From the NCBI GenBank assembly GCA_937948985.1, contig CALFAK010000019.1, positions 1 through 37,600 on the forward strand: a stretch of 37,600 nucleotides of DNA, read 5' to 3'. The stretch is from an uncultured Neomegalonema sp. Its GTDB lineage: Bacteria; Pseudomonadota; Alphaproteobacteria; Rhodobacterales; Rhodobacteraceae. Of this stretch, positions 1-37,600 are shown in pieces. Within the stretch, counting starts at the first letter, position 1, and every line of letters starts with the position of its first letter. Below the pieces are notes generated by a model that worked only from the letters and a program-made list of their open reading frames with translations, ran no database searches and was not told the origin of the DNA. Both the position numbers and the translations under genes were made by a program.

Positions 1-514
1 GGTCTTTCACAGCGATAAAGTCGGCTGACCAGCAACAGCAGAATGCGGCGGATTGCAATCGGGAAATGTCTGATGCACGGCAATCGCTTGAAAGGCCAAC
101 CTGTTAAAATCACCTGCAGTGAAGTCGTTTTACAGATTGGAAATTGTCATCGTCGGGCTTGTCCCACGAGTGTCCGGTAGTATGCCGGTGTTATAAAGTC
201 TGGTCTTACCGCGACTTGATCGCGGTATCCATTGCTCTACACGCCTTGCACGATGGACCCCGCGAACAAGTCGCGGGGTGACTTCCGGTTTGAAATTAAT
301 ATTTTTCTGTAAATGTGAAGCGCCAGCTTCATACGAAGCCTTTTCCGAAAATAGTGACCCGTGGATTCCACGCCTTCGCGCGGAATGACAGCACGATTCT
401 TTCGTATGCAGATTAAATGTGTGCATGTGGTCGCATTTATTTTTAGAGTCACTACCAACACCCGCTGTGAGGTTCCGCTTGCATGGCGGGGCGGGTCCGG
501 CCCAAATTGGCGGG
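1..514. other. Gene-free leader region upstream of pca operon
   Basis: No convincing gene is seen here. A frame open from base 3 to a TAA at 105-107 could be the last 34 codons of an upstream gene, but the residues match no family I recognise. Bases 150-386 hold four short palindromes (listed separately). Long antisense reading frames in this stretch run through these palindromes and have no protein-like composition. The pca promoter must lie in this region, but I cannot point to a clear -35/-10 pair. Confidence 0.5.
150..386. repeat. Cluster of four intergenic palindromic repeats
   Basis: Four short inverted repeats occur within 240 bases. At 150-169, TCGTCGGG and CCCACGA pair with one bulge around CTTGT. 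At 207-227, TACCGCG and CGCGGTA pair perfectly around ACTTGAT. At 258-278, CCCCGCG and CGCGGGG pair perfectly around AACAAGT. At 365-386, ATTCCACGC pairs with GCGCGGAAT with one mismatch around CTTC. The middle two share a similar loop in opposite orientation (ACTTGAT versus AACAAGT) and similar stems, so they look like copies of one element type. The style resembles the short palindromic intergenic repeats common in alphaproteobacterial chromosomes. Function is unknown. Confidence 0.65.
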
Positions 515-895
515 ATGAGTGAGCAATTTGATAAAGGCATGGCGACGCGGCGGGCTGTGTTGGGTGATGCCCATGTGGACCGTGCCGAGGCCGCGAAATC
601 GCCCTTTGATGAGCCTTTTCAGCGGTTCATCACTGAAGGGGCATGGGGGTCCGTCTGGGCGCGGGAGGGCCTCACGAACCGTGAACGCTCGATGATAACG
701 CTCGCGCTGTTGGCGGCGCTGGGCCATTGGGACGAGGTGGCGATGCATGTGCGGGCCAGTGCGAATACTGGAGCGACGCCGGAGGATTTGCGCGAAACGA
801 TGATGCATGTTGCGGTCTATGCGGGCGTTCCGGCGGCAAACCATGCGTTCAAAGTGATGAAGCAAACCTATGCCGAAATGGGCGTTGAATTATGA
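515..895 (+). CDS. pcaC: 4-carboxymuconolactone decarboxylase
   Basis: The 126-residue product fits the family length for PcaC, which converts 4-carboxymuconolactone to 3-oxoadipate enol-lactone in the protocatechuate branch of the beta-ketoadipate pathway. The N-terminus (MSEQFDKGMATRRAVLG) has the pattern of known PcaC proteins, which is why the ATG at 515 is preferred over the in-frame start far upstream at 419. The CMD-family core is visible as GLTNRERSMITLALLAALG followed by a helix carrying the MHVRA segment and later MMHVAVYAGVPAANHA. It is the first gene of a tightly packed pca operon; its TGA overlaps the pcaH ATG (ATGA). The ribosome binding site is weak (GGCGGG directly before the ATG). 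Confidence 0.92.
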   Translation: MSEQFDKGMATRRAVLGDAHVDRAEAAKSPFDEPFQRFITEGAWGSVWAREGLTNRERSMITLALLAALGHWDEVAMHVRASANTGATPEDLRETMMHVAVYAGVPAANHAFKVMKQTYAEMGVEL

Positions 896-1617
896 GTGAC
901 GGATCGTTTTTTCAACGGGATCGCGGGCGGCACCCGCCCGCCTACAGCGCCGGATACAAAAGTAGCATCCTGCGCTCTCCGACACGCGCGCCGATATCCA
1001 TGGACAACACGCTGTCCGAGATGACCGGACCCGTGTTCGGGCATCATCAGCTTGGCCCGCTCGACAGCGACCTGATCCTGAACTTTGCCAAGCCCGGCGA
1101 AATGCCCGTCGGTCAGCGGATTATCGTGCACGGGCGGGTGTTGGACGGGAACGGGCGCGGTGTGCCGGATGCTTTGCTTGAAGTGTGGCAAGCGAATGCG
1201 GGCGGGCGCTATCGTCATGCGAGGGAAACCTACCTCGCCGCGCTCGACCCCAATTTCGGGGGATGCGGGCGGGTGATGACGGGCGAAGATGGCAGCTATG
1301 CGATCCGTACCATCAAGCCCGGCGCGTATCCTTGGCCGAACGGGCCGAACGACTGGCGGCCCGCGCATATCCATTTCTCGGTATTCGGCAGCGGTTTCGC
1401 GCAGCGGCTGATCACGCAGATGTATTTTGAGGGCGATCCGATGATTGCGCTGTGCCCGATTGTGCGGACGATTCCTACGCAAGAGGCGATTGACAGCCTG
1501 ACCGCGCTTTATGATCCGCAAGCCACCGTTCCAATGGACGCGCGGGCTTATCGGTTTGATATCGTGCTGCGCGGGCGGCGCTCGACGCTGTTTGAGAACC
1601 GGATGGAGGGGAATTGA
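892..1617 (+). CDS. pcaH: Protocatechuate 3,4-dioxygenase beta subunit
   Basis: The 241-residue protein is the iron-binding subunit of the intradiol dioxygenase that opens protocatechuate to 3-carboxy-cis,cis-muconate. The expected non-haem Fe(III) ligand set of two tyrosines and two histidines is present: Tyr107 in GGRYRH, Tyr146 in GAYPWPNG, and His159 and His161 in RPAHIHFSVFG. The N-terminal arm and the VWQANAGGRY signature of intradiol dioxygenases are also present. Its start overlaps the pcaC stop by four bases and its stop overlaps the pcaG start, so the subunits are probably translationally coupled and made in equal amounts. Confidence 0.95.
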   Translation: MSDGSFFQRDRGRHPPAYSAGYKSSILRSPTRAPISMDNTLSEMTGPVFGHHQLGPLDSDLILNFAKPGEMPVGQRIIVHGRVLDGNGRGVPDALLEVWQANAGGRYRHARETYLAALDPNFGGCGRVMTGEDGSYAIRTIKPGAYPWPNGPNDWRPAHIHFSVFGSGFAQRLITQMYFEGDPMIALCPIVRTIPTQEAIDSLTALYDPQATVPMDARAYRFDIVLRGRRSTLFENRMEGN

Positions 1618-2228
1618 TGCAACGCCTGCCGTATCTCAAAGAAAGTCCCTCGCAGACCGCCGGACCCTATGTGCATATCGGCTGCACGCCGAATTTCTGC
1701 GGTATCAATGGCGTTTATGACGAAGACCCCGGCGCGCGGATGGTGGATGAGCGGACGCAAGGCGCGCGGATTACGCTGAGCGGGGTGGTCTATGACGGCA
1801 TGGATGCGCCGATGAAGGACGTGATGGTCGAGATATGGCAAGCGGATGCGGCGGGGATATATCCCGGTAATGATCCGCGCGGGAATGCTGACCCGCACTT
1901 CACCGGATGGGGCCGCAAAGCGGGGGATTATGCCACGGGTGAATGGGTGTTCGAGACGATCAAGCCGGGTCGCGTGCCGTTTAAAGACGGGCGGATGATG
2001 GCCCCGCATATAACGCTTTGGATCGTCGCGCGGGGGATCAACACGGGGTTGCACACGCGGATATACTTCCCCGACGAGGATGCCGTGAACGCCGAAGACC
2101 CTGTGCTGATGCGATTAGAGCATAAGAGCCGGATACCGACATTGATCGCTGAAAAGACGGGGCCGGGGGCGTATCGGTTTGATGTGCGTTTACATGGTGA
2201 GCGTGAGACGATTTTCTTCGACATTTAA
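1617..2228 (+). CDS. pcaG: Protocatechuate 3,4-dioxygenase alpha subunit
   Basis: The 203-residue protein is the partner of PcaH. It begins MQRLPYLKESPSQTAGPYVH, the usual PcaG opening, and keeps the intradiol fold (VEIWQADAAGIYPG, FTGWGRKA, PGRVPFKDGRMMAPHITLWI), but lacks the full Tyr/Tyr/His/His iron site, as expected for the alpha chain. The ATG at 1617 is chosen because it sits in a TGATG overlap with the pcaH stop and follows a strong GGAGGGGA ribosome binding site; the in-frame TTG just before it is not needed. The C-terminal GAYRFDVRLHGERETIFFDI is typical. Confidence 0.95.
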   Translation: MQRLPYLKESPSQTAGPYVHIGCTPNFCGINGVYDEDPGARMVDERTQGARITLSGVVYDGMDAPMKDVMVEIWQADAAGIYPGNDPRGNADPHFTGWGRKAGDYATGEWVFETIKPGRVPFKDGRMMAPHITLWIVARGINTGLHTRIYFPDEDAVNAEDPVLMRLEHKSRIPTLIAEKTGPGAYRFDVRLHGERETIFFDI

Positions 2229-2252
2229 CCCTTTCGATTTCAGGAGCCTGAC

Positions 2253-3083
2253 ATGAGCAAACCCTGCATACTCTGCGTTGCCATAACAGGCTCCGTGCCG
2301 ACCAAGGCGGCCAATCCCGCCGTGCCAATCACGGTGGCGGAGCAGATTGAAAGTACCCATGAAGCGTTTGAGACGGGGGCGGCGATTGCCCATTGTCATG
2401 TGCGCAATGACGATCAGACGCCGAGTTCGGACCCGGAGAAATTCGCGCGCCTCAAGGAAGGCATCGAAAAACACTGCCCCGGCATGATTGTGCAGCTGTC
2501 CACGGGGGGGCGTTCCGGTGCCGGGCGGGAACGGGGCGGGATGCTGCCACTGCGCCCTGACATGGCGTCGCTGTCGGTCGGGTCGAACAACTTCCCGACG
2601 CGGGTGTATGAGAATCCGCCTGATCTGGTGGAGTGGCTGGCCTCCGAAATGCGGACCTATGATGTGAAGCCGGAGATTGAGGCGTTTGATCTGAGCCATA
2701 TCCACCACGCGGCGGCGATGAACAGGGACGGGCGTATTCCCGGTAAGTTGTATGTGCAGTTCGTGATGGGGGTGAAGAATGCGATGCCCGTGGATCGGGA
2801 TGTGTTTGATTATTATATCAAAACCGTTGAGCGATTGGTGCCTGACGCGCAATGGTGCGGGGCGGGGATCGGGCCGAACCAGATCGTGCTGAACGAGTGG
2901 AGTATTGCCGCCGGGGGGCATACCCGCGCGGGGCTGGAGGATAATGTGCGGCTGGATAAGGCGCGGTTGGCGCCGTCGAATGCCGCGCTGATCCAACGCT
3001 GTGTTGACCTTTGCGAGAAGTATGAGCGGCCTGTGGCAAGCCCGGCGCAGGCGCGGGCGATCCTTGAGCTGAGAGCGGCCTGA
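2253..3083 (+). CDS. BKACE-family beta-keto acid cleavage enzyme (probable 3-oxoadipate cleavage)
   Basis: The 276-residue protein belongs to the DUF849/BKACE family, zinc enzymes that condense a beta-keto acid with acetyl-CoA and cleave it to acetoacetate and a new acyl-CoA. The metal-binding HxH is seen as His47 and His49 in AIAHCHVRND, and later blocks are typical: LSTGGRSGAGRERGG, EIEAFDLSHI, QFVMGVKNAMP, GIGPNQIVLNEWSIAAGGHTRAGLEDN. Its place between pcaG and pcaB suggests 3-oxoadipate plus acetyl-CoA gives succinyl-CoA plus acetoacetate, bypassing PcaIJ and PcaF; substrate is inferred from context. A CAGGAG site precedes the ATG by seven bases, and the stop overlaps the pcaB start (TGATG). 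Confidence 0.9.
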   Translation: MSKPCILCVAITGSVPTKAANPAVPITVAEQIESTHEAFETGAAIAHCHVRNDDQTPSSDPEKFARLKEGIEKHCPGMIVQLSTGGRSGAGRERGGMLPLRPDMASLSVGSNNFPTRVYENPPDLVEWLASEMRTYDVKPEIEAFDLSHIHHAAAMNRDGRIPGKLYVQFVMGVKNAMPVDRDVFDYYIKTVERLVPDAQWCGAGIGPNQIVLNEWSIAAGGHTRAGLEDNVRLDKARLAPSNAALIQRCVDLCEKYERPVASPAQARAILELRAA

Positions 3084-4402
3084 TGGCGGTGTCGCCGTTT
3101 GACTCCGTGATGGCGGGCGGGTTGTTCGGTGATGCGGAGCTGGCGGCGTTTTTCTCGGATGAGGCCGAGATTGCGGCGATGATCGCGTTTGAGGCGGCGC
3201 TGGCGGATGTGGAGGGGGCGCTGGGCGTGATCCCTGCGGATGAGGCGGCGCGGATTGTGGCGACGCTGGGCGATTGCCGCATTGCGCCGGATGCCCTGCG
3301 TGCGGGGTTTGCATCGGCGGGGGTGCCTGTTCCGGCGCTGGTGAAGGCGTTGCGGGCGCATGTGGGCGGGGAGGCCGGGTCGTATGTGCATTGGGGCGCG
3401 ACCTCTCAGGATGTTATCGATACGGGCTTGGTTCTGCGGCTGAGCGATGTGCTGGCGGTGCTGGAGGGGCGGTTGGCGTCGGTGATTGCGGTGCTGTCTG
3501 AGGAAGCGGAGCGCTATGCGGGGACGGTGATGGCGGCGCGGACGCGTTCGCAGATCGCGACGCCGACGACGTTCGGGCTGCGCATTGCCGGATGGATCGC
3601 GCCGTTGCAGCGGTGCCAGGCGCGGTTGGCGGAGCTGAAGCCGCGTTTGCTGGTGGTACAGCTGGGCGGGGCGTCAGGGACGTTGAGCGTGTTTGGCGGG
3701 CAAGGGGTGGCGGTGATGCAGGCGCTGGCGGGGCGATTGGGGCTAGGGTGTCCGGTAAAGCCCTGGCACAGCGAGCGTGACGCGCTGGTGGAATTGGCCG
3801 GCTGGCTGTCGCTGGTGACGGGGACGCTGGGCAAGATGGGCGCGGATTTAATGCTGCTGGGCCGATCGGAGATTGGTGAGGTTAAGGCGGGGCAGGGCGG
3901 CGGATCGTCAACGATGCCGCAGAAATCCAATCCGGTGGCCGCTGAGACGCTGGTGATGCTTGCGCGGTTTAATGCGACGCAGGTCAGCGGCGCGCATCAG
4001 GCGTTGGTGCATGGTGAGGAGCGGGACTCGACCGCCTGGGCGCTGGAGTGGATGATACTGCCGCAGATGGTGATGGCGACGGGCGCGGCGCTGCGCCATG
4101 CGCATGTGCTGGCGTCGTCGCTGGACGTGGATGCGGCGCAGATGCGGGCGAATGCGATGGCGGGCGGGGGCACGATCTTGGCGGAAGCGGCGAGTTTTGC
4201 GCTGGCGACTCAGATGCCGCTTTCTGATGCGCAGGCATTGGTCAATGCGACATCTTCGGAGGCGGCGCGATCAGGGCGCGCCCTCGTTGACATCCTGTCT
4301 GAAAAGGTGCCCGGTGGTGTTGATTGGGATGCCATTAGGGATGCGGGGGCGCATATAGGTAGTGCTAACGAATTGATTAAATTAATTAAAAATGCCCGGT
4401 GA
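3083..4402 (+). CDS. pcaB: 3-carboxy-cis,cis-muconate cycloisomerase
   Basis: The 439-residue protein is a member of the fumarase/aspartase superfamily that lactonises 3-carboxy-cis,cis-muconate to 4-carboxymuconolactone, the step between PcaHG and PcaC. The superfamily signature GGSSTMPQKSNP lies at residues 273-284 and the second conserved block HWGATSQD at 103-110. Length fits PcaB (about 350-460). It is the last gene of the pca operon; its start overlaps the BKACE stop. No pcaD (enol-lactone hydrolase) or pcaQ regulator occurs in the window, so these must be encoded elsewhere if the pathway is complete. Confidence 0.93.
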   Translation: MAVSPFDSVMAGGLFGDAELAAFFSDEAEIAAMIAFEAALADVEGALGVIPADEAARIVATLGDCRIAPDALRAGFASAGVPVPALVKALRAHVGGEAGSYVHWGATSQDVIDTGLVLRLSDVLAVLEGRLASVIAVLSEEAERYAGTVMAARTRSQIATPTTFGLRIAGWIAPLQRCQARLAELKPRLLVVQLGGASGTLSVFGGQGVAVMQALAGRLGLGCPVKPWHSERDALVELAGWLSLVTGTLGKMGADLMLLGRSEIGEVKAGQGGGSSTMPQKSNPVAAETLVMLARFNATQVSGAHQALVHGEERDSTAWALEWMILPQMVMATGAALRHAHVLASSLDVDAAQMRANAMAGGGTILAEAASFALATQMPLSDAQALVNATSSEAARSGRALVDILSEKVPGGVDWDAIRDAGAHIGSANELIKLIKNAR

Positions 4403-4493
4403 AAATATTAGAATCATCAGGCGTGAGGAACGGTGTCAATGAAAACAGGCACGCATAATTGTGAAAATGCCAAGTACGATTGACATTTGACAC

Positions 4494-4511
4494 TGTCAGC
4501 CAAGTGTGACA
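4494..4511 (+). promoter_or_regulatory. PpsR/CrtJ-type operator in the puc promoter region
   Basis: The sequence TGTCAGCCAAGTGTGACA fits TGT-N12-ACA, the binding pattern of the photosynthesis repressor PpsR (CrtJ), and its outer five bases on each side are an inverted repeat (TGTCA/TGACA). Two TTGACA hexamers lie just upstream (4480-4485 and 4487-4492) and could act as -35 boxes, so the site would overlap the core promoter, as expected for oxygen/light repression. I see no strong -10 hexamer. The rest of the 4403-4626 gap holds no recognisable gene; it ends in the pucB leader. Confidence 0.7.
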
Positions 4512-4626
4512 TTTTGTCTCTGGTGGCGCTGGTGAACCGCTTTTGCAGTTTTCGTTCAGCATCAACCAAGTGGAGAGGACGCCATCGGATCAGCCGATAC
4601 GTTCTGAAGGACACGGAGATAAAACC

Positions 4627-4782
4627 ATGACAGATGATCCAGATAAAGTTTGGCCAACCGGCCTGACAATCGCAGAATCAGAAGAGGTTCACAGTCAACT
4701 CATCGACGGCACACGTGTCTTCGGTGCGATTGCACTCGTGGCGCACCTTCTGGTCGCTGTTGCAACACCTTGGCTCGGATAA
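4627..4782 (+). CDS. pucB: Light-harvesting 2 (LH2) beta polypeptide
   Basis: The 51-residue peptide starts [14 protein letters not shown] and ends [12 protein letters not shown], nearly identical in layout to R. sphaeroides PucB. It has one membrane helix and the conserved histidines His22 and His40 (counting Met); the second is the expected B850 bacteriochlorophyll ligand. The true start is the ATG at 4627, preceded by a GGAG site; the in-frame start at 4543 would add residues absent from the family. It is followed after 12 bases by pucA, the usual pucBA order, and pairs with PucA to form the peripheral antenna ring in the intracytoplasmic membrane. Confidence 0.96.
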
Positions 4783-4794
4783 GGGAGTAGCACA

Positions 4795-5121
4795 ATGAAC
4801 AACGCAAGAATGTGGACGGTCGTAAATCCAACGGTCGGCATCCCACTGTTTTTCATCGGCGTGGCTACAACGTCGCTCATCGTTCATACGTCCGTAATGA
4901 AGAACTCGGCTTTCGTGGCACAGTTTTTCTCCGGTCAGGAAATGACGGGTGAGATGGCTGCTGTTGACACGGGTTCTGATATTCAGACCGCCAGTGCAAC
5001 GAATTCGATTGCCGCGAGCCTCGAAACAGGCGAAGCTTTTATCGTGCTTCCTGATGGCCGCACGGGCCGCGTGATCTTTGATGCGCCGGTGACGATGGCA
5101 TCCGCGCCACCCGTCGAGTGA
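4795..5121 (+). CDS. pucA: LH2 alpha polypeptide with long C-terminal extension
   Basis: Residues 1-48 align without gaps to PucA: MNNARMWTVVNPTVGIPLFF, then a membrane helix with the B850 ligand His31 (SLIVHTSV). Normal PucA proteins have about 54-60 residues; this one has 108, with a hydrophilic periplasm-side tail of about 55 residues that includes FIVLPDGRTGRVIFDAPV. Positions 44 and 45, where two tyrosines hydrogen-bond the B850 pigments in R. sphaeroides, are Phe44-Phe45 here, a change known to shift B850 absorption to the blue. A GGGAG ribosome binding site precedes the ATG. The tail is in frame and uninterrupted, ending just before the post-pucA hairpin, so it is unlikely to be a sequencing artefact. 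Confidence 0.93.
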   Translation: MNNARMWTVVNPTVGIPLFFIGVATTSLIVHTSVMKNSAFVAQFFSGQEMTGEMAAVDTGSDIQTASATNSIAASLETGEAFIVLPDGRTGRVIFDAPVTMASAPPVE

Positions 5122-5138
5122 CGTCGAAACTTGAAATA

Positions 5139-5169
5139 CAAGGCTGCCGCTGACGAGGCGGCTGCCTTG
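5139..5169 (+). terminator. Hairpin after pucA (mRNA stabiliser/partial terminator)
   Basis: CAAGGCTGCCGC (5139-5150) and GCGGCTGCCTTG (5158-5169) form a 12-bp stem with a single central T-T mismatch around a 7-base loop. There is no clear U-tract (GAAAAC follows). Similar pucBA-pucC intergenic hairpins in purple bacteria stabilise the abundant pucBA message and lower expression of pucC; that role is inferred here from position. Confidence 0.75.
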
Positions 5170-5278
5170 AAAACTTAGAGTGCGTCTGCGCTCTATGTCT
5201 TTGTTTTGGCGCGATTTCAGAGTCGCAAAGTGTCTCCACTTCGCTCGAAATCGCTCAGATCTGATCCTGGGGCTGACC

Positions 5279-6700
5279 GTGATACAGCGATATCGGCAAT
5301 TTGCGCTCACAAAGCTCGCGAATCTTGCGCCGAAATATCTGCCGTTTGCAGATGTGGCGTCTGAAGATTTGCCGCTTGGCCGCTTGCTGCGTCTGTCCCT
5401 GTTTCAGGTTACGGTCGGAATGGCGCTGGTTCTGCTGGTCGGCACGCTCAATCGGGTGATGATCGTCGAGCTGAAGGTGCCCGCGTCGCTGGTTAGCATT
5501 ATGCTGGCATTGCCGCTTGTTTTCGCGCCTTTCCGCGCTTTGATCGGCTATCGGTCTGACACGCACCGCTCGGCTTTGGGTTGGCGGCGGATTCCGTATA
5601 TTTGGAAGGGCACGATGCTGCAATTCGGCGGTTTCGCGATTATGCCTTTCGCGCTGCTGGTTTTGTCGGGATTTGGCGAAGCGCAAGATGCGCCGCTTTG
5701 GATCGGGTACAGTTCTGCCGCGTTGGCGTTCCTGCTGGTCGGGGCGGGTGTGCATATGGTGCAGACGGTCGGGCTGGCGCTGGCCACGGATCTTGTGCCG
5801 CCGGAAGATCAGCCGAATGTCGTCGGCCTGATGTATGTGATGCTGCTGTTCGGCATGGGGGTGAGCGCGGTCGTGTTCGGCGCGCTGCTTGAGAATTATA
5901 CGCCGGGGCGGCTGGTTCAGGTGATCCAGGGCGCGGCGGTGGTGACGATATTTGTCAATGTGTGCGCCGTTTGGAAGCAGGAGTCCCGCGATAGAAGCCG
6001 TGCTATGGCCGCGATCCCGCAACCGGAATTCGGCGAGGCTTGGGCGACGTTTATCAAGGGCAAGAACGCGCTACGCCGGTTGATTATAATCGGACTTGGC
6101 ACGGCGGGCTTCGGGATGGCCGATGTGTTGCTGGAGCCGTATGGCGGACAGGTCTTGGGAATGACAGTCGCCGAGACGACGAAACTGACGGGGACGATGG
6201 CGCTGGGCGGGATTATCGGCTTCGGGCTGGCCTCGCGTATTCTCAGCCGGGGCGGTGATCCGCTGGCGATGGTTTGGTACGGGGCGATGGTTGGCATACC
6301 CGCATTCGCGGCGATCATCCTGTCGGCGACGGGGCAGAGCTATGCGCTGTTTATCGCCGGAGTATTGTTGGTCGGGTTCGGTGCGGGCTTGTTCAGCCAC
6401 GGCACGCTGACCGCAACGATGCGGATGGCACCGAAAGAACAGACGGGACTTGCTTTGGGGGCATGGGGGGCGGTTCAGGCGACATCAGCCGGAATCGCAA
6501 TCGCGATCGGGGGCGTAATCCGGGACGTTATCGTGAATTCGCCCGATTTGAATTGGTTTGGAGCAGGAACGGGCTATCTCGTGGTCTTCGGACTTGAGAT
6601 CGCGCTGCTCGTATTGGCGCTGGCTGTGGTGTTTCCGCTGCGGCTCGGAAAATTGGCAGAGACATCGCCCTGTGCGGTGCCTGTTTCTGGAAGATTATAG
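5279..6700 (+). CDS. pucC: LH2 assembly protein PucC (BCD-family MFS-like membrane protein)
   Basis: The protein is a polytopic membrane protein of the PucC/LhaA/BCH2 family, needed for assembly of the LH2 complex. Diagnostic segments are LPLGRLLRLSLFQVTVGMAL, LNRVMIVELKVPASLVSIML, FAPFRALIGYRSDTH, ALGWRRIPYIW and SHGTLTATMRMAPKEQTGLALGAWGAVQA; about twelve hydrophobic helices are visible. From the GTG at 5279 the product is 473 residues, close to the usual 460-480, and its N-terminus (LANLAPKYLPFADV) fits the family. An in-frame GTG at 5180 and ATG at 5195 would add about 30 residues of unlikely sequence. It ends nine bases before the next gene. Confidence 0.9.
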   Translation: MIQRYRQFALTKLANLAPKYLPFADVASEDLPLGRLLRLSLFQVTVGMALVLLVGTLNRVMIVELKVPASLVSIMLALPLVFAPFRALIGYRSDTHRSALGWRRIPYIWKGTMLQFGGFAIMPFALLVLSGFGEAQDAPLWIGYSSAALAFLLVGAGVHMVQTVGLALATDLVPPEDQPNVVGLMYVMLLFGMGVSAVVFGALLENYTPGRLVQVIQGAAVVTIFVNVCAVWKQESRDRSRAMAAIPQPEFGEAWATFIKGKNALRRLIIIGLGTAGFGMADVLLEPYGGQVLGMTVAETTKLTGTMALGGIIGFGLASRILSRGGDPLAMVWYGAMVGIPAFAAIILSATGQSYALFIAGVLLVGFGAGLFSHGTLTATMRMAPKEQTGLALGAWGAVQATSAGIAIAIGGVIRDVIVNSPDLNWFGAGTGYLVVFGLEIALLVLALAVVFPLRLGKLAETSPCAVPVSGRL

Positions 6701-6709
6701 GAGGCAACA

Positions 6710-7369
6710 ATGACTACGCTGATTACCAGGCTGTTCGCCGATGATAGTATCGCTGCAAAAGCATCAGACGCGCTTCAAGCGGGCGGTATTGATGAGGATG
6801 CGATCCGTGCGATCGGCGGCAGTGATGCGGCCACAGCGATGGCGGATGTCGGCCTGGGCGAAGATGCCGTTGCCGCCTATTCAGGCGCTATGTCGGGCAG
6901 CAATACGCTGGTGGCGATACGTGCCCCGTTCGGCACGACCGGGCGCGCCCTGACGGCATTGAAGAAATTCGATGCGATTGATGTGGGTCTTGAATCGCAA
7001 GAGGCGCATATTTCCGCGCAGGATGACCCGGAGATGCAGTCGAGCATCATCAAGGGCAATAAGAAATTCCTGACCGGAAAAGGCGTGACCGAGTCGCGTT
7101 ATATATCACCATTCGGTTTTCCGCTTTTGTCGAAAAACCAGCGCGGCAAGGCGAAGGTGGACACCAAACCTGTATTGTCGTCAAAGCTCGGCTGGCGCAC
7201 GACCAAGCCGCCGAAAGCGGGCAAACGCGTGCTGAGCGATAATCCGACGCCGTTGTCCAGCATGATTGGCATGTCGCTGATTAAAAAGCCGCGTCTTCGC
7301 AATTCGGTGATGAGCGATAACCCGACACCGTTTTCGTCAGCGCTGGGCTGGCCGACGATTATTAAGTAG
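6710..7369 (+). CDS. Puc-operon protein: YflT-like stress domain plus SDNPTP repeats
   Basis: I do not recognise this 219-residue protein as a named Puc protein. Residues 1-95 (LITRLFADDSIAAKASDALQ through NTLVAIRAPFG and AIDVG) look like the YflT/general-stress-protein-17M alpha/beta domain. The C-terminal part is basic and carries two clear copies of a motif, VLSDNPTPLSSMIGMSL (174-190) and VMSDNPTPFSSALGWPT (200-216), with degenerate traces at 132-141 (ISPFGFPLLS) and 155-162 (VLSSKLGW). A perfect AGGAGG site lies before the ATG, only nine bases after pucC, and the terminator follows, so it is a puc operon member. A role in LH2 assembly or membrane organisation is possible but unproven. 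Confidence 0.85.
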   Translation: MTTLITRLFADDSIAAKASDALQAGGIDEDAIRAIGGSDAATAMADVGLGEDAVAAYSGAMSGSNTLVAIRAPFGTTGRALTALKKFDAIDVGLESQEAHISAQDDPEMQSSIIKGNKKFLTGKGVTESRYISPFGFPLLSKNQRGKAKVDTKPVLSSKLGWRTTKPPKAGKRVLSDNPTPLSSMIGMSLIKKPRLRNSVMSDNPTPFSSALGWPTIIK

Positions 7370-7434
7370 AGAGATTTGAGAAAAGCTGATCGGCTTTTCG
7401 ATTTGATCGCACTTGATGCTGATACGATTTGATT

Positions 7435-7470
7435 AAGCCTCGCATTTTTGATGCGGGGCTTTTATTTTGG
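7435..7470 (+). terminator. Rho-independent terminator of the puc operon
   Basis: AAGCCTCGCAT (7435-7445) pairs with ATGCGGGGCTT (7451-7461) over 11 bp, including one G-U pair on the RNA, around a 5-base loop. TTATTTTGG follows as the U-rich tail. It lies 66 bases after the stress-domain/repeat gene. Confidence 0.85.
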
Positions 7471-7611
7471 CACTGTTGTTGTTTTGAGGTGAGCATGTCG
7501 GCACCGTAGTGGCTGTTTGCCGACGGTTTTGTGGCCGCATAATGTGATGGTCTTGTACCGCTGGAGCGTTATTTTTGGCTGGGGGATCTCGAATATGACA
7601 TCGATACACGC

Positions 7612-7649
7612 AAAAACGCCATGCTCCGGGTCTGGAACATGGCGTTTTT
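7612..7649 (-). terminator. Rho-independent terminator of the minus-strand acidic protein gene
   Basis: AAAAACGCCATG (7612-7623) and CATGGCGTTTTT (7638-7649) pair perfectly over 12 bp around a 14-base loop that can pair further. A/T tracts on both flanks let it work in both directions; it lies 21 bases beyond the minus-strand stop codon at 7671. Confidence 0.88.
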
Positions 7650-7670
7650 TATCGGCTTGGCTAAAGTAAC

Positions 7671-9380
7671 TCAGGCTAAAAATTTCTGCCAGATAAAGAA
7701 TGCAAGTCCGGCAGCACCCGCAATGGCGGCGTATAGAAGCGGGCCGCCCAAGAAGCTGACGCGATCAGGTGTTTCGTCGATCTCGTCTGTGACTTTTAGT
7801 TTAGTGGTTTTTTTCGATTTTTTCTTTGGCTTGATGTCAAGCTCATCATCGAAGGCGGCCATCAACTCCAAGTCATCCTCATCTTCGTCAAGCTCATCGT
7901 TCAGCTCGACAGGTGCTTTAGATTTTTTCTTACCCAAGATGCCGCCTAATAATCCGGATTTCTCTGACTTTGGCGTTTCTTCGACAATTGCGGGTTGTTC
8001 GTCTTCTTCCGCGGGTTTTTGACGCATTTTACGGCGCAAATTTTGGATTGATGGCTCGCCATCGCCCTCAGCGAATACATCTTCAAAATCTTCATCCAAA
8101 CGCGATTTGCGGGCGCGGTTTTTACGACGGCCCCGTGCACCCGGTACTACGCTGAGGCCGGAATCTTCGTCAAATTCCTCGTCATCCTCATCGAATACTT
8201 GGGATTGTCCGGCGCTGGTGCGCTCGGTAACGGTTGGTTCGGCATCCGCTTCCGCAAAGGCGCGGTTTTCCTGCATTGCCGCCGGATTAGCAGCGGTGCC
8301 GACAGCGATTTCTGCCGCCTCATCTGTGTCGGTCGCCTCGGTGCCAGTTGGAAGAGTGCGCGCTTTTTCAAGCTGCTCCATGCGTTTCTTAACAGTCTTT
8401 GAAGGCTGCCACCGCTTTGTCCCAACGCGCCGGCCATCCCCCGCATCCGCAATGATTTTCGTCCCGGTACCACGCTGGGACTCATACTCAGTCTCAGCAG
8501 CTCTCGCAATACGGTCAAATATGTCCACAGGACCGCTCTCCTTCTTTGCTTGGAGTTCGCGCTCAGCCTGGGCGATGTAGGGAGCCACAGTGCCGTCATC
8601 CACAGGTTTAGGGTCCGCAGCAATCGCGACATTGGTGATGGTTTGATTGGTAATGCGTGTTTCGAGGCCGTCAATGCGCTCAGCGATGACACCCAGTGCG
8701 TGCCCGATTTTATTCAAGGCACCATCGTAACGGCTTTCTGTCGTCGCGATTTTCTCATTCAGCAGATTGATCGCCTGAAGGCTTAGCAGGCTGGACGACG
8801 GTTCCGGCGCGGCCTTTGGTGATGACTTCGGCAACTCAAGCTCAACTGCGCTTCCCATCGTGTCACTTTCGTTTTCCGTGTCGGCGCTTTGAGAGGCGAT
8901 GACGGTTTCGAGTAAAGCGTCTGTTTCTTCAAGCATTTCCGAGGGGGCGTCTGCTTCCTGATCTTGCTGGGCAATACTTGTAGAAATTTTTGGTTCGGTC
9001 ACATCAGCTGTTTGCTGAAATTCTTGACGTTCCGGTAAGGTTAGCACTTGGTCTGTGGTGTGCTTTTGTTCACCGTTGCTTTCGTCAGCGGCGCTTTTGT
9101 CTTTAATTTCGTCGGACGCTTCAGCGCTCATCCACAAAGCATCGCGAACATCCTCTTCCGCTTCGTCGAGAAGAGCATCCAAATCTTCCGATTCGGTGTG
9201 ATCTGCATCGTCGAGTTTGTCTGTCTGCGTCTCAAACGTGCGCGCAAGGAAGTCGTTCGACATACTTGAAGCCTGATCGCCGGAATCGCTGGTGTTCCAG
9301 CTCTCCTTGGGCTTTTCAGCCACCGGCGCGCTGTCGTCTTCTGACGCTGTATTCACTTCAAGAGGTTCGCCTTGGATCAT
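7671..9380 (-). CDS. Large acidic protein with C-terminal membrane anchor, function unknown
   Basis: I recognise no family for this 569-residue protein. The first half is rich in Asp, Glu and Ser and looks disordered. A central segment (about LSLQAINLLNEKIATTESRY onward) can form a coiled coil, followed by a more conserved-looking part with VDIFDRIARAAETEYESQ and ADAGDGRRVGTKRWQPSK. The C-terminal third alternates basic and acidic stretches and ends in one hydrophobic helix, PLLYAAIAGAAGLAFFIWQK, with four residues after it or fewer, the layout of a tail-anchored protein facing the cytoplasm. The ATG at 9380 is chosen because GGAAG lies seven bases before it; the upstream in-frame start is a TTG without such a site. 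It is divergent from the MerR gene. Confidence 0.8.
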   Translation of the reverse strand: MIQGEPLEVNTASEDDSAPVAEKPKESWNTSDSGDQASSMSNDFLARTFETQTDKLDDADHTESEDLDALLDEAEEDVRDALWMSAEASDEIKDKSAADESNGEQKHTTDQVLTLPERQEFQQTADVTEPKISTSIAQQDQEADAPSEMLEETDALLETVIASQSADTENESDTMGSAVELELPKSSPKAAPEPSSSLLSLQAINLLNEKIATTESRYDGALNKIGHALGVIAERIDGLETRITNQTITNVAIAADPKPVDDGTVAPYIAQAERELQAKKESGPVDIFDRIARAAETEYESQRGTGTKIIADAGDGRRVGTKRWQPSKTVKKRMEQLEKARTLPTGTEATDTDEAAEIAVGTAANPAAMQENRAFAEADAEPTVTERTSAGQSQVFDEDDEEFDEDSGLSVVPGARGRRKNRARKSRLDEDFEDVFAEGDGEPSIQNLRRKMRQKPAEEDEQPAIVEETPKSEKSGLLGGILGKKKSKAPVELNDELDEDEDDLELMAAFDDELDIKPKKKSKKTTKLKVTDEIDETPDRVSFLGGPLLYAAIAGAAGLAFFIWQKFLA

Positions 9381-9517
9381 GACATTCTTCCGCACATATC
9401 TCGCCAGAGGCACCGACCGATCGGGCTTCCTGTGAGGAATCAATACGCCATTGCCCTTTAAGATTGATCTAACGGCAGCGGATTCCGATGTTAATTATAC
9501 AGTGAGGATATTTTAGT

Positions 9518-9537
9518 TGACGTTTACGTAAGCGTGA
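9518..9537 (+). promoter_or_regulatory. Probable MerR operator upstream of fatty-acid oxidation genes
   Basis: TGACGTTTACGTAAGCGTGA is an imperfect inverted repeat with eight of ten base pairs matching across the centre. It lies 14 bases before the MerR start. Known MerR-type regulators of branched-chain and fatty-acid degradation in proteobacteria (LiuR-like) bind similar palindromes built on TTTACGTAAA-like cores. Its TTGACG edge could be a -35 box, so binding would allow autoregulation and control of the downstream genes. The assignment is by pattern and position. Confidence 0.6.
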
Positions 9538-9551
9538 GCTAAGTGATTTTC

Positions 9552-9971
9552 ATGAATGAGATTGCAGAGAAAACAGCTGAGGCTGATCGCATGTTTACGG
9601 TTACACAGCTTTGCCGTGAATTCGGCGTAACACCACGTGCTTTACGTTTTTATGAAGCGAAGGGGCTTTTGCATCCAGATCGTGACGGGATGCGGCGGCG
9701 TTTTGATCAGCGTGACAGGGCCAGATTGGCACTTATTCTGCGCGGGAAGCGGTTTGGATTCAGTCTTGCCGAGATTGGCGAATTGCTGGACCTTTATAAC
9801 GCCGATGGCACCCAAGTGGTGCAGTTGACCCGCACTTTGGAAGTCGCGCGGCGGCGATTGGAGGACATGCGTAAGCAGCGCGATGAACTGGGTGTAGCGA
9901 TCGCTGAGCTTGAGACACAAGTTTCCTTGGTGGGGAACATGTTGTCCAAACAGCGTGGCGACACAGACTGA
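9552..9971 (+). CDS. MerR-family transcriptional regulator of fatty-acid oxidation
   Basis: The 139-residue protein has an N-terminal MerR winged helix-turn-helix (FTVTQLCREFGVTPRALRFY, then EAKGLLHPDRDGMRRRFDQRD) and a long C-terminal helix (VVQLTRTLEVARRRLEDMRK) for dimerisation. No cluster of cysteines is present, so metal sensing is unlikely. It stands 38 bases before an acyl-CoA dehydrogenase and the rest of a beta-oxidation cluster, the position of LiuR-like regulators that respond to acyl-CoA; the ligand is inferred. The ATG at 9552 is chosen; a GTG at 9543 and an ATG at 9591 are alternatives, and none has a strong ribosome binding site. Confidence 0.85.
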   Translation: MNEIAEKTAEADRMFTVTQLCREFGVTPRALRFYEAKGLLHPDRDGMRRRFDQRDRARLALILRGKRFGFSLAEIGELLDLYNADGTQVVQLTRTLEVARRRLEDMRKQRDELGVAIAELETQVSLVGNMLSKQRGDTD

Positions 9972-10009
9972 CGTGAAAGCTGGAAGAGTCCTATTTTTTG
10001 GAGGCCATC

Positions 10010-11797
10010 ATGGCGATTTATAATGCACCCGTTCGTGACGCTCAATTCGTTTTGCATGAAGTGCTGCGGGTTCAGGACCAGGATCAAATCGAGGGCTATG
10101 CTGATCTCACGGACGATTTGACCACAGCGATCCTCGACGAAGCCGGCAAAATCGCCTCTGAAGTGCTATTGCCGATCAATGAGACGGGCGACAAGGAAGG
10201 TTGCGTCCTCGAAAATGGTGTTGTGCGTACCCCTAAAGGTTACAAAGAGGCCTATGAGGCGCAGTGCGCAGGTGGTTGGCCCGGTATCGATTTGAACCCG
10301 GAGTATGGCGGGCAGGGGATGCCTTACATAATAAATGCGGTCACCGGGGAGTTTTCCTCCTCTGCCGCGATGGCATTCTCAATGTATACAGGTCTTACTC
10401 ACGGAGCGATCAAGGCGATTGAAGGATTTGGTTCTGAGGAGCAAAAGAATCTTTATCTGCCGAAAATGATTGCTGGCGAGTGGACCGGCACAATGAATCT
10501 GACAGAGCCGCATTGCGGTACGGATTTGGGTTTGTTGCGCTCGAAAGCGGAACCGCAGGACGATGGCAGCTATAAAGTTTCCGGGCAGAAGATTTTCATC
10601 TCCTCTGGCGAGCACGATCTGAGCGAGAATATCGTTCACTTGGTCCTTGCAAAAATTCCGGGTGGACCCGAAGGGGTCAAAGGTATCTCGTTGTTTGTGG
10701 TGCCGAAATTTCTGCCAAACGAAGATGGTTCCTTGGGTAACCGTAACACGCTGGCTTGCGGCAAGCTCGAAGAGAAAATGGGCATCCACGGTAACTCGAC
10801 TTGCGTGATGAACTACGACGAAGCCACGGGTTGGTTGGTCGGTGACGAGCACAAAGGCCTGCGCGCGATGTTCCTGATGATGAATGAAGCGCGCTTGCTG
10901 GTCGGGATGCAAGGACTGTCACAAGCATCGATCGCCTATCAGAACGCTGTGGAATATGCGAAAGACCGGATGCAGGGTCGCGCGTTGGACGGTGCGAAAT
11001 TCCCGGATGAGAAAGCCGATCCGCTGATGGTTCATCCTGATATCCGCCGGATGCTGATGGACGCGAAATCGTTCGTCGAAGGGGGGAGGGCTTTCTATTA
11101 TTGGGCGTCATCGCTGATCGATGAAGAGAACAAGCACAGTAACGAGAAAGCGCGTGAAGAAGCGGCAATGCTGATCGCGCTGATGACGCCTGTGGTTAAA
11201 GGATTCCTGACGGATAAGGGCTTCGATACCGCCGTAAACATGCAGCAAATCTTTGGTGGCCACGGCTACACCGAGGATTGGTCGCAGAGCCAATATGTCC
11301 GCGATGCCCGTATCGCGATGATTTACGAGGGCGCGAACGGTATTCAGGCGCTTGACCTGATCGGACGGAAGTTGCCGCAAAAAGGCGGCGCCGGAATGCA
11401 GACGTTCTTTGGCATGGTCAAAGATTTCTGTAAGGAACACGACGATGAGGCGATGGCCGAGTTTGTTGAGCCCCTGAAAGCCGCCTCGAAAGAGCTGCAA
11501 GAATCGGTGATGTGGTTCATGCAGAACGGCATGAAAGACCCCAATCAGGCGGCGGGCGGCTCGACGGATTTTCTGCACCAGTTCGGCTATACCGCGATTG
11601 GCTTTATGTGGGCCAAGAGTGCGAAAGTCGCGCAGGATGCGTTGGCTGATAATGCTGATGATCCGGCATTTTATGAGGCCAAAATCGCTACCGCGCGATA
11701 CTATATGCAGCGCGTTATGCCGATGACTTCAACGCATTTGTCACGCATCAAAGCGGGTGCGGATAGCATGATGGCACTGGATGCGGCGCAGTTCTAG
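10010..11797 (+). CDS. Acyl-CoA dehydrogenase (long C-terminal-domain type)
   Basis: The 595-residue flavoenzyme is an acyl-CoA dehydrogenase of the roughly 590-600 residue class with an extra C-terminal domain, catalysing the first oxidation of acyl-CoA to enoyl-CoA. Visible family blocks are the substrate/FAD region [33 protein letters not shown], the helix [16 protein letters not shown] and the FAD-site block [25 protein letters not shown] with the catalytic base probably in [13 protein letters not shown] (Glu). The ATG at 10010 follows GGAGG by five bases; the upstream TTG start contains this ribosome binding site and is rejected. It is the first enzyme gene after the MerR regulator. Chain-length specificity cannot be told. 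Confidence 0.92.
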
Positions 11798-12158
11798 TAT
11801 TGCCGTCGCTGTGATGATGGCGGGATGTGTGGGCGGCGAAGCGTCTCATCTTCCGCCGTTATGGCAAATGCCTGGTGCCGCCGCGGTTGCAGGTTTTGAA
11901 AATGTGACCTACGGCGCGCGGCGTAACCGCGTGAAGTCGTATATTCGTGATAATGAAAACGGTGTACTGGATGATATAATGCGCGGCGGTGGCGTGCTGC
12001 TGGATGAAGCAATAAATGTTGCGCGTGTTGGTGTTGATCGTAGAGCTGCTTTAATTGCAGAGCTGCGCGGTAATCCGGGCATTTATCTGCATACGCTAAA
12101 GAGTGATCGCTTGAACATTGAAGCGGTGACGGTAGCGCTTATGGTGTACGGAGACTAA
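11781..12158 (+). CDS. Small predicted lipoprotein, function unknown
   Basis: The 125-residue product begins with a short charged stretch and a hydrophobic segment ending in MMAGC, a lipobox with Cys16 as the acylation site. The rest contains [20 protein letters not shown] and [19 protein letters not shown] and matches nothing I know. Its start overlaps the end of the acyl-CoA dehydrogenase gene by 17 bases, so it is probably coupled to it in translation. An envelope-located accessory to fatty-acid use is possible, but only the position supports that. Confidence 0.7.
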
Positions 12159-12187
12159 TCCATTCATGTTGTGCACGGAGAATGCCG

Positions 12188-12823
12188 ATGTCAGACTATA
12201 AACTCCACTGCTTCGCCCAATCAGGCCATTCCTATAAAGCGGCATTAATGCTCAATCTTTGTGGCGCTGATTGGGAGCCTATTTGGGTTGATTTCTTCAA
12301 TGGCGGGGCGCGGACGCCGGAGTTTCACGCTATTAACGAGATGGGTGAGTGCCCTGTTCTCGAAGCGCCGATAGGCAATCTGACGCAATCAGGTGTGATC
12401 CTCGATTACGTGGCGGGGCAGTTCAACATGTTTCAACCTGCGACTGAGTGGGATCGCCTTGAAGTGCTGCGCTGGGTGATTTGGGAAAATCAGAAACTGA
12501 ATGGCATGATGGGGCCGTGGCGATTTATGCTGCAATTTGCGCCTGAGAAAGCCCGCAACGAGAGTGTGACCGCGTTTTTGAAGGGGCGTTCAATGGCGGC
12601 GTTGGGTGTTTTGGATAAGCATCTGGCAGGGCGCGAATGGATCGTTGGCAATACGGCAACAACCGCCGATGTGGCTTGTGCGGGATACATCTTTTATCCG
12701 GCTGAGGAATACGATTACGGCGATGTGACTTTTCCGAATATCGAGGCATGGAAAGCCCGTGTTTCAGCGTTGCCGGGATGGGTGCATCCCTACGAACTGA
12801 TGCCTGGACATCCGCTGGCTTAG
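12188..12823 (+). CDS. Glutathione S-transferase-like protein
   Basis: The 211-residue protein has the GST layout: an N-terminal thioredoxin-like domain (YKLHCFAQSGHSYKAALMLN, with GECPVLEAPIGNLTQSGVIL giving the cis-Pro and Gln-Ser glutathione motif) and an all-helical C-terminal domain with the N-capping motif region GNTATTADVACAGYIF. The ATG at 12188 is preferred to the one at 12182, because CGGAG ends seven bases before it. Its place between beta-oxidation genes is known in related genomes as far as I recall; its substrate is not evident. Confidence 0.88.
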   Translation: MSDYKLHCFAQSGHSYKAALMLNLCGADWEPIWVDFFNGGARTPEFHAINEMGECPVLEAPIGNLTQSGVILDYVAGQFNMFQPATEWDRLEVLRWVIWENQKLNGMMGPWRFMLQFAPEKARNESVTAFLKGRSMAALGVLDKHLAGREWIVGNTATTADVACAGYIFYPAEEYDYGDVTFPNIEAWKARVSALPGWVHPYELMPGHPLA

Positions 12824-12940
12824 ACTTGCCGCTTTACAAAATTACAGCGCGTCGGGAGATACTTCAAGCTCAGATGTCCCTGAAGTCCCGCCGGATGCGC
12901 TCAGACACAACTATCGCCCGAAGCGATTAGGGAGAATACT

Positions 12941-14152
12941 ATGACCGAAGCCTACATTTTCGACTCCGTCCGCACCCCGCGTGGTAAAGGTAAAAAGGAC
13001 GGCTCGTTGCATGAAGTGACCTCTCTGCGCTGCGCCAGCGGTATCCTTGAGGCGCTGCGTGACCGCAATGACTTGGATACTTCCGCTATTGAGGATGTGA
13101 TCCTTGGCTGTGTGACGCCTGTGGGTGAGCAGGGTGGTGAAATCGCGCGGACCGCTGTGCTGCAAGCGGGCTATGACGAAAGCGTGCCCGGACTGCACAT
13201 CAACCGCTTTTGCGCTTCGGGTATGGAGGCGGTGAACCTTGCCGCGAACCAAGTCAAAGGCGGTGCGGGTGAGTTGTATGTCGCGGGCGGTGTCGAGATG
13301 ATGAGCCGTGTGCCGATGGGTAGCGACGGTTTTGCCATCGCGGTTGATCCGACCCCTGCGATGAAATCCTATTTCGTCCCGCAGGGCATCTCGGCGGACA
13401 TCATTGCCACGAAATACGGCTTCAGCCGCGATGATTGCGATGCGCTCGCGGTCGAAAGCCAAAACCGTGCGGCGGCGGCTTGGGAAGACAAACGGTTCGA
13501 GAAATCCATCGTTCCGGTCAAAGACATGAACGGAGTCACTATCCTCGACCATGACGAATACATGCGTCCGGGAACGGATATGCAGTCGCTGGGCGGGCTG
13601 AAAGCCTCGTTTAAAGACATGGGTGAGAACATGCCCGGTTTTGACGCCGTTGCGCTGCTGAAATACCCGGAATTGGAGAGCGTCAACCACGTTCACCACG
13701 CGGGCAACTCATCGGGCATTGTTGATGGTGCGGCGGGCCTTTTGATCGGTTCCAAGGAAGCGGGTGAGCGGCTGGGCCTCAAACCACGCGCGCGGATCAA
13801 GCATACGGCTAAAATCGGCACTGACCCGACGATCATGCTGACCGGGCCAGTACCTGTGACCGAGAAGGTGCTGCGCGAGACAGGGATGGAGATCGGTGAT
13901 TTTGACCTGTTCGAGGTCAACGAGGCATTCGCTTCCGTCGTGCTGCGCTTCATGCAGGCATTCAACGCTGACCATGCCAAGCTGAACCCCAATGGCGGTG
14001 CAATTGCTATGGGCCACCCGCTCGGTGCGACGGGGGCGATGATCATCGGCACGGCGCTTGACGAGTTGGAACGCACAGGCGGCGGTACGGCGCTCTGTAC
14101 GCTGTGTATCGCTTCGGGCATGGGTGCGGCAACGGTTATTGAGCGGGTTTAA
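12941..14152 (+). CDS. fadA: Acetyl-CoA C-acyltransferase (thiolase)
   Basis: The 403-residue protein is a thiolase that releases acetyl-CoA from 3-ketoacyl-CoA, the last step of beta-oxidation. The acyl-accepting nucleophile is Cys91 in INRFCASGMEAVN, and the second-domain catalytic motifs NEAFASVV, GGAIAMGHPLGATGA (His) and CTLCIASGMGAA (Cys) are all present. It starts 117 bases after the GST-like gene, with GGGAG before the ATG, and is followed after 20 bases by the FadB-like gene, its usual partner. The name fadA is assigned by role; a biosynthetic acetoacetyl-CoA thiolase is less likely given the neighbours. Confidence 0.92.
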   Translation: MTEAYIFDSVRTPRGKGKKDGSLHEVTSLRCASGILEALRDRNDLDTSAIEDVILGCVTPVGEQGGEIARTAVLQAGYDESVPGLHINRFCASGMEAVNLAANQVKGGAGELYVAGGVEMMSRVPMGSDGFAIAVDPTPAMKSYFVPQGISADIIATKYGFSRDDCDALAVESQNRAAAAWEDKRFEKSIVPVKDMNGVTILDHDEYMRPGTDMQSLGGLKASFKDMGENMPGFDAVALLKYPELESVNHVHHAGNSSGIVDGAAGLLIGSKEAGERLGLKPRARIKHTAKIGTDPTIMLTGPVPVTEKVLRETGMEIGDFDLFEVNEAFASVVLRFMQAFNADHAKLNPNGGAIAMGHPLGATGAMIIGTALDELERTGGGTALCTLCIASGMGAATVIERV

Positions 14153-14172
14153 TCGGTATCAGGAGAAAAGAT

Positions 14173-16383
14173 ATGAACAACTGGAAATTCGATACCGACG
14201 GCGATGTGGCCATTATCACTTGGGATATGGCGGATCGCAGTATGAATGTGATGACTGAGGAAGTCATCCGCGAGCTGGATGCCGCCGTTGATAAAGTGCT
14301 GACCGATGACAGCCTCAAGGGCGCGGTCATCACGTCGGCCAAATCGGATATGGGCGGCGGGGTTGATCTGACCATGCTCGCGAATATCAAAGCGCAAGCG
14401 GCCAAGGAAGGCGGCAATGTTGGCGAGGCGCTGTTCGGGTTCGTCTGGGCGCTGCACTCGTTGTACCGTAAGATCGAAGTAGGCGGCGCTGATCCGAAGA
14501 CTAAAAAGGGCGGCAAAGTGTTCGCTGCCGCAACGCCCGGTACTGCGCTTGGTGGGGTGTTTGAGCTGCTGCTCGGTTGCCATCGCCGTTTTGCCGCTGA
14601 TAATCCTAAGGCGAAGCTGGGCCTGCCTGAGACGCTGGTCGGCTTGTTCCCCGGTGCGGGTGGTACGACGCGGCTTGTGCGTATGCTGGGCGTAATGGGC
14701 GCGGCGGATTATCTGCTGCAAGGGAAGCTCGTGAACCCGAAAAAAGCCAAAGCGGGGATGCTTATCGACGAGGTTGTTCCGCAGGAGGAACTTGTTTCCT
14801 CGGCGGTTGCCTGGGTCCGTGATGCCAAAGAAAGCGACGCGGTTAAGCCGTGGGATGCGAAGGGCTTTAAACTGCCCGGTGGCGCGCCTTACACGCCGCA
14901 GGGGTTCCCGACCTTCCTCGGCGCGATTGCGATGACGCATGGCAAGACGGCAGGCGTGTACCCGCAGACCAACGCGATGCTCTCAGCGGTATACGAGGGC
15001 GCACTGGTCGATATGGACAACGCGCTGAAAATTGAGGCGCGGTGGTTCACTTCCGTCCTCATGGACCCGCGTTCAGCGGCGATGATCCGCTCTTTGTTTG
15101 TGAACAAGCAAGCCATCGAGAAGGGCGCGCGCCGTCCGGATGTGCCCGATGCGAAGGTCAAGTCCGTCGGTATCATCGGTGCGGGCATGATGGGCGCAGG
15201 AATCGGCTTTGTCTCGGCTCGCGCGGGGATTGATGTTGTGCTGGTTGATCGTGATCAGGAGGCGGCTGATCGCGGATATGCGACCATTGAAGGCCTTCTT
15301 GATGAAGGCGTTAAGCGTAAAAAAGTCACAGAAGAGGCGAAAGCGGGCATACTGAGTAAAGTTAACGCTACGTCAGACTATGCCGCCCTTTCAGGCTGTG
15401 ATCTGATTGTTGAAGCGGTGTTTGAAGACCCAGAGATTAAAGCTGAGGTGACGCAGAAAGTGGAAGCGGTCATTCCCAAAGACGCGATCTTTGCGACCAA
15501 TACCTCGACCCTGCCAATCACAGGGCTGGCGGAGGCGTCTGCGCGTCCCGACCAGTTTATCGGCATCCACTTCTTTTCGCCGGTTCATAAGATGATGCTG
15601 GTTGAAATCATCAAGGGTGAGAAGACGGGTGATCTTGCGGTTGCCAAGGCGCTCGACTTCGTGCGGCAGATCAAGAAAACGCCGATTGTCGTCAATGATG
15701 CCCGCTTCTTCTACGCCAACCGCTGCATCATTCCATACCTTAACGAAGCGATGATTATGGTGGGCGAGGGTGTAAACCCGTCGCTGATCGAAAACGCCGC
15801 CAAGCAGTTGGGTATGCCAGTCGCACCATTGCAGCTGACTGATGAAACCTCGCTCGAACTCGGCCACCGCATCATGATGGCGACTAAGGCGCAGATGGGC
15901 GATGCCTATGAAGCGAGCCTCGCGGATGATGTGCTGCTCAAGCTGTTTGAGAGTGAGGGCCGCGCCGGACGCAAGAATGGAAAGGGATTCTATGACTACG
16001 ACGAGAAGGGCAAGCGTCAAAAGCTGTGGCCTGATCTGGCGAAACACTTCCCGCATGCGGATGAACAGCCTGATTTTGAAGAGATTCAGAACCGCTTGAT
16101 CCTTGCGCAAGTCTTGGAGGCTGTGCGTGCCAAAGAAGAGGATGTGTTGGTCGATATTCGTGAGGGTGATGTCGGTGCGATCCTTGGCTGGGGTTTTGCG
16201 CCTTGGTCTGGCGGGCCGATGTCCTGGATCGATCTGACCGGGCCGAAAGACGTTGTTGCGATCTGTGATGCACTTGAAGCCAAGTATGGGGCGCGCTTTA
16301 CCGCTCCGGCTCTGCTGAAAGACATTGCCGCAAAGGGTGAGACTTTCTATGGCCGCTTCCAGCCTCAACAAGCGGCGGCTTAG
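14173..16383 (+). CDS. fadB: Enoyl-CoA hydratase/3-hydroxyacyl-CoA dehydrogenase (FadB/FadJ-like)
   Basis: The 736-residue fusion carries an N-terminal enoyl-CoA hydratase domain (about 1-200) with both catalytic glutamates, Glu131 in LGGVFELLLG and Glu153 in LGLPETLVGLFPGAGG, and a 3-hydroxyacyl-CoA dehydrogenase part with the NAD-binding motif SVGIIGAGMMGAGIG near residue 335, the catalytic His in FIGIHFFSPVHKMMLVEII and the C-terminal helical domains (RIMMATKAQMG, GRAGRKNGKGFYDYD). It hydrates enoyl-CoA and oxidises the hydroxyacyl-CoA, feeding the thiolase just upstream. An AGGAGA site precedes the ATG. Confidence 0.95.
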   Translation: MNNWKFDTDGDVAIITWDMADRSMNVMTEEVIRELDAAVDKVLTDDSLKGAVITSAKSDMGGGVDLTMLANIKAQAAKEGGNVGEALFGFVWALHSLYRKIEVGGADPKTKKGGKVFAAATPGTALGGVFELLLGCHRRFAADNPKAKLGLPETLVGLFPGAGGTTRLVRMLGVMGAADYLLQGKLVNPKKAKAGMLIDEVVPQEELVSSAVAWVRDAKESDAVKPWDAKGFKLPGGAPYTPQGFPTFLGAIAMTHGKTAGVYPQTNAMLSAVYEGALVDMDNALKIEARWFTSVLMDPRSAAMIRSLFVNKQAIEKGARRPDVPDAKVKSVGIIGAGMMGAGIGFVSARAGIDVVLVDRDQEAADRGYATIEGLLDEGVKRKKVTEEAKAGILSKVNATSDYAALSGCDLIVEAVFEDPEIKAEVTQKVEAVIPKDAIFATNTSTLPITGLAEASARPDQFIGIHFFSPVHKMMLVEIIKGEKTGDLAVAKALDFVRQIKKTPIVVNDARFFYANRCIIPYLNEAMIMVGEGVNPSLIENAAKQLGMPVAPLQLTDETSLELGHRIMMATKAQMGDAYEASLADDVLLKLFESEGRAGRKNGKGFYDYDEKGKRQKLWPDLAKHFPHADEQPDFEEIQNRLILAQVLEAVRAKEEDVLVDIREGDVGAILGWGFAPWSGGPMSWIDLTGPKDVVAICDALEAKYGARFTAPALLKDIAAKGETFYGRFQPQQAAA

Positions 16384-16549
16384 CTTTGAGATGATTAACC
16401 GCGAAGCATGATATGAGATGATCGTGCTTTGCGGCAGTACGGTGGCCGTGTGACGTTCGGGTATGCGTTCAAAAACATAATACCGCTCAAAAAACGGGCG
16501 GCAAAACAACAATCCGCAAAAGCGGGACTTGAACAATGGGAGAAGTCAC

Positions 16550-18583
16550 GTGGCTTCAAATATAAAAACACTGCTGGCAAGCGCCAGTGTTGTTGCAACA
16601 CTTGCAACACCTGCAATTGCCGATGAATTTCGTATCGATCGCCTGTTCGTAGTAGGCGACAGTCTCAGCGACGGCGGCACGTATTCGAATTCAGCCAGAT
16701 TTCTGAGACAAAATTTCGGGGAGTCGGCCCCGGATATCCCTTACAAGTTTCTCAACAACGCTCAGGACGGTTCCAGTCAAGTCTATGCGGAAGTTGTTGC
16801 CGAAGGTTTGGGAATAACACTTCAGCCGAATGTCATCACGGGCGCGCCGGGCTTTGCACAGGACAATGTGGGCGGTACTAACTACGCTCAGGGCGGCGCG
16901 CGTGTTACAACGCCTAATGATGATGCCGGTCAACTTGCGATTGGGATTACCCAAAAACCATCCAATGAGCAGATTGATGATTTGCTGACGGCTACGCCGA
17001 GTTTCAATAGCAATGACCTGGTGATCTACTGGGTCGGCGCAAATGACATTTCCACCAATGCTGAAGCGGTGGTAGGCGGTACTCAGACGCCTCAACAAGC
17101 TGGTCAAGCCGTTGGTCTTGCCGCAACGCAGGCTGTTGATGAAATTGAACGTTTGATCGCTGCGGGTGCCACCAATCTGGTTGTTGTGACCGTGCCGGAT
17201 ATCGGCGCGACGACGCCTGTTGGTTTTGAGTTAGGGCAAGCGGGCAACCTTGTCGGGCAAGGATTTCTTTCCTCTTTGACAGGTGCGTACAATAATATTC
17301 TCGTCAACGGTGTAGCGGGTCGCGCAACAATCGTGGATGCCGGCGCTGTTATCAGTGACGTGCTGAGAGATCCGGTTCGGTTCGGGTTTTCAGCTCAGGA
17401 ACACCGCGAACTTGATAATACCGCGTGCGGGCCGACCCCGATCGGGGACAGATCATCTTTTATATGTATTGATGAGATCGACGGGCGTGCCGGTTTGACA
17501 CCTATCTTCGCGGATGATCGCCATCCGACAGCCCTTGCGCACCGCGCGCTTGGTGAGTTCGCGCTTTCTGCGCTGGTGGCCATCGGACAGGCCGGAGTCA
17601 TACCTGTTGCAACAATCACCGGCCTGCGTCAGCAGTCGCAAGGGTTGGAACAGCGCCTTAACCTTGGTGCCTTTTTCATCAACGATGACCAAGGCAACCG
17701 CATCCGTCGCCCTGTTGGCAACGTTGAGGTATATGGTGGCGCTGAGCTGGGCTTTTACGAAAGCGATCAACAGCAAGTTGTCCCCGGGTTCGATGCGACG
17801 ACACAAGTCGTCAAGGTTGCCGCTGATGTGATGGTGACACCGAATGTGATGCTTGGTGTCGGTGGCAGTATCGACCACGGTCAAATTGACTACGCCGATG
17901 ACAAAGGTGGTTTTGACTCACGGCTTTATGTCGGTGGTGTTTTTGGCGTCGCGCAGATCATTCCCGGCGTTTATGTGAACGGCTTTCTGGGCGGAGGTCT
18001 GATTGATGTTTACGACATCGACCGCAGCTTCAATACCACTGATCTGTCAGGCAATACACTCAGCACCAACAGCTATGACGCTGACACAGACGGCACCTAC
18101 TTCATCGCGCGCACGAACCTGGGTGCGGTTGTGCCGCTTGGAAATGGCTTTGCCGTTAATCCCAGCGTTGGCTTCGCATATGAGCGCGTGAGTATTGACG
18201 GCTATCAGGAAACAGCCAGAGGCAGCGCACCGGGTTCGTTGGCTGCGCGTGTCGGTGATCTTGAATACGAGGGCCAGCGTGGTACGCTCGCACTGGCAGG
18301 TTTCTATCGTCCGCCGAGTGATCCGACTTGGACCTTTGGTTTGCGGGCCTCTTACGAGCATGATTTCAACGATGACAATGTAGAGGTGCCTTTTGCTGTA
18401 GGAACGTCACCGACCAACGTTCAGGTCGCACCGCGTCCCGATGATTCCTACGGTCTGCTAAGCGCTACCATTGTGAAAGAATTGGATCACAGCACATCGT
18501 TGAGCATGCAAGGCAGCACCAATTTTGCGCAAGATGGTGTTAGCGGCTATACGATTAGCATGGTGCTGAAGCACTCGTTCTAA
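16550..18583 (+). CDS. SGNH/GDSL esterase autotransporter
   Basis: The 677-residue protein is a type Va autotransporter carrying a lipase/esterase. A signal peptide (residues 1-24, TLATPAIA then DEF) leads into an SGNH hydrolase with block I GDSLSDGG (Ser38), block II GGTNYAQGGARV (Gly), block III YWVGANDIS (Asn) and block V FADDRHPTALAH (Asp/His), a full catalytic set. From about residue 390 a 12-strand outer-membrane beta-barrel follows, ending MVLKHSF with the typical terminal Phe. The GTG at 16550 is chosen because a GGGAGAAG site lies just before it and the signal peptide follows directly. Next to the beta-oxidation cluster it could release fatty acids at the cell surface. Confidence 0.9.
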   Translation: MASNIKTLLASASVVATLATPAIADEFRIDRLFVVGDSLSDGGTYSNSARFLRQNFGESAPDIPYKFLNNAQDGSSQVYAEVVAEGLGITLQPNVITGAPGFAQDNVGGTNYAQGGARVTTPNDDAGQLAIGITQKPSNEQIDDLLTATPSFNSNDLVIYWVGANDISTNAEAVVGGTQTPQQAGQAVGLAATQAVDEIERLIAAGATNLVVVTVPDIGATTPVGFELGQAGNLVGQGFLSSLTGAYNNILVNGVAGRATIVDAGAVISDVLRDPVRFGFSAQEHRELDNTACGPTPIGDRSSFICIDEIDGRAGLTPIFADDRHPTALAHRALGEFALSALVAIGQAGVIPVATITGLRQQSQGLEQRLNLGAFFINDDQGNRIRRPVGNVEVYGGAELGFYESDQQQVVPGFDATTQVVKVAADVMVTPNVMLGVGGSIDHGQIDYADDKGGFDSRLYVGGVFGVAQIIPGVYVNGFLGGGLIDVYDIDRSFNTTDLSGNTLSTNSYDADTDGTYFIARTNLGAVVPLGNGFAVNPSVGFAYERVSIDGYQETARGSAPGSLAARVGDLEYEGQRGTLALAGFYRPPSDPTWTFGLRASYEHDFNDDNVEVPFAVGTSPTNVQVAPRPDDSYGLLSATIVKELDHSTSLSMQGSTNFAQDGVSGYTISMVLKHSF

Positions 18584-18608
18584 GTCGTTCAATAAGCTGA
18601 TGTTTTAT

Positions 18609-18640
18609 CGGTCCCGTGCACGCGTGCGGGGCCGTTTTTT
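18609..18640 (+). terminator. Rho-independent terminator of the esterase autotransporter
   Basis: CGGTCCCGTGCAC and GTGCGGGGCCG form a GC-rich stem with one bulged T and a G-U pair around a 2-base loop in the DNA reading (opening somewhat in RNA), followed by six T residues. The T-tract overlaps the stop codon of the convergent ung gene (TTA at 18639-18641). Confidence 0.85.
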
Positions 18641-19310
18641 ATTGGAAGATTTTCTCGCCCAAATGCGCCTCGATCTGGCTGAACGGTTTTGATCCGAAAA
18701 AACCGCGTGAGGCGGAGAGGGGGGATGGGTGAACGCTTTCGATGATCAGGGTGTTTGCGCCGCGTCCCGCATCAATTAGCTTGCGTTTGGCTTGTGCGTT
18801 GCGCCCCCAGAGAAGCCAGGCGATGCCGTTCATGTCGCGAACCCGCATGAGCACTTGATCGACCAGTGTGGACCAGCCGACTTTCGCATGACTGCCCGCC
18901 TCTCCCGCGCGGACGGTAAGGGCGCTGTTCAGCAGAAGGACACCGCTGTCCGCCCATGTGCTGAGGTCGCCATTCTCAGGATAGGTGCCAATATCGCTGT
19001 CCATCTCCTTGTAAATATTGGCGAGCGAGCGGGGTAGCTTGATGTCTGGCGCAACGGAGAAGGCGAGGCCGTTGGCGTGGCCCGGCGTGGGGTAGGGGTC
19101 TTGGCCAAGGATCACAACGCGCACGTTTTCGGGACGGGTGCGTTGCAGGGCGGCAAAGACGGTTTGCGGCGGGGGCAGGATTTGCGCAGCGTCGTCGCGC
19201 AGTTCGCCCAAGACCGCATCGAAACCGCCATCTGTGAAAAAGGGCAGATCAGACCAGCCGCTGGGGTTGTTGGCTGCTGCGCGCAGGGCATTGGCATAAG
19301 CGACGCTCAT
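18639..19310 (-). CDS. ung: Uracil-DNA glycosylase, family 1
   Basis: The 223-residue enzyme removes uracil from DNA at the start of base-excision repair. The water-activating motif [17 protein letters not shown] with Asp71 and the leucine-loop motif [14 protein letters not shown] with its His are both intact, and length is normal. Its start overlaps the trpD stop by four bases, so it is expressed with the trp genes. The stop codon lies inside the T-tract of the terminator of the convergent gene. Confidence 0.95.
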
Positions 19311-20326
19311 GTGTCGGCGGTCGTGATCCGCGCCATCGTTTGCAGGACGCGGCGCGCCGCACCGGAATCGATACTTTCAGCCGCCATCCGTGCGCCCTCT
19401 TGCAGGTCGCCCGCCTTGCCGCCAATTAGCAGCGCCGCGCCCGCATTAAGGCAAGCGGCATCGCGATAGGCGCTTTTCTCGCCGCTTAGCAAACTATCGA
19501 GGCGGCGGGCGTTTTCTGCCGGTTCGCCGCCGATCAGGTCTTCAAATGGGTGGGAGGGCAGACCCGCATCGCTGGCGGCGACTTCAAACTCGGTTACGGC
19601 GCCGTTCTCTAACGCGGCGACACGGGAGGGAGCGGCAACGGAAAGCTCGTCCGTGCCATCGCCCCCATGGACGATCCATGCGCGCTCGGCTCCCAATGCG
19701 CCCAGTGTTTCAGCCATTGGCCTGATCCAGTCAGAAGAGAACGCGCCGCTGAGTTGGCGTTTGACGCCCGCCGGATTGGTCAGTGGGCCGAGGATGTTGA
19801 AAATCGTGCGCACGCCCAGCTCACGGCGGGCTGGCATGACGTATTTCATGGCTGAATGGTGGTTCGGGGCGGCCATGTAACCCATGCCACACTCGCGTAG
19901 GCAAGCCTCAATCGCTGGCACGCCCGCATCGAGATTGACGCCCAGTGCTGTGAGAGCATCGGATGCACCGGACTTGGAAGACAGCGCGCGGTTGCCGTGT
20001 TTGGCAACAGGCAGGCCCGCTCCGGCGGTGATGAGCGCGGCGGCGGTGGAGATGTTGAGTGTGCCTTTGCCATCGCCGCCTGTCCCGACGATATCGATTG
20101 CCCCTTCCGGTGCGGTGACGGGCAGGGCTTTTGCGCGCATAACGGAGGCGGCGGCAGTGATTTCCCGGACCGTTTCACCACGCATCCGCAGGGCCATCAG
20201 GAAGCCCGCTGTCTGGGCGGGAGTGGCGTCGCCGGACATTATGGCATCGAATGCCTCGCGTGCCTCCTCGCCTGTTAAAGGACGCTCAACAGCGATTGAG
20301 ATCAGGGCTTTGAGAGGCTCGGACAT
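19307..20326 (-). CDS. trpD: Anthranilate phosphoribosyltransferase
   Basis: The 339-residue enzyme joins anthranilate to PRPP in tryptophan synthesis. Diagnostic segments are the PRPP site [17 protein letters not shown], the [20 protein letters not shown] block, the anthranilate-binding [17 protein letters not shown] and [15 protein letters not shown]. Its ATG shares a base with the trpG stop and its stop overlaps ung, giving a compact trpG-trpD-ung transcript. The remaining trp genes (trpE, trpC) are not in the window. Confidence 0.96.
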
Positions 20327-20901
20327 CAGCGTGCCTCCGCGAGTTTGAGAAAGTTGTTCATCAGCGTTTGCCCATGTTTCGAGGCGATGCTTTCGGGGTG
20401 AAATTGCACGCCGTGAATGGGATATTGCTTGTGCGAGAGGCCCATGATGATTCCATCATCTGTTTCCGCTGTGATTTCGAGGCAGTCGGGCAGAGTCTCG
20501 CGTTCCACTGTCAGGCTGTGATAGCGGGTGGCGTTAAAGCCGTTCGGTAAATCTTTAAAAACGCTGCTATTTTTATGGCGGATCGGGCTGAGCTTGCCGT
20601 GCATGATTGCGCCCGCGCGCACGACTGTTCCACCGAAGGCTTCGCCGATAGATTGGTGTCCGAGGCAGACGCCGAAAATGGGTATGGATTCAGCGGCTTG
20701 GCGGATCAGGTCAACGCAGATACCAGCGCTTGACGGGTCGCATGGACCGGGCGAAATAATCAGGGCGGATGGTTTTAACGCCATCGCCTCGTCCACCGTC
20801 AGCGCGTCATTGCGGACAACTTTGACTTCTGCGTCAAGCATTCCGAATGCATGAACCAGATTGTAAGTGAAACTGTCGTAATTATCGATCAGCAATAGCA
20901 T
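20326..20901 (-). CDS. trpG: Anthranilate synthase glutamine amidotransferase component
   Basis: The 191-residue class I glutamine amidotransferase supplies ammonia to TrpE. It opens [15 protein letters not shown] and has the catalytic Cys in [15 protein letters not shown] and the His-Glu pair in [10 protein letters not shown]. The ATG at 20901 is chosen because it gives the normal start; the open frame extends upstream to 21084 but those residues are unlike the family and would overlap the divergent gene. A paralogue role in folate synthesis (PabA) is possible in principle, but the trpD neighbour favours TrpG. Confidence 0.94.
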
Positions 20902-20963
20902 TTTGATGGTCCCCGTCCTTGCGTCTTTCTTGAAGCCGCGCGGGGGATACGTCAAGGGCCGCA

Positions 20964-21950
20964 TTGAGGAGCAAAACGCTGTCTGACGACCCCGATAATG
21001 ACGCAGACCTTGAAGAGGAGGTCGTGGCGGAGCCGCATTGGTTCGATCAGATCGGGATCGGATTGATGGCGCTTGGGGCTTCACTGTTGGCGTTGTTCAC
21101 TGTCATCGCTATGGCCGTTTTCAATCAAATGGTGGCTGCACGACTGAGCGAAGCGGCGGTTCCACCCGCGCAAGAGGTCGCTTTTGAGGCACCTGAACCC
21201 GTGATCGCGCGGAAGCGGGTATCGTCAAACCTTCCGGGTTGGAAGCAATACGCGGTGCCGTTTAAGTCCGTTGAAGCCGACGGATTGATCGCCGTTATCA
21301 TCATGGATGACGGGTCGGCCTCACCTTTGGCGCAACGGGCGTTGGAGTGGACCGCGCCTTTGACTTTTGCGGTTGCCGGGGATTTTGCCCTCTCTGCGCA
21401 GCGGGTTTCGCGCATACGCAGGGCGGGGCGGGAAGCGATGGTGATTGTGCCGATGGGGTACGGGCCGGAGTTCGGGCGTGATCCCAACGTGCTGGATTTG
21501 CATTTGAGCGAGAACGAGCTGCGCCGGCGGTTGCGCTGGCATCTGGCGCGGGCGGATGGCTATGTCGGCGTGGTGGACGGCAATTCCGGCCCGGTGATGC
21601 GCGATGAGCCGTCAATGCGTGCCGTGGGAGAGGAATTGGCGGCTCAGGGGCTGGTTTTTGTGGATAGCGGTGCCGCGGAAGGCAGCATTGCGGGGCCGCG
21701 CGTGCGGGCATTGGGCGTGCCTACGGGGCAGAGCACCGTGCGGATTACGGGCGCGGACTCGCCCGCTGCGGCGTTGGAGAAGCTCACCGACGCGGAGCAA
21801 CAGGCTCTTACCTGGGGCACGGCGATCGTGATGGTCGATGCTGATAAAGTGGCGATGAAGGCGCTGGCCGATTGGCTGCGCACGCGCAATCCGTTACTCG
21901 CTATCGCGCCTGTAAGCGCCGTGATCGGGCAGTTGCGGGGTGGCGGATAA
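20964..21950 (+). CDS. Divergent polysaccharide deacetylase family protein (YibQ-like)
   Basis: The product of about 323-328 residues has one N-terminal membrane helix (about [20 protein letters not shown]) followed by a periplasmic domain of the divergent polysaccharide deacetylase family: [49 protein letters not shown], and [20 protein letters not shown]. Substrate is unknown. The start is unusual: a strong GAGGAG ribosome binding site (20966-20971) lies seven bases before a CTG at 20979, while the upstream TTG at 20964 overlaps the site itself and has none of its own. The gene is divergent from trpG with only 62 bases between starts. Confidence 0.82.
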
Positions 21951-21985
21951 TGCGATAAGTGTTTGAAAACTGTAAAGGATTCAAC

Positions 21986-22354
21986 ATGAAAACCGCACCG
22001 CAATTTATTCTGTTTGGCAGCCCTGAAGTTGCTGCTGTCGACAAAGATGTTTCCGAATGTACCGTGTCAGGCAATCCTGCGCAGACATCGCGGTTGTACG
22101 CGGACGAGCCTAAGAGCGGGACACGCTGCGGGATATGGGATTGTCAGGCGGGCGTCTTCCGCGCGACGATGGAAGATATCGTGGAGTTTTGCTGCATTAT
22201 TGAGGGTGAGGCGGAGATCACGAATCTTGACGACGGCTCTAAACGCACGGTGCGGGCGGGGGATGCGTTTGTTATGGAGCCGGGTATGCGGCTGGAGTGG
22301 CACGTGCCGGAATATATCCGGAAGTATTTCGCGATTTCGGATGCGGTTGCTTGA
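21986..22354 (+). CDS. Small single-domain cupin protein
   Basis: The 122-residue protein looks like the DUF861/Cupin_3 (EutQ-like) group: GIWDCQAGVFRATMEDIVEF, IIEGEAEITNLDDGSKRTVR, AGDAFVMEPGMRLEWHVPEY and YIRKYFAI are the expected cupin strands. The ATG at 21986 follows an AAAGGA site; the in-frame GTG at 21959 would add residues outside the fold. Ligand and reaction are unknown. It follows the deacetylase by 35 bases and may be cotranscribed. Confidence 0.85.
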   Translation: MKTAPQFILFGSPEVAAVDKDVSECTVSGNPAQTSRLYADEPKSGTRCGIWDCQAGVFRATMEDIVEFCCIIEGEAEITNLDDGSKRTVRAGDAFVMEPGMRLEWHVPEYIRKYFAISDAVA

Positions 22355-22565
22355 TTTTCTTTTTGGTGGGATTGGCCAATGCGCCGATGCCGCCAAGAAA
22401 ATCTCACAAAGTCGTGATATTTGCGTGAGCGCAAGGCGCGCTGCTCTTGTTGCCGATATTTACTCCGCCAAATAGAGCCATTCCGGTGCCGGAGCGGCGC
22501 CTCAAACCCGCTCCACCAACCACCGTGCGATGTGCTACTATCGCATTACGTGTAGGTTTTGTGCA

Positions 22566-22685
22566 ATGAGTGCCAAATCGACATATTTTGAGCCTTCTCA
22601 TACCGCTGATGAAATCCCGTTACACGGCTGGATCGCTGTTTTCAAACAGTTTTTTCCGGCACAGCTTTTCACAATGCCCCCGTAA
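22566..22685 (+). CDS. Possible 39-residue small protein or gene fragment
   Basis: The frame begins MSAKSTYFEPSHTADEIPLH and ends TMPP. Its composition is protein-like (Trp, Tyr, several Phe), but no family is recognised. A GTAGG lies about ten bases before the ATG, at weak spacing. It may be the truncated start of a lost gene. Confidence 0.25.
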   Translation: MSAKSTYFEPSHTADEIPLHGWIAVFKQFFPAQLFTMPP

Positions 22686-22763
22686 GCCGCTGACAATCAC
22701 GGATGATCACCGCGAATCGTAAAATCCGCGCGTCACCTTCAAGTCAACCCCGCGCCTCCGTCC

Positions 22764-22792
22764 GCATACGGCTTCCGTGATGCACGGTATGC
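22764..22792. other. Hairpin downstream of SucD-like gene
   Basis: CCGTG and CACGG pair around ATG, continued by GCATA with TATGC after a six-base bulge on one side. It lies just after the minus-strand stop at 22804 and may mark the transcript end, but there is no U-tract. Confidence 0.4.
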
Positions 22793-22803
22793 GCGTGTTG
22801 CCG

Positions 22804-23670
22804 CTACGCTCCCAACAATCCCACAATCTCATCCGGCGAGCGGGCAATGCGCGCCCCCGCCGCCTCCAAAATCGCACCTTTTTGCTCAATCGAGCCGGAC
22901 CCCAACGTCGCCACCGTCCCCGCATGGCCCATCCTCCGGTCCTCCGGCGCATGACGCCCCACCAGCAGCGCGACCACGGGCTTTGCAAAGCTCTCGGCGG
23001 CCAGATAATCCGCCGCCGCCTCTTCTTCAACGCCGCCCAATTCCCCGATCAGAACGACGCTCTGTGTCTGCGGATCATCGTTGAACAACGCCAGACACTC
23101 GGCAAACCCGATCCCGTGAATCGGGTCACCGCCGATACCCACAGTCGTCGATTGTCCCAGCCCCGCCGCGTTGGTCAGCGCCACAATCTCGGATGTCAGC
23201 GAGGCCGACCGCGCCACAATCCCCACCGAACCGGGCTTGGCATCCACCGTCTGCATCACGCCGATCTTGCATGCCCCCGGCGTCAGCACCCCTTGCGAGT
23301 TCGGCCCGACCAGCCGCGTGTCCGATCCGGCCAGCGCCGCTTTCACGCGCAGCATATCCAGCGTCGGTATCCGCTCGGTCACGCAGACGATGGTGCCGAT
23401 CTCCGCCTCAATCGCCTCAATCATCGCGTCGGCGGCATAGGCGGCGGGCACCATGATCATGCTCGCATCCGCCCCCGTTTCGGCCACCGCATCGCGGGCT
23501 GTGTCGAAAACCGGCAAACCCAGATGCTGCGAGCCGCCCTTACCTGGTCGCACCCCGCCCACATAGGTTCCGGGCGCATAACGCATCGCCAGTTCGGCAT
23601 AGAACGTGCCGGACCGTCCCGTCATCCCTTGCACGATTACGCGCGTATTACCGTCGATCAGAATGCCCAT
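22804..23670 (-). CDS. SucD-like acyl-CoA ligase alpha subunit (ADP-forming)
   Basis: The 288-residue protein is a homologue of succinyl-CoA synthetase alpha. It has the CoA-binding Rossmann region (RVIVQGMTGRSGTFYAELAM, VGPNSQGVLTPG), GQSTTVGIGGDPIHG, IGELGGVEEEAA and the phosphorylated histidine His249 in RRMGHAGTVATLG, matching E. coli His246. The segment usually read as SRTGTLTYE is ARSASLTSE here. It overlaps the SucC-like gene (TGATG), so the pair is coupled. Divergence from housekeeping SucD and the oxalate-gene neighbourhood argue for another acid substrate; oxalate is a candidate, malate (MtkB-like) an alternative. Both are inference. Confidence 0.85.
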   Translation of the reverse strand: MGILIDGNTRVIVQGMTGRSGTFYAELAMRYAPGTYVGGVRPGKGGSQHLGLPVFDTARDAVAETGADASMIMVPAAYAADAMIEAIEAEIGTIVCVTERIPTLDMLRVKAALAGSDTRLVGPNSQGVLTPGACKIGVMQTVDAKPGSVGIVARSASLTSEIVALTNAAGLGQSTTVGIGGDPIHGIGFAECLALFNDDPQTQSVVLIGELGGVEEEAAADYLAAESFAKPVVALLVGRHAPEDRRMGHAGTVATLGSGSIEQKGAILEAAGARIARSPDEIVGLLGA

Positions 23671-24842
23671 CACACAGCCCCTTTCGACAGTTTCACCGCC
23701 AGCGTCACCGCATCACTCATGCTGGTGGCGTGTTGGTGAGGCAGGTCTTTCTTATCGATCATACGCCGCGCCCAATCCGCGTTATGCCCCGCCACGCGGA
23801 ACACAATCGGCGGCTTGCGTTCACTGCGTTGATAAGCGAACCCCAGCGAGCCGACCACCAGATCACACGCCGTCATCCCGCCCCCGTGGATATTCACCAA
23901 CAGCACATTCACCGCCGGGTCTTCGATTAATAACCCTATCCCCCGCGCGATCTGAAAACTCGTCGCCGTGGTGCGGATATCCATGAAATTCGCGGGCGCA
24001 CCGCCGCCCTCAACCACCATATCATATGTCGCCAGCCCCAGCCCCGCACCATTCGTGACCAGTCCGATATCGCCATCCATTTTCACGAAGTTGATCTCAT
24101 TGCGCTGTGCGATCAGCTCACTAGGGTCCAGATGCAGATTATGCGACAGCGCCTCAAATTCGGGATGCCGGAACAGCGCATTATCATCCAGCACCATCTT
24201 CGCATCAATCGCCACCGCGCTCCCGTCATCCATCAAGGCCAGCGGATTAATCTCGATCAGGCGCGCGTCGGTGTCGAAATACGCTTTCACCAATGCCCCG
24301 ATCACGTCACAGACGGCAGCCACATGGGCCTCGCCAACCCCGACATTTCCCAAAAACGCCGCCAGCGCCGCCGGATTATGCGCCCCATCCGGTTCCAGCG
24401 CATATTTCTGCACCAGCTGCGGCGCGTCGCGGGCCTTGTCCTCAAAATCCACGCCGCCCGCGATGGATGCCATAAGCGTCGGCCGCGCGTTGCGTTGATC
24501 GATCAACAGCGACAGATACAGTGACGCATCAAAATGCAGCGCCTCTTCGATATACACACTTCGGACCTGCTCCCCCTTCGGCCCGGTTTGCGCGGTCACC
24601 AGCGTTTCCCCGATCAGCGCATCCGTTGCGGCCCCGGCCTCGGCCGCCCCTTTCGCAAACTTGATCCCCCCGGCCAGCCCCCGCCCTCCGGCACGGATCA
24701 GCGCTTTGACCACCAGTTTGTCCGCCGCCAGCATCGCCGCAACACCACCGGCTGCGATCCCGTTATCCGCAACGCCGCCACGGGGCAGTGCGATCCCGAA
24801 ACCGCCTAATATCTTCTTCGCTTCCGCCTCTTGAAGAAACAT
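23670..24842 (-). CDS. SucC-like acyl-CoA ligase beta subunit (ADP-forming)
   Basis: The 390-residue protein has the SucC order: ATP-grasp domain (VVKALIRAGGRGLAGGIKFA, then RLIEINPLALMDDG), and ligase domain with NGAGLGLATYDMV (264 onward). Two loops that sit near the acid-substrate site in SucC are changed: DVGGGA is DIRTTA here (288-293) and NIFGGIVRCD is NIHGGGMTACD (317-327). It is therefore a paralogue with a probably different substrate. It starts about 110 bases from the divergent gntR gene and shares its control region. The pair would form acyl-CoA with ATP or GTP and CoA, or make ATP in reverse. Confidence 0.87.
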   Translation of the reverse strand: MFLQEAEAKKILGGFGIALPRGGVADNGIAAGGVAAMLAADKLVVKALIRAGGRGLAGGIKFAKGAAEAGAATDALIGETLVTAQTGPKGEQVRSVYIEEALHFDASLYLSLLIDQRNARPTLMASIAGGVDFEDKARDAPQLVQKYALEPDGAHNPAALAAFLGNVGVGEAHVAAVCDVIGALVKAYFDTDARLIEINPLALMDDGSAVAIDAKMVLDDNALFRHPEFEALSHNLHLDPSELIAQRNEINFVKMDGDIGLVTNGAGLGLATYDMVVEGGGAPANFMDIRTTATSFQIARGIGLLIEDPAVNVLLVNIHGGGMTACDLVVGSLGFAYQRSERKPPIVFRVAGHNADWARRMIDKKDLPHQHATSMSDAVTLAVKLSKGAV

Positions 24843-24904
24843 CCGACCCCCTCGCGCCGCTTGGCAATCTTAATTGATCGTTGACGTGCATTGTCTGTGG
24901 CGTA

Positions 24905-24914
24905 TGGTACACCA
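24905..24914. promoter_or_regulatory. Probable GntR/FCD operator in divergent promoter
   Basis: TGGTACACCA has perfect TGGT/ACCA arms with a two-base spacer, the operator pattern of FadR-subfamily GntR regulators. It lies 36 bases before the GntR start and 63 bases before the SucC-like start, placed to control both directions. The bases on both sides (CGTA and CATA) extend the symmetry only partly. Confidence 0.6.
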
Positions 24915-24949
24915 CATACATTGATTCTGTGCAAGGACCGCAAATCCGC

Positions 24950-25663
24950 ATGGCGAGCATCTTAAATCTCAGACCTGTTGCCGGAAGTTTCAGCCTTGGT
25001 GATCACATCTATGATGTGCTGCGCGAGGCAATTCTCAACATGAAAGTCTATGAGGCGGAGACTGATCTGCGCCTTGATGAGCGCGCTCTGTCCGATGCTT
25101 TGAAGATTTCACGCACGCCGGTCCGTGAGGCGTTGGTGCGCCTTGAACAAGACGGCTTTGTCGAGGTCCGCCCCCGCAAAGGTGTCTTTGTGTTGCGCAA
25201 ATCCCTCAGCGAAATCATGGAGATGATTATCGTCTGGGCCGCGCTCGAAAGCATGGCCGCGCGCTTGGTCACCGAACATGCCACAGACGGGGAAATTGCC
25301 TCCCTGCGCGATCTGGCCGCCCGCTACAGCAGCGATGATGCAAAGGCGCGGATTGAGGAATATTCCGAGGCGAACATCGCCTTTCACCAGCGTATTCTCG
25401 AACTCTCGAGATGCACCATGCTCAAAACTATCGCCGATGGCCTTTTCCTGCACATGCGCGCCGTGCGCCGAAAGGCGATGGCCGAGGAAGATCGCTCATC
25501 GCGTTCTGTCGTCGAGCACATGAGCATTATCGAGGCGCTCGAAAGCCGCGATGCCGACCGTGCCGCCGCTCAAGTGCGCCAGCACACGATGAAATTACAC
25601 GACCATGTGCGTGATACATGGACTGATCTCGACCAACCGGAAACCAAAAACGCAGCGGGATAA
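24950..25663 (+). CDS. GntR-family (FCD) transcriptional regulator
   Basis: The 237-residue protein has an N-terminal winged helix-turn-helix (LDERALSDALKISRTPVREA, LVRLEQDGFVEVRPRKGVFV) and an all-helical FCD effector domain with histidines in FHQRILELSR, VVEHMSIIEALESRD and QVRQHTMKLHDHV that can hold a metal and an organic acid. The ATG at 24950 is chosen because the upstream frame from 24881 runs through the operator and is unlike the family. It is the first gene of the oxalate block, 21 bases before oxc, and divergent from the SucCD-like pair. Its ligand is probably an acid or acyl-CoA of this pathway. Confidence 0.9.
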   Translation: MASILNLRPVAGSFSLGDHIYDVLREAILNMKVYEAETDLRLDERALSDALKISRTPVREALVRLEQDGFVEVRPRKGVFVLRKSLSEIMEMIIVWAALESMAARLVTEHATDGEIASLRDLAARYSSDDAKARIEEYSEANIAFHQRILELSRCTMLKTIADGLFLHMRAVRRKAMAEEDRSSRSVVEHMSIIEALESRDADRAAAQVRQHTMKLHDHVRDTWTDLDQPETKNAAG

Positions 25664-25684
25664 ACCGCGCGGGGAGGGCTAAAA

Positions 25685-27442
25685 ATGTCTGCGACAGCTA
25701 AGGTTTTAGACAGTGATACGGCTGAAAAGACGGATGGCTTTCACCTCCTGATCGACGCATTGAAAATTAATGGCATCGAGACGATTTATAACGTCCCCGG
25801 CATTCCGATCACAGATCTTGGCCGTTACGCACAGGCGCAGGGAATGCGGGTGATCTCGTTCCGGCACGAACAACATGCGGGTTATGCCGCCTCGGTGGCG
25901 GGTTACCTCACAAAGATGCCGGGCGTCTGCATGACGGTTTCCGCGCCGGGCTTCCTGAATGGTCTAACGGCGGTTGCGAACGCGACAACGAATTGCTGGC
26001 CGATGATCCTTATTTCTGGCTCCTCCGAGCGTGAAATCGTCGATCTGGCTCAAGGTGATTACGAGGAGATGGACCAACTCGCCATCGCCCGCCCGTTCTG
26101 TAAGGCGGCCTACCGCCTGACCTATGCGCAAGACATCGGCATCGCTGTCGCCCGCGCCATCCGCAGTGCTGTCAGTGGCCGTCCGGGCGGCGTGTACCTC
26201 GACATTCCCGGCGCAATGCTCGGGCAGGTGATGGACGCGGTTGAGGGTCAAAAAACACTTGTGAAGGTAATCGACCCGGCCCCGAAAATGCGCCCTTCGG
26301 AAGATGCGGTCGCCCGTGCCATCGAAGTCATGAAAGGTGCAAAACGGCCCCTTATCGTCATCGGTAAAGGCGCGGCCTATGACCAATCGGATGACCTGAT
26401 CCGGCAACTTGTCGAAAAATCCGGCTACCCGTTCCTGCCCATGTCTATGGCCAAAGGCATCCTGCCCGACACCCATCCCCAATGCGCTTCCGCCGCGCGT
26501 TCGCTTGTGCTGAAAGACTCTGACGTGGTGATCATGATGGGCGCGCGGATCAACTGGCTTCTCAGTCATGGTAAAGGCAAGCAATGGGGCGAGCCGGGCG
26601 GCAAACGCTTCGTTCAGATGGATATCGAGCCTGAGGAAATGGACTCCAACGTCGAAATCGCCGCGCCTTTGGTGGGCGATGTGGGTTCTTGCACATCGGC
26701 CTTGCTTGAGGCGATGGAGGGGGAGGGGATCGCCCCACCAAAAGACTGGCTCGACCAGGTTCACACGAAAGCCTCCGCCAATATGCAGAAAATGTCCACT
26801 CGGCTGCAAAACAACAATGACCCGATGGATTATCACTCGGCCCTCGGTGTTCTCAAGCAAGCGATCAACGACAACCCTGATACAATTCTCGTGAACGAAG
26901 GCGCCAACACGCTCGATCTTGCCCGTTCCATCGTCAATATCCACAAACCGCGTCACCGCATTGATGTCGGTACATGGGGTGTCATGGGCATCGGCATGGG
27001 CGCGGCAATCGCCGCCGCCGTCGAGACGGGCAAGCAAGTGCTTGCGGTTGAGGGGGACAGTGCCTTTGGCTTCTGCGGCATGGAGGTCGAGACGATCTGC
27101 CGGTATAATCTGCCGGTGTGCATCGTCGTCTTCAATAACAATGGCATCTATCGCGGCGATGGCGAAAACTGGGGCGGTGGCGATGATCCGGCCACGACTG
27201 TTTTTGTGCAGGATGCCCGTTATGACATGATGATGGAAGCATTCGGCGGCGTTGGCGCTTGGGTCAAAAACCCGGATGAGCTTAAACAGGCCGTGCATGA
27301 GGCTTTTGCCAGTGGTAAACCAACCCTCATCAATGCCGCGATTGACCCCGCTGCGGGTAAAGAAAGTGGCAATATCGGCAACCTGAATCCACAATCAGTG
27401 GTCGCGCAAGCGCGCTATCCGCAGGCGGCGGCGCAGAAGTAA
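25685..27442 (+). CDS. oxc: Oxalyl-CoA decarboxylase
   Basis: The 585-residue thiamine-diphosphate enzyme splits oxalyl-CoA into formyl-CoA and CO2. It closely follows Oxalobacter formigenes and E. coli Oxc: [39 protein letters not shown] with the ThDP-activating Glu62, [40 protein letters not shown] and the ThDP-metal motif [19 protein letters not shown] ending in NNNGIYRGD. The C-terminus ([12 protein letters not shown]) resembles the E. coli enzyme. A GGGGAGG site precedes the ATG. It works with Frc, encoded 22 bases downstream. Confidence 0.97.
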
Positions 27443-27464
27443 CAATCGGACGGATACAAGCACT

Positions 27465-28739
27465 ATGAAAGCTCTCGAAGGCGTCAAAATCCTCGACTTC
27501 ACCCATGTTCAGTCAGGGCCGACCTGCACGCAATTGCTGGCATGGTTCGGCGCGGATGTCATTAAGGTGGAGCGACCCGGCGTTGGTGATGCGACCCGCA
27601 AGCAGCTTCAGGATGTGCCCGGTGCGGACAGCCTCTATTTTACGATGCTCAATCACAACAAGCGTTCCATTGAACTCAACCCGAAGACTGAAGAGGGCAA
27701 GAAAGTTCTCACGCGTCTCGTTGAGGAATGCGACGTGTTGGTCGAAAACTTCGCCCCCGGCGCGCTCGACCGGATGGGATTCTCGTGGGAGAATATCCAG
27801 AAGATCAACCCGCGCATGATTATGGCCTCGGTCAAAGGCTTCGGTCCGGGCAAGTACGAAGACTGCAAAGTCTATGAGAACGTCGCTCAATGTGCGGGTG
27901 GTTCCGCGTCAACAACGGGCTTCCTTGATGGTCCGCCTCTTGTTACGGGCGCACAGATCGGCGACAGCGGCACGGGCCTTCACCTCGCGCTTGGCATCGT
28001 CACGGCCCTGTTCCACCGTGAGAAGTCGGGCAAGGGCCAAAAAGTTCTTGCGGCAATGCAGGATGGCGTCCTCAATCTCTCCCGCGTCAAGCTGCGCGAC
28101 CAACAACGCCTCGCGGCCGGTCCGCTGAAAGAATATTCGCAATTCGGCGAGGGCATCCCCTTTGGTGAGGCAACACCCCGCGCGGGCAACGATTCTGGCG
28201 GCGGTCAACCGGGGCGCATCCTCAAATGCAAGGGCTGGGAGACCGACCCGAACGCCTACACCTATTTCATCACCCAAGCCGCCGTGTGGGGCAGCGTATG
28301 TGATGTGATCGGAAAACCCGAATGGAAAGAGGCCCCCGGCTACGCAACCCCGCCGGAGCGCCTTGATAAGCTGAACGAAATCTTCGGTGCGATTGAAGAA
28401 TGGACCATGACCAAAGACAAATTTGAGGTCATGGACATCTGCAACCCCCTCAACATCCCCGTCGGTCCTATCCTGTCTATGAAGGAAATCGCCGAGGATG
28501 AAGGTTTGCGCGCCACCGGAACGATTGTCGAGTGCGATCACCCCGAACGCGGGCGTTATGTCTCCGTCGGCTGCCCCGTCAAACTCAGCGACAGCAGCGT
28601 CGAAGTCGAACGTTCACCGCTGTTGGGCGAGCACTCTGAGGAAATCCTGCGCGACGTGCTGGGTTACTCAGAAGCCGACATCGCCCGCATCGCCGAAAGC
28701 GGCGCGGTCGGTGAGATCAAGAAGCAAGCGGCGGAGTAA
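27465..28739 (+). CDS. frc: Formyl-CoA:oxalate CoA-transferase
   Basis: The 424-residue class III CoA-transferase moves CoA from formyl-CoA to oxalate, giving oxalyl-CoA for Oxc and releasing formate. It opens [20 protein letters not shown] (Gln16, matching Gln17 of O. formigenes Frc) and has the catalytic aspartate Asp167 in [12 protein letters not shown] (Asp169 in O. formigenes), the KVYENVAQ tyrosine (Tyr137) and a glycine-rich loop ([10 protein letters not shown]). Length is as expected (about 416-428). It is followed two bases later by the Uma2 gene. Confidence 0.97.
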
Positions 28740-28741
28740 AT

Positions 28742-29329
28742 ATGGGACAGGCGCTCCGCAACCCTGGTTACTTCACCGTCGATGACTACCTTGCGCATGA
28801 GCAGCGCACAGGCGAGCGGTGCGAGTACGTCAATGGCGTTATCTATGCCATGACCGGGGGAACGGATCGCCACAACCTGATCACCGGAAATGTCTTTTTC
28901 GCTCTGCGCGGACAGATGAAATCGCCCTGTCAGGTGTTTCAAGCGGACATGAAGGTCAGGGTTCGGACAGATATAGGCGAGGCCCGCTACTATCCCGATG
29001 TGTTCGCTGGATGCGACGATACGGATCGTGATCGGCTTTTCCGCGAAAACCCGTGTGTGATCGTTGAAGTGCTATCGCCTTCGACCGAGCCAAACGACCG
29101 CCTTATAAAGTTCGAGCACTATCGCCTGATGACGACCCTCGATCACTACATCCTCGTCGCGCAGGACGTGCCGCAGGTCGAAGTCTTCGCAAGGGACAAA
29201 GGCTGGAAGCCTGAAATTTTGTCTTGGGGCGATGCCGTAAATGTATGCGGTGGTCGGGCGAAGCTGACGGTTGACGATATCTACGAAAATATCCCGTTCA
29301 CGGGACTGAAACCGGGGGATTTTGGATGA
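28742..29329 (+). CDS. Uma2-family (DUF820) PD-(D/E)xK nuclease-like protein
   Basis: The 195-residue protein has the Uma2 layout: DDYLAHEQRTGERCEYVNGV (Glu28), RYYPDVFAGCDD (Asp86), the catalytic-type core VIVEVLSPSTEPND (Glu109) and LIKFEHYR (Lys123). All residues of the predicted nuclease site are kept, so it may be active. Its start lies two bases after the frc stop and its stop overlaps the next gene (ATGA), so it is locked into the metabolic operon by coupling on both sides. Uma2 proteins are common in cyanobacteria and Deinococcus-Thermus and are poorly understood; no role in oxalate use is known to me. Confidence 0.88.
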   Translation: MGQALRNPGYFTVDDYLAHEQRTGERCEYVNGVIYAMTGGTDRHNLITGNVFFALRGQMKSPCQVFQADMKVRVRTDIGEARYYPDVFAGCDDTDRDRLFRENPCVIVEVLSPSTEPNDRLIKFEHYRLMTTLDHYILVAQDVPQVEVFARDKGWKPEILSWGDAVNVCGGRAKLTVDDIYENIPFTGLKPGDFG

Positions 29330-30243
29330 AAATCATCGTGATGGGACAACAGGCTTTCGGTAAAGACGCGCTGGCGAAGATTCTCGAAGCGGGCGTCGAT
29401 GATGTCGTGGCCGTCTACTGCGAACCGGATCGTGACGGCAAACCCGTCGATCCGATCAAGGAGTTTGCGCTCGCCCAAAACCTGCCCGTTCAACAACCGG
29501 CCAATTTCAAAGACCGGGAAACCCTGGACACACTGGCCTCATATGATGCCGATCTGATGGTCATGGCCTTCGTCAATGTGTTTGTACCGGAGGCGGCGCG
29601 CGATACCCCCAAGCTCGGGTCAATCTGCTTTCACCCCTCACTTCTGCCTCTGCATCGCGGGCCGAGTGCGGTTAACTGGCCGATCATTATGGGGGCTGAG
29701 AAGTCCGGCTACTCATGGTTCTACCCCACAGACGGCCTTGATGAGGGCGACAGCCTGTTGCAATGGGAATGCCCCATCGGACCGGACGACACAGTTATTA
29801 ATCTCTACTTCAAGAAAATCTACCCCTCCGCCATCGACTCGGTCCTCACCGTCTGTGATCTCTTCCGCAACGGCACCCCGCCCCGCATCGTACCGGACGA
29901 GGCGCAAGCGACCTACGAGCGCCGCTGTACCAAAAACCATGCCCGCATCGATTGGCATAAGCCCGTCAAGCATGTCTACGACCTGATCCGTGGCACCAAT
30001 CCCGCGCCGGGGGCATGGACAATACTCAACGGCGAAGAACTCGGCATTTTCGACTGCGCCCGCGAGTCAGGTGACGGTGTTTCGGGCAAAGTCGTTTCCG
30101 TGACAGAAAACGGCGTCACTGTGCAGTGCGTCGGTGGCCGTATCCTGTTGAAAAGGGTGAGACCCAAAGGCGGTGAGAAACAGCCTGCGGCGGACTGGGC
30201 TGCCTCAGCGGGTGTCACAACTGGCACTGTTCTAGGCGTGTGA
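29326..30243 (+). CDS. Stand-alone formyltransferase, homologue of 10-formyl-THF hydrolase domain
   Basis: The 305-residue protein has Formyl_trans_N (1-200) and Formyl_trans_C domains and follows the hydrolase domain of 10-formyltetrahydrofolate dehydrogenase (ALDH1L1) more closely than methionyl-tRNA formyltransferase: GSICFHPSLLPLHRGPSAVN, TDGLDEGDSLLQWECPI and INLYFKKIYPSAI. His103 and Asp139 match ALDH1L1 His106 and Asp142 at identical spacing, and Asn84 completes the formyltransferase triad. No aldehyde dehydrogenase domain follows. Between oxc/frc and the formate-THF ligase gene it may transfer formyl from formyl-CoA to tetrahydrofolate, or hydrolyse formyl-THF; the first is inference. 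Confidence 0.88.
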   Translation: MKIIVMGQQAFGKDALAKILEAGVDDVVAVYCEPDRDGKPVDPIKEFALAQNLPVQQPANFKDRETLDTLASYDADLMVMAFVNVFVPEAARDTPKLGSICFHPSLLPLHRGPSAVNWPIIMGAEKSGYSWFYPTDGLDEGDSLLQWECPIGPDDTVINLYFKKIYPSAIDSVLTVCDLFRNGTPPRIVPDEAQATYERRCTKNHARIDWHKPVKHVYDLIRGTNPAPGAWTILNGEELGIFDCARESGDGVSGKVVSVTENGVTVQCVGGRILLKRVRPKGGEKQPAADWAASAGVTTGTVLGV

Positions 30244-30257
30244 AGAGATTAACCAAA

Positions 30258-30282
30258 CCACGAGAGCGAATTACGCTCGTGG
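30258..30282 (+). other. Intercistronic hairpin before fhs
   Basis: CCACG and CGTGG, extended by AGCG with CGCT after a two-base bulge, form a stem around AATTA in the 54-base gap between the formyltransferase and fhs. A-rich sequence rather than a U-tract follows, so it is more likely a processing or stability element than a terminator. Confidence 0.55.
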
Positions 30283-30297
30283 AAAAGGGGTTTAGGA

Positions 30298-31965
30298 ATG
30301 TCGGATATCGAAATTGCCCGTAAGGCAAACAAAAAACCAATTCAAGAAATCGGTGCCAAGCTGGGCATCCCAAGTGAGCATTTGCTCCCTTATGGCCACG
30401 ATAAGGCCAAGGTTTCCGCTGATTTTATCAAGTCAAAGGCGAATGATGCCGACGGTAATCTGATCCTTGTTACCGCCATCAACCCCACACCTGCGGGCGA
30501 AGGCAAAACCACGACGACGGTGGGCCTTGGTGACGGCCTCAACAAAATCGGCAAGAACGCTTGCGTATGTATCCGCGAAGCCTCCCTCGGGCCAAACTTC
30601 GGTATGAAGGGCGGCGCGGCGGGCGGTGGCTATGCTCAGGTTGTTCCAATGGAGGAAATGAACCTCCACTTCACGGGTGACTTCCACGCCATCACCTCGG
30701 CGCACAACCTGTGCTCGGCCATGCTCGACAACCACATTTACTGGGGTAACGAGCAAGAGATTGACGTGCGCCGCGTTGCATGGCGCCGGGTTCTCGACAT
30801 GAACGACCGTGCCCTGCGCCAAATCACCTGCTCGCTCGGCGGCGTGGCAAACGGCTTCCCGCGTGAAGCCGGGTTCGACATTACCGTGGCTTCCGAAGTC
30901 ATGGCGATCCTTTGCCTCGCAAGCGATCTCGACGATCTGCAAAAGCGCCTTGGCGACATGATCGTCGCGTATCGCCGCGACCGCACCCCTGTTTACTGCC
31001 GCGACATCAAAGCGGACGGCGCGATGACCGTTCTGCTCAAAGACGCGATGCAGCCGAACATCGTTCAAACGCTTGAGAACAACCCGGCCTTCGTCCACGG
31101 CGGCCCGTTCGCGAACATCGCGCACGGCTGTAACTCGGTCGTGGCAACGAAAACCGCGCTGAAACTGGCTGATTACGTGGTCACGGAAGCGGGTTTTGGT
31201 GCTGACCTTGGTGCTGAGAAATTCCTTAACATTAAATGCCGCAAAGCGGGCCTAAAGCCGAAAGCGGTTGTCCTCGTTGCCACCGTGCGTGCGATGAAGA
31301 TGAATGGCGGCGTTGCCAAAGCTGATCTGGGCACCGAAAACCCTGATGCGGTTAAAAACGGCTGTGCGAACCTTGGCCGTCATATCGAAAATCTCGGCAA
31401 GTTCGGCGTTCCTGTCGTTGTCGCAATCAACCACTTCGTCACCGATACGGATGCCGAAGTCCAAGCTGTCAAAGACTACGTCGCATCCCAAGGCACAGAG
31501 GCGATCCTCTGTAAACACTGGGCACATGGTGGTGCGGGCACAGAAGACCTCGCAAACAAAGTCGTTGAGATCGTCGAAAGCGGCAAAGCCAACTACGCGC
31601 CGCTTTACCCGGATGACATGGGCCTCGCCGATAAAGTCGAAGCCATTGCCAAGGGCATTTATCGCGCTGAGAGCGTGACGATGGACAAGAAAATCCTCGA
31701 TCAGCTGAAAGCATGGGAAGATCAGGGCTACGGCAATTTGCCTGTTTGTATGGCGAAAACCCAGTACAGCTTCTCGACCGACCCGAACGAGCGCGGCGCG
31801 CCAACGGGCTTCGATATTCCGGTCCGTGAAGTGCGTCTGTCGGCGGGTGCCGGTTTCGTTGTCGCGATCTGTGGTGAGATCATGACAATGCCGGGTCTGC
31901 CGCGTGTGCCATCGGCGGAGAGCATTATGCTCGACGGCGACGGTAACGTCCAAGGTCTGTTCTAA
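30298..31965 (+). CDS. fhs: Formate-tetrahydrofolate ligase
   Basis: The 555-residue protein makes 10-formyl-THF from formate, ATP and THF, or ATP in reverse. The nucleotide-binding motif [11 protein letters not shown] begins at residue 64; other family blocks are [67 protein letters not shown] and the C-terminal [18 protein letters not shown]. Length is normal. It is the folate-side entry of the oxalate/formate locus and preceded by an AGGA site. Confidence 0.97.
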
Positions 31966-31977
31966 AAATACGATCTG

Positions 31978-32001
31978 CCGCCCCGGATAATTTCGGGGCG
32001 G
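31978..32001 (+). other. Perfect GC-rich hairpin between fhs and usp
   Basis: CCGCCCCG (31978-31985) and CGGGGCGG (31994-32001) pair perfectly around GATAATTT, with possible G-U and A-U pairs extending the stem. No T-run follows, so it may act as a stability element or leaky stop that sets different levels for fhs and the transporter genes. Confidence 0.65.
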
Positions 32002-32070
32002 TAACCGACAAAAGCAGAGGGCGGCAAACGCTCCAAGAATAAAGGAAATATCTCGGGGGAGTTAACGCAT

Positions 32071-32925
32071 ATGGCGCTACGCACGATCACGCTGCCTGTT
32101 CGCGGTGATGGCAAGGGCAATAATGTCCTCGCTCATGCCTCCGTGCTGGCTAAGCGCTATAATGCACACATCACCGTGCTTCACTGCCGCGCGCGCCCGA
32201 ATGATATGATGCCATTCGGTGTTCCGATCCCCCGTATGATGCGTGACCAGCTCATAGAATCCGCCACCAAACTTGCGGATGAAGAAGAACAGGCGCTGCA
32301 TAGTGAATTCAGTTCTTTAATTGAAACCATGCAAATCGGCGAAAGCACCCCCGTCAACGGTCGTGCTTCAGCTTCATGGCAAGAGGCGGCAGGCCGTCAA
32401 ATCGATGTTCTCAAACATCATGGCCGGCTTGCGGATCTGATTTGCGTCGCAAAGCCTGACCGGGACCGCAATCTTGGGGCAAACACGCTAAAAGCCGCTC
32501 TTTTTGCAAGTGGTCGTCCTGTTTTGATGTGCCCGCCACGGGAAGAAATTCCTGAGACTTTGGGGCAGCATGTTTCGATTGGCTGGAACGGCTCTATCGA
32601 ATCCGCCCGTGCCGTTGCGCTCTCAATGCCTCTGATCGAAGGGGCGGATAAAGTTACGATTTTGTCGGCTGGCGAGGAAGTTCACGGTGCGACCTGTGAA
32701 GATCTGATCGCCTATCTGGCGCTTGCCGGCGTTGATGCCGCGCTGGAGCGTTTTGACGCCAAGGGAAGCATAGGGCGCGCATTGCTGGAGCGCACGGTTT
32801 CCGCAGGTGCGGATATGCTGATCATGGGCGCATATGGCGATAGCCATGAGCGTGAAACTGTCTTCGGTGGCAACACACAAACCGTGGTCGATCAAGCGAT
32901 GGTGCCTGTCGTGCTTGTCCATTGA
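32071..32925 (+). CDS. Tandem universal stress protein (UspA family)
   Basis: The 284-residue protein contains two Usp domains, about 1-155 and 155-284. The second holds the ATP-binding loop pattern in MLIMGAYGDSHERETVFGGN; the first is more divergent. A GGGGGAG site lies ten bases before the ATG. It sits between fhs and the TctCBA transporter; Usp proteins are often linked to tripartite transporters in this group, and a sensing or tuning role is inferred only from that. Confidence 0.88.
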   Translation: MALRTITLPVRGDGKGNNVLAHASVLAKRYNAHITVLHCRARPNDMMPFGVPIPRMMRDQLIESATKLADEEEQALHSEFSSLIETMQIGESTPVNGRASASWQEAAGRQIDVLKHHGRLADLICVAKPDRDRNLGANTLKAALFASGRPVLMCPPREEIPETLGQHVSIGWNGSIESARAVALSMPLIEGADKVTILSAGEEVHGATCEDLIAYLALAGVDAALERFDAKGSIGRALLERTVSAGADMLIMGAYGDSHERETVFGGNTQTVVDQAMVPVVLVH

Positions 32926-32959
32926 TGCGCGTGCGCTAGATCATACGAAATTTTGTTGC

Positions 32960-32994
32960 GCGTGGAGCGCTCTGGCTAGAGAATGGTTCCACGC
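32960..32994 (+). other. Hairpin between usp and tctC
   Basis: GCGTGGA (32960-32966) and TCCACGC (32988-32994) pair perfectly, with CTCT/AGAG able to pair inside. AAAACG follows, so it is not a classic terminator. It could mark mRNA processing between the stress-protein and transporter genes. Confidence 0.5.
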
Positions 32995-33074
32995 AAAACG
33001 AAATCATAAGTCGGGACTAACCCGGCGGTAAAGATAAGTGCTCTTATGGGAGCGCATAGCAAAGGAGAAAACGA

Positions 33075-34049
33075 ATGAATCTTGTGAAAAAGCTGGTGCT
33101 CGGCGCCACGGCTCTGGGTATGGTGGCAACCGCCACTGCCGCAGTGGCCTTTGAACCTTCCAAGCCTGTGGACTTCGTCATCATGGCCGGTAAAGGCGGT
33201 GGCGCGGATAAAATGGCGCGCCTGATGCAATCCATTGTCGAGAAAGAAGGGCTGGCCGACAAGCCGCTGGTCCCGACCAACAAATCAGGTGGTTCCGGTG
33301 CGGAAGCGCTGACCTACATGAAAGGCGTTAACGACCCTGATCACACGATCATGGTAACGCTGAACTCGTTCTTCACAACGCCGCTGCGTCAGCCGGGCTT
33401 GAAGGTCGACTCGATGGCATTCGCCCCCGTTGGCCGCATGGCGGAAGACACATTCCTCCTTTGGGTCCATAAGGATGAGGGCATCAGCACGTTCCAGGAG
33501 TTTCTGGCAGAGGCTGGAAAGCGCGGCAACAAATGGGTCATGGGCGGCACGGGTAAAAACTCTGAAGACAACATCGTCACGGATCACCTGAACAAAGCCT
33601 TCGGTCTTGATATCAAGTACATCCCCTACAAAGGCGGCGGTGCGGTTGCGAAAGACCTGGCTGGTAAGCAAATCCAATCCTCGGTGAACAACCCGTCTGA
33701 AGCGCTCGGCTTCTATGAAAGCGGCGATGTGATCCCATTGGTGGCCTTCACCAACGAACGTCTGCCACTATTCCCTGAAGTCCCGACCTTGAATGAAATC
33801 GGCATCGGTGAGCCATTTGCTTACTTCATGCAGCGCGCTGTGGTCGGTGCGCCCGGTATGTCTGATGAGGCACAGGCTTATTACACGGAACTTTTCACCA
33901 AGGTTTACGCTTCTGACGACTGGCAGAAGTACAAGAAGTCGAAATCGCTGATGGGTGATTTCATTTCCGGTAGCGATCTTGAAGACTATTGGGCCACACA
34001 AATCGAACGCCACGAGAAAATCCTCAAAGCGTCCGGCGCAATCAAGTAA
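33075..34049 (+). CDS. tctC: Tripartite tricarboxylate transporter substrate-binding protein
   Basis: The 324-residue periplasmic protein of the TctC/Bug family has a signal peptide (residues 1-25, ending AAVA before FEPSKPV) and the two-lobed ligand-binding fold: VDFVIMAGKGGGADKMAR, NKSGGSGAEALTYM, GTGKNSEDNIVTDHL, YIPYKGGGAVAKDLAG and VPTLNEIG. It delivers substrate to TctAB encoded downstream. The oxalate operon context suggests oxalate or another small di-acid, but TctC ligands cannot be read from sequence. GGAG precedes the ATG. Confidence 0.92.
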   Translation: MNLVKKLVLGATALGMVATATAAVAFEPSKPVDFVIMAGKGGGADKMARLMQSIVEKEGLADKPLVPTNKSGGSGAEALTYMKGVNDPDHTIMVTLNSFFTTPLRQPGLKVDSMAFAPVGRMAEDTFLLWVHKDEGISTFQEFLAEAGKRGNKWVMGGTGKNSEDNIVTDHLNKAFGLDIKYIPYKGGGAVAKDLAGKQIQSSVNNPSEALGFYESGDVIPLVAFTNERLPLFPEVPTLNEIGIGEPFAYFMQRAVVGAPGMSDEAQAYYTELFTKVYASDDWQKYKKSKSLMGDFISGSDLEDYWATQIERHEKILKASGAIK

Positions 34050-34168
34050 TTGCGCTTTCCGGGCGGCTGGTGCGCAACCGCTGTCCGGAAATCTTTACGA
34101 AAATTAAAATAAAATGCGCCCCGCAACGCCGGGGCACATGATATCTTTGTCAATTTGTGAGGCCTGAC

Positions 34169-34792
34169 ATGCGCCGCGCCGAGATCATAACCGCCTTCCT
34201 CCTCGCACTCTTCTCCGCCTATCTGATGTGGAAAAGCGGGGAGGGGCCTGAATGGGATACCGAGTATGTCCACTGGGCCAACACGGGTATCAACATTGAC
34301 GGTTCCGGTCCGGGCAAGGGTTTCTGGCCCTTCTACCTCGCGCTGGGCATGTTCATTTCCTGCATCTGGATCATCATCAACGCCTTCCGCCGTCTATCTC
34401 CGCCTTCGCAATCCGAAGAACCGTTTATGGATGGCTACGCGAAGAAAATGCTGTTGTTCGTTGGGGGCGGTTTGATCGGATTTCTTATCTTGATCGACCT
34501 GATAAGCATGTACGCGGCGATCGCTGTTTTCATGTTCTATTACATGATGTTCTTGGGCCGCCATCCGCTGAAACTATCCATTGTGACCAGCCTCGTGGTC
34601 CCGTTCTGGCTCTACCTTTTCTTCGATATCGTGATGACCAAAGTTCAGCCTAAAGGGCTGCGCTGGATTGAGGACGCGATTTACAATCCCGCCGGTGCGT
34701 TCTTCCGCGATCAATCTCTTCTAACCATCGTGTTGTGTTTTGCGGTTACGGGTGCGGTGCTCGCAATCACAGCCCGCGCGTCCCGGCATTAG
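34169..34792 (+). CDS. tctB: Tripartite tricarboxylate transporter small membrane subunit
   Basis: The 207-residue membrane protein has four hydrophobic segments: near the N-terminus (EIITAFLLALFSAYLMW), about 60-80 (FWPFYLALGMFISCIWIIIN), a central pair (MLLFVGGGLIGFLILIDLIS and following) and a C-terminal helix, as TctB usually shows. The ATG at 34169 is chosen because GTGAGG precedes it at six bases; the GTG at 34157 is part of that site. It ends nine bases before tctA. Confidence 0.88.
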   Translation: MRRAEIITAFLLALFSAYLMWKSGEGPEWDTEYVHWANTGINIDGSGPGKGFWPFYLALGMFISCIWIIINAFRRLSPPSQSEEPFMDGYAKKMLLFVGGGLIGFLILIDLISMYAAIAVFMFYYMMFLGRHPLKLSIVTSLVVPFWLYLFFDIVMTKVQPKGLRWIEDAIYNPAGAFFRDQSLLTIVLCFAVTGAVLAITARASRH

Positions 34793-34801
34793 GAGCGGAT
34801 C

Positions 34802-36463
34802 ATGGATATTTTTGCACAGTTCTTTGATGTTCTGCCCGCGTTGCAACAGGGTATTTGGGTGGCGGTACAGCCGCATAACCTCGCCTTGGCGGTCATCGGC
34901 GTTATCGTCGGATTGTTTGTCGGCGCGCTGCCGGGGCTTGGCTCCGTCAATGGTGTCGCGATTCTGCTGCCCTTTACCTTCGTCATTAATGAAGCGACAC
35001 CCGATCCGGCGTCGCCGATGATCTTCCTCGCGGCGATTTATTACGGCGCGATGTACGGGGGCGCGATTTCATCTATCACGCTCGGCATTCCGGGCGCTTC
35101 CACGGCGGTGGCGACCACGTTTGACGGGCGGCCAATGGCCCTGCAAGGCAATGCCGACCGTGCCCTTGTCACCGCTGCGATTGCGTCTTTCGTTGGCGGC
35201 ACGATCGCAACTTTGTTCTTCACGGTCTTCGCGCCTGCGCTCTCTTCTGTAGCGCTGGATTTCGGCAACCCTGAGATTTTCGCGTTGATGTTGCTCGCCT
35301 TTGCGACGTTCATCGGTTTGGGCGGCGATGATATTCCCAAAACGATGTTCTCTATTTTCTTCGGCCTGCTGCTCGCGACAGTCGGTTTTGATACAATCTC
35401 CGGAGAGCCGCGCCTGATCTTTTTCAATGAGCGCGAACAAACCGCCGTTCTTGAGGCGCTCGGCTCAACTGATGCGGCCTCCAGCGTTCCAATCTTCAAT
35501 TCTGTCGGATGGTTCAGCCGGGGCATTCAATTCCTCGTATTGGCCATCGGCGTTTACGGCATAGGCGAGATGCTCTGGACCATCAACGAGTCGCGTTACA
35601 AAGTTACGATGACCGAAACCAAGATCAGTGCTTCGCGGATCATGCGCGGTATCGTCGGCATGAAAGACGCGTGGAAGGGAACCGCCATTGGCTCCCTGCT
35701 CGGTTTCTTTGTCGGTATCTTGCCCGCAGCGGGGGCAACGCCCGGTTCGCTGATGTCTTACGGCGTTTCCAAGATGACCTCGCGCGATCCCAAAAGCTAT
35801 GGTCAGGGCAACCCGGATGGCGTCGCCGCACCTGAGGCCGCCAATAATTCGGCCTCAACGGGCGCAATGCTGCCCATGATGACACTTGGCATCCCCGGTT
35901 CCCCCACCACAGCAGTGCTTCTCGCGGGCATGGTCATCTGGGGACTGGAACCGGGACCGCGTTTGTTTGAGGATCGCCCTGAATTCGTGTGGCCGCTGAT
36001 TGGTTCGTTTTACATCTCGAATATCGTCGCCGTTCTGGTGAATCTCGCGTTCATTCCGCTGTTTCTTGCGGTCTTGCGGATGCCTTTCACGATCCTTGCG
36101 CCTGTGATTTTCGTACTCTCGATCATCGGAACCTACGCCGCCTATGACAACATGTATGACGTGTGGCTGATGGTGCTGTTCGGGCTGGGCGCGTATATGT
36201 TGCGCATCCTTGATTACCCGCTGGCCCCTGCGGTTCTGGCCGTCGTTCTTGGTGGAACGGCAGAACAGAAATTACGCCAATCCCTGTTGCTGTCAGATGG
36301 CGATTTCGCGATTTTCTACAGCCCGTTCTTTGACCGCGATGGCAAGGGTCAGGAATGGTGGATTGCCCCGATCACAACATGGATCGCGGTTATCTTGATA
36401 GCCCTGCCGATTGTCGTCTGGGGGATTCGTAAAATGCGCGGACAGACTGCCGCAGATGTCTAG
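34802..36463 (+). CDS. tctA: Tripartite tricarboxylate transporter large membrane subunit
   Basis: The 553-residue polytopic protein is the transport channel subunit. Family motifs are GALPGLGSVNGVAILLPFTF near residue 40, GAISSITLGIPGASTAVATT, GILPAAGATPGSLMSYGVSK and MMTLGIPGSPTTAVLLAGM. It is longer than the usual 500 or so residues, with a hydrophilic C-terminal insertion before the last helix. The stop codon TAG at 36461 coincides with the TA target duplication of the IS630 remnant; the uninserted site would also read TAG, so the protein end is unchanged. Confidence 0.93.
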   Translation: MDIFAQFFDVLPALQQGIWVAVQPHNLALAVIGVIVGLFVGALPGLGSVNGVAILLPFTFVINEATPDPASPMIFLAAIYYGAMYGGAISSITLGIPGASTAVATTFDGRPMALQGNADRALVTAAIASFVGGTIATLFFTVFAPALSSVALDFGNPEIFALMLLAFATFIGLGGDDIPKTMFSIFFGLLLATVGFDTISGEPRLIFFNEREQTAVLEALGSTDAASSVPIFNSVGWFSRGIQFLVLAIGVYGIGEMLWTINESRYKVTMTETKISASRIMRGIVGMKDAWKGTAIGSLLGFFVGILPAAGATPGSLMSYGVSKMTSRDPKSYGQGNPDGVAAPEAANNSASTGAMLPMMTLGIPGSPTTAVLLAGMVIWGLEPGPRLFEDRPEFVWPLIGSFYISNIVAVLVNLAFIPLFLAVLRMPFTILAPVIFVLSIIGTYAAYDNMYDVWLMVLFGLGAYMLRILDYPLAPAVLAVVLGGTAEQKLRQSLLLSDGDFAIFYSPFFDRDGKGQEWWIAPITTWIAVILIALPIVVWGIRKMRGQTAADV

Positions 36464-36948
36464 AGCATGCTCATTTTAACGCGAGTCGATTTGAGATACC
36501 CTTGCGGGGCAATGTTCGCCCCGGTCCCGCAAGGTCACTGGAAGACAGCCACATTCAAAGCCGCACTGCGTTTATCGGGCATAACAGCGCCGATGTCCTC
36601 GACGGGCCGATGAACAGGGCGGCGTTCCTCGTCTATGTCTAGCAGATGCTCTCCCGACACTGAAACCCCGTGGTATTATCATTATGATAATCTGCCCGCG
36701 CATAAGTCTGCTTGCGTGAGGCAATAGAAACGGCAGGGCAGAGCGCGCTTCGTGCCGCCCTACAGTCCGGGCTTAATCCAATCGAAAATGCGTTCGCAAA
36801 GCTGGAGGCATGGCTCAGAAGGTCGCCGCCCGAATAATCAATGACTTCTGGCAGGCCATCGCAGACGCCATCGACATCTTTACATCGAAGGAACGTGCCA
36901 ACTACTTCCAAACCTGCAGCTATGACCGCGATTGAGATGAATCTGCTC
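36463..36948 (+). mobile_element. Internally deleted IS630-family element (MITE-like)
   Basis: The element is about 486 bases long, flanked by TA on each side (36461-36462 and 36949-36950), the IS630-type target duplication. The ends are imperfect inverted repeats: GAGCATGCTCAT on the left and, read inward from the right, GAGCAGATTCAT. Inside lies only the 3' half of a decayed transposase. Intact members are about 1.1-1.2 kb, so about 600 bases are missing, just inside the left end. Confidence 0.8.
36476..36935 (+). pseudogene. IS630-family transposase remnant (C-terminal half, frameshifted)
   Basis: Reading across several frames gives recognisable IS630 transposase blocks in order: GHWKTATFKAALRLSGITAP (from 36533), LDGPMN then AAFLVYV, DNLPAHKSACVRQ, RARFVPPYSPG, NPIENAFAKLEAWLRR and FWQAIADAIDIFTSKERANY with a TGA at 36933. 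The DDE catalytic Asp (DNLPAHK) and Glu (NPIENAFAK) are still readable, but several frameshifts and in-frame stops disrupt the gene, so it cannot be active. The N-terminal helix-turn-helix half is absent. Confidence 0.85.
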
Positions 36949-37091
36949 TAGACGTTAAACCAAAGCGTGAAGGCAGCTTTGTGGAAGACCGTCACCGGAG
37001 TCGCGTTCCCGGGCATTCCGGCAATCGTTGTCGGGCAATGCTGTGCGAAAATGTTATTCAAAGGATTTTAACGGTTATCGCATCGACATGA

Positions 37092-37115
37092 GAAAGGGGC
37101 CCGAAGGCCCCTTTC
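37092..37115 (-). terminator. Terminator hairpin of Gly/Ala-rich repeat gene
   Basis: A perfect 10-bp inverted repeat, GAAAGGGGCC and GGCCCCTTTC, encloses CGAA; on the minus strand the loop is TTCG closed by C-G, the very stable UUCG tetraloop. It lies 24 bases after the minus-strand stop at 37139. The U-tract is short (TTTCT). Confidence 0.8.
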
Positions 37116-37138
37116 AAGTTTACTTATGATCGGTGTGA

Positions 37139-37600
37139 TCAGTGTTTGTCGTCGGTTCCGGTCATGCCGCCTGCGTCTGCCATCATGTCGCCAGCGGATG
37201 AACCGCTTGCGCCCGATGCGCCGCCTGCGCCGCCAGCAGCACCGCCGCCAGATGCACCACTGATCTGCGAGATCATTTGGGTCAGCTGTTGGATCAGCTC
37301 TTGAAGCTGGCCGAGGATCTCAGTCATAGCCTGCATCATTGGATCGCTGCTACCAGCAGCGTCGGATCCTGCAGCACCTTCAGCGCCACCAGCACCTTCA
37401 GCTCCACAATCCTCACCCATTGATTGCTCAGCGCCGTCGGCTGCGCCAGCATCACCAGCCGCGCCAGCGTTACCGCCAGCTGCACCGGCATCACCAGCCG
37501 CGCCAGCGTTACCGCCAGCTGCGCCAGCATCACCAGCCGCGCCAGCGTTGCCGCCAGCTGCACCGGCATCACCAGCCGCGCCAGCGTTACCGCCAGCTGC
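37139..37600 (-). CDS. Gly/Ala-rich tandem-repeat protein, partial (N-terminus outside window)
   Basis: The minus frame is open from the window end to the TGA at 37139, giving at least 153 residues. The upstream part is tandem 13-residue repeats of the type GGNAGAAGDAGAA. The C-terminal 93 residues hold a Gly/Ala-rich linker, one amphipathic helix (MMQAMTEILGQLQELIQQLT and following MISQISGAS) and a second Gly/Ala/Ser-rich stretch with a short Asp-rich tail ending TDDKH. The internal ATG at 37420 is probably not the start, because the frame stays open through the repeats. No function can be assigned; a surface or secreted structural protein is possible. Confidence 0.75.
   Translation of the reverse strand, partial: AAGGNAGAAGDAGAAGGNAGAAGDAGAAGGNAGAAGDAGAAGGNAGAAGDAGAADGAEQSMGEDCGAEGAGGAEGAAGSDAAGSSDPMMQAMTEILGQLQELIQQLTQMISQISGASGGGAAGGAGGASGASGSSAGDMMADAGGMTGTDDKH
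37442..37597 (-). repeat. Four tandem 39-bp coding repeats
   Basis: Units lie at 37442-37480, 37481-37519, 37520-37558 and 37559-37597, differing by only a few bases (for example GCCAGC versus ACCGGC near the start and GTTACC versus GTTGCC); the array continues beyond the window edge. The 39-base period equals 13 codons, so copy number can change without a frameshift. Confidence 0.9.

Follow-up and report, generated by a model that had tools for sequence, protein, structure and literature searches.

A free-standing formyltransferase encoded in bacterial oxalate operons and its probable role in passing formyl groups from formyl-CoA to tetrahydrofolate

Many oxalate-eating bacteria harbor, beside two enzymes of oxalate breakdown, a lookalike of a translation enzyme that more likely transfers formyl groups from formyl-CoA to folate. 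Linkage of the gene for this protein, here termed FT, to oxc and frc is strong and far beyond chance. Formyl transfer between formyl-CoA and tetrahydrofolate (THF), the core idea of an earlier note on this DNA, is the best-supported reading, and we infer substrate and direction, together with mechanism and physiological role, from gene context and homology. FT is probably a free-standing formyltransferase that exchanges formyl between a CoA thioester and folate, in oxalate operons with a net flow toward folate; that it represents a widespread proteobacterial formyl-CoA:tetrahydrofolate formyltransferase, loading folate from a CoA thioester without ATP, seems reasonably likely.

Operon organization and linkage of FT to oxc and frc

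The gene cluster is a genuine operon with the order gntR-oxc-frc-(Uma2)-FT-fhs-usp-tctCBA, and its open reading frames and families match at the following positions of the window (the whole 37,600-nt stretch of DNA analyzed), which also holds a divergent gene pair upstream:

22804..23673, minus strand: SucD-like alpha subunit of a CoA ligase, transcribed divergently from the operon (NF004230, 335.8 bits, cut-off 336)
23670..24842, minus strand: SucC-like beta subunit of a CoA ligase, pairing with the SucD-like alpha subunit
24950..25663, plus strand: gntR, GntR/FCD transcriptional regulator at the head of the operon (Pfam GntR and FCD, placed from 24953 in the Pfam scan)
25685..27442, plus strand: oxc, oxalyl-CoA decarboxylase, the formyl-CoA producer (TIGR03254, 957.5 bits, cut-off 739.4)
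27465..28739, plus strand: frc, formyl-CoA:oxalate CoA-transferase (TIGR03253, 696.2 bits, cut-off 504.2)
28742..29329, plus strand: Uma2-family gene, between frc and FT (PF05685, E 3.9e-30)
29326..30243, plus strand: FT, 305 residues, proposed formyl-CoA:THF formyltransferase (Formyl_trans_N and Formyl_trans_C)
30298..31965, plus strand: fhs, formate-THF ligase (NF010030, 933.8 bits, cut-off 652)
32071..32925, plus strand: usp, universal stress protein-like gene (PF00582)
33075..34049, plus strand: TctC, solute receptor of a tripartite tricarboxylate transporter (PF03401)
34157..34792, plus strand: TctB, small membrane subunit (PF07331)
34802..36463, plus strand: TctA, large membrane subunit (PF01970)

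The intergenic gaps from gntR through tctA are, in order, 21, 22, 2, -4, 54, 105, 149, 107, and 9 bases. The nearly continuous oxc-frc-FT-fhs operon described in the earlier note is thus borne out in reading frames, families, and coordinates, with the amendment that the Uma2-family gene between frc and FT had gone unmentioned. Because a recognizable Uma2-family gene is present at only 1 of 80 loci from genome contigs (L024), and there in a different operon gap, this gene is a local insertion and probably stands outside the oxalate/FT system. Other members recur: gntR occupies the same position in most relatives with enough flank, a usp-like gene is found across many FT loci, and tctA lies downstream of FT at 51 of the 54 loci whose downstream sequence extends for 6.5 kb or more. 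The TctC transporter probably serves oxalate uptake. The SucC-like subunit falls below both ligase cut-offs (succinate, 349.1 of 370; malate, 292.9 of 604), and sucC_3 is the closer to it (48%) of the two copies on plasmid pLA6_002.

FT is conserved beside oxc and frc in relatives, as the earlier note's reading demanded. Directly upstream of FT lies frc at 74 of the 75 loci whose upstream sequence extends for 700 bases or more, the exception (L066) having no frc ahead of FT; ahead of frc, 62 of 68 loci encode Oxc and 5 a lyase-like enzyme, and oxc is displaced in 1. Among seven distant loci, FT is apart from frc and oxc in two (L142 and L144). The genome comparison that had been proposed gives the same picture. 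In an order sample of 292 genomes (8 with FT, 284 without), oxc is present in 8/8 FT genomes versus 3/284 others (Fisher p 1.4e-13), and these three oxc-positive genomes without FT indicate that oxalate use does not require FT. A phylum sample contains 10 FT genomes, counting the one under study. Nine carry oxc; in the remaining one, frc adjoins a 2-hydroxyacyl-CoA-lyase-like gene that is 76% identical to that of locus L042. Counting against the proposed role, the lyase-like enzyme fits the acetolactate synthase model (428.6 of 587) better than the lyase model (355.5 of 600) and is below cut-off with both.

PurU acts on 10-formyl-THF, and its distribution bears on a different role for FT, that of a 10-formyl-THF deformylase (yielding formate and THF) that replaces PurU and balances the purine and methionine C1 pools on oxalate. 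A search that covered the 292-genome order sample found PurU in 0/8 FT genomes, 101/284 others, and all three oxc-positive, FT-negative genomes (FT versus PurU across the 292, Fisher p 0.054). This pattern would suit a deformylase, as would the in vitro hydrolysis of 10-formyl-THF by the isolated FDH N-domain, which requires added thiol according to excerpts of PMC8748788 and PMC4388273. However, PurU is likewise missing from 183/284 FT-negative genomes, so its absence does not call for FT, and a general deformylase has no need to adjoin frc or track oxc. It would, moreover, work against Fhs where fhs lies directly downstream of FT, as it does in 46/64 loci (not adjacent in 18/64), and FT is missing the catalytic Asn kept by the one PurU compared. 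We give this role a slim chance.

Family, predicted fold, and conserved residues of FT

Formyl_trans_N and Formyl_trans_C are the only domains found by Pfam in FT, the same two-domain architecture as in Fmt. FT had been described as a free-standing homolog of the 10-formyl-THF hydrolase domain, and this is confirmed by its closest PDB sequence, the FDH N-domain (phmmer E 6.2e-52). The AF2 model of FT (mean pLDDT 94.9) likewise finds its best Foldseek E-value with the FDH N-domain (4qpd, E 8.8e-36, TM 0.87), whereas by TM-score Fmt (0.88-0.93) is slightly better than FDH (0.83-0.87). In an unrooted tree, a branch with 100/100 support sets FT and FDH apart from Fmt. FT scores 129.2 bits with the Fmt model TIGR00460, under its curated cut-off of 201.5, and differs from PurU in that TIGR00655 is absent in G000 at E 1e-60 and is not among the four NCBIfam matches of FT.

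Residue conservation was scored on 84 close FT rows and on 24 rows picked to span the FT family. His103, Ser105, and Asp139 are invariant in both sets (84/84 and 24/24). The earlier note had named His103, Asp139, and Asn84; the first two stand, but Asn84, kept in 84/84 close rows, is found in only 13/24 family-spanning rows and does not lie in the catalytic Asn column of the superfamily, and Ser105 is to be named instead. The catalytic column, two residues before the His, holds Cys101 in FT and either Cys (16/24) or Gln (8/24) across the family; it is Asn in 6/6 Fmt rows and in the one PurU, Ile in FDH (Ile104), and Val in HypX.

These features speak to whether FT formylates an amine (initiator tRNA, a sugar nucleotide, or other) using 10-formyl-THF. 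Such an activity would fit the shared superfamily, the good superposition of the FT model on Fmt, and the one annotated record, on plasmid CP031587, in which an FT ortholog is labeled fmt_2, "methionyl-tRNA formyltransferase." Unlike Fmt, however, FT scores below cut-off, has no catalytic Asn, and has no counterpart in 24/24 rows of the basic RPAGRGKK-type loop, which has a role in tRNA binding and whose RPAGRG is present in 6/6 Fmt rows. A separate Fmt-like gene in the same genome has both the Asn and the RPAGRGKK loop, and no sugar-nucleotide gene is found among the ten operon genes, which leaves amine formylation extremely improbable.

FT resembles the FDH N-domain in sequence, predicted fold, and residues, and neither has the catalytic Asn. 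FDH His106, Ser108, and Asp142 correspond to H103, S105, and D139 of FT (24/24 rows), and FDH Phe89, Arg114, and Tyr200, at which mutation lowers activity according to excerpts of PMC4388273, align with FT Phe86 (24/24), Arg111 (24/24), and Tyr197 (23/24). FT differs from FDH (ALDH1L1) in being free-standing, without the carrier-protein and aldehyde dehydrogenase domains, in having Cys or Gln at the position of Ile104, and in its proposed partner, free CoA, and proposed net flow toward folate. With the HypX/HoxX N-terminal domain, FT shares the fold and weak sequence similarity; the CoA-contacting residues of HypX have no clearly conserved counterparts in an alignment of 24 FT rows, and near the HypX Arg131 column FT has Lys163 in 15/24 rows and Lys164 in 19/24, with Fmt also basic at Lys164.

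Proposed formyl transfer from formyl-CoA to folate

The native reaction of the FDH N-domain, as given in excerpts of PMC8748788, hands the formyl group of 10-formyl-THF on to the thiol of 4'-phosphopantetheine, so that the "hydrolase domain" is itself a folate-to-thiol formyltransferase; this strengthens the idea of exchange between formyl-CoA and THF. The HypX N-domain transfers formyl from 10-formyl-THF to CoA, giving formyl-CoA (excerpts of PMC12134894), which the fused C-terminal enoyl-CoA hydratase-like domain, absent from FT, decarbonylates to CO. The earlier note knew of no formyl-CoA:THF formyltransferase; we too found no description of such an activity in the literature searched, although HypX provides a precedent in the opposite direction. 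Counting against the proposed direction, the documented direction of the relatives of FT is from folate to thiol.

FT would catalyze formyl-CoA + THF <=> 10-formyl-THF + CoA, with formyl-CoA supplied by Oxc or by the 2-hydroxyacyl-CoA-lyase-like enzyme in its place, and during growth on oxalate net flow would most likely run from formyl-CoA to folate. By analogy, the mechanism may be that of the FDH N-domain in reverse, in which His103, oriented by Ser105, and Asp139 would flank the site where the formyl carbon of the thioester is offered to the N10 of THF. The resulting 10-formyl-THF would enter one-carbon metabolism via FolD, serine hydroxymethyltransferase, and, in some genomes, the serine cycle. 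In genomes with Fhs, this enzyme would equilibrate 10-formyl-THF with formate and ATP.

As in the oxalate catabolism of Oxalobacter, E. coli (yfdWU), and Cupriavidus (frc-oxc), Frc and Oxc here pass their curated cut-offs; unlike in excerpted accounts of those systems, where formyl-CoA serves as CoA donor or goes to formate, a folate enzyme is found beside the formyl-CoA step, and excerpts of the literature on Frc and Oxc do not name folate as a direct formyl-CoA acceptor. Because Frc consumes one formyl-CoA per oxalate, every formyl group diverted to folate calls for a further CoA donor, and acetyl-CoA or succinyl-CoA can donate CoA to oxalate (excerpts of PMC12188714). The SucCD-like pair is a candidate for topping up CoA thioesters, with a SucC- or SucD-like gene upstream of FT at 27 of the 50 loci whose upstream sequence extends for 9 kb or more.

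FT might instead run in the opposite net direction, converting 10-formyl-THF derived from Fhs or serine to formyl-CoA and thereby priming or refilling the Frc/Oxc cycle after hydrolytic loss. Catalytic amounts would suffice, and hence neither a stoichiometric problem nor a futile cycle arises; priming also agrees with forward Fhs, the adjacency of fhs in 46/64 loci, and the direction documented for HypX and FDH in the excerpts cited. However, Fhs was not found in half (5/10) of the FT genomes in the phylum sample, these five representing two genera, so an ATP-driven version is not general, even if serine-derived 10-formyl-THF could serve. The alternative CoA donors and the serine-cycle neighbors, which where present fit withdrawal better than priming, also weigh against it, and we regard it as unlikely.

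Fhs as an optional partner and consequences for oxalate carbon

The 30298..31965 gene is the only Fhs found in its genome, whereas G117, G133, and G198 have two Fhs genes each, one beside FT. With Fhs not found in half of the phylum-sample FT genomes and fhs adjacent in only 46/64 loci, FT cannot depend on Fhs, and formyl-CoA emerges as its constant partner. The coupling to Fhs suggested in the earlier note is accordingly not general: fhs is an optional operon member, and ATP recovery by reverse Fhs would be accessory and at most optional. That FT and reverse Fhs act mainly for ATP (formyl-CoA to 10-formyl-THF; then 10-formyl-THF + ADP + Pi to formate + ATP) would be consistent with the adjacent fhs genes and the genomes with two copies, but is very unlikely given the genomes and loci just named; pathway arithmetic, moreover, yields no spare formyl-CoA with Frc alone and nil net gain if an ATP-dependent ligase activates oxalate.

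In textbook metabolism, carbon at the formate level enters folate through formate-THF ligase, at a cost of one ATP. If formyl-CoA:THF transfer by FT is correct, THF would be loaded from formyl-CoA in an ATP-free entry, and oxalate carbon would reach serine, purines, and formyl-methionine bypassing free formate, even in lineages in which Fhs was not found; the "methionyl-tRNA formyltransferase" label on the FT ortholog would then be corrected. In the CORE cycle, formyl-CoA is converted to formate before THF loading by formate-THF ligase (excerpts of PMC11961710), which suggests FT as a possible ready-made part for synthetic C1 pathways producing formyl-CoA.

Transfer by FT would also explain how oxalate carbon could reach serine-type assimilation without free formate. 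Serine-cycle neighbors are a minority: in a scan of 99 sequences, of which many are short, glyA2 occurs in 4 and ppc in 1. In favor of the proposed reading, serine-cycle genes lie next to FT on pLA6_002, an Sga-like gene is found at L110, and L146 has ppc-like, CitE/Mcl-like (by our reading), and mtkAB-like genes.

The oxalate operon and its formyltransferase

The window comprises the complete contig C19 of a 3.4-Mb genome (completeness 94.67%) and harbors an oxalate operon with intergenic gaps of -4 to 149 bases. The genes for oxalyl-CoA decarboxylase (oxc), formyl-CoA:oxalate CoA-transferase (frc), a formyltransferase homologue (FT) and formate–tetrahydrofolate (THF) ligase (fhs) are present as the earlier note described them, and Oxc, Frc and Fhs clear curated cut-offs by wide margins.

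Operon and neighboring genes in the window
Oxalate operon, + strand, in order: GntR/FCD regulator, oxc, frc, Uma2-family gene, FT, fhs, universal-stress-protein gene, tctC-tctB-tctA
22804-24842, - strand: pair of SucC/SucD-like CoA ligase genes, transcribed away from the operon and scoring just under succinate-ligase cut-offs
28742-29329, + strand: Uma2-family gene between frc and FT, absent from the earlier note
29326-30243, + strand: FT, 305 residues

Among the best 80 of 135 loci retrieved with FT, a recognizable Uma2 gene is found elsewhere only in L024, and there in a different gap, between a lyase-like gene and frc; we thus regard the Uma2 gene as a local insertion. At the contig end, an open frame on the - strand (37139-37600) encodes a protein rich in Gly and Ala that carries GAAG[N/D]A repeats.

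FT is distinct from methionyl-tRNA formyltransferase (Fmt), scoring 129.2 bits with the Fmt model, below the cut-off of 201.5. Its best solved sequence relatives are N-domains of 10-formyl-THF dehydrogenase (FDH/ALDH1L1; 1s3i, E 6.2e-52). With an AlphaFold2 model of FT (mean pLDDT 94.9) as query, the top structural match by E-value is again an FDH N-domain (4qpd, E 8.8e-36, TM 0.87), followed by Fmt, ArnA and HypX; by TM-score, however, Fmt is slightly nearer (up to 0.93), and the fold alone is therefore not decisive. A maximum-likelihood tree of 31 rows, unrooted and with HypX omitted as too divergent, parts FT and the FDH N-domain from Fmt by a branch with 100/100 support, although the exact place of FDH beside FT is unsure because its branch is long, a situation of which the tree tool warns. 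The RPAGRGKK-type loop typical of Fmt, which has a role in tRNA binding, is absent from FT, and a second, Fmt-like gene in the same genome carries both this loop and the catalytic Asn. No match to the 10-formyl-THF deformylase PurU is found in this genome at E 1e-60.

PMC4388273 describes the catalytic Asn as used by Fmt, ArnA and GART. Across 24 family rows, hand-chosen by us from the rows at hand, this column (Cys101 in FT) holds Cys in 16 and Gln in eight, as compared with Asn in six of six Fmt rows and in a PurU of genome G020. Asn84, listed in the earlier note among the retained residues, is rejected as a catalytic residue, as its position is variable across the family. The His/Ser/Asp set of FDH is retained in FT as H103, S105 and D139, in all 24 family rows and in 84/84 close rows (the latter with at least two loci counted twice, L004/L035 and L005/L038). 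According to PMC4388273, mutating Phe89, Arg114 or Tyr200 lowers FDH activity; counterparts of the first two are found in 24/24 family rows and of Tyr200 in 23/24. We also considered Cys101 as the nucleophile of a ping-pong mechanism via formyl-Cys. The residue is Cys in 84/84 close rows, but the family rows with Gln include some next to frc, making an essential Cys101 nucleophile unlikely. Locus L050 encodes a further FT paralogue after fhs (L050:5475-6434); it is 42% identical and also has Gln in this column.

The FDH "hydrolase" domain natively moves the formyl group of 10-formyl-THF onto the 4'-phosphopantetheine thiol of its carrier domain, and its hydrolysis in vitro requires high thiol concentrations (PMC8748788; also PMC4388273). 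In the more distantly related HypX, CoA accepts the formyl group of 10-formyl-THF (PMC12134894 and PMC6802093). Formyl exchange between folate and phosphopantetheine is thus common to FDH and HypX, neither of which has the catalytic Asn; it is missing from FT as well. When HypX Arg131, Gln15 and Ser12 were compared with FT as a possible CoA-binding signature, no clearly conserved counterparts were found. Trp118 is Trp in FT, FDH and HypX and Arg in six Fmt rows; since ArnA presumably shares this Trp, we do not take it as a mark of thiol-acting enzymes.

Linkage to enzymes of known or probable formyl-CoA supply

To collect loci, genomes were scanned with FT alone, blind to context, and the closest 80 of 135 relatives (72-91% identity) were kept; neighbor counts on this set omit, count by count, loci with too little flank. 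These loci are mostly labelled Alphaproteobacteria, with some Gammaproteobacteria or Granulosicoccaceae and one Oceanobacillus; culturable carriers include Roseovarius mucosus DSM 17069 (L044) and Sedimentitalea nanhaiensis DSM 24252 (L070). Within this set, frc lies immediately upstream of FT in 74 of the 75 loci that extend 700 bases or more upstream, the exception being L066, where a SucC-like gene on the opposite strand precedes FT. The slot before frc, readable in the 68 loci whose upstream sequence spans 4 kb or more, is occupied by Oxc in 62 and by another thiamine enzyme in five; in the remaining locus (L093), oxc lies out of place on the opposite strand. The replacing enzyme shares ≈25% identity with Oxc, and its nearest solved protein is a 2-hydroxyacyl-CoA lyase, a kind of enzyme known to make formyl-CoA. 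With NCBIfam models, the L042 representative scores 428.6 of 587 (acetolactate synthase) and 355.5 of 600 (lyase), below the cut-off in each case.

Lyase-like enzyme in place of Oxc, before frc
L019:6841-8592
L024:5989-7860
L042:6830-8578
L046:6827-8575
L048:6885-8624
G574:C45:50205-51923

In L019, where frc and FT are 98% and 91% identical to those of the window, the exchange seems to have involved just one gene.

Co-occurrence across genomes bears out the linkage to oxc/frc that the earlier note had proposed to check. Among 292 genomes of the same order, FT (at least 49% identity) is found in eight and Oxc in 11, with Oxc in 8/8 FT genomes (Fisher p 1.4e-13). Seventeen genomes had matched FT; nine, at 32-36% identity (L010-L018), were dropped as Fmt because all carry Asn at the Cys101 column. 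In a sample of 398 genomes of the phylum, FT (at least 317 bits) is found in ten, the genome of the window included, nine of which have Oxc; matches at or below 206 bits were left uncounted, and the two of these that were read, G407 by locus and G016 by motif, are both Fmt-like. In the tenth FT genome, G574, Oxc is absent; next to an Frc gene scoring 681.9 bits stands a lyase-like gene that shares 76% identity with the L042 one. What FT tracks is thus the presence of a known or probable formyl-CoA producer, and not Oxc as such. Of seven phylum-sample loci read outside the window (G503 and G586 excluded), frc immediately precedes FT in five (L141, L143, L145, L146 and L147). In L142, the locus of G574, FT adjoins fhs, and the genome carries its lyase-like gene and its frc on a different contig; in L144 (G652) FT lies beside neither frc nor fhs, with Oxc elsewhere in the genome. 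From these sequence patterns, the partner of FT is probably formyl-CoA.

L145 (5184-8359) and L147 (4796-7450) each have a pair of frc paralogues ahead of FT, and no Fhs was found in their genomes; the first of each pair may be an acetyl-CoA-dependent priming enzyme.

Fhs, PurU and the direction of transfer

The coupling to Fhs envisaged in the earlier note is not general. In the closest 80 of 135 loci, FT is immediately followed by fhs in 46 of 64, and tctA, of the usual TctCBA, is present in 51 of 54. Fhs is encoded somewhere in all 24 genomes searched (17 without fhs at the FT locus and seven further FT genomes), against a background of 268/292 genomes of the order. Outside the order, a search at E 1e-30 found Fhs in four of nine FT genomes and not in the other five, which belong to two genera (four to one), include three single-contig assemblies and are all listed as 100% complete. 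In the two of the four same-genus genomes that were read (G666 and G453), FT comes straight after oxc and two frc genes. In FT genomes without Fhs found, there would therefore be neither an FT–Fhs futile cycle nor ATP synthesis by reverse Fhs via FT. Where present, Fhs can be dedicated to the FT pathway, as G117, G133 and G198 each keep one of two Fhs genes beside FT. The three oxc-positive, FT-negative genomes of the order have no fhs at their oxalate loci either, and FT thus marks a subtype of oxalate locus.

A rival reading, that FT is a deformylase in the place of PurU, predicts what is seen in the order: PurU is found in 0/8 FT genomes and in all three oxc-positive genomes without FT. However, PurU is also missing from 183 of 284 FT-negative genomes (present in 101; Fisher p 0.054 against FT genomes), and the exclusion is perhaps a clade effect. 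Fhs and PurU themselves seem complementary in the order: 24/292 genomes are without Fhs, and 17 of the 20 listed carry PurU, which would fit formate release from 10-formyl-THF by either enzyme.

We consider it rather likely that FT is a formyl-CoA:THF formyltransferase with net flow to folate, where we infer both substrate and direction. Oxalate would enter probably through TctCBA and be converted by Frc and Oxc to formyl-CoA and CO2; FT would then move the formyl group onto THF, freeing CoA, and the C1 unit could pass onward via FolD and serine hydroxymethyltransferase, with Fhs, if present, interconverting 10-formyl-THF with formate and ATP. The main rival is that FT runs from folate to formyl-CoA and so primes Frc. 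The known relatives of FT run from folate to thiol, and HypX shows that this direction is possible. Formyl-CoA should, however, be the higher-energy formyl donor, and flow to folate is therefore expected when it is plentiful. In the literature searched, no formyl-CoA:THF formyltransferase is described for oxalate metabolism or an oxalate operon, which is no proof of absence with subscription literature mostly outside the scope; the closest precedent of the proposed reaction is the HypX half-reaction. The available parts of PMC12188714, PMC7486775 and PMC3720670 have formyl-CoA serving as CoA donor or converted to formate.

CoA donors and serine-cycle genes near FT

Since Frc uses one formyl-CoA per oxalate, CoA must come from a further donor if formyl-CoA is drained to folate. 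Routes from acetyl-CoA and succinyl-CoA have been documented (PMC12188714), the transferases include an acetyl-CoA subgroup (PMC3720670), and oxidation of glyoxylate to oxalyl-CoA has been proposed in Cupriavidus (PMC7486775). Conjecturally, the divergent SucC/SucD-like pair is a candidate source of the extra CoA thioester, with oxalate, malate and succinate as candidate substrates. Of 50 loci, 27 have a SucC- or SucD-like gene upstream of FT, and some loci have two different pairs.

Two different SucCD-like pairs are also found on plasmid pLA6_002 (CP031587), which within ≈50 kb of its operon further encodes formate dehydrogenases, ppdK, folA, a dihydroneopterin aldolase, ppc, a ketopantoate-reductase-like protein, glyA2, hprA, folD_2, a methylene-THF-reductase-like protein and a "soluble hydrogenase 42 kDa subunit," which we read as serine–glyoxylate aminotransferase. 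Together, these genes make up the greater part of a serine cycle, along with folate enzymes. L146 combines a ppc-like gene, frc-FT, mtkAB-like genes and a gene that we read as CitE/Mcl-like, and L110 has ketopantoate-reductase-like and aminotransferase genes after tctA. Such serine-cycle neighbors are in the minority, with glyA2 in four and ppc in one of 99 sequences (the window and L001-L098, many of them short). The ketopantoate-reductase-like gene of pLA6_002 is matched in 29/65 loci, and two kinds of such genes recur near the loci (L067:2108-3160 and L042:15811-16833); they may encode oxalyl-CoA reductases or glyoxylate dehydrogenases.
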